Positions 1 through 64,000 of a DNA stretch of 64,000 nt are shown piece by piece; position 1 is the first letter of the stretch, and the number at the start of each line of letters is the position of its first letter. Position numbers and translations under genes: made by a program. The DNA comes from Gammaproteobacteria bacterium (lineage in GTDB: Bacteria; Pseudomonadota; Gammaproteobacteria; Pseudomonadales; JAUIET01). The notes beneath the pieces are model-generated. The model did not search any database, was not told the origin of the DNA, and saw nothing but the letters and a program-made list of their open reading frames with translations. The stretch lies in the NCBI GenBank assembly GCA_030429735.1, contig JAUIET010000004.1, positions 124,001 through 188,000 on the forward strand, in the 5' to 3' direction.

Positions 1-99
1 ACCATTAAGCTTGAAGGTGGCGGCTTGTTGTTTACCAATACGCCGCCGTCTGAGTCCAGCGAAAGCAGTGACACCGGTATTGCCGAGTCTGGAGAGTAA
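1..99 (+). CDS. C-terminal tail of an unidentified protein (5' end outside window)
   Basis: Frame 1 is open from the first base to a TAA at 97-99, giving 32 residues rich in Gly, Ser and Glu. No domain can be recognised from so little sequence. The tail ends about 80 bases before ccmA and is read in the same direction, so it could be the last gene of an upstream operon. In pseudomonads and relatives, chemotaxis or flagellar genes often precede ccmA, but nothing in this fragment tests that. Confidence 0.5.
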   Translation, partial: TIKLEGGGLLFTNTPPSESSESSDTGIAESGE

Positions 100-178
100 T
101 GATCAAGGTCATGGGTGCTGGCAACTGAATCCTAGCCTCTATAGAATGCCCACTGCTTTTGCGGTTGGCCTGTAGACA

Positions 179-796
179 GTGCTTGAAATTCGGGAATTGT
201 GTTGTGAACGTGGTGAACGCCTGCTCTTTGATCAGTTCAACCTGGTCTGTGGTCCCGGCGACATTATCGAGATACGCGGCGCAAATGGTTCCGGAAAATC
301 CACATTACTTCGAATACTTGCCGGCTTGGCACAGGATTACAGTGGCACAGTATCGTGGCGGGAGTCGGCCAAGCAGGCAAGCAGCGAGGTTTCGCCGATC
401 GAGTTTCGGCGCTTGAGTCTTTATCTCGGGCATGCGTCGGCCGTTAACGCGTCGCTAACGCCACTTGAAAACCTGATGTGGCTGACAGAACTAACAACAC
501 CGGTTGACGAGTCGCGAGCAATCGCGGCTCTGCAACAAATGCAACTCGGGGAATGCGAAGACGTTTTTTGCCATCATTTATCGGCCGGTCAACAGCGTCG
601 GGTCGCTCTGGCTCGCTTGCTGACGGTTGACGCGAGACTGTGGATTCTTGATGAACCTTTCACAGCGCTGGATAGCGCTGGCGTGGACTTATTGCATCAA
701 CTCATCCAGCATCAAGTGCGCGACGGTGGTGTGGTTGTTCTGACCACACATCTGCCGCTGACAGGGCTTGCCGGCGTTAAGGTGGTGCAGCTTTGA
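179..796 (+). CDS. ccmA: CcmA, haem exporter ATP-binding subunit
   Basis: ATPase of the CcmABCD complex, which releases haem-loaded CcmE for System I cytochrome c maturation at the inner membrane. The 205-residue protein has Walker A GANGSGKST at 34-42, the ABC signature LSAGQQ at 134-139, Walker B LWILDEP at 154-160 and the H-loop His191. The length is normal for CcmA. The start is GTG at 179; no ATG further upstream keeps the conserved N-terminus and no strong Shine-Dalgarno is visible. The stop overlaps the ccmB ATG (TGATG), so the two are translationally coupled. It is the first gene of a nine-gene ccm operon. Confidence 0.95.
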   Translation: MLEIRELCCERGERLLFDQFNLVCGPGDIIEIRGANGSGKSTLLRILAGLAQDYSGTVSWRESAKQASSEVSPIEFRRLSLYLGHASAVNASLTPLENLMWLTELTTPVDESRAIAALQQMQLGECEDVFCHHLSAGQQRRVALARLLTVDARLWILDEPFTALDSAGVDLLHQLIQHQVRDGGVVVLTTHLPLTGLAGVKVVQL

Positions 797-1473
797 TGGC
801 AGGCAAGACCATTATAAAAGCGGTACTGCGTAGAGAGTTTTTGCTCAGCGTACGAAATGCATCGGCCAGCTTGAACGGAGTATGGTTTTTCGTGCTTGTC
901 TGTGGTCTGTTTGCCATTGGTATTGGCCCGGATAAGGAGCAACTCGGTGGTTTGGCTCCGGGGTTGATCTGGGTAACCGCATTGCTTGCAGTGATGTTGT
1001 CTGTTGATGCGTTGTTTCGCCACGATTATGCCGATGGCAGCCTTGAGCAATTGTTACTCGCGGCGCATTCGCTGTACTTTCTTGTGCTTGCGCGGCTTAT
1101 GGCACAAGCCTTATTGATTGCGGTACCGCTTGCGCTGGTCTCGCCATTGTTGGCCCTGATGTTGGGAATGAAAGCGGCAGGTTTGCCGGTATTGATCCTT
1201 AGCCTCCTACTGGGAGTGCCAACCTTGGTAATGATTGGTGCGATAGGAGCAGCGTTAACCGTCGGATTTGAGCGCGGCGGGCTGTTGCTGGCATTGCTGG
1301 TGCTGCCATTGTACGTACCAGTGCTGATATTTGCCGCTGCCGCTGTGGTATCGGCGGCAGACGGCTATACCTATGCTGGCCAGCTAATGATTTTGGCGGC
1401 GCAATTCGTATTGGCAGTGGCATTGAGCCCGCTTGCGGTTGTCGCGGGTTTACGTCTCAATTATTACCATTAG
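796..1473 (+). CDS. ccmB: CcmB, haem exporter membrane subunit
   Basis: Integral membrane partner of CcmA in the haem-handling ABC complex. The 225-residue protein is almost entirely hydrophobic, with about six predicted membrane segments (for example around residues 25-45, 50-70, 95-125, 130-155, 160-185 and 195-220). The ATG at 796 overlaps the ccmA stop; a TTG one codon upstream is possible but less likely. CcmB is normally about 220 residues, so it is complete. Identification rests on length, topology and the position between ccmA and ccmC. Confidence 0.93.
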   Translation: MAGKTIIKAVLRREFLLSVRNASASLNGVWFFVLVCGLFAIGIGPDKEQLGGLAPGLIWVTALLAVMLSVDALFRHDYADGSLEQLLLAAHSLYFLVLARLMAQALLIAVPLALVSPLLALMLGMKAAGLPVLILSLLLGVPTLVMIGAIGAALTVGFERGGLLLALLVLPLYVPVLIFAAAAVVSAADGYTYAGQLMILAAQFVLAVALSPLAVVAGLRLNYYH

Positions 1474-1510
1474 GCACCGTGGTCTAGGCAAAGCAACGTA
1501 TAATCTCCTG

Positions 1511-2245
1511 ATGTGGTCCTGGTTTCATAAATTTGGTTCTCCGCGCTGGTTCTACGACTTTAGCACGCGTGTTTTGCCCTGGCTGGCGGTGCTTTGCGCC
1601 GCGTTCCTGCTGGTGGGTGTTGTCTGGGCGCTGGCCATTGCGCCGTCTGATTATAAGCAAGGTAACAGTTTTCGAATTTTCTATATCCATGTGCCAACCG
1701 CTGTGATCTCGTTGGTGGGCTATTACGTAATGGCTATTGCAGGGGCGGTCAGTCTGATTTGGCGCATGAAACTCGCCGATATTGTTATGAAAGAAGCGGC
1801 ACCGATAGGTGCGCTGCTGACCTTTGTGGCGCTGTTTAGCGGCGCGGTCTGGGGTAAGCCAACTTGGGGTACCTGGTGGGTGTGGGACGCCCGCGTTACG
1901 TCCATGCTGATACTGTTCTTTCTTTACGTGGGCGTAATCGCCCTGCACAAAGCGTTTGATAATCCCGAACAAAGCGGGAAGGCGTGTGCGGTATTGAGCC
2001 TGGTGGGAACGGTGAACATACCGATAATCTATAAATCGGTGGATTGGTGGTACAGCCTGCATCAACCCGCAACCATCAAGTTTACCGAGGAGTCAACCAT
2101 ACACCCGGATATGTTCTGGCCATTTCTGGTTATCACAACTGGCTTTTATCTATTGTACGCCGTGGCATTGATCGCCAATACACGCTTGGGAATTCTGCAA
2201 CGCGAGTATCGCACCCAGTGGGTGCGGTCCAGGTTGCAGGAGTGA
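1511..2245 (+). CDS. ccmC: CcmC, haem delivery protein (WWD family)
   Basis: Presents haem to the CcmE chaperone at the periplasmic face. The 244-residue protein has six predicted membrane segments and the tryptophan-rich WWD segment (TWGTWWVWDARVTS). The open frame extends upstream to 1433, but those residues overlap ccmB and are not CcmC-like, so I start at the ATG at 1511, which begins MWSWFHKFGSP. A TATAAT at 1499-1504 lies only six bases before this ATG and no Shine-Dalgarno is visible. Its stop is followed by ccmD. Confidence 0.94.
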   Translation: MWSWFHKFGSPRWFYDFSTRVLPWLAVLCAAFLLVGVVWALAIAPSDYKQGNSFRIFYIHVPTAVISLVGYYVMAIAGAVSLIWRMKLADIVMKEAAPIGALLTFVALFSGAVWGKPTWGTWWVWDARVTSMLILFFLYVGVIALHKAFDNPEQSGKACAVLSLVGTVNIPIIYKSVDWWYSLHQPATIKFTEESTIHPDMFWPFLVITTGFYLLYAVALIANTRLGILQREYRTQWVRSRLQE

Positions 2246-2254
2246 GTGGAAACG

Positions 2255-2443
2255 ATGTGGTATTTTGATTCCTTGAGTGATTTTTTCAATATGGGAGGCC
2301 ATGGTTTCTTTGTATGGCTGGCCTATGGCGTATGCACGCTGACTTTCCTCGGGTACTGGTTGTTGTATCGCCGGCGCAAGACAGTACTTATCAAACAATT
2401 GCGTCGCAAAATAAGCAGTAGGAATCATGCATCCACAACGTAA
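2255..2443 (+). CDS. ccmD: CcmD, small haem exporter subunit
   Basis: Small single-pass protein that stabilises CcmABC with CcmE and helps release holo-CcmE. The 62 residues contain the typical opening (YFDSLSDFFNMGGHGFFVW), one membrane helix and a basic cytoplasmic tail (YRRRKT). The ATG at 2255 is preferred; a GTG at 2246 lies only three bases from AGGAG (2238-2242) and would add three residues. The 3' end overlaps ccmE by 17 bases, consistent with coupled translation. Confidence 0.88.
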   Translation: MWYFDSLSDFFNMGGHGFFVWLAYGVCTLTFLGYWLLYRRRKTVLIKQLRRKISSRNHASTT

Positions 2444-2873
2444 ACAAAGACTGCAGATCATCGTGTTTGTACTTATTGCAGTGGCCATTGCTGCTGGTCT
2501 GCTGTTGTATGCCCTGCGTGAAAACATCAATCTTTTTTATCCGCCGGCCGATATAGCCGCCGGTAAGGTAGCTGTTGGTCAGCAGATTCGAGCGGGTGGG
2601 ATGGTGCGTGAGGGCAGCGTCGAACGCAGCGAGCAAAACCTGCAAGTTCGTTTCGTTGTGACTGATTACGCAGCCGACCTTGTGGTGAACTACGACGGAA
2701 TTTTACCCGACATGTTTGCTGAAAATGCAGGTGTTGTCGTGGCCGGTAAGCTTACTGAGAATGGCGAGTTTGAGGCCAGTGAGGTGCTTGCCAAACACGA
2801 TGAAAATTACATGCCGCCGGAGGTTGCTGAAGCACTTGAGCAGAGCGGTGGCAGTAGTGAGGCTGAGTACTAA
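2427..2873 (+). CDS. ccmE: CcmE, periplasmic haem chaperone
   Basis: Binds haem covalently and passes it to the CcmFH lyase. The 148-residue protein has an N-terminal membrane anchor at about residues 9-29 and a periplasmic OB-fold domain. The haem-binding motif LAKHDENYMP places the attachment histidine at His124 and the axial tyrosine at Tyr128. Length and anchor are typical. Its TAA overlaps the ccmF ATG by one base. Confidence 0.96.
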   Translation: MHPQRKQRLQIIVFVLIAVAIAAGLLLYALRENINLFYPPADIAAGKVAVGQQIRAGGMVREGSVERSEQNLQVRFVVTDYAADLVVNYDGILPDMFAENAGVVVAGKLTENGEFEASEVLAKHDENYMPPEVAEALEQSGGSSEAEY

Positions 2874-4870
2874 TGATTCCAGAGTATTCCCATTTCAGCC
2901 TGGTGTTGGCCCTATGTCTGTCAGTATTGCTGGCAGTTTTGCCTCTGTACGGTGCGTTGCGCGGGGATCGCCAGCTGATGCTGACGGCGCGCAGTTTGGC
3001 TACCGGGCAGTTTGTTTTCGCGCTGGTAAGCTTTATTGGTTTAACCTGGTCGTTTGCAGTTGACGATTTCTCAGTGATCACCGTCGCGCAAAATTCCAAC
3101 TCTTTACTGCCAATGCATTTTAAATTGTCGGCGGTGTGGGGGAACCATGAAGGGTCAATATTGCTGTGGATATTGATTCACGCCAGCTGGACTCTGGCGG
3201 TTGCCATGTTCAGCAGACAGTTGCCTGTCGATATTCTGGCCAGGGTGCTGTCAATCATGGGAATGATTGGCGTTGGGTTTATCTTGTTTTCCTTGTTGAC
3301 GTCGAATCCGTTTGAGCGTTTGTTTCCCAATGTTCCACAAGACGGAAATGATCTTAATCCCTTGTTACAGGATATTGGTCTAATCATTCATCCGCCGTTG
3401 CTCTACATTGGATATGTGGGCTTTTCGGTCGCGTTTGCATTTGCCATTGCTGCCCTGAGTACTGGACAGCTGGATTCAGCCTGGGCACGTTGGACCAGGC
3501 CGTGGACTAACGTTGCCTGGTCTTTCCTTACCTTGGGCATCGCACTTGGCAGCTGGTGGGCGTACTACGAGTTGGGCTGGGGCGGCTGGTGGTTCTGGGA
3601 CCCGGTAGAAAATGCATCGTTTATGCCCTGGTTGGCGGGCACCGCGTTAATTCATTCCCTGGCTGTGACCGAAAAACGCGGTGTGTTCAAGGGCTGGACA
3701 GTGTTGCTGGCAATCACGACGTTTTCGCTGAGTTTGCTGGGCACTTTCCTGGTTCGCTCAGGTGTGTTGACTTCCGTGCACGCCTTTGCCAGCGACCCTG
3801 AGCGCGGGTTCTTTATTCTGATGTTTCTGTGCGCGGTGATCGGTGGCTCATTAACCCTGTATGCACTTAGAGTGCCTACGGTAAAATCCCAGGTGCGTTT
3901 TTCCTACCTATCGAGAGAGTTTTTGCTGCTACTGAACAATGTTGTGCTGGTGGTGGCGATGCTCACGGTATTGCTGGGCACCTTGTTTCCATTGTTAATG
4001 GACGCACTGGGGCAAGGTCGGTATTCGGTTGGACCGCCGTATTTCAATACGCTGTTTGTACCATTAATGGCCTTGTTATTCGCGCTGATGGGCTTAGGGC
4101 CCAGAGCTCGCTGGAAATCCAGTACCAAACAGCAGCTGTTCAAGCCACTCTTGTCGGCCGCCGTCGCCTGCACTGTGGTGGCGCTGCTCAGCCCTTTTAT
4201 GTTGCCGGGCGAGTATCATCTGGCGGTGGCTTTGGGGATATTGCTGAGCGCATGGATTACCGTAACGGCTTTCATGCACTTGCATACAGCTATCTACAGT
4301 AAAAGCGAATCGCGATTGAAATTGCAGCGTATTCGGGCCAGTCATATCGGCATGCTGCTTGGTCATGTTGGCTTGGCAATAACTGCACTGGGTGTGGTGT
4401 TAACCAGCCACTACAGTAGCGAACAGGATCTCAGGATGCAGCTGGGTGATTCGGTGACGACGGGTGTTAATGGCCAGTACACAATTAGCTACGTGAACGA
4501 TGGTGAGGAGAGGGTTGACAATTACCTGGCCCAGTATGTTCTTTTTGAGCTAAGTAAAGACGGTAAAGTGCTAAATACCCTGCGCCCTGAAAAACGCCGC
4601 TACCTGGCGCAGCAAAATGTCATGACAGAAGCCGCCATCGATGCCGGACTGAGTCGTGACGTGTACGTGGCACTAGGCGAGAAACTGGACGCTGATGCCT
4701 GGGCCGTGCGAGTGCATTACAAAGCCTTTGTGCGCTTGATATGGCTTGGCGCATTATTGATGGGTGCAGGCGGTATTGTCGCTGTTCTGGACAAACGCTA
4801 TCGCCGGGTGCGCTCGGCCAGGTCCGCAATGTCGCCCACGTTTGATGGTACCGCACAAAGTGCCGGTTGA
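2873..4870 (+). CDS. ccmF: CcmF, cytochrome c haem lyase subunit
   Basis: Large inner-membrane component of the haem ligation module; with CcmH it attaches haem to apocytochrome CXXCH motifs. The 665-residue protein is polytopic, with many hydrophobic segments and the WWD segment around residues 225-250 (GWGGWWFWDPVENASFMPW). The length is normal. A hydrophilic, presumably periplasmic domain occupies about residues 520-610, followed by a final membrane helix. It sits between ccmE and ccmG in the operon. Confidence 0.96.
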   Translation: MIPEYSHFSLVLALCLSVLLAVLPLYGALRGDRQLMLTARSLATGQFVFALVSFIGLTWSFAVDDFSVITVAQNSNSLLPMHFKLSAVWGNHEGSILLWILIHASWTLAVAMFSRQLPVDILARVLSIMGMIGVGFILFSLLTSNPFERLFPNVPQDGNDLNPLLQDIGLIIHPPLLYIGYVGFSVAFAFAIAALSTGQLDSAWARWTRPWTNVAWSFLTLGIALGSWWAYYELGWGGWWFWDPVENASFMPWLAGTALIHSLAVTEKRGVFKGWTVLLAITTFSLSLLGTFLVRSGVLTSVHAFASDPERGFFILMFLCAVIGGSLTLYALRVPTVKSQVRFSYLSREFLLLLNNVVLVVAMLTVLLGTLFPLLMDALGQGRYSVGPPYFNTLFVPLMALLFALMGLGPRARWKSSTKQQLFKPLLSAAVACTVVALLSPFMLPGEYHLAVALGILLSAWITVTAFMHLHTAIYSKSESRLKLQRIRASHIGMLLGHVGLAITALGVVLTSHYSSEQDLRMQLGDSVTTGVNGQYTISYVNDGEERVDNYLAQYVLFELSKDGKVLNTLRPEKRRYLAQQNVMTEAAIDAGLSRDVYVALGEKLDADAWAVRVHYKAFVRLIWLGALLMGAGGIVAVLDKRYRRVRSARSAMSPTFDGTAQSAG

Positions 4871-4885
4871 ACGGGGAATAAAAAC

Positions 4886-5422
4886 GTGCAGCGCCTGAAA
4901 CTGTTTTTGCCACTGCTGATTTTTGCGCTGCTGGCCGCCTTGCTTTTCGGTCGCCTGGGTGAAGACCCCGAGTATTTGCCCTCAGCGCTGATCGATAAAG
5001 CGATGCCTGAGTTTGCCTTACCTGAGTTATATGAACCAACTAGAATCGTAACTCGCGATGATTTGCTCGGTGAACCTGGCCTGCTAAACGTGTGGGCCAG
5101 TTGGTGCTTTGCGTGTCGTGTAGAACACCCGTTTCTAACCAAGATTGCCCGAGAATACGGCGTGCCTTTGTATGGTCTCAACTACAAAAATGAAACCGAT
5201 GAAGCTCAGAATTGGCTGCAAGAGTTTGGCAACCCGTATCGCTTACATATCGTTGATAGAAGCGGTCGCCTGGGTATAGATCTGGGCGTGGCAGGGGCAC
5301 CTGAAACCTTTGTGTTTGATCACTTGGGGCGAATACGTCATCGGCACATCGGAATCGTAGATGAGAAAGTCTGGGCTGAAACCCTTGAACCTTTGTTGCA
5401 ACAGTTGAGATCTGAGCAATGA
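4886..5422 (+). CDS. ccmG: CcmG/DsbE, thiol:disulfide oxidoreductase
   Basis: Membrane-anchored thioredoxin-fold protein that keeps apocytochrome cysteines reduced for haem attachment. In 178 residues there is an N-terminal anchor (about 4-22) and a redox motif WASWCFACRVEHP with Cys74 and Cys77; the intervening FA differs from the common PT or VP. A downstream GAPETF supplies the cis-proline loop. The start is GTG at 4886, 15 bases after ccmF. The stop overlaps ccmH by four bases. Confidence 0.95.
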   Translation: MQRLKLFLPLLIFALLAALLFGRLGEDPEYLPSALIDKAMPEFALPELYEPTRIVTRDDLLGEPGLLNVWASWCFACRVEHPFLTKIAREYGVPLYGLNYKNETDEAQNWLQEFGNPYRLHIVDRSGRLGIDLGVAGAPETFVFDHLGRIRHRHIGIVDEKVWAETLEPLLQQLRSEQ

Positions 5423-5985
5423 GCCGGTTTATTTTTTCGACCGTAGTCGCCGTATTTATGCTAACTGTCGGGCTTGTTTCAAACCCGGTGGTTGCGCAGG
5501 ATTCGGCCAGTGCCATCATGCCATTTGAATTTGAAACAGAATCTGAGCGGCAGCGATATCAATATTTTTCGAAAATTCTGCGCTGCCCAATGTGCCAAAA
5601 TCAGAACCTCAATGGCTCTAACGCAGGCATTGCCACAGATCTGCGCAGGGAGCTGCATCGCTTGATTAGTGAGGATTACTCTGACCAGGAGATTATTGAC
5701 TTCATGCAAAGTCGCTATGGTAATTTTATTTTGTACGAGCCGCCAATTAACAAATCCACGTCGGTGCTTTGGTTTGCACCGATTGTGTTCCTGCTGGTTG
5801 GCGTTGCCGTTCTGATCGTGCTTGTCCGACGTCAACGTGTCAACGATGACGTAGCAGTACTTTCCGATCAGGAACTGGCCGCAGCCAGAGCTCGGTTACA
5901 AAGCCTGCAAGCGCAGGACGCTAAGGATAGCAAGGAGACTTCGGCAGGTATCCCAAGTAATTCTAAAGCGTTGTCCGGCAAGTGA
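5419..5985 (+). CDS. ccmH: CcmH, cytochrome c biogenesis thiol protein (CcmH/CycL type)
   Basis: Works with CcmG and CcmF to reduce and present the apocytochrome haem-binding motif. It has a signal peptide (residues 1-26, ending VVAQ), a three-helix domain with the diagnostic LRCPMCQ motif (Cys56, Cys59), and a membrane helix at about 115-135 followed by a cytoplasmic tail. At 188 residues it is the single-domain type; the TPR part is encoded separately by the next gene. It overlaps ccmI by four bases. Confidence 0.94.
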   Translation: MSRFIFSTVVAVFMLTVGLVSNPVVAQDSASAIMPFEFETESERQRYQYFSKILRCPMCQNQNLNGSNAGIATDLRRELHRLISEDYSDQEIIDFMQSRYGNFILYEPPINKSTSVLWFAPIVFLLVGVAVLIVLVRRQRVNDDVAVLSDQELAAARARLQSLQAQDAKDSKETSAGIPSNSKALSGK

Positions 5986-7238
5986 TTGTATTTTTAACAC
6001 TCGCCGTTGCTGCCGCGTTTTTCATCGCCTTCCCATGGCTTAAGCATTCGGATAATTCAGCCGATGGTGAGACTGAACCGGAGCGAGCAGCCCACAACCA
6101 GCAAGTTTTGGCCGAGCAGATGACTGAGCTGCAGCGGGAATTGGATGAGGGGTTGATAGATCAAACACAATTCGAGTCCATCGAGGCAGAACTGCTCAAT
6201 CAGTTCAATAAGATTGAACAGGCTGCGTCGCAAGCGCCTGCTGCTTCCGTAGCCAAACCGGCACTGCTTGTATCGACGATTCTGCTGCTGGCCAGTTCCG
6301 TGTGGATCTATTCTTCGCTGGGTTATCACACGGATGTCGATTTGCAGCAAAGAATTGACAGGTTTGCCAGTCTTAGTGAACTGACGGCTGAACAAAGACG
6401 ACGTGAATTACTTGAGTTGCTGCCTGATATTGCAGAGCGTGGCGTTCAGCGAGACGATAAACCGGGTTGGTTGTTTTTGCAGGCGCAGATCGAAACCGAA
6501 TTACAGCGTTATCCGGAAGCGGCCGTCTCCTACCAACAATTGCTGAAAGCAGAACCGGAAAATGCGGACCTTTGGGCCCAGTATGGCCAAGTATTGTATC
6601 TCAGCGCGGGGCGTAAAATGAGTGCAGATGCAGGCCAGGCCTTGCAGCGGTCACTATCAATAAATCCGCATCAACGAACAGCGCTTGGCTTGATGGGGAT
6701 GAGTGCCTATGAGGCAGGTGATTTCGCTGCGGCAGAGCAGGCCTGGGCGCAATTGCTTGCCGGCTTGCAACCAGGAAGCCAGCAGTACCGCTTGATATCG
6801 ACAGCAAGGCAGCGGGCGCTGCAGCAGATGGGCGCCGCACAAGGTGCAGCAGAGAGTGGTGGTGATAGTGCTCGAACAGATGATGTGACGACCGCAGAAG
6901 GACTCACCATAGCGGTCAGTGCAGCGTCAAACATTACGCTGCCGGCGACAACCCCTGTGTTCATTTACGCACGGCCTGCCGATGGGCCGAAAATGCCGTT
7001 GGCAATTGCCAGGAAAACCCTGGCTGATCTACCGCTTACCGTCACCTTAACGGATGCTATGGCAATGATGCCCAACATGAAGCTATCGATGTTCGATAGC
7101 ATCGAGGTGCTCGCCCGGGTGTCGCCTTCCGGCAACGCCAGCGCCCAGAAAGGAGATTGGCAGGCAAGCTCCGGAGCACTCGATCGTGCGACAATCAACG
7201 ACACGGTCAGCTTGCATATCAGCGATCAATTGCAATGA
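5982..7238 (+). CDS. ccmI: CcmI/CycH, apocytochrome c chaperone (TPR)
   Basis: Holds the apocytochrome C-terminus and brings it to the lyase. The 418-residue protein starts with a membrane helix, has a cytoplasmic loop with coiled-coil character (about 30-85, rich in Glu and Gln), a second membrane helix at about 90-112, TPR repeats at about 150-270 (YPEAAVSYQQLLKAEPENADLW) and a C-terminal periplasmic domain. The start is GTG at 5982, overlapping the ccmH stop. It is the last gene of the ccm operon. Confidence 0.92.
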   Translation: MIVFLTLAVAAAFFIAFPWLKHSDNSADGETEPERAAHNQQVLAEQMTELQRELDEGLIDQTQFESIEAELLNQFNKIEQAASQAPAASVAKPALLVSTILLLASSVWIYSSLGYHTDVDLQQRIDRFASLSELTAEQRRRELLELLPDIAERGVQRDDKPGWLFLQAQIETELQRYPEAAVSYQQLLKAEPENADLWAQYGQVLYLSAGRKMSADAGQALQRSLSINPHQRTALGLMGMSAYEAGDFAAAEQAWAQLLAGLQPGSQQYRLISTARQRALQQMGAAQGAAESGGDSARTDDVTTAEGLTIAVSAASNITLPATTPVFIYARPADGPKMPLAIARKTLADLPLTVTLTDAMAMMPNMKLSMFDSIEVLARVSPSGNASAQKGDWQASSGALDRATINDTVSLHISDQLQ

Positions 7239-7335
7239 ATAAGCATTGATCTATTTCAGAGAACTGGCAAACAAGATACACTACAGCCCCTTCCGGACAG
7301 GCACTTGCGCCGCTTTAGAGTAGCAGGGTGTTTTG

Positions 7336-7366
7336 TTAACAAATTCAATCATTTGCAAGATATAAT
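7336..7366 (+). promoter_or_regulatory. Candidate smc promoter, leaderless type
   Basis: A perfect TATAAT lies at 7361-7366, with a weak -35 candidate TTAACA at 7336-7341 (19-base spacer). The smc ATG begins at 7378, only 11 bases after the -10 box, and no Shine-Dalgarno precedes it (TTCAAGTAAAAT). If transcription starts about seven bases after the box, the mRNA would have almost no leader. This is inference from spacing only. Confidence 0.4.
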
Positions 7367-7377
7367 TCAAGTAAAAT

Positions 7378-10300
7378 ATGCGGTTAAAGTGTATCAAGCT
7401 GGCCGGGTTCAAATCGTTCGTTGACCCAACGACCGTGCAGTTCCCAAGTAATTTATGTGCCATCGTCGGGCCCAACGGTTGCGGTAAATCCAATATCATC
7501 GATGCGGTGCGTTGGGTGATGGGCGAAAGCTCCGCGAAAAACCTGCGTGGCGAATCGATGGCCGACGTTATTTTTAATGGTTCGTCTGCGCGCAAGCCGA
7601 TTGGCCAGGCGTCCATCGAGCTGGTGTTTGATAACACGGACACACGGCTGAGCGGTGATTTAGCCAGATATAATGAAATCTCGATTCGTCGCAAGGTGAT
7701 CAGAGAAGGCACCTCGCAGTATTACCTGAACGGCACCAAATGCCGGCGCCGAGACATTACTGATATTTTTCTGGGCACCGGCCTGGGACCCCGCAGCTAC
7801 GCCATCATCGAACAGGGAATGATTTCACGCCTGATCGATGCTAAACCGGAAGAGCTTCGCGTGTATGTAGAGGAAGCTGCCGGAATATCCAAGTATAAGG
7901 AGCGGCGCAGAGAAACTGAAAGCCGCATCCGCCAAACACGTGAAAACCTGTCGCGCCTTGAAGATATCCGCGAGGAATTGGATAAGCAATTGCGCACGCT
8001 CAAGCGCCAGTCAGAGGCGGCTGCCAAATATAAAGAGTTTAAAGTTGAGGAACGCCGCCTGAAATCACAGGTGCAGGCGATGCAATGGCAGGCACTCGAG
8101 TCGGAGAATGTGCGGCACAGGGAGGCTATTACGCAGCAGGAATTGCAGTTGGAATCAGGGATTGCGCAGCAGCGCGCGATTGACACTGAGATTGAAAAAA
8201 ATCGGCAGCAATTGACCGACAGCAATGAAGCCTTCAACCAGATTCAGAGCCGGTATTACAGCCTGGGCGCAGATATCGCCCGTATAGAGCAAACCATCGC
8301 CCATCAAAAAGATCGATTACAGCAACTCTCCGTGGATTTGCGTCAAATTTCCAGCAGTCGCGAGGAAATTGATCAGGAGTTAAACCAGGACAAGATCACG
8401 CTGGATAACAGTATTGCTGAGCTTGGCGTGCTCGAGCCTCAGCTTAATGAATTGCAGCAGTTTGAGCAGGAGTCGCGCGAACGGCTGCAGGTCACTGAAG
8501 CTAAGATGCATGAGTGGCAAAGCACCTGGGATGATTTTAATCAGGGCGCTGCGAAAGCATCGCAGGCGGCCGAGGTCGAGCAGTCGCGAATCAAACACAT
8601 CGAGCAGTCTCAAGGCAGCTTGCAGCAGCGCATAGAAAAACTGGAACAAGAGCGCAGTAGTCTGGTCACAGACGGCGACGAACGCGATTTAGTCCAATTG
8701 GATTCGGAACTGGCCACTGCGGAGCTGGCTGTGCAGCAGTTAACGGCTGAAAATGAACGGCTGATTCGTGATATTGAAGGGCGTCGCCAGGCTGTGCAAG
8801 AGCGAAATTCGGAACTCAGCAGTGTGCGTTCCCAATTGCAATCGCAGCGCGGCAAGCAGGCCTCGCTGGAGGCATTGCAGCAAGCCGCACTTGGCCAGAA
8901 AAATACCGCGACTGCAGACTGGCTGCACAACAATGGTTTGGATTCAGCCAGCCGGCTGGGTGAGACAATTGCGGTAGAAGCGGGTTGGGAAACGGCACTG
9001 GAAACGGTACTGGGCAGCTACCTGCAAGCGGTTGACGTGAGTTCGATTGACGCGTTTGCGGAGGAATTGCCGCAGCTGGAGTCTGGCAGTTTGGTGCTCC
9101 TTGAAAGTGAGGCACAGAATGGTGAGTTTGCCAATCCGAACGGCCAGGCAAGCTTACTGGCCAAGCTAACACGTGGTGCTGACGGGCGCCTGCAAGAGCT
9201 ATTGCACGGCGTACAGGTGGCGGAGGATCTCTCGCAGGCATTGCAGCGCCGTTCCTCCTTGCGCGATGGCGAATCGGTAATAACCAAAGACGGTATCTGG
9301 CTTGGACGAAGCTGGATGCGTCTTGCCAGAGATGAAGACGCCCAGGCAGGCGTGCTTTCAAGACAAGCCGAGTTGCAGGCCCTGCAGGTTGATGTGGCCG
9401 AAAACGAAGAGAAAGAAAAGCGCTTACAATCCGAATTGGCCGATTTAGGCAGCCACTTGCTGGAGCAGGAGCAGCTGTTGGACAACCAGCAGCGACGGCT
9501 GGCCGAAACAGCCCGCGCACAAGGCGAAACCCGGGCGCGTATCAGCGCCAAACGCGTGCGTCTGGAAGAATTTGCGCTGCGCAAGGAAAGAGCAACTGCA
9601 GAGTTAGTCGATAACAAAGGCCAGTTCGACGAAGAGAGTCTGCGTCTTTCTGATGCAAGAGCCAAATTGCAAGAGGCGTTGGACGCCATGGCGGCTAATG
9701 ATGCTCAGCGCACCGAGCTGCTGTCATTGCGAGATGCACTCAGAGTTGAGCTGGATCAGGCCCGCGAGCAGTCCAGACAGCGCAAGGATCAGCATCACGA
9801 ACAAGCCATTAAGTGCCAGTCCTTGCGCTCTGGCATAGCGGCGCTGCAGCAGTCGATTGCGCGCATGAACGTGCAGGTTGAGCAGTTAGGCTCCAGGCAG
9901 AGCAGTCTTGACGAGGCGCTGGCAGAATCTGAAGCGCCAATGCAAGAGAGTAATTCGGCGCTGGAGACAAAACTTGAGCAACGCCTTGCCGTCGAAGAAG
10001 AACTCAATGGCGCCAGGCGCAGATTGGAAGAGGCCGAGTCTTCGATGCGAGAATTGGACGAGAAACGTCAGAGTGCTGAACAGGCGGTGCAGAAGCGGCG
10101 TGGCGATCTCGAACAGTTGCGTCTGAAAACACAGACCTTGCAGGTGCGCCAGGAAGGTTTGATTGAGCAGCTTCAGGAAACCCAACATGACTTGCAAGAG
10201 GTGATTGCCGGTCTCCCGGAAGACGCTGAGCTATCCGAGTGGCAACAGCAATTGGAGCGGATTGGTAACCGAATACAGCGGCTAGGTGCGATCAATTTGG

Positions 10301-10896
10301 CGGCGATTGAGGAATACGACCAGCAGCTAGAGCGAAAAACCTACCTTGATGCGCAAAATGACGAATTGCAGGCGGCATTGTCGACGCTTGAAAATGCAAT
10401 TCGCAAAATTGATCGCGAGACACGCAGCCGTTTCAAAGAGACCTTTGACGCGATTAACCAGGGCCTTGGCGAGTTGTTCCCTCGCGTATTTGGTGGCGGG
10501 CATGCCTATCTGGAGATGACTGGCGACGATTTGCTGGATACGGGGATAGCCATCATGGCCCGACCGCCAGGTAAGCGAAATAGCACAATACATTTGCTGT
10601 CGGGCGGCGAAAAAGCCCTGACAGCGATTGCGCTGGTGTTTTCCATATTCCAGTTACGCCCGGCGCCATTTTGTATGCTTGATGAGGTGGACGCCCCCCT
10701 CGATGACGCCAATGTTGCACGCTACGCACGCATGGTTGAAGAGATGTCTAAAAGCATCCAGTTTATCTATATTTCACATAATAAGATTGCGATGGAGATG
10801 GCGAAACAGCTGATGGGTGTCACCATGCACGAAGCGGGTGTGTCGCGGCTGGTTACCGTTGACGTTGATGAGGCCGTTCAGCTCGCGGCTGTGTAA
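7378..10896 (+). CDS. smc: Smc, chromosome condensation/segregation ATPase
   Basis: Structural maintenance of chromosomes protein; it dimerises and organises newly replicated DNA. In 1172 residues there is an N-terminal ATPase half with Walker A GPNGCGKSN at 31-39, long Glu/Gln-rich coiled coils (about 170-500 and 660-1000), a hinge around 515-640, and a C-terminal ATPase half with signature LSGGEKALTAIAL near 1075 and Walker B CMLDEVDAPLDD near 1100. The length is normal. Gammaproteobacteria with Smc usually lack MukB, so this argues against an enteric host. zipA and ligA follow. Confidence 0.97.
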   Translation: MRLKCIKLAGFKSFVDPTTVQFPSNLCAIVGPNGCGKSNIIDAVRWVMGESSAKNLRGESMADVIFNGSSARKPIGQASIELVFDNTDTRLSGDLARYNEISIRRKVIREGTSQYYLNGTKCRRRDITDIFLGTGLGPRSYAIIEQGMISRLIDAKPEELRVYVEEAAGISKYKERRRETESRIRQTRENLSRLEDIREELDKQLRTLKRQSEAAAKYKEFKVEERRLKSQVQAMQWQALESENVRHREAITQQELQLESGIAQQRAIDTEIEKNRQQLTDSNEAFNQIQSRYYSLGADIARIEQTIAHQKDRLQQLSVDLRQISSSREEIDQELNQDKITLDNSIAELGVLEPQLNELQQFEQESRERLQVTEAKMHEWQSTWDDFNQGAAKASQAAEVEQSRIKHIEQSQGSLQQRIEKLEQERSSLVTDGDERDLVQLDSELATAELAVQQLTAENERLIRDIEGRRQAVQERNSELSSVRSQLQSQRGKQASLEALQQAALGQKNTATADWLHNNGLDSASRLGETIAVEAGWETALETVLGSYLQAVDVSSIDAFAEELPQLESGSLVLLESEAQNGEFANPNGQASLLAKLTRGADGRLQELLHGVQVAEDLSQALQRRSSLRDGESVITKDGIWLGRSWMRLARDEDAQAGVLSRQAELQALQVDVAENEEKEKRLQSELADLGSHLLEQEQLLDNQQRRLAETARAQGETRARISAKRVRLEEFALRKERATAELVDNKGQFDEESLRLSDARAKLQEALDAMAANDAQRTELLSLRDALRVELDQAREQSRQRKDQHHEQAIKCQSLRSGIAALQQSIARMNVQVEQLGSRQSSLDEALAESEAPMQESNSALETKLEQRLAVEEELNGARRRLEEAESSMRELDEKRQSAEQAVQKRRGDLEQLRLKTQTLQVRQEGLIEQLQETQHDLQEVIAGLPEDAELSEWQQQLERIGNRIQRLGAINLAAIEEYDQQLERKTYLDAQNDELQAALSTLENAIRKIDRETRSRFKETFDAINQGLGELFPRVFGGGHAYLEMTGDDLLDTGIAIMARPPGKRNSTIHLLSGGEKALTAIALVFSIFQLRPAPFCMLDEVDAPLDDANVARYARMVEEMSKSIQFIYISHNKIAMEMAKQLMGVTMHEAGVSRLVTVDVDEAVQLAAV

Positions 10897-10986
10897 TATT
10901 CACCGCTTAATCACTGCAGCCCAGCGAAGAATTGCATTAGCATAAGACTCTCGGCCTAGCGGCAAACTTCAGAGGCTTAGTATCAA

Positions 10987-11973
10987 GTGGAACTCGGCAT
11001 ACGCGAATGGATGATCGTTATAGGTGTCCTTCTGTTGGTTGCAGTACTGCTGGACGGTATACGGAAAATGCGCGCGGAGCGCCGCAACCACATTCGCGTG
11101 GCATTCAAGATGGGTGGCGGAGTTTGCGACGAAGACTCTTACGTGGACCCGGTTGATCGCGAAGTCAGTAAACCAAGAGTCGTTGCACCCTCCGAAAAAT
11201 CAGCGCATCGGCCGGCCCAAACGACGGCTACTCCCAATCTCAGCAAGCACACATCCAGCAGAGTCCGAAGCAGGTCTGAGTTATCGGTATCCGAAGAGTC
11301 CAACGCACAGCTAGCGAAAAGTGTCGAAGCGCGTGAGGCAACGGTCGCTGCCAGGACGCGCATCGAGCCGAGCATTGGTGAGGCGGTTGATATAGAACTG
11401 CTTGAGTCAGCCTGGTCGGCGAACGATGAAGCGGCGGCTGCAAAACTCGAGCAGGCACCGAGGCCCAAAAAGGTTAAAACAGCCGATGAAAGTGTGACCA
11501 GCTTTCGTGGTGGTCGAACACCTAAACCAAAAGTAGAGTACTTTGACGAATTTCTGGCCGTCTATGTGTTGGCTAAAAATGACGCCGGGTTTAACGGTGC
11601 AGATCTGCTGCAAATTTTGCTGGCATGCGATCTGCGGTTCGGCAAACGCAATATTTTTCATCGCCATGAATACAAGAATGGTACCGGCCCTGTGCAGTTC
11701 AGTATGGCCAATATCAGTGAACCGGGCACCTTTGATCTGAATACCATTGAGTCCTTTCAAACCCCCGGCATTTGTTTCTTTATCAGTTTGCCCGGGCCTG
11801 AAGATCCCTTAAAAGCATTCGACTATATGGTTGAAACCGCCAAGTGTGTGGCCAGAAACCTGGATGGTGAACTTAAGGATGAAGCTAGGAGCGCCATGAC
11901 CGGGCAGACTCTTGAACATTATCGCGCTCGAGTCCAGGAGTTTGAACGTCGACAGTTGACGATGTCTGTTTAG
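10987..11973 (+). CDS. zipA: ZipA, cell division protein
   Basis: Anchors FtsZ to the inner membrane at the septum. The 328-residue protein has an N-terminal membrane helix (about 7-23), a variable charged linker (about 30-180) and the FtsZ-binding domain at about 185-325, with recognisable strands (FLAVYVLAKNDAGFNGADLLQ and PGICFFISLPGP, listed separately). The start is GTG at 10987, with a possible ribosome site GAGG at 10971-10974. The smc-zipA-ligA order is a familiar gammaproteobacterial arrangement. Confidence 0.92.
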   Translation: MELGIREWMIVIGVLLLVAVLLDGIRKMRAERRNHIRVAFKMGGGVCDEDSYVDPVDREVSKPRVVAPSEKSAHRPAQTTATPNLSKHTSSRVRSRSELSVSEESNAQLAKSVEAREATVAARTRIEPSIGEAVDIELLESAWSANDEAAAAKLEQAPRPKKVKTADESVTSFRGGRTPKPKVEYFDEFLAVYVLAKNDAGFNGADLLQILLACDLRFGKRNIFHRHEYKNGTGPVQFSMANISEPGTFDLNTIESFQTPGICFFISLPGPEDPLKAFDYMVETAKCVARNLDGELKDEARSAMTGQTLEHYRARVQEFERRQLTMSV

Positions 11974-11983
11974 CTCATCAAGA

Positions 11984-14134
<2,151 letters not shown>

Positions 14135-14209
14135 ACCTAAGCCGTTTTTCCCATCCCCAATTGCCAGTGTATACTCCTTCTATGGATTGCAGACGAACCT
14201 AACTGAGCA

Positions 14210-14620
14210 ATGATCTCTGACCAGGCCATTAGTGAATTGACGCAGCGATTACAAAAGGTGGGCTTGCGCCCAACACGGCAACGCCTTGAGTTGCTGCATT
14301 TGTTGAGTGGCGAGGGCGACCGGCACGTTACTCCGGAGCTGTTGCATCTTGAAGCACGCAGGAACGGCATCAGGGTATCGCTGGCGACGGTTTACAACAC
14401 GCTAAACCAGTTTACTGACAAGGCCGTATTACGCAGGTTGATTACTGAGTCAGGCGTAACCTGGTTTGATACTAATACCAGTGACCATCACCATTTTTAT
14501 AACGAAGTCAGCGGCGAGCTCATTGATTTCCCGGCGGATGGCGACGTCTGGTCGTGTTTACCAGCTCCACCTGAGGGCGCGGAGATTACCTCGCTCAGTA
14601 TTGTTGTCAGCATTCGTTGA
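14210..14620 (+). CDS. Fur-family regulator, Irr-like
   Basis: Winged-helix metalloregulator of 136 residues. The DNA-binding half (about 10-80) has GLRPTRQRLELLHLL and the recognition helix SLATVYNTLNQF. The dimerisation half has SDHHHFY, a His93-His94-His95 run like the haem-binding HHH of Irr proteins. The C-terminal CXXC zinc sites of classic Fur and PerR are missing (only Cys116). A TATACT box at 14170-14175 may be its -10. It lies directly upstream of a rubrerythrin operon whose promoter carries an Irr/PerR-like palindrome, so I infer that it controls that operon. Irr is the best guess; a PerR-like role is possible. Confidence 0.8.
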   Translation: MISDQAISELTQRLQKVGLRPTRQRLELLHLLSGEGDRHVTPELLHLEARRNGIRVSLATVYNTLNQFTDKAVLRRLITESGVTWFDTNTSDHHHFYNEVSGELIDFPADGDVWSCLPAPPEGAEITSLSIVVSIR

Positions 14621-14629
14621 GAAGCTTAT

Positions 14630-14678
14630 ATTAGAATTATTCTAATGCATTGACAGCGCGGTAGTGCTGTCATACTCT
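14630..14678 (+). promoter_or_regulatory. Rubrerythrin operon promoter with Fur/Irr-type palindrome
   Basis: A perfect 17-bp palindrome, ATTAGAATTATTCTAAT, occupies 14630-14646. It is followed by -35 TTGACA (14650-14655), a 17-base spacer and -10 TACTCT (14673-14678). A second inverted repeat, TGACAGC (14651-14657) / GCTGTCA (14666-14672), fills the -35 to -10 region. The TTAGAA...TTCTAA half-sites resemble the iron control element recognised by Irr and are also close to the PerR box. Binding by the adjacent Fur-family protein is inferred. Confidence 0.75.
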
Positions 14679-14733
14679 CTTCACGTTTTATAAACCGCGC
14701 GTCGATGCGCACATTTTCATACAGGAGAAGCCA

Positions 14734-15153
14734 ATGTCTTTGAAAGGCAGCAAAACCGAAGAAAATTTGAAGGAAGCCTTTGCTGGTGAGAGCCAGGCAA
14801 ACCGTCGTTACCTTTACTTCGCCCAGAAAGCGGATGTTGAAGGATACAATGACGTCTCGACTGTTTTTCGCTCAACGGCGGAAGGCGAAACAGGGCATGC
14901 CCATGGGCACCTTGAGTACCTGGAAGAAGTAGGCGATCCTGCGACTGGTAAACCAATAGGTTCAACAGCGGATAACCTGGCCGCGGCTGTTGCTGGTGAG
15001 ACGCACGAATACACTGATATGTATCCGGGCATGGCTCGCACAGCGCGGGAAGAAGGCTTTGACGAAATTGCTGACTGGTTCGAAACTCTTGCGAAAGCGG
15101 AGAAGAGCCATGCGGGTCGATTCCAGAAAGCCCTGGATAATCTCGACGCCTGA
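14734..15153 (+). CDS. Rubrerythrin (ferritin-like domain only)
   Basis: Diiron protein that reduces hydrogen peroxide. The 139-residue four-helix domain shows the expected ligands: Glu19 (GESQANRRY), Glu52 and His55 (GETGHAHGH), Glu89 and Glu92 (GETHEY), Glu123 and His126 (AEKSHAGRF). The usual C-terminal rubredoxin domain is absent, so electrons must come from another protein, possibly the Fe-S protein encoded next. The ribosome site AGGAG precedes the ATG. It is the first gene of the operon driven from 14650-14678. Confidence 0.93.
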
Positions 15154-15170
15154 TAGCGTTTATCCATGCT

Positions 15171-15195
15171 CCGGCCAAGCGCTCCGCTTGGCCGG
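15171..15195 (+). terminator. Strong hairpin between rubrerythrin and Fe-S protein genes
   Basis: CCGGCCAAGCG (15171-15181), loop CTC, CGCTTGGCCGG (15185-15195): an 11-bp perfect GC-rich stem followed by a weak T-containing stretch (TTTCAGTTC). It starts 18 bases after the rubrerythrin stop. It may act as a partial terminator or protect the 3' end of the rubrerythrin message, so that the first gene is expressed more than the rest. Confidence 0.5.
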
Positions 15196-15216
15196 TTTCA
15201 GTTCATTGAGGTAATT

Positions 15217-16551
15217 ATGCGAGAAGGCAGTCTTGACGCGCCTGTTCGACACCCGTTGGCGTGGGAGTCGGATGAGTTCTATGACGAGGGAAAGCTGGAC
15301 GAAGAAACTCGTCGAGTGTTTGACATTTGTCACGGTTGTAGACGCTGCTTCAATTTATGCGATAGCTTTCCGCGTCTTTTTGATTTGATTGATGAGTCAG
15401 ACTCCGGTGAGCTTGATACCGTTGACAGCAAAGATTTTAAGCCTGTTATTGATGCGTGCACATTGTGTGACATGTGTTTTATGGCGAAATGTCCCTATGT
15501 CCCACCACACGAATTCGACCTTGACTTTCCGCACTTGATGCTTCGCCACAGGGCAGTACAGCACCGCAAAAATGGCATACCGTTCGGCGAATCTCAAATG
15601 ATCAAAACCGACCGTAACGGCAAATTGGGCTCTGCGCTGGCGCCGTTGGCAAATGCGGCCACGGCTCGGAGCAACACCTTACTGCGCCCCATTGTTAACC
15701 GGGTGCTTGGCGTGCATCAAGACGCCGAGCTGCCAAGCTTTTCTAAAAACACCTTGACCGGCACCTCTGCCGGAGCAGTTAAGATCAATCCTGATGGCGC
15801 GGGTGCTGGCAAGAAGGTGGCACTGTATGCGACCTGTTATGGGAATTACAACGTCACTGAAATAGGCCATGCCACGCAACGGGTGCTCGCCCTTCAGGGT
15901 GTGGAGAGTGTCTTTGTTCACCCCGAATGCTGCGGTATGCCACAGCTTGAAAAAGGCGATATAGCCGCTGTTGCAGCAAAGGCGAAGAACATTGCCGCCT
16001 GCTTTAAGCCTTATATTGAGCAAGGCTATGACATCGTTGCCCTGGTGCCAAGTTGTGCATTGATGCTCAAATTTGAGTGGCCACTGATTGTCACTGATGA
16101 CGCAGATGTTCAAGCGCTGTCCAATTCCTGTTTTGACGTGGCTGAATACCTGCTTTCCCTTAAAGAATTATCCGGCAGCATTGAGCCAATTGCGCAGACA
16201 GTTAACGTTCACATAGCGTGTCACGCACGTGCCCAGAACATGGGGCATAAAGGCGCTGAACTACTGCGTAAAATCCCTGAATTAAATGTGAAAGTGATTG
16301 AGCGTTGCTCTGGCCACGGCGGCAGTTGGGGTGTCATGAAAGAGAATTATGAGGTAGCGCTTAAACTAGCCACACCGGTTGCCCGGCAAGTCAAACGTGA
16401 TGGCGCGGATATTGTTACTTCAGAGTGTCCGTTAGCCGGGATTCATATCGGCCAGGCGCTGGAAGAACTGGACGGCGCGCCCGACGTTGTGCACCTTAGC
16501 CATCCAATCATGCTGTTGGCGCAAGCCTATGGAATTGACGTACCCGCCTAA
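15217..16551 (+). CDS. HdrB/GlpC-like iron-sulfur oxidoreductase
   Basis: A 444-residue Fe-S protein of the heterodisulfide-reductase/GlpC type. Two ferredoxin-like clusters near the N-terminus use Cys38, 41, 44, 48 and Cys81, 84, 87, 92. The rest carries cysteine-rich CCG-type motifs (ATCYGNYN; HPECCGMP; CALMLKFEWP; ACHARAQNMG; CSGHGGSWG). I start at ATG 15217, preceded by TGAGGT; an upstream ATG at 15166 falls in the hairpin. Rubrerythrin, this protein and DUF3501 are a recurrent trio, and I infer that it feeds electrons to rubrerythrin. The direct substrate is unknown. Confidence 0.85.
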   Translation: MREGSLDAPVRHPLAWESDEFYDEGKLDEETRRVFDICHGCRRCFNLCDSFPRLFDLIDESDSGELDTVDSKDFKPVIDACTLCDMCFMAKCPYVPPHEFDLDFPHLMLRHRAVQHRKNGIPFGESQMIKTDRNGKLGSALAPLANAATARSNTLLRPIVNRVLGVHQDAELPSFSKNTLTGTSAGAVKINPDGAGAGKKVALYATCYGNYNVTEIGHATQRVLALQGVESVFVHPECCGMPQLEKGDIAAVAAKAKNIAACFKPYIEQGYDIVALVPSCALMLKFEWPLIVTDDADVQALSNSCFDVAEYLLSLKELSGSIEPIAQTVNVHIACHARAQNMGHKGAELLRKIPELNVKVIERCSGHGGSWGVMKENYEVALKLATPVARQVKRDGADIVTSECPLAGIHIGQALEELDGAPDVVHLSHPIMLLAQAYGIDVPA

Positions 16552-16567
16552 GCAGGAAGTGATATTA

Positions 16568-17152
16568 ATGCAAACCCAGATAACAGCCAGCGATTTGTTG
16601 TCGTACGATGATTATGTAGCGGTCAGAAAGCAACGCAAGGCCGAGATTCTTGAACATAAGCGTCCGCGTCGAGTGGAAATCGGGCCGGTGGCTTGCTGTT
16701 ACTTTGAATCCTATCAAACTATGCTGTATCAGATTCAGGAAATGCTGTATATCGAGCGGGGCGGCGACGAGCAGATTCCTGATGAGCTGGCTGCCTACAA
16801 TCCGATGATTCCGAATGGGCGAGAGCTCAATTGCACCGTGATGTTCGAGGTTGACGACCCTATTCGCCGCGCTAATTTCCTGGCGCGCCTGGGCGGCGTT
16901 GAAGAAACCATGTTCTTCAGTTTTGCTGACCATGAGATTATCGGCAAGCCGGAAGAGGATGTCGATAGAACAAGCGCTGATGGCAAAGCGTCTTCTGTGC
17001 AGTTCATACATTTCCCTTTTACCGATCAGCAGGTAAGCGATTTCCGCTGCGCGGAACAGGTTGTACTGGGGTTTAAGCATCCGCAATATGCGCACATGGT
17101 TATTTTGCAATCCGAAACGGTAGCGGCCCTGCAAGTCGACTTCGCCGGTTGA
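16568..17152 (+). CDS. DUF3501 family protein
   Basis: A 194-residue protein of unknown function. It has recognisable family features: YVAVRKQRKAEI near the N-terminus, GPVACCYFESYQTMLYQIQEML in the middle (listed in part), and an ELNCTVMFEVDDP strand. ATG 16568 is chosen because upstream codons overlap the preceding gene and are not conserved-looking. It follows the Fe-S protein by 16 bases. The family commonly travels with rubrerythrin and HdrB-like genes, suggesting a peroxide or iron role, but no activity can be read from the sequence. Confidence 0.8.
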   Translation: MQTQITASDLLSYDDYVAVRKQRKAEILEHKRPRRVEIGPVACCYFESYQTMLYQIQEMLYIERGGDEQIPDELAAYNPMIPNGRELNCTVMFEVDDPIRRANFLARLGGVEETMFFSFADHEIIGKPEEDVDRTSADGKASSVQFIHFPFTDQQVSDFRCAEQVVLGFKHPQYAHMVILQSETVAALQVDFAG

Positions 17153-17283
17153 CCGCGTTCTCCTTCTAAAATACGCTGAGGTCGCTCAGGCCTATGGCAT
17201 TCTCACCACAAGTGAGGCTGCACTTTGCGCGCATTTCTGACTAAAATACCCGCTCCACTGCACCAACCTTGTTGTAGATTGAA

Positions 17284-18150
17284 ATGAAGCCGGAGTTTGA
17301 AAGTCGATTCGTGGAACTTGCACGCAATGGTGGTGACCACGCGCAACTGCTTGAGCTGCTGTGCCTGCTGAGCAAGCTTGAAAATCCTTCGGTATCAGTA
17401 GAGGCACTTAAGGCACGCCTGGACACATTGTGTCTTCAGGCGGAAGTACGGTTGGATGATGTGACGTCAAGCGAGGAGCGAGCGTGGCAACTCTGTCGTT
17501 TTCTTGCGCTTGAACAAAATTACCGTGGCAATACAGAAGATTATTATTCGCCCGCAAATAGCAGTCTGGACGAGCTTCTGCGTACCGGTCGCGGCATTCC
17601 GATCAGCCTGGCGTTCTTATACATTCATATGGCCCGGTCAAAATCCTGGTTGGCGCGCGGCGTGAGTTTTCCGGGGCATTTCCTGGTGGCCGTGTATCAA
17701 GGCTCGCCGGACGCGTTACAAGGGGGGGATTCAGCACAGCAGTATTCCTTGCTGGATCCGTTTCGAGGTAAGTTGATGACACGGGCTGACTGCCTGGATA
17801 TGCTCCGCTCGCAATATGGCGATTCAGCTCAGTTGCAGGAACGATTTTTTTTACGGGCGGACAATTCCGTGATCGTTCGAAGAATGTTGCGCAATCTTAA
17901 GCATTGTTATCTGCGGAAAAAACAATACTCCGATGCACTGCGTCTGGTGAATCTGCTACTGGCGGTATACCCCTCAGACACCTCGGAGCTGCATGACAGA
18001 GCGGCCATATTGGAGCATATGCAATGTTATTCGGCTGCCGCTGCAGACCTGCAGACCATCAGTCAGCAGCGTCCTGATCACCCTCGACTAAGCGAAATAA
18101 AGACATCAATTTCTCGATTGGAGAAGCTGTCACCTGCGACGTTGCATTAA
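17284..18150 (+). CDS. SirB1-like transglutaminase-fold/TPR protein
   Basis: The 288-residue protein matches the SirB1 family: a transglutaminase-like core at about 85-165 (FLALEQNYRGNTEDYYSP; RGIPISLAFLYIHMA; ARGVSFPGHFLV; LLDPFRGKLMT) followed by C-terminal TPR-like helices (about 190-280). The fold resembles cysteine proteases and transglutaminases, but the family's biochemical role is not settled. It stands alone between the rubrerythrin operon and the kor operon. No strong ribosome site precedes the ATG. Confidence 0.8.
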   Translation: MKPEFESRFVELARNGGDHAQLLELLCLLSKLENPSVSVEALKARLDTLCLQAEVRLDDVTSSEERAWQLCRFLALEQNYRGNTEDYYSPANSSLDELLRTGRGIPISLAFLYIHMARSKSWLARGVSFPGHFLVAVYQGSPDALQGGDSAQQYSLLDPFRGKLMTRADCLDMLRSQYGDSAQLQERFFLRADNSVIVRRMLRNLKHCYLRKKQYSDALRLVNLLLAVYPSDTSELHDRAAILEHMQCYSAAAADLQTISQQRPDHPRLSEIKTSISRLEKLSPATLH

Positions 18151-18293
18151 ACCAGGAGTCTGTGCGGCTCCGGGTGTATTATGCCGCGTTAAGACGCAGT
18201 AATAGTCCGCGTTTGGGCAATCTTAAAGCTGATTTCCGCGTTACTCTGTGGTTTACTTCTGGCGGGAAAATGGTACGACGCTATTATCCCTTT

Positions 18294-18320
18294 TCGCGAC
18301 ATACCTGCGTCGCGATTTTT
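18294..18320 (+). terminator. Hairpin plus T5 upstream of the kor operon
   Basis: TCGCGAC (18294-18300), an 8-base loop, GTCGCGA (18309-18315), then TTTTT at 18316-18320, only 19 bases before the korC TTG start. It looks like a weak intrinsic terminator. It either ends transcription of the SirB1-like gene or acts as an attenuator in the korC leader. A possible -10 TATTAT lies just upstream at 18282-18287, without a good -35. Confidence 0.5.
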
Positions 18321-18339
18321 AAGCACATGGAGTTGAGTT

Positions 18340-20121
18340 TTGAAGCCAACAGACATCAGTGACCCCGAGTATTTTCATAAGGTGGTTGACTGCCAATACG
18401 CCTGTCCTGCTCACACCCCCGTTCCTGAATACATTCGTTTGATTGCCGCTGAGCGCTATACGGACGCGTATATGGTGAACTGGGAGTCGAATGTATTTCC
18501 CGGCATTTTGGGTCGTACCTGTGATCGCCCCTGCGAACCAGCGTGCCGGCGCGGCCGGGTTGAAGAAGAACCGGTTGCCATCTGCCGTCTGAAACGCGTT
18601 GCGGCCGACTATAAGGAAGATATTGCCGAGCGATTGCCGTCAATTCCTACTGAAAAAAATGGCAAAAAAGTTGCTTTGGTGGGTGCCGGGCCAGCGTCCT
18701 TAACCGTTGCCCGAGATCTTATGCCGCTGGGTTACGATATTGACCTGTTTGACGAACAGGCACTGGGCGGCGGCTTTATGCGCAGTCAGATACCTTCATT
18801 TCGCTTGCCAGAGGAAGTGCTGGCTGAAGAAGTGAATTACGTGCTTGATATGGGTGTGATAACCCACTTCAACACCTATGTCGACAGCCTTAAGTCACTA
18901 CTCGATAAAGAATATGATGCAGTGTTCGTGGGCAGCGGTGCGCCTAATGGTCGTGATCTCAAAGTGCCCGGGCGGGAAGAAGGTGCTGCCAATATTCATA
19001 TCGGCATCAATTGGCTGGAAAGCGTCGCCTTTGGGCATACCAGCTCAATTGGTGAGAAAGTGATTGTATTGGGTGGTGGTAACACGGCAATGGATTGCTG
19101 CCGAACCTCAAGGCGCATTGGAGGTAAAGACGTAAAGGTTATCGTCCGCAGCCCGTTCGAAGAAATGAAAGCATCGCCCTGGGAAAAAGAAGACGCGATG
19201 CATGAAGATATACCTATTATGGACAATCACGTACCGGTCGATTTTGTTGTTGATCAGGGTCGACTGGTGGGCATGCACTTTGAAAAAGTTCGCGCCCAGT
19301 ACGATGAAAACGGCAAACGCTCACTGATTCCGCTGGATGAACCTCATGTCTTTGTAGAATGCGATGATGTGTTAGTAGCGATTGGTCAGGAAAATGCGTT
19401 TCCCTGGATAGAGCGAGACATTGGTCTTGAGTTTGACCAATGGGACATGCCGAAGCTGGATCCCCAAACTTTTCAATCCACTAACCCACGAGTGTTTTTC
19501 GGCGGTGACTCAGCGTTTGGACCGGAGAATATCATCACGGCGGTTGCCCACGGTCACCAGGCCGCAATTTCTATTGATAAATTCTGCCAAGGGAAAGACG
19601 TCACTGCTCGGCCCATGCCAGGCACCATTTTATCCAGCACCAAAATGGGGGTTCACGAGTGGAACTTTGACAATGCGGTGACCAATGACTTGCGGTTTAA
19701 AGTGCCGCACGCCGATAAATACCAAAGCCTGTCAGATCGCCATATCGAAGTGGAACTGGGCTTTGATGAAAAGCTGGCTTATGCTGAAGCCGAGCGTTGC
19801 CTCAATTGCGATGTGCAAACTGTGTTTACAGATTCCCTGTGTATTGAATGCGATGCCTGTGTCGACATTTGTCCGACCCGTTGCATCACGTTTACAGAGA
19901 GCGCAGAGGAAACGGAGCTGCGTGGCAAGCTGTCGGCGCCAGCGAATAATCTTGCGCAAGACCTCTATTTGTCTGAGCCGCTAAAAACCGGTCGTGTGAT
20001 GGTAAAAGATGAAGACGTTTGTTTGCACTGTGGATTGTGCGCTGAGCGCTGCCCGACCGCGGCCTGGGATATGCAAAAGTTTCTCTATAGTGTGACTAAA
20101 GCAGCGGAGGTTCAGTCGTGA
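18340..20121 (+). CDS. korC: KorC-like NAD(P)H:ferredoxin-type flavoprotein (GltD family with ferredoxin domain)
   Basis: The 593-residue flavoprotein is GltD-like. N-terminal cysteines (Cys18, 22, 61, 65, 69, 82) sit in an Fe-S region, followed by an FAD-binding GAGPAS at 115-120 and an NAD(P)-binding GGGNTAMD near 250. The C-terminal domain carries two 4Fe-4S motifs (CIECDACVDICP and CLHCGLCAERCP). Start TTG at 18340 is supported by GGAG at 18329-18332. It overlaps korA by four bases. By analogy with the three-subunit 2-oxoglutarate:NADP+ oxidoreductase of Azoarcus, it would pass electrons between ferredoxin sites and NADP(H). Gene naming is by analogy. Confidence 0.85.
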   Translation: MKPTDISDPEYFHKVVDCQYACPAHTPVPEYIRLIAAERYTDAYMVNWESNVFPGILGRTCDRPCEPACRRGRVEEEPVAICRLKRVAADYKEDIAERLPSIPTEKNGKKVALVGAGPASLTVARDLMPLGYDIDLFDEQALGGGFMRSQIPSFRLPEEVLAEEVNYVLDMGVITHFNTYVDSLKSLLDKEYDAVFVGSGAPNGRDLKVPGREEGAANIHIGINWLESVAFGHTSSIGEKVIVLGGGNTAMDCCRTSRRIGGKDVKVIVRSPFEEMKASPWEKEDAMHEDIPIMDNHVPVDFVVDQGRLVGMHFEKVRAQYDENGKRSLIPLDEPHVFVECDDVLVAIGQENAFPWIERDIGLEFDQWDMPKLDPQTFQSTNPRVFFGGDSAFGPENIITAVAHGHQAAISIDKFCQGKDVTARPMPGTILSSTKMGVHEWNFDNAVTNDLRFKVPHADKYQSLSDRHIEVELGFDEKLAYAEAERCLNCDVQTVFTDSLCIECDACVDICPTRCITFTESAEETELRGKLSAPANNLAQDLYLSEPLKTGRVMVKDEDVCLHCGLCAERCPTAAWDMQKFLYSVTKAAEVQS

Positions 20122-21965
20122 AGTCCAATTCCGCTGTCAACGAATTCGTGATTAAGTTTGCCAATGTAAATGGCACTGGTTCTGCCAGCGCTAACAATAT
20201 GTTTGCAAAAGCCATTTTCCGTATGGGCATACCGGTCAGCCCAAAGAACATCTTTCCGTCCAATATCCAGGGCTTGCCAACCTGGTACGAGGTGAGAGTC
20301 AGCGAGAAGGGCTATCTGGGCCGACGCGGCGGTGTGGATATTGTCTTGTCAGTGAACCCGCAAAGCATGCAGGAAGATGTGGCTGACGTATTACCTGGCG
20401 GCTATTTTGTCTACGACTCAACCAAGCCGCTGGACCTGCGGCTGGTGCGCGATGACATTAATTACATCGGTTTACCCTTAACTCGCATTTGTGCCACTGA
20501 GTACAGCGACCCAAGGCAACGATTGCTGTTCAAGAATGTGATCTACGTGGGAGCGTTGGCGGCACTGCTCGATATTGAGTTTGATGTCTTGACGGATATT
20601 GTTCGCAGCCAGTTCAAAGGTAAGGACAAGCTGATTGCACCAAACATCCACGCGCTGGAACTCGGGCATCTTTACGCAACCCAGAATTTTGACTGCCCGC
20701 TGGGTATCCGGGTAAAACGGGTAGACAAAGTGGGCGACAGTATTTTGATTGATGGTAATGCAGCCTGCGCCCTGGGCGCCGTTTACGCAGGGGCTACTGT
20801 GGCTGCATGGTATCCGATCACGCCTTCAACGTCGGTAGTGGACGCGTATGAGAAATACGCGAAGCGTTTGCGAATAGATCCCGGAACCGGTAAGACCAAT
20901 TTTGCGATCGTGCAGGCCGAAGATGAGTTGTCAGCAATAGGAATGGTTATTGGTGCTTGCTGGAATGGCGCACGTGCCTTTACGGCCACCAGTGGGCCCG
21001 GTGTTTCCCTGATGAGTGAGTTTCTGGGTTTGGCGTATTTTGCCGAAGTACCCACCGTTCTGTTTGATATTCAGCGAACCGGACCTTCAACAGGAATGCC
21101 AACACGTACCCAACAGTCTGACCTGTTCGCTGCTGCCTATGCCTCGCACGGTGACACAAAGCATGTCCTGTTGTTTCCGTCTAATCCACGCGAGTGTTTT
21201 GATTTGGCTGCAGAAGCGTTTGACCTGGCCGAGCAGCTGCAAACCCCTGTGATAGTCATGAGCGATCTTGACCTTGGTATGAATGACAATCTGTCCGCTC
21301 CCTTGAGCTGGAATGACCAGCGTGAATACAAGCGTGGCAAAGTGCTTGACGCAGAACAACTTGAGGCCAGTGAACGATTTGGTCGTTACCGTGATATCGA
21401 TGGGGACGGAATTTGCTACCGGACCATTCCGGGTACGCATCCAAGCAAAGGCGCATTTTTCACGCGCGGTTCCTCTCGCGATGAGTGGGCTATTTACACC
21501 GAAGACGGCAAGCAATACGCGCGCAATATGGAGCGCTTATTGAAAAAATGGGAAACGGCAAAGAAACTTGTTCCGGCACCAGTTCTCAGATCAGCCGGGC
21601 AGCCTACACCGCTGGGCGTGATCTACTTCGGAACCAGTGTTGACGCCACACATGAGGCCTTGGACTATTTAAGTAATGAAGGCATCGAGCTGGATGGGCT
21701 GCAAATTCTGGCGTTTCCATTTAATGATGATGTCGTTGACTTCATCGAAAACCATGATCGTGTGTATGTCATCGAGCAAAACCGCGACGCCCAGCTGCGC
21801 TCCTTACTGATGATAGAGTGCGACGCTGATCCTAAAAAACTGGTTAAAGTGCTTGAGTATGATGGCATGCCGATCACCGCCAGCAAGATACGATCAGCAA
21901 TCAAGCAAGATTTACCTGGACCGGCATCTGTGACTCCTCTGCGACGCAAAGCGGCTGATTCCTAG
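20118..21965 (+). CDS. korA: 2-Oxoacid:acceptor oxidoreductase, fused gamma-alpha subunit (KorA-like)
   Basis: A 615-residue subunit with the gamma (catalytic domain) part at about 8-190 and the alpha (pyrimidine-binding) part from about 205 (NAACALGAVYAGATVAAWYPITPSTS; only part of the motif is needed to see it). It lacks the textbook GXGGQG in the gamma part, showing NGTGSASAN instead. The start is GTG at 20118, overlapping korC. 2-Oxoglutarate is the likely substrate because the gene order korC-korA-korB matches the 2-oxoglutarate:NADP+ enzyme, but another 2-oxoacid is not excluded. Confidence 0.87.
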   Translation: MKSNSAVNEFVIKFANVNGTGSASANNMFAKAIFRMGIPVSPKNIFPSNIQGLPTWYEVRVSEKGYLGRRGGVDIVLSVNPQSMQEDVADVLPGGYFVYDSTKPLDLRLVRDDINYIGLPLTRICATEYSDPRQRLLFKNVIYVGALAALLDIEFDVLTDIVRSQFKGKDKLIAPNIHALELGHLYATQNFDCPLGIRVKRVDKVGDSILIDGNAACALGAVYAGATVAAWYPITPSTSVVDAYEKYAKRLRIDPGTGKTNFAIVQAEDELSAIGMVIGACWNGARAFTATSGPGVSLMSEFLGLAYFAEVPTVLFDIQRTGPSTGMPTRTQQSDLFAAAYASHGDTKHVLLFPSNPRECFDLAAEAFDLAEQLQTPVIVMSDLDLGMNDNLSAPLSWNDQREYKRGKVLDAEQLEASERFGRYRDIDGDGICYRTIPGTHPSKGAFFTRGSSRDEWAIYTEDGKQYARNMERLLKKWETAKKLVPAPVLRSAGQPTPLGVIYFGTSVDATHEALDYLSNEGIELDGLQILAFPFNDDVVDFIENHDRVYVIEQNRDAQLRSLLMIECDADPKKLVKVLEYDGMPITASKIRSAIKQDLPGPASVTPLRRKAADS

Positions 21966-21994
21966 ATGCGAAGTACTGACAAGAGTGTTAGCAA

Positions 21995-23047
21995 ATGAGT
22001 TATATCAAACCATCCTTTCGACACCCGGAAGCGCCAACAAATAATATTGGCTACACCGAGGCTGACTATGAAGGCGCGCTGTCAACGCTCTGTGCCGGAT
22101 GCGGTCATGATTCCATCAGCAGTGCCATTATTCAGGCTTGCTTTGAAATGTCGATCGAACCGCACACCGTCGCGAAGATTTCGGGCATTGGTTGCTCTTC
22201 AAAAACGCCTACCTACTTTCTCGGTAATTCACATGGCTTTAACTCTGTACATGGACGAATGCCGTCCGTTGCAACAGGTGCCAATCTTGCCAATCGTCAT
22301 CTTACCTACATTGGCGTATCTGGTGACGGGGACACCGCATCAATTGGCATGGGGCAATTCTCGCACGTGGTCAGGCGTAATTTGAATATGCTGTACATCG
22401 TCGAGAACAATGGATGCTACGGTCTAACCAAGGGCCAGGATTCTGCCACCGCCGATGTGGGTTCGCATAGCAAGAAGGGCGCGGTCAATCAATACCAGTC
22501 GATTGATTTATGCGCGCTTGCTATTCAGCTGGGCGCTGATTTTGTCGCTAGATCGTTCTCAGGAGATAAGGCGCAATTGGTACCTTTGATTAAGGCGGCT
22601 ATGTCGCATCAGGGTTTCGCATTTATTGACGTACTGTCTCCCTGCGTCACGTTCAACAATAACGTTGGCTCCACCAAAAGCTATGAGTTTGTAAGAGAGC
22701 ATATACAAGCCACTGGCACTGTGGATTTTGTGCCCATGCAGGAAGAAATCACAGTAAGCTACGAAGAGGGCGCCAGCCAGGAAGTCTGCTTGCATGATGG
22801 GTCTGTGGTACGCTTGCGCAAGAACGGTAAAGATTACAATCTGCGGGACCGAGCGGCTGCACTTGCGGCTGCTACCGATCACGCTCATTCGGGTGAAATC
22901 CTGACCGGACTGCTCTATATGGACCCGGATACCGAAGATCTGCACACCCTGTTGGATACTTCCGAATGTGCTCTGAACAAAATGACGGAAGCCGAGCTAT
23001 GCCCGGGCAATCAGGCACTGCAAAAGATTAACGACAGTCTGCGATGA
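21995..23047 (+). CDS. korB: 2-Oxoacid:acceptor oxidoreductase beta subunit, TPP-binding (KorB-like)
   Basis: Thiamine-diphosphate subunit of 350 residues. CAGCGHD (Cys33, Cys36) and GIGCSSK (Cys67) are typical of the Fe-S cluster site. The TPP/Mg motif is GDGD at 110-113 with Asn138-Asn139 about 26 residues later. The protein makes the 2-oxoacid-decarboxylating core together with KorA. It is somewhat longer than many KorB proteins (about 280-340) because of a C-terminal extension. The stop overlaps the aceK ATG, so aceK is in the same transcript. Confidence 0.9.
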   Translation: MSYIKPSFRHPEAPTNNIGYTEADYEGALSTLCAGCGHDSISSAIIQACFEMSIEPHTVAKISGIGCSSKTPTYFLGNSHGFNSVHGRMPSVATGANLANRHLTYIGVSGDGDTASIGMGQFSHVVRRNLNMLYIVENNGCYGLTKGQDSATADVGSHSKKGAVNQYQSIDLCALAIQLGADFVARSFSGDKAQLVPLIKAAMSHQGFAFIDVLSPCVTFNNNVGSTKSYEFVREHIQATGTVDFVPMQEEITVSYEEGASQEVCLHDGSVVRLRKNGKDYNLRDRAAALAAATDHAHSGEILTGLLYMDPDTEDLHTLLDTSECALNKMTEAELCPGNQALQKINDSLR

Positions 23048-24780
23048 TCCGCGCAAGGGCATTTCGCCTCGCGCAGCTGATCGTTAATGGCTTCGACTCG
23101 TTTTTCGCCGATTACCTAAACCTCACACTGGGTGCGCATGTTCGTTTCGAAAATGCCGCTTGGCTGGATGTGCATCATGCACAGCAACGCAGGCAAACGC
23201 TGTACCAGGAAAAGATTGCCCAGGTTGTCCGGCTGGCCAGAAATACGGTAGACAGTAATCTCGAAGATCCGGAACTTTGGTTAGAGGTGAAAAAGAAATT
23301 CATCCCTCTGATCGAGAATCATCGGAATCTGGAAGTTGTAGAGAGCTTTTATAACTCGGTGTATTGCCATGTGTTTCAGCACAAGGTGATTCGCGACAAA
23401 TACGCATTTGCAAATCATTCTACTGCGCCAACAGGTCGTGAAATAGATAAAACCATTTATCGTTCATACTCTGGGTCAATACCAGTGCGCGAGCTGTTGC
23501 CACAGTTGATTGAAGACAGCGGTCTCGAAAACGAATTTGAAGACCTGGATAGAGATGTGGGTTTTATTCAGAAAGTCCTACAGCGCGACCTCATGCCAAA
23601 GTTGCCGTCGGGAGCGACAGCTGACGACGTAAAAGTGCAGGTGTTACGAAGTCTGTTTTTCAGAAATAAAGCCGCCTACCTCGTGGGTCGAACGCTCTGC
23701 CTTGGCCAGGTTTATCCATTTGTGATACCCATACTGCACAGCGAAGATGAAAGCCGCCGTTTGTACGTTGACACGCTGCTGTTGGAAAGCAGTGATATCA
23801 GTATCGTATTCAGTTTTACGCGAACCTATTTCATGGTGTACACAGACCAGCCCTCTCAATACGTGGCCTTTCTGCGAAGTTTTATGCCACGCAAACCCGT
23901 ATTCGAAATGTATGCCGCGATTGGCTTTCCAAAGCATGCAAAAACAGAATTTGTTCGTTATTCGGTGCGGCAAATCAAAAAAGCCAAGGATCAGTTCGTG
24001 ATAGCACCGGGCATCAAAGGCATGGTCATGCTGGTATTCACTCTGCCGTCGTTCAACTATGTATTTAAGGTAATCAAGGATCGATTCACGCCGCCAAAGT
24101 CAATGACCCGTGAAGAGGTCAAAGAAAAGTATACACTCGTCAAGTTGCACGAACGTGCTGGCCGAATGGCAGATACACAGGAATTTGACAACCTGGTATT
24201 CGATCGTCGCCGGTTTTCTGACGAGCTGCTTGAGGAGCTGCGCAAGGAGGTCCCCTCAGTTCTGGAAGAAAACGGCAACATTTTGCTGCTACGCCATTGT
24301 TATGTTGAACGGCGAATGATCCCGCTTAATTTGTTTCTACCTGGAAAAAATGACGATGAAATTCGCGACGTCATTGATGAATACGGCAATGCGATCAAGC
24401 AAATGGCCGGTGCAAATATTTTTCCGGGCGATATGTTGCTAAAGAACTTTGGTGTAACGCGCCACGGTCGAGTTGTTTTCTACGACTACGACGAGATCTG
24501 CCTGCTTGAGGAGTGCAATTTTCGCGCTATTCCGGAACCCAGAACGGAAGAACAGGCCATGGCCAGCACACCGTGGTACAGCGTTGCCGAAAACGATGTG
24601 TTTCCTGAAGAGTTTCGCCTGTTCTTTACTGGCAATGCCAAAGCCCGCAAAATATTCGAAGAGTTGCATGATGACCTGTATGACTACCGCTTCTGGAAAG
24701 CGATGCAAGAAAAAATTGCCAGTGGCTCAGTCGAAAGTGTGTATCCGTACCGACGGATGAAGCGTTTCCAGCAACGTTAG
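23044..24780 (+). CDS. aceK: AceK, isocitrate dehydrogenase kinase/phosphatase
   Basis: Phosphorylates and dephosphorylates isocitrate dehydrogenase and so sets flux between the TCA cycle and the glyoxylate shunt. The 578-residue protein is full length. It has the regulatory N-terminal half and the kinase domain with the ATP loop APGIKGMVMLVFTLPSFNYVF (cited in part; near 320-340), the catalytic region with GDMLLKNFGV (near 460) and FYDYDEICLL. It overlaps korB by four bases rather than lying with aceA or aceB. Its stop overlaps the convergent uppP stop in a shared TTAG. Confidence 0.96.
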   Translation: MIRARAFRLAQLIVNGFDSFFADYLNLTLGAHVRFENAAWLDVHHAQQRRQTLYQEKIAQVVRLARNTVDSNLEDPELWLEVKKKFIPLIENHRNLEVVESFYNSVYCHVFQHKVIRDKYAFANHSTAPTGREIDKTIYRSYSGSIPVRELLPQLIEDSGLENEFEDLDRDVGFIQKVLQRDLMPKLPSGATADDVKVQVLRSLFFRNKAAYLVGRTLCLGQVYPFVIPILHSEDESRRLYVDTLLLESSDISIVFSFTRTYFMVYTDQPSQYVAFLRSFMPRKPVFEMYAAIGFPKHAKTEFVRYSVRQIKKAKDQFVIAPGIKGMVMLVFTLPSFNYVFKVIKDRFTPPKSMTREEVKEKYTLVKLHERAGRMADTQEFDNLVFDRRRFSDELLEELRKEVPSVLEENGNILLLRHCYVERRMIPLNLFLPGKNDDEIRDVIDEYGNAIKQMAGANIFPGDMLLKNFGVTRHGRVVFYDYDEICLLEECNFRAIPEPRTEEQAMASTPWYSVAENDVFPEEFRLFFTGNAKARKIFEELHDDLYDYRFWKAMQEKIASGSVESVYPYRRMKRFQQR

Positions 24781-25556
24781 GCAAATATCGACACCAGGCC
24801 AACGAGCAGACAGTAAGCACTAAAGTAATAGAGTTTGCCTTGTTGCACAATACGCAGCATTAATGTGCAGGCAAACAGGCCAGAGAGAAACGCAGCGGCA
24901 AAGCCCGCGAGGCTCACGCCCAGCCCCAACGACCACAGCGTCGGGTCTTTATAAATGTCTAATCCATCCAGCAAAGCTTGCCCGAAAATTGGAATCAAGA
25001 CCATCAGGAAAGAGAACTTTGCGGCCTTTGCACGATCAATCTGCATAAGCAGCGCGGTTGCGATTGTCGCACCCGAGCGAGAAATCCCTGGCATCACCGC
25101 AAACATCTGCGCCACACCGATAATAATGGCGTGATGCCAACCGATAGAGCGACCAGTCCCTTTGATCAATGTGGTCAGCAGTAAAAGTGCTGCGGTCACA
25201 ATCAGCATGCTGCCAACCAGAGTAAGATTACCGTGAAACAGGCTTTCTACCTCTTCCTTGAAGAACAAACCGACTATCGCAACGGGTATTGACGCAACAA
25301 TTAGTTTCAGGCTGTATTCCCAGGAGTCGTTGTAGCGAAGTTTGAGCATACCGCGGATCAGTTCAGCAATGTCTTTGCGAAACACCAGTACGGAAGCCAA
25401 TGCAGTCGCGACATGAACAAGAACAGTAAAATCAATACCGATGTCCTCTGTTCCAAGAATGGCCTTGCCCAGCTCAATGTGACCGCTGCTGCTCACTGGC
25501 AAGAATTCGGTCAGACCCTGCACAATGCCGAGAATAATGGCTTCAATTATGTCCAT
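24777..25556 (-). CDS. uppP: UppP/BacA, undecaprenyl-diphosphatase
   Basis: Recycles the lipid carrier undecaprenyl diphosphate for peptidoglycan and other envelope polymers; its activity also affects bacitracin sensitivity. The 259-residue polytopic membrane protein has QGLTEFLPVSSSGH at 13-26 and PGISRSGAT near 160, both hallmark active-site segments. ATG at 25556 is preferred over a TTG three codons upstream (25565). It is transcribed convergently with aceK, sharing a four-base stop overlap, and divergently from uup. Confidence 0.95.
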   Translation of the reverse strand: MDIIEAIILGIVQGLTEFLPVSSSGHIELGKAILGTEDIGIDFTVLVHVATALASVLVFRKDIAELIRGMLKLRYNDSWEYSLKLIVASIPVAIVGLFFKEEVESLFHGNLTLVGSMLIVTAALLLLTTLIKGTGRSIGWHHAIIIGVAQMFAVMPGISRSGATIATALLMQIDRAKAAKFSFLMVLIPIFGQALLDGLDIYKDPTLWSLGLGVSLAGFAAAFLSGLFACTLMLRIVQQGKLYYFSAYCLLVGLVSIFA

Positions 25557-25613
25557 AACACGCAATACTGTTCGACAAACCCTAAGAGTAGCAAAGCCTG
25601 TACGGTGCTTCTG

Positions 25614-25619
25614 TATAAT
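25614..25619 (+). promoter_or_regulatory. TATAAT box immediately before uup
   Basis: A perfect -10 hexamer at 25614-25619 lies eight bases before the uup ATG (25628). No Shine-Dalgarno lies between (TTGTCGAT), and no clear -35 box is seen. The spacing predicts a leaderless transcript. Confidence 0.4.
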
Positions 25620-25627
25620 TTGTCGAT

Positions 25628-27538
25628 ATGAGTCTTATACGTATACAAAACGCCCACCTGGAATTCGCCGACCAGGCCATACTGTCCAATGCAGACTTTA
25701 GTATTGAACGCAGGGAGTGCATTGGTTTAATCGGACGCAATGGCGCCGGAAAGTCTACCTTGCTACGCATACTGACCGGCGAGCAGGAGCTGGATAGCGG
25801 CGAGATTCACCTGGCTGAGCATGTTCGAATCAGCGTACTGGCTCAGGAATTGCCAGCGTGTGACGAGATTACCGTCGGTGAATTCGTGTTACAAGGCTTG
25901 GGCAAGCTACAGTCCTTAATCGATGACTTCGAGCAACTCAGTGAATCGGCAGAGTCAGCGAGCTCGCTCAATGAAATGCAACGTTTACAGAACGCCATCG
26001 AGCAAGCCGGCGGCTGGACGCCACAGCAGAGAGTTGACGCGGTACTGTCGGAATTTGGTTTAAACAATCAGGACAGTTTGTCCTCCCTGTCTGGCGGCTG
26101 GCGAAGGCGGGTGGCATTGGCCAAGGCATTGGTCTCAAAGCCAAATCTGCTGCTGTTGGACGAACCAACCAACCACCTGGACATCAACACAATAGAGTGG
26201 CTTGAGACCAAGCTTGCCGCATTTGACGGTAGCATTGTATTGATTACACACGACCGCAGTTTTTTGCAGAAGCTGGCCAGTCGTATCGTCGAAATTGATC
26301 GTGGTCGATTGCTGAGTTGGGACGGGAGTTTCCAGCAGTACTTGCGCCTAAAGGAAAAAGCCGACGAGGAAGAAGACCGACACAATGCATTGTTCGACAA
26401 GAAACTGGCCCAGGAGGAACGCTGGATTCGCCAGGGCATTAAAGCGAGGCGCACTCGTAATGAGGGACGTGTTCGTTCGCTGGAAGCAATGCGCGAGCAA
26501 CGCAAAACGCGTGTTAATCGGCAGGGGCGGGCGGAAATTGCCGCAACAAACAGCGAGTATTCCGGACGCAAGGTGATTGAGGCCAGAAAGCTGAGTAAAT
26601 CGTTTGGCGAGGAACGTATCGTTTCCAATTTTAGCCTTCGCATTATGCGCGGAGATCGCATCGGTATTATCGGCAATAACGGTGTGGGCAAGTCAACGCT
26701 GTTGAGTCTGTTGTTGGGCGAACTAAGGCCAGACAGCGGTAGCGTGAAGCTCGGTAGTGGTTTACAGATTGCTTATCTGGATCAACTACGTAACGAGCTT
26801 GACGGCGCACAATCGGTTGCCGAATTCGTCGCTGATGGTAAGGAATTCGTAAATGTGGGCGGGCGCGAGCGCCATGTTATTTCCTATTTACAGCAGTTTT
26901 TGTTTGGGCCGGAGCGGTCCCGAACGAAAATCAGTGCCTTGTCTGGCGGTGAGTGCAATAGGGTGCTATTGGCCAAACTGTTTACTCGGCCTTGTAACTT
27001 GCTGGTATTGGACGAGCCCAGCAACGATCTGGACATAGAAATGCTGGAAGCCCTTGAAAACCGACTGGTTGAGTTTGACGGAACGCTATTGCTGGTCAGC
27101 CACGATCGGCAGCTGCTGGACAATGTTGTCACCAGTGTGCTGGTGTTTGAGCAGGGTGGTCACATCAACGAGTATGTGGGCGGGTACTCCGACTGGTCTG
27201 CCCGAAAACAGCGTCTGGCCGTTGCCGAATCTCCGGTGCATGCTGATATTCCCGCGCCAACCGCGGAAAAGAGCGCGGTACCGCGTCAACAGCAGACCAC
27301 ACCAAAATCCGGTCTGAGTTTTACCGAACAACATGAATTGAATGACCTGCCAGAGCAAATTAGCAGTCTTGAGGCGCAATTGGGTGCGCTGCAAAGCGAA
27401 ACACTGAACGCTGAGTTTTACAAAAATACTCCCGATCTAATTGCTGAGCGTCTTAAGCTTCTCGAGCAGCTGCAACAATCTTTGGAAGTTTTAACAGAAC
27501 GCTGGTATGAACTAGAGGAAAAGAACAGCGCACAATAG
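25628..27538 (+). CDS. uup: Uup, ABC-F family ATPase
   Basis: Soluble tandem-ATPase protein of the ABC-F family that acts on ribosomes or on transposon-related DNA events. The 636 residues contain two ATPase domains: Walker A GRNGAGKST at 36-44 with LSGGWRRR near 155, and Walker A GNNGVGKST near 350 with LSGGECNR near 438. The linker between them is charged and helical (about 230-300). The C-terminal coiled coil (about 565-632) is characteristic of Uup. There is no membrane segment. The intergenic region with uppP is 71 bases. Confidence 0.93.
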   Translation: MSLIRIQNAHLEFADQAILSNADFSIERRECIGLIGRNGAGKSTLLRILTGEQELDSGEIHLAEHVRISVLAQELPACDEITVGEFVLQGLGKLQSLIDDFEQLSESAESASSLNEMQRLQNAIEQAGGWTPQQRVDAVLSEFGLNNQDSLSSLSGGWRRRVALAKALVSKPNLLLLDEPTNHLDINTIEWLETKLAAFDGSIVLITHDRSFLQKLASRIVEIDRGRLLSWDGSFQQYLRLKEKADEEEDRHNALFDKKLAQEERWIRQGIKARRTRNEGRVRSLEAMREQRKTRVNRQGRAEIAATNSEYSGRKVIEARKLSKSFGEERIVSNFSLRIMRGDRIGIIGNNGVGKSTLLSLLLGELRPDSGSVKLGSGLQIAYLDQLRNELDGAQSVAEFVADGKEFVNVGGRERHVISYLQQFLFGPERSRTKISALSGGECNRVLLAKLFTRPCNLLVLDEPSNDLDIEMLEALENRLVEFDGTLLLVSHDRQLLDNVVTSVLVFEQGGHINEYVGGYSDWSARKQRLAVAESPVHADIPAPTAEKSAVPRQQQTTPKSGLSFTEQHELNDLPEQISSLEAQLGALQSETLNAEFYKNTPDLIAERLKLLEQLQQSLEVLTERWYELEEKNSAQ

Positions 27539-27601
27539 TGTAGAATCTGTACTGGACTACGTAGTCGCGACACGTCAGCAATGAAAGGCAATGCATAAAC
27601 C

Positions 27602-28723
27602 ATGAGCAATACCCTGGAGACTGTTTCCATCATTGGGACAGGATTGTACACACCCAGCGAAGCGATCAGTAATGACGAACTCGTACTGGCTTTTAACCGC
27701 TATGTTCAGCAATTTAATGAGTTACATGCAGAGGAAATTGCGTCTGGAGAGGTCGCAGCGCTGGAAGAGTCCAGCACTGAGTTTATAGAGAAAGCGTCGG
27801 GCATCCACAGCCGGTTTGTGATGAACCGAGACGGCATAATTGACCCAGACAGAATGTGCCCTCGCTTGCCTGACAGAAGCAATGACGAGCAGTCTATTCA
27901 ATGCGAAATGTCCGTGGCCGCCGCGAACGAAGCGATGACCCGGGCAGGAATCAGCGCGTCTGACATAGACGCGGTTATTGTAGCCTGCTCAAACCTGCAA
28001 CGACCGTATCCCGCCGTGGCAGTAGAGGTGCAAGCCGCACTGGGCATAGATGGCTATGCGTTTGATATGAACGTGGCTTGCTCATCGGCTACGTTTGGCA
28101 TCCAAACGGGCGTAGACGCTATTCGAAACAACAGTGCCAAAACGGTACTTATGCTAAACCCCGAGATATGCTCAGGTCATCTCAATTTTCGAGACAGAGA
28201 CAGTCACTTTATTTTTGGCGACGCTTGCACAGCGGTTATCCTCAAGGCGGGTGATGACTCTGGCTATCGTATTCTTGGTAGTCGTTTGAAAACGGTGTAT
28301 TCGAATAATATTCGCAATAATTTTGGCTTTCTTAATCGCGGCGATGAGTCTGGAGTAGGCGCGCGAGATAAATTGTTCGTGCAAAACGGACGCAAAGTAT
28401 TCAAAGAAGTATGCCCAATGGTTGCCGACCAAATCGTTCAGCATCTGACCGACCTGGGCATATCCAACGAAGCGTGCAAGCGCATGTGGCTTCATCAGGC
28501 AAACCTCAGCATGAATCAGCTGGTCAGCAAACGAGTGCTTGGGCGCGAGGCGACGCCTGAGGAAGCCCCGGTTATTCTCGATCGTTATGCGAATACCAGT
28601 TCTGCCGGTTCCATTATTGCATTTCATTTACACAGTGACGACTTAAGCAGTGGCGATATAGGCGTAATATGTTCGTTTGGCGCTGGCTACTCCGTTGGTA
28701 GCGTGATTGTTCAAAAAAACTAG
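27602..28723 (+). CDS. Beta-ketoacyl-ACP synthase III family protein (PA3286-like)
   Basis: A 373-residue thiolase-fold enzyme with the catalytic triad of FabH enzymes: Cys160 (NVACSSATFG), His in WLHQAN (near 295) and Asn in ANTSSAG (near 330). It is longer than FabH (about 320) and closely resembles Pseudomonas PA3286, which condenses acyl-CoA from beta-oxidation with malonyl-ACP. The conserved HLNFRDRDSHFIFGDA segment is present. It is followed after ten bases by a KstD-like flavoprotein, suggesting lipid or steroid metabolism. Confidence 0.88.
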   Translation: MSNTLETVSIIGTGLYTPSEAISNDELVLAFNRYVQQFNELHAEEIASGEVAALEESSTEFIEKASGIHSRFVMNRDGIIDPDRMCPRLPDRSNDEQSIQCEMSVAAANEAMTRAGISASDIDAVIVACSNLQRPYPAVAVEVQAALGIDGYAFDMNVACSSATFGIQTGVDAIRNNSAKTVLMLNPEICSGHLNFRDRDSHFIFGDACTAVILKAGDDSGYRILGSRLKTVYSNNIRNNFGFLNRGDESGVGARDKLFVQNGRKVFKEVCPMVADQIVQHLTDLGISNEACKRMWLHQANLSMNQLVSKRVLGREATPEEAPVILDRYANTSSAGSIIAFHLHSDDLSSGDIGVICSFGAGYSVGSVIVQKN

Positions 28724-28733
28724 GACCTGAGCT

Positions 28734-30425
28734 GTGGCTGATTGGAACTTCGAGACGGATGTCGTCGTTGTGGGTAGCGGTGCGGGTGGTATGAGCGCTG
28801 GCGTATTCGCGTCACTGGCGAAGCTGGATTGTATTGTTCTCGAAAAGACGGACCAGTGGGGCGGCACAACAGCCATGTCAGGTGGCGTTGTTTGGGTGCC
28901 CGCAAACGCACAAATGAAAGATGTGAATATTGAAGACTCAGCTGCTGAAGGCTTGAGCTATGTTCAGCAAGTGGCGGGCTCAGTCTCACAGTCGCGGCTG
29001 CGGGCGTTCATAGATGCGGGTCCAAAAATGCTGCAGGTATTGCGCGAGCATACTCACGTTCGCTATGCACCCATGCCGGAATACATGGATTACTACCCGG
29101 AATTTGAAGGCTTCAAACCCGGCGGTCGATCTATGGAACCAGAGCCCATCTCGATCAGGGCAGTTGGTGAGCATATAAAAAATGTTAGAAAACCGGCCAA
29201 TCAGGGAATACTCAATCGATTTGCAGTCACGGCTGTGGAAGGTCAAAGTATTGCCAAGTTTACGCTCAAGTCCTACTTCTTGCTGGCCAAACGACTATTA
29301 ACCTATTGGCTTGATATACCGCAACGATTAGAAGGTCGGGAAGATCGACGCCAAACCATGGGCAGGGCGCTGGTCATACGCCTCAGAAAATCCTTAGTCG
29401 ATGCTGATGTACCTGTCTGGTGTAACGCCAGAGTTCTGAAGCTACTGCAAAGTAAAAGCGGTAAAGTGCGCGGCGTGGCCATAAAACTTGATGGCGAGCT
29501 TAAAACAATAAAAGCCAGGAAAGGTGTTATTCTCGCGTCGGGCGGCTTCGCCAAGAATACGACACTGCGACAGAACTACCAATACAAGTTTGTTACAGGG
29601 GATTGGACAGCTGCTTCTGACGGCGATACAGGAGATGCCATTGCACTGGGCGCACGCGTGGGTGCCGCATTCGAACATATGCAGTGTGCATGGTGGACAC
29701 CCACCTATATTCGCCCAGATGGTGTGACCGAGGCACTTATTTCCGGGAAGTCAATGCCAGGCAGCATTTTCGTAAATTCTGACGGGCGACGTTTTGTAAA
29801 CGAAGCGAAACCGTACGAAGAGCTGACAAAGATTCAGCTGCAAGCACACGCTCGCGAAGGAAACTGCCTGCCGTGTTTTATGATTATTGATGCAAACTAC
29901 CGACAGCGCTACCCGGTTGGTCCTATAGGCCCGGCCAAAGCACAACCGGATTCAGCGCTTGATTCGGAAATTTTGAGTGACAAATTCCTGGTCAAGGCCA
30001 ATAGCCTGGCTGAACTTGCTGCAAAGCTCTCCATCAATGCTGCGAATCTTGAGCAGACAGTGCGCCGCTTCAACAAATTTGCCATTGAGGGTCACGACAA
30101 AGACTTTTTGCGTGGCGAAAGTTTGCATGATCGCTACTACGCAGACCCAAGAGTAAAACCAAACCCCAGCCTCGCTCCGCTCAGCAAGGGGCCGTACTAC
30201 GCATTGCGTATCTACCCAGGTGACTTGAGCACCAAAGGTGGCTTGAAATGCGATGAAAATGCTCAAGTAGTGAACACCAGTGGAGAGAGAATCGAGGGAC
30301 TATACGCAACTGGCAATTGCTCCGGTGCTGTATTCGGTGATTCATACCCCGGTGCGGGGGCCACCATTGCGTCCGCAATGACATTTTCTTATCAGGCGAT
30401 AGAGCACATCCGCCGCAGTAATTGA
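28734..30425 (+). CDS. FAD-dependent oxidoreductase, KstD / fumarate-reductase-flavoprotein type
   Basis: The 563-residue flavoprotein resembles 3-oxosteroid 1-dehydrogenase and related FAD proteins. The N-terminal dinucleotide fold is VVVVGSGAGGMSAGVFA (near 10-26), followed by EKTDQWGGTTAMSGGVVWVP. The C-terminal FAD contacts include YPGAGATIASAM. The start is GTG 28734. It is in one transcript with the FabH-like gene. A steroid substrate is plausible but not demonstrable; other 3-oxo- or enoate substrates fit the family. Confidence 0.83.
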   Translation: MADWNFETDVVVVGSGAGGMSAGVFASLAKLDCIVLEKTDQWGGTTAMSGGVVWVPANAQMKDVNIEDSAAEGLSYVQQVAGSVSQSRLRAFIDAGPKMLQVLREHTHVRYAPMPEYMDYYPEFEGFKPGGRSMEPEPISIRAVGEHIKNVRKPANQGILNRFAVTAVEGQSIAKFTLKSYFLLAKRLLTYWLDIPQRLEGREDRRQTMGRALVIRLRKSLVDADVPVWCNARVLKLLQSKSGKVRGVAIKLDGELKTIKARKGVILASGGFAKNTTLRQNYQYKFVTGDWTAASDGDTGDAIALGARVGAAFEHMQCAWWTPTYIRPDGVTEALISGKSMPGSIFVNSDGRRFVNEAKPYEELTKIQLQAHAREGNCLPCFMIIDANYRQRYPVGPIGPAKAQPDSALDSEILSDKFLVKANSLAELAAKLSINAANLEQTVRRFNKFAIEGHDKDFLRGESLHDRYYADPRVKPNPSLAPLSKGPYYALRIYPGDLSTKGGLKCDENAQVVNTSGERIEGLYATGNCSGAVFGDSYPGAGATIASAMTFSYQAIEHIRRSN

Positions 30426-30566
30426 GACTTGCATCACAGCCTGTCTGGCTGCTCAAACAAGCTTCGGCCTTCGGTCGGATCTGAATGGATCGGAGTGTGA
30501 TCCTTGTCTAGTTTTTGATGTATTAAGCCGTTTGTCCGCTCGCAGTGTCGTGCCAGGCGGCATCGC

Positions 30567-32417
30567 ATGTCAGTTGAGCAAAATCGAGTGCACTATCTGA
30601 AATCGCAAAGTGTTGGTCTGAGTATGATTGTTGGGACTTTGATGGTCATCGCCATCATTGCCTACCAATCTCTGTACTATCAAAAGAACAACGAATCACT
30701 GCATTTACAGCAGCAGGGGCAAGCGCTTGCACAACTTATTTCCGAGGTACCCGCGGATGAATTGGACGAGCAAACGACACGCAATGCACTGAAAATACTG
30801 CAAGAAAGCCTGTCAAAAAACGATCTCGCCTACGCAATGGTGGTCAGCGCGCAAGGATTACCTTTGTCACAGATCACGGCTGCAGGTGTAAATCCTCCGC
30901 TGCCTCAGATCTCAGCTGCACCCAGTTCATGGACTGGTGAAACGCGACTGGCACTCGAGGATGGTCGCACTGTGATGGAGTTTTATGCGCCGTTCCTGAT
31001 TGATGGCGAGTACAAAGGCTCAGTTCACATTGGGCTTTTTGAACCTGAAATAAGCGCAGGGTTTGAGCAGCTGTCGTTTCTGGCGAGCATGGCCTTACCG
31101 GTATTCTTGCTGGCGCCACTGTTCTACTTCCTGATGCGCAGGCAGTTGCAACCTTTGCAGAATACGCAGCGCGAAATTGCGCAACATCTGCAATCGGGCG
31201 CTCTGCAGAATGTAAAACTAAGTGCCAGTGGCGAGCTTGGCGAGTTCATGGAAAACTTTAACGCATTCTTTCGTGAGGCAAGCGACAAGATTCAAGCGCT
31301 TGAGCATGATAATCACAGCATGCTTGCGTCCAGCAAGGTGCTGAATTACAAGTTCAACCGAATTGAGTCGGTGATCGAAGCGATACCTGGCGCCGTATTG
31401 GTGTTTGATGCAAGTGGCAGTTTGATGTTCGCCAATTCCAAGGTAGAAACATTACTGGGGGTTGACGCCGGCGTAGCTTTGGAACAACCCATAGCCAGCT
31501 GGTGCCCGAACGATGAAATATTTCGGTTTCTCGCGCGCTGCAGTGACCCGGCGAACCGTGCCATTCCCGAGCTAAGAGTTGAGGTGGAAACAAGCAATAC
31601 GCGCAAGCAACTGAATTTCAATGCCTACCCATTGTTCGTGTCAGCGAATGATGCGCGAAGTAAAGGCAATTTAGTATTGATCAGGGATGCCAGCCGGGAG
31701 GTCGCCGCTGAGTCCAGTCGTGAAGAGTTTGTGGCGCACATTTCCCACGAGCTCAAAACACCGCTGAACACCTTGATGATGTACAGCGAAGCACTACTTG
31801 GTGAAGACGGCAGAGACGCGGAGTTTCGCACTCAGGGCCTGAACGTAATATTCGACGAATCGGAACGGATGGCTGGCTTGATCAGCAACTTGCTTAGCAT
31901 TACTAAAATTGAAATGGGAAGCCTAAATATCGATAGGCAACGGGTAAAATTTAACGAATTCATAGAAGACACTTTCCGCACCATTGAGAAAGGCAGTGGT
32001 GACAGCGGTTTGAGCTTTCAATTGCAGCTACCAGACGATGCCATACCGGTTGCCATTGACAAGGATCTGATGCGTATTGCGGTCAATAACCTGCTCACCA
32101 ATGCGGTGAAATACAACCGCCCAGGTGGAACCGTGAGTTTGGATGTGGAAGACCTGGATGACGCAGTTCGCATCACAGTGAGAGACACAGGTATTGGTAT
32201 CTCCAGTGAGGACCTGGAGCATGTGTTTGATAAGTTTTATCGCAGTGAATCAGATGAAGTAAGAGAACGGACAGGTCATGGTCTGGGTTTGTCCCTGGCC
32301 CACGATATTGTACAACTGCACAATGGAAGACTCAATGTAAGCAGTGTTCTAAATGAAGGTACCGCCTTCACTATAGAGTTGTTTAAAGAAAGTGAATTAC
32401 TCAGGAATGTGGGTTGA
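30567..32417 (+). CDS. Membrane sensor histidine kinase
   Basis: A 616-residue kinase. Membrane helices at about 17-36 and 168-190 flank a periplasmic sensor of about 130 residues. A HAMP-like stretch (about 190-250) and a PAS domain (about 264-375) follow. The HisKA box is AHISHELKTP with phospho-accepting His394; the ATPase domain has the N box (NNLLTNAVKY, 507-516), DTGIG (540-544) and GHGLGLSL (570-577). The stop overlaps the ATG of a lone receiver gene, its likely partner. Position upstream of the filament genes suggests that it controls them. Confidence 0.9.
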   Translation: MSVEQNRVHYLKSQSVGLSMIVGTLMVIAIIAYQSLYYQKNNESLHLQQQGQALAQLISEVPADELDEQTTRNALKILQESLSKNDLAYAMVVSAQGLPLSQITAAGVNPPLPQISAAPSSWTGETRLALEDGRTVMEFYAPFLIDGEYKGSVHIGLFEPEISAGFEQLSFLASMALPVFLLAPLFYFLMRRQLQPLQNTQREIAQHLQSGALQNVKLSASGELGEFMENFNAFFREASDKIQALEHDNHSMLASSKVLNYKFNRIESVIEAIPGAVLVFDASGSLMFANSKVETLLGVDAGVALEQPIASWCPNDEIFRFLARCSDPANRAIPELRVEVETSNTRKQLNFNAYPLFVSANDARSKGNLVLIRDASREVAAESSREEFVAHISHELKTPLNTLMMYSEALLGEDGRDAEFRTQGLNVIFDESERMAGLISNLLSITKIEMGSLNIDRQRVKFNEFIEDTFRTIEKGSGDSGLSFQLQLPDDAIPVAIDKDLMRIAVNNLLTNAVKYNRPGGTVSLDVEDLDDAVRITVRDTGIGISSEDLEHVFDKFYRSESDEVRERTGHGLGLSLAHDIVQLHNGRLNVSSVLNEGTAFTIELFKESELLRNVG

Positions 32418-32791
32418 TGGCGAAACAAATTTTATTGGTTGATGATGAGCCTCATATTATCCGCGTAATGCAGATGGGCTTGCAACGGGCGGGTTATGAC
32501 GTTGTCACCGCACGCAACGGCCTGGAAGGTCTCGAGAAATTCAGAGCGCTGCAACCGGATGCGATGGTCGCTGACGTGGACATGCCGAAAATGACAGGTG
32601 TCGAACTGTGTACCACCTTACATCAGGAATGTCCTGATACGGCATGTAAGATATTTGTATCGACATCCAGAGCGGAAGCCGAGCTTAGGGTATGGGCACA
32701 AAAGACCGGCGGCATCCAGTTTCTTGAAAAGCCAATCAGTATCCGTACCTTAACTGCGGCGCTGAATGACCATTTTTCAGAGCTTCCCTAG
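32417..32791 (+). CDS. Stand-alone response regulator receiver domain
   Basis: A 124-residue CheY-like receiver with no output domain. The acidic pocket is Asp9-Asp10, the phosphorylation site is Asp53 (VADVDMP), and the switch residues are in FVSTS and the conserved Lys in FLEKP. ATG 32417 overlaps the kinase stop. It probably relays the kinase signal to another protein, perhaps the EAL protein encoded 19 bases downstream or the STAS domain of the ATPase. Confidence 0.88.
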   Translation: MAKQILLVDDEPHIIRVMQMGLQRAGYDVVTARNGLEGLEKFRALQPDAMVADVDMPKMTGVELCTTLHQECPDTACKIFVSTSRAEAELRVWAQKTGGIQFLEKPISIRTLTAALNDHFSELP

Positions 32792-32810
32792 CATTCCCGG
32801 GCTTACGTAA

Positions 32811-34994
32811 ATGACTATGCATCGCGACCCGCTGCTTGCGTGTTTAAATACGGCACATTTTTTCTGTCTTGCTCGAGCCCTGTTTCCCGGAATTCATGCA
32901 ATGCGAATGTTAGGCGCGCAGCAGGATTTTCTGGAAGAGAGTGATGGTGAATCGGCAAAATCTGAGCAGTCACGGATCGCAGAAATCAATGAGCTTGTTG
33001 ATGAAGCCGGCTCACAGCGTATTGAACAGGGGTATGTAAAACGTATTGCTGATCAGCAATACCTGTATGCACGTAATTTAAGAACGTATACAGACGCGCT
33101 GATCGGCACCCTGGTTGTTGAATTTTCTGGCATTCCCGAATATGACCCTGCCAGCCTAACGGCGCTTGAAGAATTATTCGTCAGTGATTACCAGCTAAAC
33201 ATGGAGCTGGATTCCGCTACCATGGAGTTAACCGACCGCTACGAAGAGCTCAATCTGATTTATGGAACAGATGATTCTGCCGAGCAGTTTGACAAGGGCC
33301 ATTCAGTGATGGCAAACCTGGTCTTGCAATGTTCTGAGAGGATGAATGTTGCAACTACTATTCTTTGCTTGCCTGACCAGGACATTCTGATAATTGAGAA
33401 GGCTGATGACCAGGTTTCAGCAGTAGATATACGGCAATTGGCAATTGACGTGTTTATGCCATGGCTGGTTTCAGTGGGCGAGACCCTGGTGATTAATGAC
33501 ATGAAGGACGCAGCGCTTAATCAGCAGTGTCCAGGACTGGATCAAAAGCTGATTCTCTGCCCGATTTATGGCTACGCCAGCCAGGCTTGTGGCTACATAG
33601 GTGTATTGAATGACGCTGACTGCGATGACTTCAGCAATAGTGATCGAAACCTATTGCAAATACTAAGTCGCAAAGCCTCCAGGGTTGTGAAGAGTAATTA
33701 TGATGAACTCACCGGCCTGGCGAATAAGGAAAGCTTCGAGTTTCTACTCGATGATCTGATCAAGCAAGGTGTCTCAAATTCTGCCTCCAGTCTGCTGTTG
33801 ATTGATCTGCGCGGAGTACATGTTGTCAATGATTCCGCCGGCAATGAAGCCGGTGATGCCTTGATTCGGGAAACCGGTCGCTTGCTTGATAAAGGGCTCA
33901 GTCCTGATAGTTTCCTGGCCAGACTGGAAGGGGATGTTTTCGCTATTGCCTTTCGGGGTTCGGATATTGATCACAGCTATGAGATCGCCAGGAACATTCT
34001 GTCAGCCATAAATCACATGCAGTTTGAGTGGCAGGGCACACGCTTTCACACCAATGTGAGCATGGGGCTTATCCCTATCAGTCTGGAGCAAGATGCGCAG
34101 CAGGTGATCAGCACGGCAAAGATTGCGCTGCAGATGGCTTGTGACAAAGGCAATAATCTGATTGAAGTGCAGAGTTCAGGTAACGATGAGATTGCATTGC
34201 GTAAGGAGCGGATGCGCAGTCTGAACGTTATTCATGAAGCGTTGGAAGCGGACCATTTCGAATTGTATTGCCAAGGCATTTTCGCATCACAGTCAGTCTC
34301 ATCACCACATCACTACGAGGTGCTGTTGCGTCTGCGGGATGCGGATGGAAACGTCGTATCACCCGGCGTTTTTATTCCGGCAGCAGAACACTACAAGGTG
34401 ATGCCTGATATAGATCGTTGGGTTGTCAGCCATTGTTTGCGCACCTTGACAAACGACTGGGACGTACTTAAACATACCTCACAAAGCTGGGCGATTAACT
34501 TATCCGGGCAAACGTTCTCACAGCCCGATTTAATCGACTTCATTAGCGAAGAGTTAGAGCGTTGCATAGTACCTGCTGATCGAATAGCGTTTGAGATTAC
34601 TGAAACAGTTGCGGTAGATGATTTAACCGCGGCGCGAAATACCATTGAGGCAGTGCAAAGCCTGGGTTGTGAGTTTTACCTGGATGATTTCGGAACAGGC
34701 TTGAGTTCGTTCACTTACTTGCAGGAGCTGCCTTTCAATCATGTCAAAATTGACGGTCGGTTTATTAAGAATGTCGTTAATGACAAAGTAGCGCACGCTA
34801 TGGTCAAAGCAATAACCGACGTTGCCCACGTACTGGGCATGTCTACGGTTGCCGAGTACGTCGAAGACGAGTCAATTATATCGGCGTTGCGAGATTTGGG
34901 CGTTGAATACATGCAGGGTTATTGTTTGCATAAGCCTGAGCCAATGATGAATATCATTGAATCTGTTCGCACAAACACTCGCCTCAGCGCTTGA
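32811..34994 (+). CDS. GAF-like / degenerate GGDEF / EAL protein, probable c-di-GMP phosphodiesterase
   Basis: A 727-residue c-di-GMP protein. A GAF-like sensory region spans about 160-295. The GGDEF domain (about 300-460) reads LEGDVF where active enzymes have GGDEF, with no RXXD inhibitory site, so cyclase activity is unlikely. The EAL domain (about 470-720) reads EVLLR for the EAL motif but keeps the other catalytic residues: Asn in AINLSG, Glu in FEITET, the DD pair in YLDDFGTG, Lys in VKIDG, Glu in VAEYVE and Gln in YMQGY. I expect c-di-GMP hydrolysis. It precedes the MshEN-containing ATPase by eight bases. Confidence 0.85.
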   Translation: MTMHRDPLLACLNTAHFFCLARALFPGIHAMRMLGAQQDFLEESDGESAKSEQSRIAEINELVDEAGSQRIEQGYVKRIADQQYLYARNLRTYTDALIGTLVVEFSGIPEYDPASLTALEELFVSDYQLNMELDSATMELTDRYEELNLIYGTDDSAEQFDKGHSVMANLVLQCSERMNVATTILCLPDQDILIIEKADDQVSAVDIRQLAIDVFMPWLVSVGETLVINDMKDAALNQQCPGLDQKLILCPIYGYASQACGYIGVLNDADCDDFSNSDRNLLQILSRKASRVVKSNYDELTGLANKESFEFLLDDLIKQGVSNSASSLLLIDLRGVHVVNDSAGNEAGDALIRETGRLLDKGLSPDSFLARLEGDVFAIAFRGSDIDHSYEIARNILSAINHMQFEWQGTRFHTNVSMGLIPISLEQDAQQVISTAKIALQMACDKGNNLIEVQSSGNDEIALRKERMRSLNVIHEALEADHFELYCQGIFASQSVSSPHHYEVLLRLRDADGNVVSPGVFIPAAEHYKVMPDIDRWVVSHCLRTLTNDWDVLKHTSQSWAINLSGQTFSQPDLIDFISEELERCIVPADRIAFEITETVAVDDLTAARNTIEAVQSLGCEFYLDDFGTGLSSFTYLQELPFNHVKIDGRFIKNVVNDKVAHAMVKAITDVAHVLGMSTVAEYVEDESIISALRDLGVEYMQGYCLHKPEPMMNIIESVRTNTRLSA

Positions 34995-35002
34995 GTTGAG
35001 AC

Positions 35003-37054
35003 ATGAACGCACACGTAGAAATAAATAAAGAGCTTATTCAGCGCACACAGATAGGCGTAATGACATATCTGGCGCCAAAGCAGTCCATGACGGAAGCTTA
35101 TGTGCGAGACGCGTTTGATGATTCAGTAGAAGCCTGCATTAGCAAAATGCAAGTTAACCTGGTACTCGATCTGGCTGCAATTCAGATAGTAAACAGTGCA
35201 GCGATGGAGTCGATGATTAATGCACAAGACCGGCTGCTGCGCCTTGGCGGTTGGTTAAAAGTGGCGAATGCCAGTCGTCTGCTGAAAGAGATATTCAGAA
35301 TTACTCGTTTTGGCGACTCAGTCGCGATCATTGACAATGATGGCGTCGTAGGCGAAGTCTCCGAACAACAGCAATCCGAGATGAAGCTGGGTGATATTTT
35401 GCTGGGCAAAGGCTTGCTTAGCGAGATGCAACTTGAGCAAGCGATCAAACTTCAGCAGGAAACTGGAAAGAAGCTGGGGCAAGTGCTGATCGAATCTGAT
35501 TTTGCGCCCGAAAATGAGGTGTACGAGGCTTTGGCACGCCAACTTCAAATGCCTTATGTCCGTTTAAAGATGGGCTTGTTCGACAGTGACGTCGTTAAGC
35601 AGCTGGATAAATCGGTTCTGGCGCGCCTTGGCATACTGCCCTTGTTCTGTATTCGAAAAAAGCTGATGGTCGCGACCTCCAGTCCGCAGGACATGCCATC
35701 GCTCAACGAAATTGAAGAGCGCTTGGGCGTACAGGCGGTTCCCATTCTGGCCAGCCCAAGTGATATCACCAAGCACATAAACGACGCGTATGAGAGCAGT
35801 GGCTTCGCTGACGATATCATCGTTGATCTGGAAGATGGTTTTGAAGTTGTTGATAACTCCTTACGAAACGACTATGACGCAATTGATGAGCTTGCCGCAG
35901 GAAGCCCGGTTATCAACCTGGTCAATTCGGTTATTCAGCGCGCGGTGCGCGATGGCGCGAGTGATGTGCACATTGAGCCGGGTCGACAAAAGTCCAGAGT
36001 GCGTTATCGAATAGACGGCGTGCTGTACGAAGCCATAGCGCCCAGTGCAGATATGCACCCGGCAATCGTCTCCCGGCTCAAGGTAATGGCCAATCTCGAC
36101 ATAGCGGAACGCAGAATGCCTCAGGACGGTCGTATTCAGGTACAGACGCAAGGTCGGCAGGTTGATCTTCGATTCAGTTCATTGCCGGGTATGTACGGCG
36201 AGAAAGTAGTGCTGCGTGTGCTTGACAAGAATCAGGCAATTCTTGATATCAATAAACTTGGCATGAAAGACAGCAATGTCGATAAATTTCGTGAATTGAT
36301 GACGCGCAGCTACGGTTTGGTATTGGTCACCGGACCGACCGGCAGTGGCAAGACAACCAGTTTGTACGCTGCCTTGAATCACCTGAATTCAATAGAGAAA
36401 AACATTGTCACGATTGAAGATCCGGTGGAATACCAGTTGGATATTATCAATCAGAATGAGGTGAAAGCGGGTATCGGACTGAGCTTCGCAAAAATGTTGA
36501 AACACATTTTGCGCCAAGACCCGGACATAGTGATGGTTGGTGAAATTCGCGACCGTGAGACTGCAGAAATTGCCGTACAGGCCGCGCTTACCGGTCATTT
36601 GGTGCTGTCTACCTTACATACCAACGACAGTATTGGCGCCGTAACCCGCATCATTGATATGGGCGTTGAACCTTACCTGCTGTCATCAGCATTGCTCGGA
36701 GTGGTTGCCCAGCGCCTTTTGCGCACAATATGCCCCGCCTGTAAAACCAAGTTTGTGGCTCCGAATGATGTGTGTGAACAATACGGTTTTGATAACAGCA
36801 ACCCGGTACAGCTCGCAAAAGGGCGCGGTTGTACCGAGTGCTACGACTCGGGTTATCGCGGACGAGCGGGTATACATGAAATTCTTGAGGTCACGCCTGC
36901 GCTGCAGCAACTGATAATGACCAACCCAAGCCGTGATCAGCTCAACGAGTACTTGAAGGAATATGAGGTTGAAACCTTGATGCACAGCGGGCTTGAGCGC
37001 GTACTCAGGCAAGAAACAACGCTCGAAGAAGTGTCGCGTGTAGTGAACACCTAA
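35003..37054 (+). CDS. STAS-MshEN-GspE fusion: type IV filament assembly ATPase
   Basis: A 683-residue fusion. Residues 1-115 form a STAS (anti-anti-sigma-like) domain: NLVLDLAAIQIVNSAAME with Ser65 at the usual phospho-site, then WLKVANASRLLKEIFRITRFG (quoted in part). Residues 128-180 form an MshEN module, two 24-residue motifs at 128-151 and 157-180, each opening KLG and ending in Gln, separated by exactly five residues; this is the published c-di-GMP-binding architecture. The ATPase has Walker A GPTGSGKTT (444-452), Walker B near 506-517 and a zinc site at Cys577, 580, 610, 613. It probably powers filament extension. The STAS fusion is unusual. Confidence 0.92.
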   Translation: MNAHVEINKELIQRTQIGVMTYLAPKQSMTEAYVRDAFDDSVEACISKMQVNLVLDLAAIQIVNSAAMESMINAQDRLLRLGGWLKVANASRLLKEIFRITRFGDSVAIIDNDGVVGEVSEQQQSEMKLGDILLGKGLLSEMQLEQAIKLQQETGKKLGQVLIESDFAPENEVYEALARQLQMPYVRLKMGLFDSDVVKQLDKSVLARLGILPLFCIRKKLMVATSSPQDMPSLNEIEERLGVQAVPILASPSDITKHINDAYESSGFADDIIVDLEDGFEVVDNSLRNDYDAIDELAAGSPVINLVNSVIQRAVRDGASDVHIEPGRQKSRVRYRIDGVLYEAIAPSADMHPAIVSRLKVMANLDIAERRMPQDGRIQVQTQGRQVDLRFSSLPGMYGEKVVLRVLDKNQAILDINKLGMKDSNVDKFRELMTRSYGLVLVTGPTGSGKTTSLYAALNHLNSIEKNIVTIEDPVEYQLDIINQNEVKAGIGLSFAKMLKHILRQDPDIVMVGEIRDRETAEIAVQAALTGHLVLSTLHTNDSIGAVTRIIDMGVEPYLLSSALLGVVAQRLLRTICPACKTKFVAPNDVCEQYGFDNSNPVQLAKGRGCTECYDSGYRGRAGIHEILEVTPALQQLIMTNPSRDQLNEYLKEYEVETLMHSGLERVLRQETTLEEVSRVVNT

Positions 37055-37058
37055 CGCA

Positions 37059-38246
37059 ATGGCAATCAATATCAAGCAACTGGAAGAACAGGGCGGCACG
37101 TCGCAAGTTGCTGCCAAGACGTCGCTACGTGCGGGAGCAGCGAACGACGGGGAGCCGTCAGTTCGCAAGTTAAGCGATGTCCATATCAACCTGGACTTCC
37201 TTGCGCCAAGCAAAGTTACCGCAAATGACCGAATGTTCTTTACCGAGCAGCTCGCCTTGATGCTGGATACCGGCAACAGTTTGCTGGAGTCCTTGCGCAG
37301 CTTGAGCCGCTATGGTGGCAGCGTTGCGCTGAAAAAACTGATAAACAGTATTGCCGATGATGTAGAGCAAGGGCAGTCATTTTCCTTCGCGTTGGCCAAG
37401 CACCCTGAGGTATTCAACAGCACGTATTGCAATCTTGTTAAGGCCAGCGAACAAGGCGGGTTCATGAGTGACGTGCTGGAAGAACTGATGGAAATGGATG
37501 AAAAGCGGTCAAAACTGCAAGCCACGATGCAGTCAGCTTTATCGTACCCAGTGTTTCTTGCCGGTTTCTCAGTACTTGTCGTTATTTTTGTGCTGGTCGT
37601 GGTGTTCCCCAAATTTGCGGATATGTTTGGCGCAATGTCACAGCATTTGCCTGCTACCACCGTTATCTTAATGGGCTTCAGCGAAAGTTTGATTGCCCAC
37701 TGGCCTTACTATATCGCCGGCACGGTAGCGCTCGTCGGCGGTGTGTTTGCAGCGCTTCGATCGTCAGCAGGACGCTATTTTCTAGACGGAGCCAAGCTGC
37801 GAGTGCCAGTTGTCAGGGATATTTTTTCTGAACTCTATCTGGTGCAATCAATGCGCGTCATGTCGATGTCTATGTCGCGCGGTGTTAGTGCTATCGAGAC
37901 GCTGGCGGCGTGCCGCGATGTCATTGCGAATAAGCGCTACAGAGACTTTTTCAGATCGATTGAAAACGATCTGCAGGAAGGCAAGGGGCTGGCGGCAGGT
38001 TTTCGCCGCGAGGGATTTATCCCTGACCTCGTCAAACAAATGATCACTACGGGTGAGGAAAGTGGCAATCTGCCAAAAGTCATGGCTCGTGTGGCCAGCT
38101 ATTATGAGCGCCAGTTGGAGAAACGGCTGCAAATGGTGTCCAAAGCCGCGGAACCCCTGATGCTAATTGTTATGGGCGCCGTGGTTGGCGTACTGGTCAG
38201 TTCTCTGATTCTTCCTATCTTCAAGATGTCAACGGTTGCTCATTAA
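37059..38246 (+). CDS. GspF/PilC-type inner-membrane platform protein
   Basis: A 395-residue polytopic platform protein that couples the ATPase to the growing filament. It has two T2SSF repeats (about 70-195 and 270-390), with FFTEQLALMLDTGNSLLESL near the start and membrane segments at about 165-190, 215-235 and 365-385. Start ATG 37059, four bases after the ATPase gene. The N-terminal 60 residues are hydrophilic and probably bind the ATPase. There is no PilB/PilT-style duplication of the ATPase in this cluster. Confidence 0.9.
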   Translation: MAINIKQLEEQGGTSQVAAKTSLRAGAANDGEPSVRKLSDVHINLDFLAPSKVTANDRMFFTEQLALMLDTGNSLLESLRSLSRYGGSVALKKLINSIADDVEQGQSFSFALAKHPEVFNSTYCNLVKASEQGGFMSDVLEELMEMDEKRSKLQATMQSALSYPVFLAGFSVLVVIFVLVVVFPKFADMFGAMSQHLPATTVILMGFSESLIAHWPYYIAGTVALVGGVFAALRSSAGRYFLDGAKLRVPVVRDIFSELYLVQSMRVMSMSMSRGVSAIETLAACRDVIANKRYRDFFRSIENDLQEGKGLAAGFRREGFIPDLVKQMITTGEESGNLPKVMARVASYYERQLEKRLQMVSKAAEPLMLIVMGAVVGVLVSSLILPIFKMSTVAH

Positions 38247-38277
38247 TTGAGCTGCGACCGCTTCATACCGTTGGTCC

Positions 38278-38374
38278 GCTGCCGCCTAAAATAGAATCAC
38301 TTTGGGACGACTGTCTCATTATCTCGTCTAATCTTAAATAAACGGATCTGCATTCTGCGCGAGCAGGCGGCAGC
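38278..38374 (+). promoter_or_regulatory. Inverted repeat framing the major pilin leader
   Basis: GCTGCCGCCT (38278-38287) and AGGCGGCAGC (38365-38374) are perfect 10-bp inverted repeats 77 bases apart in the 155-base gap before the GspG-like gene. A long-range stem in the leader RNA is possible. I found no convincing sigma-70 or sigma-54 promoter in the gap. Confidence 0.3.
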
Positions 38375-38401
38375 TAAGACGCGACGTATAGGGTAGTTAC
38401 A

Positions 38402-38941
38402 ATGTCAAACACCAACCGATCACACCATTCAGGATTTACGCTTGTTGAATTACTGATTGTTGTCATCATTCTTGCAATTTTGGCAGCGATTGTCGTGCCG
38501 CAGTTTTCGGCCAGCACAGACGATGCAAAAGCGGCGGCACTGGAATCGAACACCAATGCATTCCGGCAGGCATTCAATGTCTACTACCAGCAACATGGGG
38601 AGTATCCCGGCGCTAACCTGGCCAACAGTCCAGCCGCGTGTGAAGGAACAGCAGTTACCGGCGCTGCTGCCGAAAGTGCTGCTGCTGTGGTAGCGCAACT
38701 CACCCTATATACCAATGCCGATGGCGAAGCTTGCCAGAGGCGCGAGGACAGCGGCGGAAACGTGGTTTTCCCCTATGGACCTTACTTGCGTGAGATTCCG
38801 GAAAACCCCAGCAATGGTCAGGATACGATCGGTACTCCGTTAACCACGGGTGATCTGGTTCTCAGCGCGGATGCAAGCTCAACCGTCGGATGGAAAGTTG
38901 ATGTTAAATCCGGTGTGGTTGTTGCCAACACTGCTCCGTAA
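38402..38941 (+). CDS. Major pilin/pseudopilin, GspG-like
   Basis: A 179-residue type IV pilin-like protein. The prepilin signal is SHHSG/FTLVELLIV, with Glu at +5 and a hydrophobic helix to about residue 40. The C-terminal globular part contains two cysteines (in PAACEG and GEACQR). It is longer than typical GspG (about 140). Being first among five pilin-like genes after GspF, it is likely the main fibre subunit. The gene has its own 155-base upstream gap. Confidence 0.9.
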   Translation: MSNTNRSHHSGFTLVELLIVVIILAILAAIVVPQFSASTDDAKAAALESNTNAFRQAFNVYYQQHGEYPGANLANSPAACEGTAVTGAAAESAAAVVAQLTLYTNADGEACQRREDSGGNVVFPYGPYLREIPENPSNGQDTIGTPLTTGDLVLSADASSTVGWKVDVKSGVVVANTAP

Positions 38942-39012
38942 CTGTAACCAGCTTACGCTGTTCTACTACTGCGCGGATGGAATAGGGTAGCTGTCGACCA
39001 AAGCAAACGCCA

Positions 39013-39576
39013 ATGCCAACATATCCGTCCAGTCGCGCAGGATACACACTTATTGAGTTACTGGTGGTAGTGGGTATTTTGGCTATCATTTCCACCATCA
39101 TTCTGACCAATACCAACAGCAAGAATCACGAGGCGCGTCTGGATGCGGCTGGCACAGAGTTAATTAATGCGGTACGGCAAGCCCAGGCACGCTCTGAAAG
39201 TGACAAGGTGTACACGGCGCTCAGAATTCAGGAAACCACATCAATTGAGGTGTTAGAAGTGGATGATACGGCGACGCCACCTGAGCCAAGCACCACTCAG
39301 ATTATTCATCCTCTAAGCAAGAGACCCTACCGTATATTATTATCTGAGAGACCTGCCACAGCGGGAATTGCTATGGATATTAGTAACGGACCTTTCGTGC
39401 ACAGTGACAGCAGTACAACCGAGTTTCTGTTTTTTGATCCTCAAGGTCGTCCTTACGTCGTTGGTAATTCAGGCACTGGCTTGCTTGCCGCGACAAATAT
39501 CAGTGTTTCTATCGGTGGCGTATCACGCACACTGGATATTGACAACCTGTCCGGTCGGGCGCGCATGGTGCCCTGA
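39013..39576 (+). CDS. Minor pseudopilin, GspH-like
   Basis: A 187-residue pilin-like protein with signal SRAG/YTLIELLVVVGILAI and Glu at +5, followed by a beta-rich C-terminal part. The order G-H-I-J-K in the cluster suggests a GspH equivalent. The globular domain shows no other recognisable motif. Its TGA overlaps the next gene by one base. Confidence 0.83.
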   Translation: MPTYPSSRAGYTLIELLVVVGILAIISTIILTNTNSKNHEARLDAAGTELINAVRQAQARSESDKVYTALRIQETTSIEVLEVDDTATPPEPSTTQIIHPLSKRPYRILLSERPATAGIAMDISNGPFVHSDSSTTEFLFFDPQGRPYVVGNSGTGLLAATNISVSIGGVSRTLDIDNLSGRARMVP

Positions 39577-40019
39577 TGAAAGAGGCAAGTACACAAGCGC
39601 ATAAATCCCAACGCGGCATCAGCTACGTTGAGGTTCTGATCGCCAGCGCGATTATCGCGGTCAGCCTGGTACCGGCGATGGAAGCCCTGAATGCATCGGT
39701 AAGATCCAACCAATTAAGCGCAACGCTGCAAGCCCAGCATTTTCTGTTACTTGAGAAATATGAGGAATTAATGGCTCAGAGCTTTGATACGCTTGATGCA
39801 GAAGCTCTTTCGTTAGCTGATCAAACAACGGCAAGTACGCTTTTTTCAGACCCTTCTGGTACCAGCAACCGACGGCTCGTGTATTTGCAGCGCTTTGATG
39901 CCGACAACTTAGACAATGACGATAACCCTTTCACAGGTGGTGATGGCGGTTTGTGCTGGCTGCGCGTTGAAATCGCGGGAACAAGCATCAATCGTGAAGT
40001 TCTGGTGAGCAAATATTGA
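39576..40019 (+). CDS. Minor pseudopilin, GspI/PilV-like
   Basis: A 147-residue pilin-like protein with signal SQRG/ISYVEVLIASAIIAVSL, which keeps Glu at +5, and a small globular domain. In type II secretion, GspI starts the tip complex with J and K. The ATG at 39576 overlaps the gspH-like stop; the end overlaps the J-like TTG start by four bases. Confidence 0.82.
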   Translation: MKEASTQAHKSQRGISYVEVLIASAIIAVSLVPAMEALNASVRSNQLSATLQAQHFLLLEKYEELMAQSFDTLDAEALSLADQTTASTLFSDPSGTSNRRLVYLQRFDADNLDNDDNPFTGGDGGLCWLRVEIAGTSINREVLVSKY

Positions 40020-40978
40020 ACGCGCGATACAGAGGCAATACTGGTTTCACCTTGCTGGAGCTGATGATCACAGTCGCCTTGTCCGGATTATTACTGGCAG
40101 GATTTACCCGCTTGATCAATGCAACAACGGATGGTGCGGCCTTGATCAATACCCGTAACCAGCTTCAAGCCGACGCGCAGTTTGCGATGAAACGCCTGGT
40201 GAGCGCGGTCCAGCAGGCCGACGTATTGATTCTACCTCAACGTGACAACCCTACGACCGGTTCGATCAATGAGAATATTCGCATGCAGAATGTTCCACCA
40301 GGTGCCGGTGAAACGGGTCAGGCCGTGCTTGCGGTCGGCCATTCTCGTTTTATGGACGCGGATTTTGATGACAGTGTTGACGTAGATAATGATGGTGATG
40401 GCCGAATCAATGAAGACCCGTCGGCGGATTGGAACAATGATGACGCACCGGGGATCTGGCAGGTGGATGACGATGCCGATGGTCAAGTAGATGAAGGCAA
40501 TGCAGCCGATGATGATGAAGATGGCAGTGACGACGAAGACCCTATTGATGGCATAGACAATGATGGTGATGGTCGTATCGATGAAGACCCGGGTGAAGAT
40601 CGTAATTCCGACGGTTGCGCCGGTAAATGCGGTGTTGACGACGATGGGGATTTATTCGTTGATGAGGTAACAGCAGCCAATGATGACGAAGACACAGCCA
40701 CCAATGAAGATTGGTTAGACACCAAAGTGTTTCAGATTTCAGGTGCAAGTTTAATTGAGCGCACGCCCGTGAATTTCGATTTGAACGGCGCTGACGGCAT
40801 AACCGGAAGGGATATCGCGGTCGAGACTATCGCCGAGAATGTATCGATGCTCAAGTTTACCCGGGAATCGCCAGCCGGGTCCAAGCAGGAGTACGTACGA
40901 ATTGAGCTTAGACTGGGCAACCCGGAAGGCGAGCATGTGCTGTTGGAGACTGCGGTGCGCGTGGGTACTGAGCGATGA
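40016..40978 (+). CDS. Minor pseudopilin, GspJ-like, with Asp-rich calcium-binding-type insert
   Basis: A 320-residue pilin-like protein with signal NTG/FTLLELMITVALSGLLL (Glu at +5). Residues 114-232 are an insert dominated by DXDXDG motifs: DNDGDGRINEDP (124-135), DDDADGQVDE (151-160), DNDGDGRIDEDP (181-192) and DDDGDLFVDE (208-217). These resemble thrombospondin type 3 or dockerin-like calcium loops. Cys201 and Cys205 may form a disulfide. GspJ proteins are usually about 200 residues. The start is TTG at 40016. Confidence 0.85.
   Translation: MNARYRGNTGFTLLELMITVALSGLLLAGFTRLINATTDGAALINTRNQLQADAQFAMKRLVSAVQQADVLILPQRDNPTTGSINENIRMQNVPPGAGETGQAVLAVGHSRFMDADFDDSVDVDNDGDGRINEDPSADWNNDDAPGIWQVDDDADGQVDEGNAADDDEDGSDDEDPIDGIDNDGDGRIDEDPGEDRNSDGCAGKCGVDDDGDLFVDEVTAANDDEDTATNEDWLDTKVFQISGASLIERTPVNFDLNGADGITGRDIAVETIAENVSMLKFTRESPAGSKQEYVRIELRLGNPEGEHVLLETAVRVGTER
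40385..40591 (+). repeat. Direct repeat inside the GspJ-like insert
   Basis: Two copies, 40385-40420 and 40556-40591, of a 36-base sequence encode DNDGDGRI(N/D)EDP. They differ at only a few bases, indicating a recent internal duplication. Related shorter units lie between them. Confidence 0.75.
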
Positions 40979-43755
40979 CCATGTGGACTGCGGCCAGATA
41001 TAAGCGCGAGTCGGGTTTTGCGTTGTTGCCCGTTGTGCTCGGGATTGCCTTGCTGGGTGCTATAACGTATATGATAAGCCGTGAATCGGCAGGCAATATC
41101 AATATTGTCCGCCAGGCGCAGGATCAGGCATCCGAGCGAGCCCTGCTGGATGCCGCTTTGGCGCATGGTAAGTGGTTGGCCATGAACAATGATTGTGAAA
41201 TACCGGGTAATTTGCCGGCACAATCGCTCAACGGGCAGCAGTACGATTTGAGTTTTGCTGGCACGACTCAGGCACTGGATATTGTCGGTACCGTTTCACG
41301 AGATGACGGCTCGGTGATTTCAGACAGCGCGAACGCTATTCCCATGTATGATTACGCGAACCCCAGGCAGCTCGAGTTGGTCGCCAGCGATGATGCATTC
41401 ATGCGCTTGCAACTCCTGAATAACAATGGCCAGCATGGTGGTGAAAACGAAATCAAAGTTAAGCGGAAATTCAATGACAACAAACGAGGTTTGCTGAAGT
41501 TCGATCTTACGCAGGTACCCCCCGGTTCTTTGGTCGACTCTGCGAGTCTGCAATTATACATGAACAGCGCTGATAGTAGCGAAAACGACATCGCCTTTCA
41601 TGTGCTGCAAACCGACTGGAATGACAGCGACGTTTCGGGAACCAATCCCTGGAGCTCTACTGGCGGCGACTTTAATTCAAGCAGTGAACTGATTATGCCC
41701 GGCACCAGTAACACGGGTAACTACAGCATTGAGATCAGTTCATTAGTAGAAAGATGGTTAAACAACGAGCTCGACAACTACGGTGTCTTGCTTAAGATGG
41801 TCAACGAAAACAGTGGGAACAATGAGTATAAGTTTCGTAGCCGTGAGTACTCAGATCCAACACAACGACCCAAACTCTTCGTCAATTATGTATGCCCCTG
41901 CGATGTGCCGTGTGAGGCAGGTATTGTGTTGGAAGACCTGTTGATTGGTACTGAAAACACGGTTGATATCGCCGGACAAACGCTTCGTCCTGAAGATCTG
42001 TTGCGCTACTCGCCGGGAGGTCCCAGTGCGGAGCCGTTCTTTGACGGGTCGGCTGCGGGTCTTGGCGAGGATATACGCGCTGTGCATCAATTGGAAAATA
42101 ATCGCCTGTTATTGGCAATCAAGAATCCGGTCACCTTGAATGGGGTGAATTTCCAGCCGCAAGACGTGTTGGAGTACGCGCCCGAGGATGGCTTGTTCAG
42201 GATGTATCTGGATGGCAGTGCTTTCGATATTGATGAAAACATAAGTTCGCTTGCCCTTCGCGCCGATGGCGTGCCTGTCATCTCGCTGGAGCAGCCAGAC
42301 CAAGTATTTGGCACGCAATACCAGAATACCGACCTGTTCGCTGTGGATATGCAGGCGCGAAGTAGTGAACTGGTGATGAATGGCAGCGCCCATGGCATTA
42401 ACAAGGAAATTGATGCATCTCATATAACAGCCGATGGTCAGCTTCTGCTGTCATTTAAACACCCTGTTACTTTAAGTGGTGTGGATTTCAAGAAAGGCGA
42501 TGTGGTTCAACTCAATCCGGCGAGCAGTCAGGCAATTGCCTATTTCGACGGTACGCAGTTTTCAGATACTACGCGGCTTACTGCACTGCACGCAGGCAAA
42601 GGCTTCGGTTCGATAAACCATGCCGACCTTCATTTCCCATTCGAATCGGACAGTGTTGGCACTACGCCGGATGTTATAGGGTCGCGGGATGGCATCTTGC
42701 TAGGCTCACCCGAGTGGGTGCCAGGCGGTATCAATGGGGCGTATCGATTTGACGGTATTGATGATGAAATACAAGTAGCAAATGACGCTGATTTGCAGCT
42801 TGATGGCGACTTTACCCTGTCGATGTGGATTTACCAGGAGGGCGATCGCGCTGGTGAGCAGTATCTTGTCACCAAGCAAAACCCACCTGAACCGGATAAA
42901 TTTCTGATGGGTTTGCGTGATGGCGCGTTGTTCTGGGCGCTCGAAAAAGACACCGAATCGGTAGAGTTTGGTCCATATACTGAATTAGACGCAGCCAGCT
43001 GGCATCATATTGTCATCACGCTAGACACGCTGGCCGATAAGGCTGTGTTTTATCTTAACGGTGAACAGCTTGCGTCCGTGGATACTGGCTATGACCCGGT
43101 CAGCAATGGGTTTGATCTGCACTTCGGTCAGGGCTTTGAGGGTGTGATGGACGAAATTCGATTGCACAACCGCGCCGTGTCAGCGATCGACGTAAAACGT
43201 TTGTTTGAGCAGAGCCCGCCTGCAGCGCCAGACCAAGCACCCATGGCAGCATCGATGGTGGCACCTGAAAGTGCTATAGGAGCATGTGACGGCTCTTACG
43301 CTGATTTTTTCAATGCAGGTTCCTACTCGAACAGTGATGGCACACTTTATTGGCCGGACCCATGGAACGAATACCGAGACGATGGCAGTCCGAGCAGCGG
43401 CAAGGTAGAAATTGCCAACAAACGTTTAAAATTAAGCGACGAAGACAGGGCGCTGTACAGAAAACTGCCCATTGGTAATGCCTCATCTGCGGATCTCGCC
43501 TTCAATGTGGTTGCAATGTCTTTCTCTGTGGGGGATAGCAATCATCTCGGTGTTTACATCTCCAGCAGCGGCGCCGGCGGCCCCTGGACCGAACTGGCTC
43601 AGTTGAAAAAAAGCGATATCTCACCGATAGCCAAGCAAATAAACTTAGACAGCTATATTGGAGGTGATACATGGATCAGCTTCGATACCAGCTCAGATTC
43701 CTCTGCTTTCGATTCGTATGAAATAGACAACGTGCAGATACGTTGCCAACCCTAA
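40975..43755 (+). CDS. Giant GspK/PilX-like tip protein with DNRLRE-, repeat- and LamG-like domains
   Basis: A 926-residue multi-domain pilin-like protein. The signal is ESG/FALLPVVLGIALLGAITYM, with Pro where most pilins have Glu at +5, as in tip-type GspK proteins. About 130-306 resembles a DNRLRE carbohydrate/adhesion domain (GLLKFDLTQVPPGSLVDSASLQLYM, cited in part). About 310-545 holds three to four repeats with DGSA and PVTLxGVxF...DV. About 552-746 is a LamG/ConA-like domain (NGAYRFDGIDDEIQV; FTLSMWIY). About 765-926 is a further beta-sandwich-like domain. I infer a filament-tip adhesin. Confidence 0.85.
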   Translation: MTMWTAARYKRESGFALLPVVLGIALLGAITYMISRESAGNINIVRQAQDQASERALLDAALAHGKWLAMNNDCEIPGNLPAQSLNGQQYDLSFAGTTQALDIVGTVSRDDGSVISDSANAIPMYDYANPRQLELVASDDAFMRLQLLNNNGQHGGENEIKVKRKFNDNKRGLLKFDLTQVPPGSLVDSASLQLYMNSADSSENDIAFHVLQTDWNDSDVSGTNPWSSTGGDFNSSSELIMPGTSNTGNYSIEISSLVERWLNNELDNYGVLLKMVNENSGNNEYKFRSREYSDPTQRPKLFVNYVCPCDVPCEAGIVLEDLLIGTENTVDIAGQTLRPEDLLRYSPGGPSAEPFFDGSAAGLGEDIRAVHQLENNRLLLAIKNPVTLNGVNFQPQDVLEYAPEDGLFRMYLDGSAFDIDENISSLALRADGVPVISLEQPDQVFGTQYQNTDLFAVDMQARSSELVMNGSAHGINKEIDASHITADGQLLLSFKHPVTLSGVDFKKGDVVQLNPASSQAIAYFDGTQFSDTTRLTALHAGKGFGSINHADLHFPFESDSVGTTPDVIGSRDGILLGSPEWVPGGINGAYRFDGIDDEIQVANDADLQLDGDFTLSMWIYQEGDRAGEQYLVTKQNPPEPDKFLMGLRDGALFWALEKDTESVEFGPYTELDAASWHHIVITLDTLADKAVFYLNGEQLASVDTGYDPVSNGFDLHFGQGFEGVMDEIRLHNRAVSAIDVKRLFEQSPPAAPDQAPMAASMVAPESAIGACDGSYADFFNAGSYSNSDGTLYWPDPWNEYRDDGSPSSGKVEIANKRLKLSDEDRALYRKLPIGNASSADLAFNVVAMSFSVGDSNHLGVYISSSGAGGPWTELAQLKKSDISPIAKQINLDSYIGGDTWISFDTSSDSSAFDSYEIDNVQIRCQP

Positions 43756-43978
43756 GTGAGAACCAATCGATTAGGTTGGCTGTTATTTGAACATAGGAGA
43801 ACTGCTGCTCATTCTTGCAACATGTTCTGTCATTCTATCGCGCCAAACAGCTTCAGACTTGGTAGCGCAGGGTCAGCACCGCTATTCTTGAGTGAGCAGT
43901 CACATCCGCAACGCCAAATAGTCGCTGTAGATAACTGCGACCAGACCACAGAAAATTAATTCGGTACCCAATGGATCG
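43756..43978 (+). other. 223-base gap between K-like and PilM-like genes
   Basis: No gene is supported here. A 67-codon frame starting at 43756 has no ribosome site and no recognisable protein. A small hairpin GTCGC...GCGAC lies near 43922-43945. A promoter for the pilM-pilN-pilO block may be present but none is clear. Confidence 0.5.
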
Positions 43979-45130
43979 ATGAAAGCGATTGCCTGGAACA
44001 AGCTACTGCCCGGTACGGCGAGCGATGCGCGTGGCGTTGTGCGCAGCAATATCGGCCTTGAAGTATCCCTGCATAATCTAAACCTGGTACAGCTAGCCCA
44101 GAATCCGGCAGGCAAGATACGAGTGCACGGCTGGGCAAGCCTGCCATTGGTCTATGACCGAGAGGAACTGATTTACAATCCTAAAGCATTTAAAACCGTG
44201 AGTAAGCAGATCAAGCAACATGCAGCATTTTCGGGCAAAAAAATAAATGCAATGCTGCCGGCGTCCGAATTGAAAATAATGTCGGTGAATTACGAAACCA
44301 AGGAGGGGCAGGACGCTAGCCTGGCGATAGCGCGGATTATCGCGGATCGGGTAGACGGCCCATTGAGCGATTTTGTCATTGATTATCTGCCCGTCAGGCA
44401 AAGTGAAAAGTTTGGCAAAGGCCTGGCAGTAGTCGCCATAGCCAAACAACAAAAAGTCATTGCCTATCTCGACAGTCTTGCCGCGGCAGGCTTCGAAGTC
44501 GCTGCTTTGGACATTGGTCCGGCGGCGATAAAACGTTTGGTCACCGCACTCAGTGGTCCACGTGTAGGCGAGACTGTACTGGTCATAAATTTTGGTAGCA
44601 ATCTGTCGTATCTTTCTATAATTTCTGGTCGGCGCCTGTTGTTCGACGAAGAGATTCGGTTTGGTGAAGAGCAATTGGTGTCTGAAATTGCCAGCGCCCT
44701 GGATATGGACAGCAATCTCGCCAGAGAGCAAGTGCGTCGCTGTGGGCTTGGCAGTCACAATCAGCCCGATCTAAACCCAACGCTGAGTGATGTTGCTGAC
44801 ACGCTTCTGCAAATATTAAGACCCAGCTTTCGAACATTGGCCGATAGCCTTAAGCGTGCGTTGGTGTACTCGGTCGCCGAAACGCGGGGTGAGCCGATCA
44901 GCCAAATTTATCTCCTTGGCAGCGTCGCACGGTGGGCGGGTGCTGCAGACGTGCTCACTGCTTTGATGAACCTGCCAGTCAGCGTTCTGCCAGACCCCAT
45001 TGCTGCTTTTGGAGCGAGTTTCGAAGAAGGCGAGTTAAACATTCAACACAGCCACCCGGACATGGCATTAGCCACCGGACTGGCGCTCAGGGACCTGGAT
45101 ATCGATGGCCAATATCGACCTGGTACCTGA
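43979..45130 (+). CDS. PilM/MshI-like actin-fold assembly protein
   Basis: A 383-residue cytoplasmic actin-like ATPase of the PilM/GspL-N type, which links the alignment complex to the assembly ATPase. Motifs include VLVINFGSNLSYLSI (phosphate-binding type strand), an EEIRFGEEQL segment and a C-terminal PDMALATGLALRD typical of PilM. It overlaps pilN by 26 bases. The separate PilM, PilN and PilO polypeptides are the type IV pilus/MSHA arrangement, not the GspL/GspM fusion of type II secretion. Confidence 0.87.
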   Translation: MKAIAWNKLLPGTASDARGVVRSNIGLEVSLHNLNLVQLAQNPAGKIRVHGWASLPLVYDREELIYNPKAFKTVSKQIKQHAAFSGKKINAMLPASELKIMSVNYETKEGQDASLAIARIIADRVDGPLSDFVIDYLPVRQSEKFGKGLAVVAIAKQQKVIAYLDSLAAAGFEVAALDIGPAAIKRLVTALSGPRVGETVLVINFGSNLSYLSIISGRRLLFDEEIRFGEEQLVSEIASALDMDSNLAREQVRRCGLGSHNQPDLNPTLSDVADTLLQILRPSFRTLADSLKRALVYSVAETRGEPISQIYLLGSVARWAGAADVLTALMNLPVSVLPDPIAAFGASFEEGELNIQHSHPDMALATGLALRDLDIDGQYRPGT

Positions 45131-45782
45131 CGAGTACCGCTATTGGACCTGGCAGCAGCGTTGCTTAAAACGAAGTGGCCTAATTGCCGGCGCCTTAACG
45201 CTTTTATGCGCTTTGGTATGGCATTTCCTGCATGTTGATGCGGCCAGGGCCGATGAGAAACTTCGCATACTGCAAGCGCAGAAGCAAGTCAGCCAAAATC
45301 AGCAACAACGCCTTGAGTATCTCAGCGCACAACAAAGTTCACTGCAGCGCCAATGGCAGCTATTGCTTGGCTTGCGAGGTGGCGCAACGGTTGAAAACCT
45401 GTTCGTTGCTATTGATCGTGCGCTGCTCGGTGATCAGGTCTGGTTTGACAGCTGGCAATTTCAGAGAGCCGGACAGGAACTATCAGAGCAGCAGATTGCG
45501 CCCGAGCGCGATCGTGGCGCCTATATCATTATTCTGCCCGACCAAGCGCAAGCGTCTGCAAACACGCCATCGGCCTGGTCGATTGAAACTCATCTGAGCA
45601 TCAGTGGCGGTGCCGACGATCACGCTGCACTGTCTGCGTTTGTGGAGCGGCTACTGCGCCAACCCAGAGTCAGTGATGTCAAAGTGCTGAGCACCAGTTT
45701 GTATTCCAGTAGCAGCGACTCATCCGCAATTAAGTTCAATATCAGCGTGCTGGTCAACAACGCCTATGGGGTAGACACGTGA
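45105..45782 (+). CDS. PilN-like inner-membrane assembly protein
   Basis: A 225-residue bitopic protein: NIDLVPDEYRYW at the N-terminus (PilN-type INLLP motif that binds PilM), a membrane helix at about 24-43, a coiled coil at about 48-80 and a periplasmic ferredoxin-like domain. ATG 45105 lies within the end of the pilM-like gene. It overlaps pilO by four bases. Confidence 0.85.
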   Translation: MANIDLVPDEYRYWTWQQRCLKRSGLIAGALTLLCALVWHFLHVDAARADEKLRILQAQKQVSQNQQQRLEYLSAQQSSLQRQWQLLLGLRGGATVENLFVAIDRALLGDQVWFDSWQFQRAGQELSEQQIAPERDRGAYIIILPDQAQASANTPSAWSIETHLSISGGADDHAALSAFVERLLRQPRVSDVKVLSTSLYSSSSDSSAIKFNISVLVNNAYGVDT

Positions 45783-46339
45783 TTCGTGAACAATTGATCG
45801 TCATGCCAAAGAGCAGTTTCCTGATGATTCTGAGCTTGCTGATGCTTGTGGTGTTTGCCGCGCTCACTGTGTATGGCGTAGTGCCAAAGTACAAGGCCTG
45901 GGTTAAGTCCAATCATTCTTATGAGCTCTTAAGCAATGCCGCGGGGTCTACGGTTGATCTGAATGAACAAATCAACAAAATGGATTCCGAGCTCAAAGAG
46001 CTTCAACACAAGCTCAATGGCGACAGTGCCAGCCTGCCGTTCAAGCAGTTCGAGTCACATGTAATCGGGCAACTACAAGAGGTGGCATGGCAGCATAACG
46101 TGCAACTGGCTTCGATTACACCACGACGTGGTGATCGCGTAGACATGTTTCGCGAAATGTTGTTTGAAGTGGATATTAGTGGCGATTACTTCGATATTCA
46201 TCGCCTGTTAAAAGAATTCAGAAACAAGCTGGGATTTGTTGTGGTTAAGCAATTTGATCTCAAGCCAGGAAATGACTCAGCAAAGAAGTGGTTGGATGTT
46301 TCGCTAACGCTGGCGTCATATCGAGTGGAGAAGAATTGA
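45779..46339 (+). CDS. PilO/MshJ-like inner-membrane assembly protein
   Basis: A 186-residue bitopic protein with a membrane helix at about 13-33, a coiled coil at about 58-78 and a periplasmic domain (FKQFESHVIGQLQEVA; FDIHRLLKEF) typical of PilO. It would heterodimerise with the PilN-like protein. Start GTG at 45779 overlaps the previous stop; ATG 45803 is an alternative. Its stop overlaps the next ATG. Confidence 0.83.
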   Translation: MIREQLIVMPKSSFLMILSLLMLVVFAALTVYGVVPKYKAWVKSNHSYELLSNAAGSTVDLNEQINKMDSELKELQHKLNGDSASLPFKQFESHVIGQLQEVAWQHNVQLASITPRRGDRVDMFREMLFEVDISGDYFDIHRLLKEFRNKLGFVVVKQFDLKPGNDSAKKWLDVSLTLASYRVEKN

Positions 46340-46734
46340 TGAGTGTGTTTCAAATGTTCAATTCGGTTAGAACCTGTCTGCTGTGTGTTATTGGCATTAA
46401 CGTGTGTTTACTGGGCAGCAAGTCATACGCGCAAAACGATTATCAACTGCGTAACAACCCGTTTGCCAGAGCGTTCGAAGATCAGCCAAAAGTGGGCTAC
46501 AGCAACGCCGCGAATGCGGATGGCGACATGGACCTGCGCGCTATTTTGTTTGATGAACAAAGGCCAATGGTGAATGTCGGCGGTCATATTCTTGAACTTG
46601 GTGATAAGTACGCGGGTTATATCGTACGGGAAATTCGTCGCGACAGCGCTATTTTCTACCGTGATGGACGTGCAACCCTGTTGCAAATGGAGGACGGTGA
46701 CGATGATATCGCCGGGTACGCTGATGCGAATTGA
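46339..46734 (+). CDS. MshK/GspC-type periplasmic connector
   Basis: A 131-residue protein with an N-terminal hydrophobic signal (about 12-32) and a small beta domain (LRAILFDEQRPMVNVGGHILELGD, quoted in part; IVREIRRDSAIF) like the homology region of GspC, PilP and MshK. It would bridge the inner-membrane assembly complex and the secretin. An upstream in-frame ATG exists at 46288, but 46339 avoids overlap with the pilO-like gene. Confidence 0.8.
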   Translation: MSVFQMFNSVRTCLLCVIGINVCLLGSKSYAQNDYQLRNNPFARAFEDQPKVGYSNAANADGDMDLRAILFDEQRPMVNVGGHILELGDKYAGYIVREIRRDSAIFYRDGRATLLQMEDGDDDIAGYADAN

Positions 46735-48067
46735 AGTAAATGGAACGAATAGATTGCGAACCTCCGTTCGGATGCACGCACGTGTTTTCATCGCTTTGCT
46801 GTTACTGGCGCTGTGCACAAAAGTACTTGCCTCAGACACCGTGGACTTGACGCTACGTGACGTAGAGCTTTCTGCGGCGATGGAAATGCTATCCAAGCGC
46901 GAGAAAATAAATATCGTTCTGGCCGACGGTGTGCAAGGCAAGGTATCTCTGAATCTGTACGGAGTGGGGGTTGCTGATGCGATCCATATTATTGCCAATG
47001 CCGCGGGCTATTCTGCTGAGCGCCGTGGCAACAGCTTCCATGTTTTGAAACACGAAGACGTTAATAACTACACCAGCAGCAATAACCTTCGCATAAAAAC
47101 CTTCAAATTGCGCTATTCGAATGCCGCAGCCGTCAGTGAGGTTCTGGGTCAGTATCTCTCCTCATATGGAACGATTACGCTGTTGGAAGATCGCAATATG
47201 ATGGTAATAGAGGACACGCCTGATTTTATTCGGCGAATTGGTATTCTGGTCAAGGAACTGGACTACCGGCCAAAGCAGATACTAATAGAAGCGAAGATTC
47301 TCGAAGTTCGCCTGGATGATGCTGAAGTTATGGGTGTGGAATGGCAACGCTTGTTCAATTCTGCTGTTGGTGGCAGCAGTGGTAGCTTTGGCACGCAGGG
47401 TTTGTCGAATCCAACCAGTCCAGGCTTTTTTGTGGATCTTGGTGATAACAATTTCCAGGCTGTTTTGGATGCCTTGGAAACTCAGGGCAAGGCAAGAACC
47501 TTGTCCAGCCCGACCTTGCTCACGGTGGAAAATCAGCCCGCATCCGTAATCGTTGGTAATCGATTAGGGTATCTGAATACGGTGACCGTTAATCAGGTCA
47601 CTACCGAGACTACGGAGTTTCTGGAGAGCGGGGTTATTCTCGAGGTTACGCCCAGTGTGGATTCAGAGGGCAATATTCTGTTGAAAATTCACCCCGAGGT
47701 CAGCACGGGCACAGTAACAGACGGGGTGCCTTCACAGGACACCACAGCTGTGGATACCCAGTTGATTGTGCCAGACGGTGCCACCTCATTCATTGGCGGT
47801 CTAATGCGTATTCAAAGTTTTGAAGATCATCGTGGCGTGCCAGTGCTTGGCCGTATTCCTGTGGCAGGTCGCTTATTCTCCCGTCAGGAAGACCGACAGA
47901 TCAGAACCGAGATTATCGTGTTAATAAAGCCTAAGATTGTCGACCCTTCATCTTCTGCCTGGTTCGAAAAGCAGCAACGGGAAGTGGACGACAGCAGCGC
48001 TCATATTCTGGAACAAATATCAGAAAATCCAAGCGCTGCGCCACCGGTTGCTGTTGCGCAGGAATAA
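46724..48067 (+). CDS. MshL/PilQ-like secretin, short form
   Basis: Outer-membrane channel subunit of 447 residues. A signal peptide (RVFIALLLLALCTKVLAS) precedes an STN/N0 domain (VDLTLRDVELSAAMEML; about 45-110) and an N1-type domain (about 115-190), then the secretin core (LIEAKILEVRLDD; PVLGRIPVAGRLF; IIVLIKPKIV). It is shorter than GspD (about 650). Start 46724 overlaps the previous gene by 11 bases; ATG 46772 would give a cleaner signal peptide. The frame is open upstream to 46574, but that part overlaps the mshK-like gene. Confidence 0.9.
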   Translation: MRIEVNGTNRLRTSVRMHARVFIALLLLALCTKVLASDTVDLTLRDVELSAAMEMLSKREKINIVLADGVQGKVSLNLYGVGVADAIHIIANAAGYSAERRGNSFHVLKHEDVNNYTSSNNLRIKTFKLRYSNAAAVSEVLGQYLSSYGTITLLEDRNMMVIEDTPDFIRRIGILVKELDYRPKQILIEAKILEVRLDDAEVMGVEWQRLFNSAVGGSSGSFGTQGLSNPTSPGFFVDLGDNNFQAVLDALETQGKARTLSSPTLLTVENQPASVIVGNRLGYLNTVTVNQVTTETTEFLESGVILEVTPSVDSEGNILLKIHPEVSTGTVTDGVPSQDTTAVDTQLIVPDGATSFIGGLMRIQSFEDHRGVPVLGRIPVAGRLFSRQEDRQIRTEIIVLIKPKIVDPSSSAWFEKQQREVDDSSAHILEQISENPSAAPPVAVAQE

Positions 48068-48171
48068 GGATCGATTTATTGGCTAGTCAAGACGCAATGC
48101 AATGAAGGATTCGCAATAGGATCGGACCTGCTAAATAAGCGATAATAGGCTTCGCCTACGGACTGACTCTT

Positions 48172-49257
48172 TTGAACACGCTGCGTTTTCCCTTTGATTC
48201 CATACCTGAGTTTGGCACGGTGCTGCCTGTTGCCCCTGGCGTATACTGGTTGCGTATGCCGCTACCGTTGGCCCTTAACCATATCAACCTGTACCTGCTT
48301 GAAGACGATGACGGCTGGGTTATTGTCGATACCGGTATGGGTGGCGAGGATATTCAGCGTTACTGGCAACAAATCTTCGATGGCGAATTGAGCATCGACA
48401 CAGTAAATCGGGTGATTGTGACTCATATGCACCCGGACCATGTTGGTCAATCGGGCTGGTTGTGTGAGAAGTTTGCCGCACCCTTATTCATGACGCGAGC
48501 CGAGTTCTATGCGGCCAGAGTAATGTATGGAATTCCAGAAGGCTTGAGTTGGACGACCGAGCAGTATATGCGCCGCAATGCCAGTTCTGAACAGCGTATT
48601 GAGGCAGCCAGGGACAGCAAGTTCCGCATGTCGCATATGGTTGAACCCATCCCCATGGCCTACAACAGAATGCGGGCAGGTGATGTTATCCAAATCGGCG
48701 GGCGCGACTGGGAAGTTATGGTTGGCGAGGGGCACTCGCCAGAGCACGCCTGCTTGTATTGCGCAGAAACAGGCGTACTACTGTCTGGCGATCAGATTAT
48801 TGCGAGTATCACCTCTAATGTCAGCGTGATGCCTATGGAGCCAGAGGCCAACCCGCTGGCGGACTGGCTGCGAACGCTCAAAGAGTTTTTGGTGCTTCCC
48901 GAAGATACCCTGGTTTTGCCATCCCATAATCGACCATTTTTCGGTCTGCATGAGCGGATTGATCAGCTGGTTACGCATCACGAAGATCACATGCTGGCAT
49001 TGGAGCAGGCATGCGTCAGCGCCAAAACACTGCCAGAGCTGCTTCCGGTGATATTCAAGCGTACTCTGGACGATAGCCAACTGGGTATGGCGCAAGGGGA
49101 ATGCATCGCGCATTTACACTTGTTGATGGATCGCGGTCTGTTGCAACGTGAGCTGCGTGAAGACGGCATCTATTGGTATCAGACCATGGACGCTGATTTG
49201 CCAGGTAAGTCATTGTCAGATTCGTATCGGGGAGACGATGCCCCGCAAATGGTTTAA
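48172..49257 (+). CDS. Metallo-beta-lactamase-fold hydrolase
   Basis: A 361-residue MBL-fold protein. Zinc motif THMHPDH is at 84-90 (His85, His87, Asp89, His90), with GEGHSPEHACLY for the third histidine and LSGDQIIASI for the bridging Asp. The C-terminal part is helical (about 270-330), as in glyoxalase-II-like hydrolases. Start TTG 48172. A small hairpin TAGGC-TTC-GCCTA at 48146-48158 lies in the leader. The substrate is unknown. It follows the secretin by 104 bases and is probably not part of the filament machine. Confidence 0.85.
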   Translation: MNTLRFPFDSIPEFGTVLPVAPGVYWLRMPLPLALNHINLYLLEDDDGWVIVDTGMGGEDIQRYWQQIFDGELSIDTVNRVIVTHMHPDHVGQSGWLCEKFAAPLFMTRAEFYAARVMYGIPEGLSWTTEQYMRRNASSEQRIEAARDSKFRMSHMVEPIPMAYNRMRAGDVIQIGGRDWEVMVGEGHSPEHACLYCAETGVLLSGDQIIASITSNVSVMPMEPEANPLADWLRTLKEFLVLPEDTLVLPSHNRPFFGLHERIDQLVTHHEDHMLALEQACVSAKTLPELLPVIFKRTLDDSQLGMAQGECIAHLHLLMDRGLLQRELREDGIYWYQTMDADLPGKSLSDSYRGDDAPQMV

Positions 49258-49266
49258 GGTATAGCC

Positions 49267-49749
49267 ATGAGTGAATTCACGCACTTTGACGATCGCGGTA
49301 ACGCGCATATGGTGGACGTTGGCGACAAGCAATTAACGCGTCGCGAAGCCCGTGCCAGTGCCAGTGTGCGCATGCAGGCCGACACACTCAAGATGATCGC
49401 AGGCGGTGGTCACAAAAAGGGAGATGTGTTAGGCGTTGCACGAATAGCAGCAATTCAGGGCGCTAAGAAGTGCAGCGATCTTATTCCATTATGTCATCCA
49501 CTGCCGCTGACATCGGTCAGCGTTGATTTCGAATTGCTGTACGAGCAAAGCACGGTGCGCATTAGTACCTGTTGCCGCGTTGACGGCAAGACCGGAGTGG
49601 AGATGGAAGCTCTGACAGCGGCAACTGTTGCTGCGCTGACCATATATGATATGTGTAAATCAGTGGATAAAGGCATGCAGATAGTGGCGGTTGAACTGCA
49701 GGAGAAAATTGGTGGACGCAGCGGCCATTGGCGACGCGAGGATTTGTGA
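49267..49749 (+). CDS. moaC: MoaC, cyclic pyranopterin monophosphate synthase
   Basis: Second step of molybdenum cofactor synthesis. The 160-residue protein has [19 protein letters not shown] and [10 protein letters not shown] motifs and the C-terminal [13 protein letters not shown] helix. The length is normal. It is the first gene of moaC-moaD-moaE and overlaps moaD by one base. moaA and moaB are not in this window. Confidence 0.96.
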
Positions 49750-50039
49750 TGGCTCAGGATGGTGATACGCCGGTCAAATCCGGCATTACCGTGCGCTTGT
49801 TTGCGAGTTTACGAGAAGACCTTGGCGTGCCCAGCTTCGAATTCGATTTATCCAGCATCGATGGCGAACCGACAGTGCTCCAGGTTCGCAATAAGCTGAT
49901 TGAGAACAATGGGGCCAATTGGCTCGCACTGGCATCTGCCGACATACGAATTGCAGTGAATCATACGCTTGCCCAGGAATCCATGAGCTTGCAATCTGGT
50001 GATGAGCTTGCCTTTTTTCCCCCAGTTACTGGTGGCTGA
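49749..50039 (+). CDS. moaD: MoaD, molybdopterin synthase small subunit
   Basis: Ubiquitin-like sulfur carrier. The 96 residues end in the essential Gly-Gly (FPPVTGG), which is thiocarboxylated by MoeB-type enzymes. The beta-grasp pattern is present (VRLFASLREDLG; DELAFFPPV). Start ATG 49749 overlaps the moaC stop (TGATG). A further in-frame start at 49728 would overlap moaC. Confidence 0.94.
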   Translation: MAQDGDTPVKSGITVRLFASLREDLGVPSFEFDLSSIDGEPTVLQVRNKLIENNGANWLALASADIRIAVNHTLAQESMSLQSGDELAFFPPVTGG

Positions 50040-50042
50040 TTG

Positions 50043-50507
50043 ATGACAGCTCACGTACGAATTTGCGAGGATGATTTTTCGATCGATCTGGAAAACAGTC
50101 TGTTGCTGGAGAGATCAGACGGCATTGGTGCGATCGCAAACTTCATTGGTATTGTGCGCAATCATCCGGGCGACAGAACTCTGCAGTCTATGCAACTTGA
50201 GCATTACCCGGGTATGACTGAGCGCAGTATTCATGAAGTAATAGAACGTGCCTGCCAGCGTTGGCCACTGCTCGCTGTCAGTGTGATTCATCGAATTGGC
50301 TGTTTGAAAGCGGGTGAGCAAATTGTCTATGTTGGTGTCGCCAGTGCACACCGGCAGGCCGCGTTTGATGGTTGTGGTTTCATAATGGATTTCCTTAAAA
50401 CGGAAGCTCCTTTTTGGAAGAAAGAAACACTGCTAACAGGCGAATCAAACTGGGTGTCGGCCAGAGACGATGACCAACAGGCTTTGCGCAAATGGCAAAG
50501 CGAATAA
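50043..50507 (+). CDS. moaE: MoaE, molybdopterin synthase large subunit
   Basis: Inserts sulfur delivered by MoaD to make molybdopterin. The 154 residues show typical motifs: GAIANFIGIVRNHPGD, LEHYPGMTE, IHRIGCLKAGEQIVYV and APFWKKE with the catalytic lysine. ATG 50043 follows the moaD stop by three bases. Confidence 0.95.
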   Translation: MTAHVRICEDDFSIDLENSLLLERSDGIGAIANFIGIVRNHPGDRTLQSMQLEHYPGMTERSIHEVIERACQRWPLLAVSVIHRIGCLKAGEQIVYVGVASAHRQAAFDGCGFIMDFLKTEAPFWKKETLLTGESNWVSARDDDQQALRKWQSE

Positions 50508-50550
50508 CGATTGATAATCAAAATTGAATAAGAATGGGTAGTACAAATCA

Positions 50551-51030
50551 ATGATGGACAAAACCATAGAACTTAGAAATGCATTTGGTCAATTTCCCAC
50601 GGGGGTTACTGTTATTACGGCAAACCCGGATGGCTATGAACCTTTTGGAATGACAGCGAATTCGTTCTCATCTCTGTCGCTTACCCCTCCACTTTTGTTG
50701 TGGAGCTTGCAAAATGATTCCGAGTGCTGGGATGCGTTCCAAGCCAGCAGTCATTATGCGGTCAATGTTCTGGCGGCAGATCAGGAAGAACTGTCGCGCG
50801 CATACGCGAAGAAGGGCGATCATACCCTTCAGAAAAATCACTTCCATATTGGGAAATCTGGCTGTCCAGTACTTAATGGAGTAATTGCCAGTTTCGAGTG
50901 CTCTATTCATGAGCGTGTGGATGGCGGAGATCATACGATATTGATTGGTCGTGTGCTGGAGTTCAATAGCAACGCAGACGCACAGCCACTGGTGTTCCAT
51001 GCTGGAAGGTATCGGAGAATTATCGAGTGA
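50551..51030 (+). CDS. Flavin reductase domain (FMN-binding split barrel) protein
   Basis: A 159-residue flavin reductase-like protein (FQFPTGVTVITA-type start, here FGQFPTGVTVITA; GMTANSFSSLSLTPPLLLWS, quoted in part; HAGRYRRI at the end). It reduces FMN or FAD with NAD(P)H, usually for a partner monooxygenase. The ATG at 50551 is followed by a second ATG. It overlaps the Nudix gene by four bases. Confidence 0.87.
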   Translation: MMDKTIELRNAFGQFPTGVTVITANPDGYEPFGMTANSFSSLSLTPPLLLWSLQNDSECWDAFQASSHYAVNVLAADQEELSRAYAKKGDHTLQKNHFHIGKSGCPVLNGVIASFECSIHERVDGGDHTILIGRVLEFNSNADAQPLVFHAGRYRRIIE

Positions 51031-51575
51031 AATTCTGCAGTGAATGCGGCTACTCAGTGAGCCTGCGAATTCCACCAGATGATGATAGACAGCGACATGT
51101 CTGCGACGATTGCCATCATATACATTATGAAAACCCGCGTGTAATCGTTGGAGTGCTGCCAACGTACGGCAGCAAGGTGCTGCTGTGCAAACGCGCCATA
51201 GAACCCAGAAAAGGTTTTTGGACAATACCGGCAGGCTTTTTGGAGAATGGCGAGTCGACGGCAGATGGCGCCAGTCGCGAAACCTGGGAAGAAGCGCGAG
51301 CGAAAGTGGGAGAGTGTAGTTTGTATTGCGTCTTCGATTTGCCCTATATCAACCAGGTGTACATGTTTTTCCGTGCTGAAATGAGCTCAGATGAATTCTC
51401 GGCGGGACCGGAAAGTCTCGACGTGGCACTTTACGAAGAACAGGATATACCCTGGTCTGAGCTGGCATTTCCCGTTGTAACAAGCTCTTTAAAATACTAT
51501 TACCAGGACAGGCAAAGCGGTGTGTTCCCCACCCGCAATGAAGTTATGTTATTTAAACGCCCCAGAAACGGATGA
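51027..51575 (+). CDS. Nudix hydrolase with zinc ribbon
   Basis: A 182-residue protein. CSECG...CDDCHHIHYENP is a four-cysteine ribbon at about 4-35. The Nudix box GFLENGESTADGASRETWEEA has the required G-X5-E-X7-RE-X2-EE pattern. It hydrolyses nucleoside-diphosphate-linked compounds, NADH-pyrophosphatase-like or ADP-ribose-like; the exact substrate is unknown. Start GTG 51027 overlaps the flavin reductase stop. Confidence 0.88.
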   Translation: MKFCSECGYSVSLRIPPDDDRQRHVCDDCHHIHYENPRVIVGVLPTYGSKVLLCKRAIEPRKGFWTIPAGFLENGESTADGASRETWEEARAKVGECSLYCVFDLPYINQVYMFFRAEMSSDEFSAGPESLDVALYEEQDIPWSELAFPVVTSSLKYYYQDRQSGVFPTRNEVMLFKRPRNG

Positions 51576-51588
51576 AGAGACATAGCGA

Positions 51589-53232
51589 ATGACGGAATTG
51601 TTAAAACGTTGGCATGAGCAAGCAATTCACTACGCGGACACACTCACCGCCAGTACGCTTCTGTCATTGGCGGCCATTGCGATGGGCCTGCTTATTGTTG
51701 GGGCTGTATTATTGGTAGTTGGCAGAAAGCGAAACATTGCTGCTTGGACAGCTGCCCAAATTGCGCACATTGAAAATGAGCAAGTGCGAATCGAGTTGCA
51801 ACACACTCTGGATATAAAAACGCAGGATTTTGAGACCCGCGCTACGCATCTGAATGAGCAGCTTGGTGTTGCAAGGCGCCGTGCTGATGCGCTGGAAGAT
51901 CGCCTGCAAGATGCACAGGCTGCCTACCACAATGCTCTGAACGAACGCGATATTGCTCACGAACAAACCAAGCAACTTCCGATTTTGCAGGCGCGGCTTG
52001 AGAAAATGGACAAGCAGCTTGATGTCTACAGAACCGAGCTAGGTATTAGCCAAAGTGAATTATCAGCACTGAATGTACGCTTAAGTGAAGAGCGCAAAGC
52101 CGCGGTAGAGAAGCTAAAAATTCTGGAAGATGCGAAAGAGCGGCTGAGTAAAGAATTTGAAGTTCTTGCGAATCGTATATTTGAGGATAAAAGTGATAAA
52201 TTAATTCAACGAAACAAGCAATCGCTTGAAACCACCTTGAACCCGCTACGGGAGCAATTGACCGGCTTTCGTAAGAAGGTAGAGGATGTGTATGACAAGG
52301 AAACTCGCGAGCGAGTATCGCTGCTGCACGAAGTAAACTCCCTAAAAGAGCTGAATCAAAAGATGAGCGCTGACGCACTAAATCTAACCAAGGCCCTCAA
52401 GGGTGACAATAAGTTGCAAGGCAATTGGGGTGAATTGGTATTGGAGCGCGTATTGGAAGACTCCGGCTTGAAAAAAGGTCGGGAATACGAGCTGCAAAAG
52501 AGTTTCAGCGCTAACGATGGCCAACGCCGTTTACCGGATGTGATCGTGCGTTTGCCCGACGCCAGAGACCTTGTGATCGACTCCAAAGTGTCGTTAGTGG
52601 ATTACGATCGATACTGTGCTGAAGACGATGAAGAGCAGAGGCAATTTGCCTTGCAGGCGCATATTCAGTCGATGCGCCGCCATGTAAAAAGCTTGAGTAT
52701 CAAAGACTACGCGAGTCTTGAAGGAGTTAGAACGCTGGACTTCGTGTTTGTATTCGTTCCGATTGAACCCGCTTTTTTGCTGGCGTTCGAGCATGACCAG
52801 TCATTGTTTCGGGAAGCGTATGACCGGAATGTAATTGTTGTCAGCCCGACCACGCTGCTTGCCACCTTGCGCACGGTTCAGAATCTATGGCGTTATGACG
52901 ACCAGAACAAGAACGCCGAGAAAATAGCGCGCATGGCTGGCGGATTACACGATCAGTTTGCACTGGTTCTGGATTCCATGGATGATATGGGCAGACAATT
53001 GGAAAAAGCACGTTCATCTTACGATACGATGATGAACCGCTTTTCTCGTGGCCGGGGCAACCTCGTGAACAGAACACGCGCATTGGAAAAGTTAGGTGCC
53101 AAAACCAAACGACAGATCCCCAAGAGCATCCATGAGCGTAGTATCAGCGCCGAGCATGATGTCTTGGCTGATGACAATGTAATGAGTGACGAGGTTCGGC
53201 AAGAGTCCGAAGCACTCGCTGAAGAAACCTGA
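51589..53232 (+). CDS. rmuC: RmuC, DNA recombination-limiting protein
   Basis: A 547-residue protein with a membrane helix at about 22-45, long coiled coils (about 60-230) and the conserved RmuC nuclease-like domain (NWGELVLERVLEDSGLKKGREYELQ, cited in part; LPDARDLVIDSKVSLVDYDRY in part). It limits inversion at short inverted repeats in Escherichia coli. The length is normal. No overlap with the Nudix gene (13-base gap). Confidence 0.93.
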   Translation: MTELLKRWHEQAIHYADTLTASTLLSLAAIAMGLLIVGAVLLVVGRKRNIAAWTAAQIAHIENEQVRIELQHTLDIKTQDFETRATHLNEQLGVARRRADALEDRLQDAQAAYHNALNERDIAHEQTKQLPILQARLEKMDKQLDVYRTELGISQSELSALNVRLSEERKAAVEKLKILEDAKERLSKEFEVLANRIFEDKSDKLIQRNKQSLETTLNPLREQLTGFRKKVEDVYDKETRERVSLLHEVNSLKELNQKMSADALNLTKALKGDNKLQGNWGELVLERVLEDSGLKKGREYELQKSFSANDGQRRLPDVIVRLPDARDLVIDSKVSLVDYDRYCAEDDEEQRQFALQAHIQSMRRHVKSLSIKDYASLEGVRTLDFVFVFVPIEPAFLLAFEHDQSLFREAYDRNVIVVSPTTLLATLRTVQNLWRYDDQNKNAEKIARMAGGLHDQFALVLDSMDDMGRQLEKARSSYDTMMNRFSRGRGNLVNRTRALEKLGAKTKRQIPKSIHERSISAEHDVLADDNVMSDEVRQESEALAEET

Positions 53233-53248
53233 GAGGAGACTGTTCACA

Positions 53249-53722
53249 ATGGCTTTACCCAAAATCGGCAATCTGGCGCCGGCATTTACGCTGAAAGATC
53301 AGAACGGAAAAAACGTATCGCTGAAAGACTTCAGAGACAAGAAAAATGTGGTTGTCTACTTTTACCCCAAGGCGCTTACGCCAGGTTGCACGGTTCAGGC
53401 CTGTGCGATTCGCGATTACAAAAGTGAATTTGCCAAAGCGAAAACCGTGGTACTCGGTATCAGCCCTGACCCTGTGAAAAAGCTGGCCAGTTTTGAAGAT
53501 AAGCACGATCTAAACTTCACACTATTGTCTGATGAAGACCATAAAGTAGCTGAAAAATACGGTGTTTGGGGGCTTAAGAAGTTTATGGGCCGCGAATACA
53601 TGGGGGTTAATCGCATGAGCTTCATTATCGGAAAAGATGGTCGTCTGAAGCACATTATGGAAAAAGTAAAAACCAAGACGCACCATGATGATGTGTTGGC
53701 GATCATTAAGGCCGGTCTTTAG
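53249..53722 (+). CDS. bcp: Bcp-type peroxiredoxin
   Basis: A 157-residue thiol peroxidase with PKALTPGCTVQACAIRD: peroxidatic Cys47 and resolving Cys52 as in Bcp/PrxQ. ATG 53249 has GAGAGGAG upstream; a longer in-frame start at 53186 overlaps rmuC and is rejected. It reduces organic peroxides and H2O2. Its TAG overlaps the convergent hspQ stop in a shared TTAG. Confidence 0.93.
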   Translation: MALPKIGNLAPAFTLKDQNGKNVSLKDFRDKKNVVVYFYPKALTPGCTVQACAIRDYKSEFAKAKTVVLGISPDPVKKLASFEDKHDLNFTLLSDEDHKVAEKYGVWGLKKFMGREYMGVNRMSFIIGKDGRLKHIMEKVKTKTHHDDVLAIIKAGL

Positions 53723-54069
53723 GGCGCCGAGCTTGATTGGCTATTGAAAGAGGCGTATTGCGTACCGTCAAATGATTTGAAATATTCACCCAAAGCCGGA
53801 TGGTTTATCTGTTCTGGCGCCTGGGCAGCTTTCAGATGACATTCGGCAACATAGGTGGATTGCACTCCGTTATGGACCAGAACGTGATACCAGGGTTCAT
53901 CGACAGCTGGCCGGTTCAGAGCTCTGTGCTCGTACCATTCGTCGCTGCCCATAAACTCTGAATCAACGTCAAATATGACGCCGCGGTAACCAAGCAAGGT
54001 ATGCTCAACCAACTCACCGACAGCGAACCTGGTTTGCGTAGAGGAGGGCAGAACATGTGGTTTACTCAT
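53719..54069 (-). CDS. hspQ: HspQ heat-shock protein
   Basis: A 116-residue protein of the YccV/HspQ family with FAVGELVEHTLLGYRGVIFDVD (cited in part) and PWYHVLVHNG. In E. coli, HspQ modulates Lon and binds hemimethylated DNA. It is convergent with bcp and divergent from the SDR gene. An 8-bp inverted repeat lies 28-56 bases upstream of the ATG. Confidence 0.9.
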   Translation of the reverse strand: MSKPHVLPSSTQTRFAVGELVEHTLLGYRGVIFDVDSEFMGSDEWYEHRALNRPAVDEPWYHVLVHNGVQSTYVAECHLKAAQAPEQINHPALGEYFKSFDGTQYASFNSQSSSAP

Positions 54070-54096
54070 GCTGTAATAAGAAGTACGGTTAGCATC

Positions 54097-54125
54097 GATA
54101 TTTCATGTGAAGACTGCGAAATATC
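54097..54125 (-). promoter_or_regulatory. Inverted repeat in the hspQ leader
   Basis: GATATTTC (54097-54104) and GAAATATC (54118-54125) form a perfect 8-bp inverted repeat with a 13-base loop, 28-56 bases before the hspQ ATG. Either an operator or a leader hairpin is possible; no sigma-32 promoter was recognised. Confidence 0.3.
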
Positions 54126-54183
54126 TTATAAGTGCTTAGTTTGCATTAAGTTTTAGGTTTTGAAAAGCGGCAGGATTGGTGAT

Positions 54184-54231
54184 TGTGCTGGCTTTTTGAA
54201 CGGAATGTATATTGCCCACACAATTTGTGTG
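54184..54231 (+). promoter_or_regulatory. SDR gene promoter with overlapping palindrome
   Basis: TTGTGC (54184-54189), 18-base spacer, TATATT (54208-54213), then the perfect 15-bp palindrome CACACAATTTGTGTG (54217-54231) covering the expected transcription start. A T-run (ATTTTTT) follows the palindrome, so it could instead read as a small terminator, but no plus-strand gene ends nearby. Confidence 0.4.
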
Positions 54232-54282
54232 ATTTTTTGCCAGCGGCGGGATAAATGGTAGAGTTTTCTTCAAGGGGTTCCT

Positions 54283-55125
54283 ATGAGTGACAAGAAGGTG
54301 TGTCTGATTACCGGTGCTACCAATGGCATTGGCCTGGCCACCGCCGTAGAATTGGCGCGCAGGGATTACGCAGTTTTTCTGCACGGTCGCAACCAGGCCA
54401 AGCTCGCTGACAGCGTTCAATTCATAAAAGCACAGACAGCAAACTCCGATATCCACGGCTTGCAGGCTGACTTGTCTGTGCTTGCCGACGTGCGTGGGCT
54501 TGCAAACCAGTTTCTGGCAACAGGAAGGCCGCTGGATTGCCTGATCAGCAACGCCGGTGTAACCAATACCGCGAGAAAAATAACCTCCGATGGCTTTGAA
54601 GAAATGTTTGCGGTAAATCATCTCGCGCCGTTCTTGCTGACTAATTTGCTGCTCGATCACATAAAGGCGAATGCGCCGGCGCGCATAGTGGTGGTGGCAT
54701 CCGGTGCGCACGCGTTTGTGAAAGGCATCAACTTTGACGATCTCGGCTTTGAATCAGACTTCTCGTCAATGAAAGTGTATGGCCATTCCAAGTTGGCTAA
54801 TGTGCTATTTACCCGTGAACTCGCCAAGCGCCTCCTACCGACCAGCGTTACGGCGAATTGTTGTCACCCTGGCGCGGTTGCTACGGGTTTGGGCACTAAT
54901 AATGGCTGGTTTGGAAAAGCAGTTATGGGCATGATGAAGCCGTTTTTCAGAACAGCAGAGCGAGGTGCAGAAACCAGTATTTATTTGGCGGACTCCAATG
55001 ATGTCGCTGACTATTCAGGTGAGTATTTCTATAACTGTGCGAAGAAAACGCCCAAACCGTGGGCAGAAGATGATGACGCAGCGGCGCGCCTTTGGTCGCT
55101 TAGCGCAGACATGGTTGGCCTGTAG
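54283..55125 (+). CDS. Short-chain dehydrogenase/reductase
   Basis: A 280-residue classical-type SDR: NAD(P)-binding GATNGIG at 11-17, NAG motif (ISNAGV), catalytic Ser in VVASGAHAF, and YGHSKLAN with Tyr and Lys of YXXXK. The C-terminal part resembles retinol dehydrogenase-like members (ERGAETSIYLAD). Its substrate is unknown. A palindrome-containing promoter lies upstream. Confidence 0.87.
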   Translation: MSDKKVCLITGATNGIGLATAVELARRDYAVFLHGRNQAKLADSVQFIKAQTANSDIHGLQADLSVLADVRGLANQFLATGRPLDCLISNAGVTNTARKITSDGFEEMFAVNHLAPFLLTNLLLDHIKANAPARIVVVASGAHAFVKGINFDDLGFESDFSSMKVYGHSKLANVLFTRELAKRLLPTSVTANCCHPGAVATGLGTNNGWFGKAVMGMMKPFFRTAERGAETSIYLADSNDVADYSGEYFYNCAKKTPKPWAEDDDAAARLWSLSADMVGL

Positions 55126-55329
55126 ATGATGCCAGCTTGCACGGGGGTACACAGGTCATGAAGGATGAATACACCCCGGTCAGCCCCCAACTGGAAAGCT
55201 TGTGTCAATATCTGGCTTTACAAGCAGTGTTGACCCGGATTGTGCCGGGCAACCACCATTTGCATATTACGTCCAATGCAATCTCACTGAGAAGCTTGGC
55301 TTCACATCACTCTCACCGCAGGAAACCAA

Positions 55330-56352
55330 ATGAAAATTGATGCATCAATGCTAACGCAGAACCCATCGGAGGCGGGTCCATTCGCGGCAGAGCTGGAGCG
55401 GCTGGATTTAGACGGCGTGTATACCTTCGAAGGGCAGCATGATCCTTTTTTACCTTTGGCGGTGGCAGCAGAAAATACTGAAAAGATAGAGCTGATAACG
55501 GCGATCGCGGTCGCCTTTGCGCGCAACCCCATGATTCTGGCAAATCTCGGTTACGATTTGCAGCTGATGTCGAAGGGCCGGTTTACGCTGGGCTTGGGTT
55601 CGCAAATCAAACCGCATATTGAAAGGCGTTATAGCATGCCTTGGTCCCGACCCGCAGCGCGCATGCGGGAAATGGTAAAAGCCATGCGAGCTATTTGGTC
55701 GTGCTGGGCAACCGGAGAGCGCCTGAATTTCGAGGGCGAGTTTTACACGCACACCATGATGACCCCGGTGTTCAACCCAGGACCCAACCCCTATGGTGAC
55801 CCCAAAGTCTATTTGGCCGCGATCGGAGAATTGATGTGTGAAGTGGCCGGGGAGGTAGGGGATGGCATTTTGCTACACCCTTTGAATACACCAGGATTCA
55901 TTGATTCTCATACGATACCTGCGTTGCAGCGCGGCTGGGAGAAGGCCGGCAAAAGTCGCGAAAGCTTTCACATATCGTGCCAGTTTATGGTCGCCACCGG
56001 CGAGACTGAGGAGGAGTTTGAAAATGCCAAGGCGCTGGTTAGAAACCAGATTGCTTTCTACGGCTCCACCCCTGCGTACAAGCCAGTGTTGGATCACTGT
56101 GGCTGGGGAGATCTGCAGCCGCAGTTGCGGGACCTTTCCAAACAAGGGAAATGGCAGGCCATGGGCGGGCTGATCAGCGATGAAATGTTGCACACCATCG
56201 GCGTGATCGGTACACCCGAGGAAGTAGCAGCGGAGATCAGGAATAACCGTAGCAAGCATGTCGACCGCGTATCACCGACAATGTATGTGACCAATAACGA
56301 GTTGCTGGCAACAGTGGCACGCCTGATCCGTGGCGATGAAACGCAGGCATGA
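55330..56352 (+). CDS. LLM-class flavin/F420-type oxidoreductase
   Basis: A 340-residue luciferase-like TIM-barrel protein resembling the MSMEG_2256-type family (LELGTAI-type strand ELITAIAVAFARNPM; RFTLGLGSQIKPHIERR, cited in part; GDPKVYLAAIG). Family members use F420 or FMN; gammaproteobacteria normally do not make F420, so FMN is the more likely cofactor here. The ribosome site CAGGAAA precedes the ATG. It ends inside the next gene. Confidence 0.85.
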   Translation: MKIDASMLTQNPSEAGPFAAELERLDLDGVYTFEGQHDPFLPLAVAAENTEKIELITAIAVAFARNPMILANLGYDLQLMSKGRFTLGLGSQIKPHIERRYSMPWSRPAARMREMVKAMRAIWSCWATGERLNFEGEFYTHTMMTPVFNPGPNPYGDPKVYLAAIGELMCEVAGEVGDGILLHPLNTPGFIDSHTIPALQRGWEKAGKSRESFHISCQFMVATGETEEEFENAKALVRNQIAFYGSTPAYKPVLDHCGWGDLQPQLRDLSKQGKWQAMGGLISDEMLHTIGVIGTPEEVAAEIRNNRSKHVDRVSPTMYVTNNELLATVARLIRGDETQA

Positions 56353-56800
56353 TGCGGTGCAGACTGGCAGTGTTGACAGTATTAAAGGTCGCATGAAGGG
56401 CTTCAACAAGCTCGTTGGCGTGCAGATCGAAAGTATGGGGGAAGGTCGTGCTGTGCTCTATCTGGACCTGCTGCCAGAGCATTTGAATTCAGCGCACATA
56501 GCACATGGTGGTGTGCTGGCAACACTGTTGGATTCTGCCTGCGGTGCTGCCGTATTCTCGTTGCTGCCCGAACAAAAATTCGCGCCCACAACCAATATGT
56601 CCATCGCATTTTTGAATTCTGCGGGGGAAGGGCGAATAACCGCCAAGAGCCGGGTGTTAAAGCACGGCAATAAACTGCTGCATTGCGAAGCTGAAGTATT
56701 CCACGAAGATCTGTTGCTCGCAAAAGCGCAAACGAGTTTCACCGTGGTAGAGCGTCGAGAGCCACTTAATATTGAATCAACCCAGAATGCGGAAGTATAA
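56336..56800 (+). CDS. PaaI-type hotdog thioesterase
   Basis: A 154-residue hotdog-fold protein with HIAHGGVLATLLDSACG (the catalytic helix motif) and a final HCEAEVFHEDLLLAKAQTSF strand pair (partly cited). It hydrolyses acyl-CoA thioesters in general. The start is uncertain: ATG 56336 overlaps the LLM gene by 17 bases, and ATG 56396 (MKGFNKL) is also plausible. Together with the LLM, SDR and FabH-like genes it hints at lipid or steroid side-chain metabolism. Confidence 0.8.
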   Translation: MKRRHDAVQTGSVDSIKGRMKGFNKLVGVQIESMGEGRAVLYLDLLPEHLNSAHIAHGGVLATLLDSACGAAVFSLLPEQKFAPTTNMSIAFLNSAGEGRITAKSRVLKHGNKLLHCEAEVFHEDLLLAKAQTSFTVVERREPLNIESTQNAEV

Positions 56801-56808
56801 GTAGGTAA

Positions 56809-57585
56809 ATGAAGGTTATTACATTGAACGCCAACGGCATTCGCTCGGCGGCAAAGAAAGGTGTTTTCGACTGGCTGTCCAGGGAAAAAGCCGACGTTGT
56901 CTGCATTCAGGAAACCAAAGCACAGCGTGATCAGCTCGATGACGAAATATTCCACCCACAAGGCTACCACTGCTTTTATCACGATGCCGAAAAGAAGGGC
57001 TACAGTGGGACTGCCTTGTACAGCAAGCGCGCTCCCGAGCAGGTCACCACGAAGTTGGGTATAGACTTGTCTGACAGGGAGGGCCGCTGGCTACAGGCGG
57101 ACTATCAGGACTGGACGGTGGTGTCGCTGTATATGCCATCGGGTTCCAGCGGTGAGGAAAGGCTCATGCTCAAACTGCAACTGATGGCCGATCTGGAACC
57201 CGTGTTGCAATCGCTGATGAATAGTGGTCGGTACGTGGTCGTTTGTGCTGACTGGAACATTTGCCACAAGGAAATAGACTTGAAAAACTGGAAGGCCAAC
57301 CAGAAGAATTCCGGTTTTTTGCCGGTTGAGCGAGAGTGGCTTGATCGGATGCTCACTGAACAGGGCTGGATAGATTCGTTTCGAGTCGTCAATCAAAGCC
57401 CCGAGCAATACACGTGGTGGTCTAATAGAGGCCAGGCCTGGGCAAAAAACGTGGGTTGGCGGCTGGATTATCAGCTGGTCACACCGAACGTGAAGAAAAA
57501 AATCAAACATGCAGATATTTACAAAGATGAGCGTTTCTCCGATCATGCACCCCACACAATGCACTACACAGGAAAATTAGTATGA
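56809..57585 (+). CDS. xth: Exodeoxyribonuclease III
   Basis: AP endonuclease/3' exonuclease of base excision repair. The 258-residue protein has LNANGIRSA, CIQETKA with the metal-binding Glu, YMPSGSSGEER, ADWNICHKEIDL with Asp/Asn, WRLDYQLV and the final SDHAPH with the catalytic His. The length is standard. Its TGA overlaps the yajC ATG by four bases. Confidence 0.95.
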   Translation: MKVITLNANGIRSAAKKGVFDWLSREKADVVCIQETKAQRDQLDDEIFHPQGYHCFYHDAEKKGYSGTALYSKRAPEQVTTKLGIDLSDREGRWLQADYQDWTVVSLYMPSGSSGEERLMLKLQLMADLEPVLQSLMNSGRYVVVCADWNICHKEIDLKNWKANQKNSGFLPVEREWLDRMLTEQGWIDSFRVVNQSPEQYTWWSNRGQAWAKNVGWRLDYQLVTPNVKKKIKHADIYKDERFSDHAPHTMHYTGKLV

Positions 57586-57926
57586 GCTTTTTCATTCCGG
57601 AAGCGATGGCACAAACTGCCACCCAGGGCCCGCCACCAAATGCCGGCATGATCCAGTTTGTGATGCTGATTGGCATATTTGTACTGTTTTACTTCATTGC
57701 GATCCGACCACAGCGCAAACGCCAGAAAGAACATGAGAGCATGGTCTCTGCGCTGAAAAAGGGTGATGAGGTGGTTATGTCGTCTGGCATGTTGGGAAAA
57801 GTGACCGGGCTTGACGACCCCTATACAACCATCAAAGTTGCTGATAACGTCGAGCTCAAGTTCCAGAAAGCCGCCGTACACGCGGTTCTGCCCAAAGGCA
57901 CTTTAAAATCAATCAGCGTTCAGTAA
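57582..57926 (+). CDS. yajC: YajC, preprotein translocase accessory subunit
   Basis: A 114-residue single-pass membrane protein: a helix at about 22-44 followed by IRPQRKRQKEHESMVSALKKGDEVVMSSGMLGKVTG (cited in part) and a small beta domain. YajC associates with SecDF. In most proteobacteria it lies in tgt-yajC-secD-secF, but here it is translationally coupled to xth and followed by an inverted-repeat element. Confidence 0.92.
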   Translation: MSFFIPEAMAQTATQGPPPNAGMIQFVMLIGIFVLFYFIAIRPQRKRQKEHESMVSALKKGDEVVMSSGMLGKVTGLDDPYTTIKVADNVELKFQKAAVHAVLPKGTLKSISVQ

Positions 57927-57929
57927 GCA

Positions 57930-58113
57930 CTAGCCCGCATTATTCATGAACCCACGGCTACGACCGCCACTAGCCTGTAAAACGCGGTGCATGTTCCTTC
58001 CAGGTGCTCGACGGGCTGTCAAGTACGCCTGTGCGCCTTCCAGTCCGCGCCACACCGTGTTTTACAGACTGGTGACGCTTTCGCTTCGCGCGTTCATGAA
58101 TAATGCGGGCTAG
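57930..58113. mobile_element. 184-bp MITE-like element with 22-bp perfect inverted repeats
   Basis: The arms at 57930-57951 and 58092-58113 are perfect 22-bp inverted repeats that begin CTAGCCCGCATTATTC. A second, imperfect inverted pair lies inside (57980-57996 against 58059-58075 approximately, sharing CTGTAAAAC/GTTTTACAG). No open reading frame is encoded. CTAG at each end may be a target-site duplication. The element separates yajC from the next gene and supplies its only usable ATG. Family not assigned. Confidence 0.75.
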
Positions 58114-59122
58114 CGAGCTGGTATTTCCCCAGCGACTGAGGCTGGCTCAAACTCCCACGCCCTTGATGCCTATGCATCGATTTTGCCTGGCACGGGGATT
58201 GCCGCTGATTTGGCTGAAACGCGACGACTTGACGCATTCGACTGCCAGTGGCAACAAAATTCGCAAACTGGAGTTTTGTCTGGCCGAAGCCATGCAACAA
58301 CAGGCGGATGTGGTGTTGACCTATGGTGGCCTGCAAAGCAACCATTGCCGCGCTACCGCGCTACTGTGCGCGCAGCTCGGTTTGCGCTGCCACCTTGTTT
58401 TGCGAAGCTCTTCGAGACCCGCTGAACCTGCGGACGGCAATTTGTTACTCGACCAACTGGCCGGTGCACGCATTAGCTATGTAGCTGCGAGAGAGCTGGC
58501 CTGTGATGCTGAGCGTATTGAAACCGATATTGTTAATGAGTATCACCAGCAGGGGCTACGCACGTATTGCATTCCGATCGGCGCCAGCGACGCGACAGGG
58601 CTTTGGGGTTATGTTGCCGCAGCGGCTGAACTGGCCACTGATTTTGATATTCACTCGATCAATCCTGCCCATATTGTGACGGCGAGTGGTTCAGGCGGAA
58701 CGCAAAGTGGCCTGATGGCCGGCGCGGTCGCTTTTGGCCTGAGTGCGAAGGTTTGGGGTATTAACGTTTGCGATGATGCTCACTGGTTCCAGCAAAAAAT
58801 ACGCGATGATTTGACTCAGTGGGATCACAAATACAGCACCGGCATCGACGTAAATTCTTTGACGGTTAACATGCTCGACGGGCACGTTGGTGAAGGCTAT
58901 GCGAAAGCCAGTGATGAGGTTCTGGAGACAATCGCGGCGGTTGCACGAAGCGAAGGTATTGTGTTCGACCCGGTATACACCGGAAAGGCGTTTCATGGTT
59001 TGCTAAAGGAAATCAGGGCCGGTCGATTTGATCAGCCAGACGATCTGGTGTTTATGCACACCGGTGGAGTCTTTGGTTTGTTTCCCTTCAAAGATCGTTT
59101 CTCGCAGTTGGTGTCTTGTTAG
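58103..59122 (+). CDS. D-cysteine desulfhydrase / ACC-deaminase family PLP enzyme
   Basis: A 339-residue fold-II PLP enzyme. The PLP lysine is Lys52 in TASGNKIRKLE; the downstream TYGGLQSNHCRAT and TASGSGGTQSGLMAGA phosphate loops are conserved. It releases sulfide from D-cysteine or deaminates ACC; the two cannot be separated here. The ATG at 58103 lies inside the right inverted repeat of the upstream element. The next in-frame ATG (58166) would delete the conserved TPTPL segment, so the element provides the start codon. Confidence 0.83.
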   Translation: MRASELVFPQRLRLAQTPTPLMPMHRFCLARGLPLIWLKRDDLTHSTASGNKIRKLEFCLAEAMQQQADVVLTYGGLQSNHCRATALLCAQLGLRCHLVLRSSSRPAEPADGNLLLDQLAGARISYVAARELACDAERIETDIVNEYHQQGLRTYCIPIGASDATGLWGYVAAAAELATDFDIHSINPAHIVTASGSGGTQSGLMAGAVAFGLSAKVWGINVCDDAHWFQQKIRDDLTQWDHKYSTGIDVNSLTVNMLDGHVGEGYAKASDEVLETIAAVARSEGIVFDPVYTGKAFHGLLKEIRAGRFDQPDDLVFMHTGGVFGLFPFKDRFSQLVSC

Positions 59123-59130
59123 GCTATTGA

Positions 59131-59982
59131 TCAGGCGTATCGCTGGAGAATGCGGTTGACCTCATGCAGGTAAGCATTTCCAAAAAGATTCAGATGATTC
59201 AGGAGATGGTACAAATTATAAATTGGCTGTCGTTCGACGAAGCCTGATGGCCGGGGCCTGAGCTCGTCGTATATGGAAAAAACAGCGGCATCGAAGCCTC
59301 CAAATAACTGCATCATAGCCAAATCCGCCTCCGGCCAGCCGAAGTAACAGGCCGGGTCAATCAGTGCCGGTTCACCCGTGCCCACTGACAGCACATTCCC
59401 GCGCCATAAATCACCGTGCAGCAATGCCGGAGACTGTTCGGGAATCAGTGCGGGCAGCCGCAAACAAATACGTTCAATGGAGTCCAGCTGGGCTGCGTCA
59501 AGCAAGCCCGATTCAAATGCGCGCTTCGCTTGTGGCATTAAACGCTGCTCGGCAAAGAAGACATGGCCGCTATCACTTTGACGATTGTGCTGACGACTTG
59601 GGCCGCAGTAGTTATCAGAGGGATAACCAAACATGGTCGACCCGCAGGCATGCTGGGTAGCCAGTCCGTGCGCAAGGCTGGCGTTAAAGCTCTGATCCGG
59701 CCGCGCCGGTGGCAACCATTCAATCGCAATCCAACGTTCAGTGTGTGCCAGACATTGGGCGACTCTCACGCCTCCGGACCTGTTCAGTTCGAGAAGCCCA
59801 AGTGCTTCCGCGCTGAAAAAATCAGCCGCACAGTTGGTGTTGACTTTCAGAAAGACGTCACGGTCGTCGTCCAGTCTCACGCGATAATGTTGGCTGAAAT
59901 CGCTGTTTGTGCAGCTCCTCAGCGAATGTACTCTTGCATCCAGCATCTGCGCGAGTAAATCGCGATCGGCAACGGCTAGCAC
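59131..59982 (-). CDS. Fructosamine-kinase-family protein
   Basis: A 283-residue kinase-fold protein: ALLHGDLWRGNVL (catalytic HGDLW...N) and ALIDPACYFGWPEADLAMM (metal Asp). It phosphorylates glycated amines in known relatives, helping protein deglycation. I choose the GTG at 59982 because GGAGG sits ten bases upstream; the frame is open further to 60045, but no ribosome site supports that. It is convergent with the upstream PLP-enzyme gene (eight-base gap) and divergent from the nucleotidase. Confidence 0.82.
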   Translation of the reverse strand: MLAVADRDLLAQMLDARVHSLRSCTNSDFSQHYRVRLDDDRDVFLKVNTNCAADFFSAEALGLLELNRSGGVRVAQCLAHTERWIAIEWLPPARPDQSFNASLAHGLATQHACGSTMFGYPSDNYCGPSRQHNRQSDSGHVFFAEQRLMPQAKRAFESGLLDAAQLDSIERICLRLPALIPEQSPALLHGDLWRGNVLSVGTGEPALIDPACYFGWPEADLAMMQLFGGFDAAVFSIYDELRPRPSGFVERQPIYNLYHLLNHLNLFGNAYLHEVNRILQRYA

Positions 59983-60062
59983 GAGTCGATATCCTCCGTG
60001 TGTAGCAACTTGGCATCTCTTGCATAGCATGCCACACTTAGGCAACGCTTGGGGGCTAGCTC

Positions 60063-60965
60063 ATGGCAGACACCGCCGCAAAAAAACTGACTGTTGCGAT
60101 CTCATCGCGAGCACTGTTTGATCTGAGTGACAGTCATGCTGTCTATACAGAGCAAGGACTGGAGGCCTACAGTCGTTATCAGATTGATAATGAAGACACG
60201 CCGCTGAAGCCTGGTGAGGCCTTTCCGCTGGTGCAAAAGCTGCTAAAGATAAACCAGGCATTGGACGGTGAAGACCGGGTCGAGATCATTCTTTTGTCCC
60301 GAAACAGTGCCGACACTGGGCTGCGGGTGTTCAACTCCATTCAACACTACCAACTGGACATTTCCCGTGCCGCGTTTTGCAGCGGTGAGAGCCCGCATCG
60401 ATACGTTGCGGCTTTCGGTTCCCATCTGTTTCTTTCTACGGACGCCAACGATGTACGCGACGCGCTTAACCAGGGCATTGCCGCTGCTACCTTGCTGACA
60501 AAAGGCACTCGCTCGGTCGACAGCGAAACCCTGCGTTTTGCATTCGATGGTGACGCGGTTTTGTTTTCTGATGAAGCAGAAAGGGTGTACAAACAGGAAG
60601 GGCTGGAAGCGTTTGCTGAAAGCGAACAACAGTCAGCCCGAACCCCCTTGACTGGCGGTCCATTCAGGGAATTTTTGTCGGCTTTGCAGAATCTGCAATC
60701 GGAGTTTTCCAGAGATGATTGCCCGATACGGACCGCGCTGTTTACTGCACGCTCGGCCCCCGCGCATGAGCGAGTTATTCGCACCTTGCGAGCCTGGAAT
60801 ATCCGTATCGACGAATCACTATTCCTCGGCGGAATGCCAAAGGCAGAATTTTTACGGGCCTATGGCGCGGATGTGTTCTTTGATGATCAGCAAGGGCATT
60901 GTGACCTGGCCAGTGAGCACGTGGCAACCGGCCATGTCCCGCACGGTATTGCCAACAAGGCCTAA
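60063..60965 (+). CDS. 5'-Nucleotidase (PF06189-type)
   Basis: A 300-residue protein that matches the cytosolic 5'-nucleotidase family: SSRALFDLSDSHAVY near the start, FAFDGDAVLFSDEAERVY (nucleophile DGD) in the middle and FFDDQQGHC at the end. It dephosphorylates nucleoside monophosphates. A GGGGG stretch at 60051-60056 approximately may serve as ribosome site. A 192-base gap to cysB follows. Confidence 0.83.
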   Translation: MADTAAKKLTVAISSRALFDLSDSHAVYTEQGLEAYSRYQIDNEDTPLKPGEAFPLVQKLLKINQALDGEDRVEIILLSRNSADTGLRVFNSIQHYQLDISRAAFCSGESPHRYVAAFGSHLFLSTDANDVRDALNQGIAAATLLTKGTRSVDSETLRFAFDGDAVLFSDEAERVYKQEGLEAFAESEQQSARTPLTGGPFREFLSALQNLQSEFSRDDCPIRTALFTARSAPAHERVIRTLRAWNIRIDESLFLGGMPKAEFLRAYGADVFFDDQQGHCDLASEHVATGHVPHGIANKA

Positions 60966-61056
60966 AACAGTCACTGGTAGCTAGTGGGCGCGCCCTCACA
61001 CGATTACGGCTAGGAATCGAAATACACGTATTCTCACTGATGATCAGTCGTTGTTG

Positions 61057-61111
61057 CGATCAGCTATTGCATTTTTTTGTATTCTGTAAAAGAATAGCTG
61101 ATCGGTTTTTT
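61057..61111 (+). terminator. Inverted repeat with T-run between nucleotidase and cysB
   Basis: CGATCAGCTATT (61057-61068) and AATAGCTGATCG (61093-61104) form a perfect 12-bp stem. The 24-base loop can form its own TATTCT/AGAATA hairpin. GTTTTTTATT follows at 61105-61114. It may end the nucleotidase transcript, or serve as an operator for autoregulation of cysB. Confidence 0.45.
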
Positions 61112-61121
61112 ATTCTTTTAG

Positions 61122-62132
<1,011 letters not shown>

Positions 62133-62151
62133 TGCGCTGCATATATTTTGA

Positions 62152-62208
62152 GTATTTACTTTAAATACGCAACTTAAGTTGCTGAACTAAAACAATTTAT
62201 GGCATAGT
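62152..62208 (+). promoter_or_regulatory. Abutting palindromes overlapping a promoter
   Basis: GTATTTA-CTT-TAAATAC (62152-62168) is directly followed by the perfect palindrome GCAACTTAAGTTGC (62169-62182). TTGCTG (62179-62184), an 18-base spacer and CATAGT (62203-62208) form a possible promoter for the DUF6316-like gene, with the second palindrome overlapping the -35. The first hairpin could instead be the cysB terminator. Confidence 0.4.
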
Positions 62209-62238
62209 TGATACATCAAGCGTCAACGAGTTTCGCTT

Positions 62239-62487
62239 ATGCCTGCCGAAGAAGTCAGCCACGCCCCGACCGGTGATCGCCGCCACTCTGAGAAAAGCTA
62301 TTTCCGCTCACCGCGTACGGTGTACATCAACAGCCACTGGTATTTCCTGAGTCGAGAGCGTGGCCCGGAGGGGCCGTTCCGAACCCGGGAAGACGCGGAT
62401 GCCGCGGTACAACGCTATATTCAGCTGGTTACCTCCCCGTTATTTGAGGACGAACAGATGTCGCGCATTAACTCGCTGCGGGTCTAA
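62239..62487 (+). CDS. Small DUF6316-like protein
   Basis: An 82-residue soluble protein with the pattern WYFLSRERGPEGPFRTREDADAAVQRYIQ (quoted in part), which resembles the DUF6316 family found in pseudomonads. Function unknown. It has its own promoter candidate upstream and is 92 bases from thrH. Confidence 0.65.
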   Translation: MPAEEVSHAPTGDRRHSEKSYFRSPRTVYINSHWYFLSRERGPEGPFRTREDADAAVQRYIQLVTSPLFEDEQMSRINSLRV

Positions 62488-62523
62488 ATTATTCTTGCCA
62501 ACAAAATAAAAGTCATAAACCAC

Positions 62524-62552
62524 TTAACCAAGCTCGACCAACTGGCTACACT
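62524..62552 (+). promoter_or_regulatory. Candidate thrH promoter
   Basis: TTAACC (62524-62529), 17-base spacer, TACACT (62547-62552), 28 bases before the thrH ATG. AGGGT at 62570-62574 could be the ribosome site. Confidence 0.4.
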
Positions 62553-62579
62553 GCGCGTTTTTCGGTCGTAGGGTAACTC

Positions 62580-63194
62580 ATGGAAATCGCGTGTCTGGAC
62601 TTGGAAGGTGTATTGGTTCCCGAAATTTGGATTGGTCTGGCCGAGCAGACCGGCATAGACGAACTGCGAGCGACCACGCGCGATATTCCCGACTACACCC
62701 AGTTAATGCGTCAGAGACTCGATTTGCTGGCCAAACACGGTCTGGGTAACAAAGATTTGCAGGAAGTAATTGGCGGTCTCGCCCCGTTGCCAGGTGCGAT
62801 TGAGTTTGTCGATTGGCTACGTCAGCGGTTCCAGGTGGTGATTTTATCAGATACCTTTTACGAGTTTGCAAAGCCGTTGATGCGCCAACTGGGTTGGCCA
62901 ACCCTGTTGTGTCACCGGCTTGAAATTGATGCCTCGGGCAAGGTCACGGACTTTCATCTTCGCCAGGCCGATCCCAAGCGCCACGCGGTGATGGCCTTTC
63001 AAGGCCTTAACTACCGAGTGATTGCGGCCGGCGATTCCTATAATGACACAACAATGCTGTCCCAGGCCGAAGTGGGTATTTTGTTCTCAGCGCCGGACAA
63101 TGTGCGCGATGAGTTTCCGCAATTCGCGGCGGTAGACACTTATCAGGCCCTGCAAGCGGAGTTTCTTAAAGCCAGTGTTGAGGTCGACGAATAA
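62580..63194 (+). CDS. thrH: ThrH, phosphoserine/homoserine phosphotransferase-type HAD protein
   Basis: A 204-residue HAD-superfamily enzyme. The catalytic motif is DLEGVLVPEIW (Asp7, with Glu9 in place of the usual second Asp, as in ThrH), then SDTFYEF and GDSYNDTTML. ThrH can act as a phosphoserine phosphatase and transfer phosphate to homoserine. The length is normal. It is convergent with pabB. Confidence 0.93.
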   Translation: MEIACLDLEGVLVPEIWIGLAEQTGIDELRATTRDIPDYTQLMRQRLDLLAKHGLGNKDLQEVIGGLAPLPGAIEFVDWLRQRFQVVILSDTFYEFAKPLMRQLGWPTLLCHRLEIDASGKVTDFHLRQADPKRHAVMAFQGLNYRVIAAGDSYNDTTMLSQAEVGILFSAPDNVRDEFPQFAAVDTYQALQAEFLKASVEVDE

Positions 63195-63243
63195 CGCAAC
63201 CTGGCGGGAGCGCATCGTGTGAATTAAACCGGCTGATAAGGCG

Positions 63244-64000
63244 TCACCTCTGGTTAAGCACCGTTAACAGGCGCCCAATCTTATTGTCAATTTCCTGCCA
63301 TTCGGACTCTGGCGTGGAGTCCAGCACAATACCTCCTCCACCCCAGCAATATACTTGTTGCTGTTGGCACAACAGCGAACGAATCAAGATATTGCTGTCC
63401 AGTTGGCCATCCGCGCTCAGATAAAAAATCGACCCACAGTAAATGTCGCGCTGGTTAGGCTCAAGTTCCTGAATAATTTCCATCGCACGATGTTTTGGCG
63501 CTCCCGTTATCGAACCGCCAGGAAACACCGCTGCCAACAGATCAAGCGCATCTTTGGCTTCCTCCAACTCGCCGGTAATGGTGCTGACCAGATGATGTAC
63601 CAATGCGAAAGACTGTAACTCAAACAATTCCGGCACTTTTATGCTGCCTGGCACGCAGACCCGACCAAAATCGTTGCGCAGTAAATCGACGATCATCAGA
63701 TTCTCGGCGGTGTCTTTAGCACTGGCGCGCAATTGTTCCGCATTGAGTTGATCTATCTTAGGGTCTGAAGACCGCGCTGCAGTGCCTTTTATAGGCTGGG
63801 TCATTACCTTGCGCCCAACCAGGCTAACAAAACGTTCCGGCGAAAGACTCAGGGTATCGCCCATTGTTCCGGAAAAGTAGGCTGAAAAGGGCGCCTTGGT
63901 TGCTTCTCGCAGGCGTAGGTACAACTCCTTGGGGTCGCCGGAGTAAGGCGCCTGATAGCGTTTGGAAAAATTTATCTGGTAGCAATCGCCGTCCAGTATG
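63244..64000 (-). CDS. pabB: PabB, aminodeoxychorismate synthase component I (5' end outside window)
   Basis: C-terminal portion of about 252 residues of a chorismate-utilising enzyme. PIKGT (with the lysine that distinguishes PabB from TrpE), VDLLRNDFGRVC, HHLVSTITGEL and FPGGSITGAPK are visible. It makes 4-amino-4-deoxychorismate for folate synthesis. The frame is open through the last base of the window (ILDGDCYQINFSKRYQAPYS, quoted in part), so the gene continues beyond it. The stop is at 63244-63246. Confidence 0.93.
   Translation of the reverse strand, partial: ILDGDCYQINFSKRYQAPYSGDPKELYLRLREATKAPFSAYFSGTMGDTLSLSPERFVSLVGRKVMTQPIKGTAARSSDPKIDQLNAEQLRASAKDTAENLMIVDLLRNDFGRVCVPGSIKVPELFELQSFALVHHLVSTITGELEEAKDALDLLAAVFPGGSITGAPKHRAMEIIQELEPNQRDIYCGSIFYLSADGQLDSNILIRSLLCQQQQVYCWGGGGIVLDSTPESEWQEIDNKIGRLLTVLNQR

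Follow-up and report, generated by a model that had tools for sequence, protein, structure and literature searches.

Pilus assembly ATPases read c-di-GMP. The window analysed here, a stretch of 64,000 nucleotides from a gammaproteobacterial contig, encodes such an ATPase with what looks like a STAS domain fused to its N-terminus, and this raises the question of whether the fusion is genuine and, if so, whether the motor would take a second input besides the second messenger. The initial annotation had read the gene in this way from its letters, proposing a STAS domain with a phosphorylatable serine, an MshEN layout and a complete GspE in one chain. The protein comprises the following features:

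35003..37054, + strand: STAS-MshEN-T2SSE assembly ATPase, 683 aa (ORF call, Pfam, NCBIfam, homologues)
35027..35338, + strand: STAS domain, residues 9-112 (Pfam, AlphaFold2 model, Foldseek, profile against PDB)
35195..35197, + strand: Ser65, at the start of STAS helix 2, in the alignment position of the SpoIIAA/RsbV phosphoserine
35339..35383, + strand: flexible linker between STAS and MshEN, residues 113-127 (pLDDT <50 at 113-123)
35384..35455, + strand: MshEN c-di-GMP motif I, residues 128-151
35471..35542, + strand: MshEN c-di-GMP motif II, residues 157-180, separated from motif I by a 5-residue spacer
35543..35800, + strand: MshEN C-terminal subdomain (PF05157), residues 181-266 (Pfam)
35900..37039, + strand: T2SSE ATPase (PF00437), residues 300-679 (Pfam)

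Comparison of the 683-aa protein with Pfam yielded matches to STAS at residues 36-110 (24.2 bits; PF01740 cut-off 22.6), to MshEN at 181-266 (43.7 bits) and to T2SSE at 300-679 (459 bits). The Walker A sequence GPTGSGKT (36332-36355) is invariant across the alignment, and two zinc CxxC pairs are present (C577/C580 and C610/C613). The T2SSE domain is whole, as first proposed, but the name GspE has to be qualified: the protein scores below the cut-offs of both the GspE equivalog TIGR02533 (587.8 bits vs 630) and the PilB equivalog TIGR02538 (576 bits vs 675.65), and forms an ATPase clade of its own. It shares with GspE and PilB the complete T2SSE domain, the Walker A and the zinc pairs, and their models are its best NCBIfam matches (588 and 576 bits); it differs from them by about 125 extra N-terminal residues that hold the STAS domain.

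Given that the Pfam STAS score of the window protein is barely over threshold, we tested this assignment further. The Pfam model matched 29 out of 29 aligned homologues at E<=0.01, with a best E of 1.7e-9. An AlphaFold2 model of residues 1-126, produced from a 29-row alignment (mean pLDDT 79, pTM 0.68), shows the order strand-strand-helix-strand-helix-strand-helix-strand, which is that of STAS domains. When this model was compared with the PDB using Foldseek, RsbV, SpoIIAA and TM1442 were recovered at probability 1.00 and the MlaB complex only at rank 42; its TM score with RsbV is 0.84 (by target length). At the sequence level, a single-sequence phmmer search of the PDB with the N-terminus gave no match, whereas the family profile matched SpoIIAA (4.6e-7) and TM1081 (6.7e-7). 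Under the NCBIfam ant_ant_sig model TIGR00377 the domain reached 25.8 bits vs a cut-off of 53.45. The full-length model places STAS at 9-112, a low-confidence linker at 113-123 and four helices over 129-181, followed by MshEN_C and the ATPase; its pTM is only 0.44, and the relative placement of the domains can hence not be taken from it. The Pfam and the AlphaFold/Foldseek checks agree on a STAS fold at about residues 9-112.

A frameshift or assembly chimera joining two genes would produce the same architecture artificially. Searching for other fused proteins yielded, besides a copy from the same genus that is 77% identical over residues 1-683 (genome G001), about 40 homologues, and the fusion is common to about 40 marine and sediment gammaproteobacterial sequences. 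A pattern scan of the GTDB species collection, which picks up close relatives only, found 30 loci, of which two break off ahead of the N-terminus, in MAGs of Gammaproteobacteria, including Woeseiaceae, Ectothiorhodospiraceae, Chromatiaceae, Sedimenticola, Thiotrichaceae and others. A profile of STAS plus MshEN covered both domains in 16 of the 369 sampled genomes of the class, from about 13 families, and one further genome, listed under the same phylum, also has both. With the full-length protein as query and a threshold of E<=1e-145, 15 places in 14 of the 369 genomes were matched; all 15 matches start at query residue 39 or before, and so no close relative lacking STAS was seen. We then compared the ATPase cores alone, in a tree built on residues 300-680 (STAS excluded) with 42 STAS-less ATPases for comparison. 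The 43 STAS-bearing rows lie on one side of a branch with a support of 100/100. STAS-bearing ATPases are one clade, and STAS is kept in every close relative found, within a comparison set drawn from our own searches that a STAS-less member could have escaped. The full-length homologues from independent assemblies and the single ATPase-core clade rule out a chimera with near certainty, and the stop codon of the preceding GGDEF-EAL gene, 8 bases before the ATG of the ATPase gene, further opposes it. The fusion of STAS, MshEN and a GspE/PilB-type ATPase in one chain is real, upheld by Pfam, NCBIfam, the model and the homologues.

The two 24-residue KLG...Q blocks first noticed at residues 128-151 and 157-180, with a 5-residue spacer, proved exact, and they fit the published MshEN layout of two 24-residue motifs plus a 5-residue spacer, 53 residues long (PMC5013675). 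The NCBIfam model c-di-GMP_motif (NF053729) spans residues 128-180 end to end with 58.9 bits (cut-off 38). The ligand contacts of MshE are R9, L10, G11, Q32, R38, L39, G40, L54, L58 and Q61 (PMC5013675), and their counterparts in the window protein are K128, L129, G130, Q151, K157, L158, G159, V173, L177 and Q180, all identical or conservative. Slightly off consensus are Lys for Arg at both first positions and Val for Leu54; the turn residue G47 of MshE is Asp166 here. In the 45 family proteins, a number that here and below includes a handful of duplicate loci (for example L035/L065, L055/L071 and L059/L068), Q151 and G159 are kept in 45/45, Q180 in 44/45 and G130 in 43/45; motif I opens with Arg in 37 proteins and with Lys in 8. 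The changes reported to abolish binding in XpsE of Xanthomonas (G11V, R38G, G40L, Q61V etc.) are absent from the window protein. Judging from its residues, the 53-residue motif is largely intact and the predicted site well preserved. One member of the family, L055/L071 (L055: 10001-12025), has lost most of motif I in frame and kept motif II and STAS; it is a candidate for a natural c-di-GMP-blind form, or else an assembly error.

The genes around the ATPase gene are these:

30567..32417, + strand: histidine kinase (PAS-HisKA-HATPase), conserved upstream neighbour
32414..32791, + strand: single-domain response regulator, conserved upstream neighbour
32811..34994, + strand: GGDEF-EAL protein, EAL catalytic residues present, GGDEF degenerate (EGDVF)
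37059..38246, + strand: GspF/PilC platform protein
38402..40978, + strand: four pilin-like genes (38402, 39013, 39576, 40016), the first GspG-like
40975..43755, + strand: 926-aa protein in the GspK position; its N-terminus is pilin-like, and it carries CBM96/DNRLRE and LamG domains
43979..48067, + strand: PilM, PilN, PilO, a small ORF and the secretin

Where enough sequence is available, most loci show the same order: histidine kinase, receiver, GGDEF-EAL, ATPase and GspF/PilC, followed by the GspG-like pilin, three minor pilins, the large LamG pilin-like protein, PilM, PilN, PilO and the secretin. The histidine kinase and the receiver retain their phospho-acceptor residues. The GGDEF-EAL gene lies directly upstream of the ATPase gene in nearly all relatives, even the most divergent fusions; in many loci no gap separates the two genes, or they share a few bases. 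All GGDEF-EAL proteins of the family keep the EAL catalytic residues, while their GGDEF motif is variable. The exceptions to this arrangement are the Thiotrichaceae locus L059/L068, without the upstream module, and L076, where the kinase and regulator genes stand directly upstream. In the former, the absence of the whole module (kinase, regulator and GGDEF-EAL) is accompanied by Asn in place of Ser65. In several relatives (L032, L035, L038, L050-L052, L054 and L058), a second gene of the GGDEF/EAL type separates PilM from the pilin genes. Because the ATPase gene sits in a conserved operon with a GGDEF-EAL gene, control of the ATPase by c-di-GMP is likely.

The cluster probably makes an adhesive pilus; secretion would be the alternative output. 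The 926-aa LamG protein, which is conserved in relatives, is likely the tip adhesin of the pilus. No PilT gene was found in the cluster; two are located elsewhere in the genome. The minor pilin encoded at 40016-40978 contains Asp-rich DxDxDG repeats that resemble the calcium-binding repeats of thrombospondin type 3 or dockerin. We use the label MSHA-like provisionally: it rests on the MshEN domain, the presence of PilMNO with a secretin and the adhesin-like LamG protein, and the cut-off of no sub-type model was passed. MshE of Vibrio cholerae (PMC5013675, PMC4624772) shares the 53-residue motif, followed by MshEN_C and T2SSE, and a pilus-type gene cluster. It starts at the MshEN domain, without STAS, and the window ATPase belongs to a separate clade whose operon, unlike that of MshE, has its own module of histidine kinase, response regulator and GGDEF/EAL protein.

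Our preferred explanation, to which we give a probability of roughly 0.6, is that the protein acts as the extension ATPase in an adhesive, MSHA-like type IV pilus system and takes two inputs: MshEN would receive c-di-GMP, and STAS a protein partner. As in Vibrio MshE, c-di-GMP would bind the MshEN motif and license pilus assembly, and the STAS domain, a protein-protein switch module akin to anti-anti-sigma factors, would couple the motor to a signalling partner. This partner would most likely be the GGDEF-EAL protein of the operon itself, or a PP2C/kinase pair acting on Ser65. Counting against this explanation are the lack of a kinase or phosphatase gene for Ser65 in the cluster, the genomes that have Ser65 and no canonical SpoIIE, the small share of genomes with a strong RsbW match, the Gly or Asn at position 65 in five family members, the slightly off-consensus motif of the window protein, the Thiotrichaceae locus lacking the upstream module and, for the HsbA precedent discussed below, twitching that is unchanged when hsbA is deleted. 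The binding of c-di-GMP and the sign of its effect, the STAS partner, the phosphorylation of Ser65 and the type of pilus are what we infer from the sequences and models.

The serine itself lies where the initial annotation had put it. In the profile alignment, Ser65 falls on the serine right after the Asp of the Asp-Ser-Ser-Gly site of SpoIIAA, which we take to be the phosphorylated Ser58. Position 65 is Ser in 40 of the 45 family proteins and Gly or Asn in the remaining five, and it ranks among the seven most conserved of the 100 STAS positions. The +2 position, Gly in SpoIIAA, is Ala in 32/45. Within the same genome, the equivalent residue is Ser in the two PP2C-adjacent STAS proteins and in the MlaB-like STAS; in two large STAS proteins whose size is like that of transporters it is Phe or Ile, in alignments that are weak (a third such protein did not align).

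If the serine were used as in classical partner switching, an RsbW-type kinase would phosphorylate it, a PP2C of the SpoIIE type would reverse this, and the ATPase would be the direct effector. The likeness of the domain to RsbV and SpoIIAA in predicted fold and in the position of the acceptor serine argues for this, as does the conservation of Ser65. The genome also carries two SpoIIE genes, each adjoining a STAS gene, and one of these PP2C-adjacent STAS proteins (C5) is the closest to the window domain of the three same-genome STAS domains compared (E 2.3e-7). On the other hand, RsbV and SpoIIAA are free single-domain proteins that act on anti-sigma kinases, whereas the STAS domain of the window protein forms part of a pilus motor, and the +2 glycine is replaced in most fusion members. 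Moreover, the window's pilus cluster was found to contain neither an RsbW-type kinase nor a PP2C gene, and in relatives neither was among the neighbours recognised. The upstream HATPase match was rejected as a kinase partner, as it belongs to the ordinary histidine kinase. The best RsbW-like protein, whose existence counts in favour of partner switching, was rejected as an in-cluster partner, since it is located in a flagellar cluster beside an Hpt-like gene. Three genomes with Ser65 have no canonical SpoIIE: G181 (98% complete, best match 6.9e-5), G200 (100%, 3.6e-7) and G244 (93%, no match). Only 7 of 18 genomes gave a strong match to RsbW (E below 1e-15), although some may rely on proteins that combine PP2C and HATPase in a single frame. 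We consider partner switching in its classical form rather unlikely. Two loci are worth recording here. At L061 (4469-5400), a flagellar cluster contains an RsbW-like HATPase gene with an Hpt-like gene behind it, possibly a split version of the HsbR-HptB arrangement of Pseudomonas. At L062 (5310-6507), a stand-alone STAS gene precedes a PP2C gene of the SpoIIE type, and no kinase gene was recognised in the vicinity.

The lack of canonical kinase/phosphatase pairs in several genomes fits with a domain that is not phosphorylated at all and serves for docking or allostery, as MlaB does for the MlaF ATPase or the STAS domain in SulP transporters, with Ser65 capping the N-terminus of a helix. In the model Ser65 opens helix 2, its replacements (Gly and Asn) are not phosphomimics, and the MlaB-like STAS of the same genome is second-closest by profile. 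This option is a tentative one, as partner-switch antagonists lead the PDB matches, the MlaB complex comes far down the list, and Ser65 is conserved above most of the STAS domain. Returning to the two-input ATPase, reversible phosphorylation of Ser65 might recruit or release the GGDEF-EAL protein of the operon, so that the c-di-GMP level at the motor would be controlled on the spot and sensed by the adjoining MshEN domain; this specific version we regard as unlikely. Of the two signals first attributed to the ATPase, the c-di-GMP part is well supported by the motif and by the c-di-GMP enzyme encoded upstream, and the phospho-partner-switching part is no more than a possibility. A phospho-input is only possible, because of the absence of switch genes from the cluster, the genomes without SpoIIE, the scarcity of RsbW and the members with Gly or Asn.

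A precedent for a STAS protein linked to c-di-GMP is found in Pseudomonas aeruginosa, where phosphorylated HsbA binds the diguanylate cyclase HsbD (PMC5085249). HsbD affects piliation, and twitching is unaffected by deletion of hsbA (PMC5085249). The likeness would lie in the physical coupling of a STAS protein to an enzyme of c-di-GMP metabolism, which in the case of HsbA and HsbD influences biofilm and motility; HsbA is nevertheless a free protein, HsbD is a cyclase, and a pilus ATPase is fused to neither. In the literature we searched (supplementary tables and domain databases being outside its scope), we found no published description of a STAS-MshEN-ATPase fusion, in agreement with what had been supposed at the outset. 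While c-di-GMP-reading pilus ATPases are known, the built-in STAS domain is a new element as far as this search extends. A conserved clade in which one chain combines STAS, MshEN and the motor, and whose gene directly follows that of a c-di-GMP enzyme, lends itself to asking how a second messenger and a protein switch are wired to one machine, and bears on whether partner switches can act on targets beyond sigma factors and cyclases. The clade also draws attention to a pilus system of marine and sediment gammaproteobacteria that is probably adhesive and has received little study.

Follow-up and report, generated by a model that had tools for sequence, protein, structure and literature searches.

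An IS1380-type MITE between yajC and a PLP enzyme gene may have provided the enzyme with a new start codon

The 64-kb stretch of gammaproteobacterial DNA analysed here (the window) carries an inverted-repeat element between yajC and a gene for a PLP enzyme, and the enzyme ORF begins inside the element. The locus raises the question of where the enzyme is now started: a preliminary description of the sequence proposed either that the element donated the start codon (and perhaps a promoter), or that the gene lost its native start and is decaying. The upstream gene, yajC (57582-57926, plus strand), was identified from its ORF with TIGR00739 (94.1 bits, cut-off 44.2) and PF02699, and its TAA stop lies 7 nt before the element. 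The 339-codon downstream ORF (58103-59122, plus strand) encodes a fold-type II PLP enzyme (PALP; PF00291, 151.5 bits, cut-off 35). Its scores with the models for D-cysteate sulfo-lyase CuyA (NF052482: 296.4, cut-off 450) and D-cysteine desulfhydrase (TIGR01275: 280.6, cut-off 289.4) were both below cut-off; the protein is probably a relative of these enzymes. A 40%-identical paralogue is encoded elsewhere in the same genome.

The inverted repeat first reported for 57930-58140 is real: its outer arms (57930-57956 and 58087-58113) are 27 nt long and 93% complementary, their outermost 22 nt (57930-57951 and 58092-58113) are perfectly complementary by inspection, the terminal 18-nt sequence is rare (two exact sites and one with 3 mismatches in the window, 0.04 expected by chance), and the RNA fold is strong (predicted -94.1 kcal/mol, z -8.9). 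An inner arm pair (57965-57989 and 58053-58077, 84%) lets the whole element fold back. The 22-bp arm was upheld as a perfect repeat and failed as an element boundary, since it includes a 4-bp CTAG that is better read as a target duplication. On this reading, the element proper spans 57934-58109 (176 bp, near-palindromic along its full length, as judged from arms, copies and fold). Sequence, arm search and 18-mer count define its left terminal inverted repeat, CCCGCATTATTCATGAAC (57934-57951, plus strand), and its right one (58092-58109, minus strand), which contains an outward-facing ATG. The target-site duplicates are CTAG at 57930-57933 (read from the sequence) and at 58110-58113 (sequence and alignment with the same-genus genome G001). 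No ORF of 80 aa or more, and no transposase, was present inside the 176 bp according to the ORF list, and no Rfam family matched the window. The mismatch-free outer arms suggest a fairly young insertion.

In the source genome (24 contigs, 97% complete), 21 matches to the element were recorded: three near-full-length copies (182-184 of 184 nt at 92-100%: the window copy at 100%, the two others at 92%), the remainder being partial copies or opposite-strand self-matches. CTAG-like flanks were seen again among these copies. The element was absent from the other 94 of the 95 genomes searched, G001 among them. A 19-base end piece joined to CTAG was found in at least 119 stretches of genome_contigs and in one of viral_contigs; the matches listed came foremost from Nitrospira, and also from Gammaproteobacteria, Planctomycetes, Myxococcota, Acidobacteriota, Binatota and others. 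Among the matches listed, 77 end pairs lay within 450 bp of each other, delimiting elements of 122 to 370 bp with peaks at 173-189 and 208-210; CTAG stood on both sides in 41 of these 77, a sample that required it on one side. Only 6 of the 120 pattern-match loci listed gave blastn matches to the window element (threshold 1e-4), mostly confined to the ends; what these loci have in common is therefore chiefly the end. Across these loci (L052-L171), the IS1380-like end with CTAG frames foldback elements of ~120-370 bp, whose interiors for the most part show no relation to that of the window copy.

IS1380 was recognised as the related family through transposase-first searches. At loci encoding IS1380 transposases (PF13701), element ends read CTAG-CCCGGATTATTCACGA (L178) and CTAG-CCCGAATTATTCGCGA (L176), with 2-3 mismatches in 20, and the transposase of L174 scored 229 bits with NF033539 (cut-off 180). 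Allowing up to 4 mismatches, the 16-base end was recognised in 13 of the 60 flanking sequences of 30 order-level PF13701 loci, against 27 of 1200 shuffled controls. Matching 4-mers frame the PF13701 elements of L203 (TTAG/TTAG), L208 (CTAG/CTAG) and L202 (CTAA/CTAA); those of L204 differ (TTAG/CTAG). Like IS1380-family insertion sequences, the window element has CCCG...ATT.TTCAT-type ends and YTAR 4-mers at its flanks; unlike them, it is 176 bp long and without a transposase. Because its ends match those of IS1380-transposase loci, and identical 4-mers flank some of the elements at those loci, the window element is, as far as sequence comparison can place it, an IS1380-type MITE. The features of a MITE were all found: terminal inverted repeats, short length without transposase, dispersed copies and a target-site duplication. 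An autonomous parent was also sought through identical paired ends (81 pattern-match loci listed), and no clear transposase-sized element was recovered: the search returned mostly the 122-370 bp elements, plus pairings 2.3 and 2.6 kb apart that spanned neighbouring short elements. When the ORFs adjoining the ends were clustered, no transposase was among them. In the source genome (G000), no IS1380 transposase exceeded the cut-off; two sub-cut-off PF13701 hits were rejected as IS1380 transposases, both being best explained as IS4-type. The elements of this genome may thus be stranded.

The enzyme frame reads TGA (58097-58099), ATA, then ATG (58103-58105). As first described, this ATG lies in the right arm and in frame with the enzyme; it opens the 339-codon ORF one codon past the TGA. 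Removal of the element and one CTAG left no ATG, GTG or TTG among the 33 codons from the preceding stop to TTT, nor later before the conserved PTPL region, which bears out the second part of the same claim. With the element in place or removed, the ATG at 58103 is the sole such codon of the enzyme frame before PTPL (ORF and codon listing); TTG or ATG occurs later, at codons 21, 22 and 24, and starting there would remove PTPL.

Comparison with G001 indicated where the native start may have been. This genome has the identical xthA-yajC-enzyme order, and its syntenic site is free of the element, although the exact target could not be aligned. It reads ...TAG CACCCGAGACCT GTG CAG TTT CCG..., so that the GTG start stands 12 nt past the yajC stop. 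The protein starts differ (M-QFPPRL in G001, MRASELVFPQRL in the window); the comparison of N-termini thus did not yield an element-free relative with the same start. In the protein alignment (ELVFPQ in the window, -VQFPP in G001), the GTG of G001 pairs with an in-frame CTG at 58118-58120 (plus strand), a candidate remnant of the native start that the preliminary description had missed. This equivalence is a codon-level reading made by eye: a MAFFT DNA alignment of the joined flanks gaps the stretch and leaves the start codons unpaired. In the joined flanks, the CTG is 11 nt from the yajC stop, compared with 12 nt for the GTG of G001. Because the GTG is codon-aligned with a CTG here, the native enzyme start appears to have been lost. 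All 28 orthologues with a same-strand upstream yajC have at least one ATG, GTG or TTG in frame near the N-terminus.

The position of yajC upstream on the same strand is shared by 29 of the 30 best homologue loci (window included); L048 lacks yajC in the stretch examined. In 9 of the 28 relatives with this arrangement, the likely enzyme start lies 0-13 nt past the yajC stop (by-eye reading), and therefore tight packing of the two genes is common. The pairing itself recurs across the order (28 of 29 relatives' loci, L023-L051), with no obvious functional reason.

We give slightly better than even odds (about 0.52) to the reading in which an IS1380-type MITE inserted at the yajC/enzyme junction gave the enzyme its new start, the ATG at 58103, after which the native start was lost. 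We infer the following order of events. The 176-bp element would have entered a CTAG within the few bases separating the two genes. Its right terminal repeat, ending ...A ATG CGG G, joined to the duplicated CTAG, would read ATG CGG GCT AGN; inserted in the enzyme frame, it would provide a new start and add MRAS before the old N-terminal region. The native start (GTG in G001) would then turn redundant and could drift to the present CTG, and a CTG at the old start position fits this expectation. The mRNA reading through from yajC would fold into a long hairpin beginning three bases past the stop, with the ATG near the base of its 3' arm; a ribosome finishing yajC might open the base of the hairpin, or an RNase III-type cut might free the ATG. 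Cutting has a precedent: the transcribed Correia inverted repeat is described as an RNase III substrate in the sections of PMC2649163 and PMC10969869 drawn on here.

Fold models of the read-through RNA placed the ATG, fully paired, in a very stable hairpin. It remained fully paired with the hairpin held open to 57936; with the hairpin held open to 57940, its three bases were unpaired with probabilities of 0.95, 0.90 and 0.43. In modelled transcripts starting inside the element, the ATG was partly open (for example 0.67, 0.66 and 0.54 from 58085). This release on opening to 57940 counts in favour of the element start, as does an independent case at another locus (L143, below). Counting against it, the paired ATG has no Shine-Dalgarno match (0 kcal/mol, compared with -2.5 for the CTG at 58118, from GCGGG, and -3.0 for the GTG of G001; five other genes of the window gave -4.3 to -8.4), the element contains no consensus promoter, and long ORFs are not over-represented behind the terminal ATGs of elements of this kind.

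The same absence of a Shine-Dalgarno match and the pairing of the ATG would suit silencing of the enzyme by the insertion, in which the gene was uncoupled from yajC, its start was enclosed in a hairpin with no ribosome site, and the ORF is intact as the event was recent. Loss of the canonical native start and the young age suggested by the perfect outer arms point the same way, and the paralogue could make loss of the enzyme tolerable. The condition of the gene speaks on the other side. The ORF has no stop or frameshift and its product is 70% identical in amino acids to that of G001. Among the 64 columns that are invariant in the remaining 28 orthologues it has 1 deviation (one or two such deviations occur in 11 of the 29 rows), and its tip branch (0.27, on a tree with unsettled bootstrap) is no longer than that of G001 (0.26); saturation at third positions (36% identity in the enzyme) made dN/dS against G001 unusable. 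Because of the intact ORF, the 1/64 deviation and the G001-like branch, the evidence speaks against long decay; recent silencing would leave no mark and is compatible with an intact ORF. We regard silencing as possible but on the unlikely side. The earlier alternative of a lost start in a decaying gene therefore survives in its first half: the start appears lost, and the ORF is intact and evolves no faster.

Translation might instead begin at the CTG at 58118, the old start position, served by the weak GCGGG from the element end, with the ATG at 58103 being incidental. The codon alignment with the GTG of G001, the Shine-Dalgarno-like energy (-2.5 against 0) and the conserved spacing to the yajC stop in the joined flanks (11 against 12 nt) are all consistent with this. 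However, CTG is a poor start codon in bacteria. This one was mostly paired in the modelled transcripts (one base was half open in two models), and a better in-frame ATG stands 15 nt upstream, so that we consider a CTG start unlikely.

That a promoter comes from the element together with the start, making the enzyme an independent unit, is very improbable: by eye, the right repeat contains an AATAAT similar to a -10 box, and outward promoters are known in MITEs (MITEAba12 and Correia, as reported in parts of PMC6382973 and PMC2649163), but a consensus scan inside the element found no sigma-70-like site and no paired -35/-10, and a transcript begun from AATAAT would start downstream of the ATG. 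The proposal that the element acted as donor thus keeps its start codon, the only canonical one available, and loses its promoter.

The independent case supporting the element start comes from a gammaproteobacterial MAG (Co_bin.113, locus L143). A 174-bp element of the same kind (L143:3020-3193) sits after codon 4 of a gene (2469-3026, minus strand) behind minE, which was identified by TIGR01215/NF001422. The joined flanks read ATG AGT GAG TCT AGC GAC GTA TTG (MSESSDVL). The native ATG can still be recognised; reading from it meets a stop at the distal end of the element, whereas the ATG of the element rebuilds the N-terminus from MSES|SDVL to MRA|SDVL, giving MRASDVL. This ATG has a Shine-Dalgarno-like AGAAGG (-4.0) inside the element, whose hairpin is predicted at -114.5 kcal/mol; an alternative start is the TTG at codon 7. 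The protein matched no Pfam or NCBIfam family and was found in 70 of 274 class-level genomes.

A general role of the ATG end as a gene starter was rejected, as terminal ATGs showed no excess of long ORFs: among the matches listed, 17 of 154 opened at least 100 codons, compared with 31 of 154 in the next frame and none in the third. Among the same matches, 22 ORFs of at least 80 codons begin at such an ATG, and six were checked with Pfam. Of the ORFs checked, only those of the window (L001) and L143 are supported by homology and have no later ATG before conserved sequence, L143 keeping its TTG at codon 7; for the remainder, either a native start lies further down (L066 by Pfam, L084 and L007 by eye) or support is lacking. 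Two of the 22 are, on these comparisons, convincing start replacements. Because landing in frame is a 1-in-3 event, such replacements are expected accidents, possibly kept for preserving the gene. A stronger claim would make IS1380-type MITEs portable start-codon cassettes for tightly packed operons. In both cases the element begins 6-7 nt past the stop of the upstream gene and folds back over its full length; the stop and the new ATG would stand side by side at the hairpin base, and a ribosome ending the upstream gene would reinitiate beyond the folded element, so that coupling within the operon would survive the ~175 inserted bases. We hold this generalisation to be quite doubtful.

The nearest known parallel is MITEAba12 of Acinetobacter, which likewise has a MITE end as gene start: according to the portion of PMC6382973 used here, its outward-reading terminal repeat supplies, by in silico analysis, the initial four residues (MQQS) of neighbouring genes in three genomes. 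MITEAba12 has a length of 113 bp, duplications of 9 bp and only weak folding (about -24 to -27 kcal/mol), whereas the window element is a 176-bp sequence with IS1380-type ends, flanking CTAG and a very strong hairpin, next to a gene whose original start is apparently lost. The BOX elements of pneumococcus encode start codons of expressed ORFs that run into flanking DNA and lack a good Shine-Dalgarno sequence; in the relevant part of PMC3049150 these ORFs matched only hypothetical proteins, whereas the window element is in frame with a conserved enzyme. Correia/NEMIS of Neisseria are similarly short inverted-repeat MITEs before genes, but are described as acting via promoters, IHF and RNA stability, a start codon not being mentioned in the sections of PMC2649163 consulted; they would be set apart from the window element, whose end matches IS1380. 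Rickettsia palindromic elements also add codons to host genes, but insert within ORFs as in-frame peptides (PMC10969869, in part), whereas the window element replaces a start. The excerpts returned by the literature search contained no IS1380-derived MITE giving a start codon. Since MITEAba12 and BOX are precedents, a MITE end as gene start is a known kind of arrangement, of which 58103 would be a candidate example; new, on sequence grounds, are ends of IS1380 type, a strong hairpin where two genes are closely spaced, the apparent loss of the native start and the repair at L143.

If the ATG at 58103 is used, the locus illustrates how insertion of a mobile element into the initial codons of a conserved gene can leave that gene functional, the element then turning indispensable once the old start is lost. 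L143 would be a further example of this outcome, one in which the original start can still be read.

At element ends of this kind, gene prediction may yield false MRAS/MRAR starts. In two own-genome copies (L007:1531-2664, and L002 on the minus strand), the terminal ATG happens to lie in the frame of a likely gene, for which possible native starts remain further down; the L002 copy has in its ATG frame a dnaE2-like sequence with GTG starts downstream. These terminal ATGs are likely sources of over-long gene calls beginning MRAS/MRAG. Finally, a contig filed as viral contains a 236-bp element of the same type (L171:805-1040), with a foldback of -175.6 kcal/mol.
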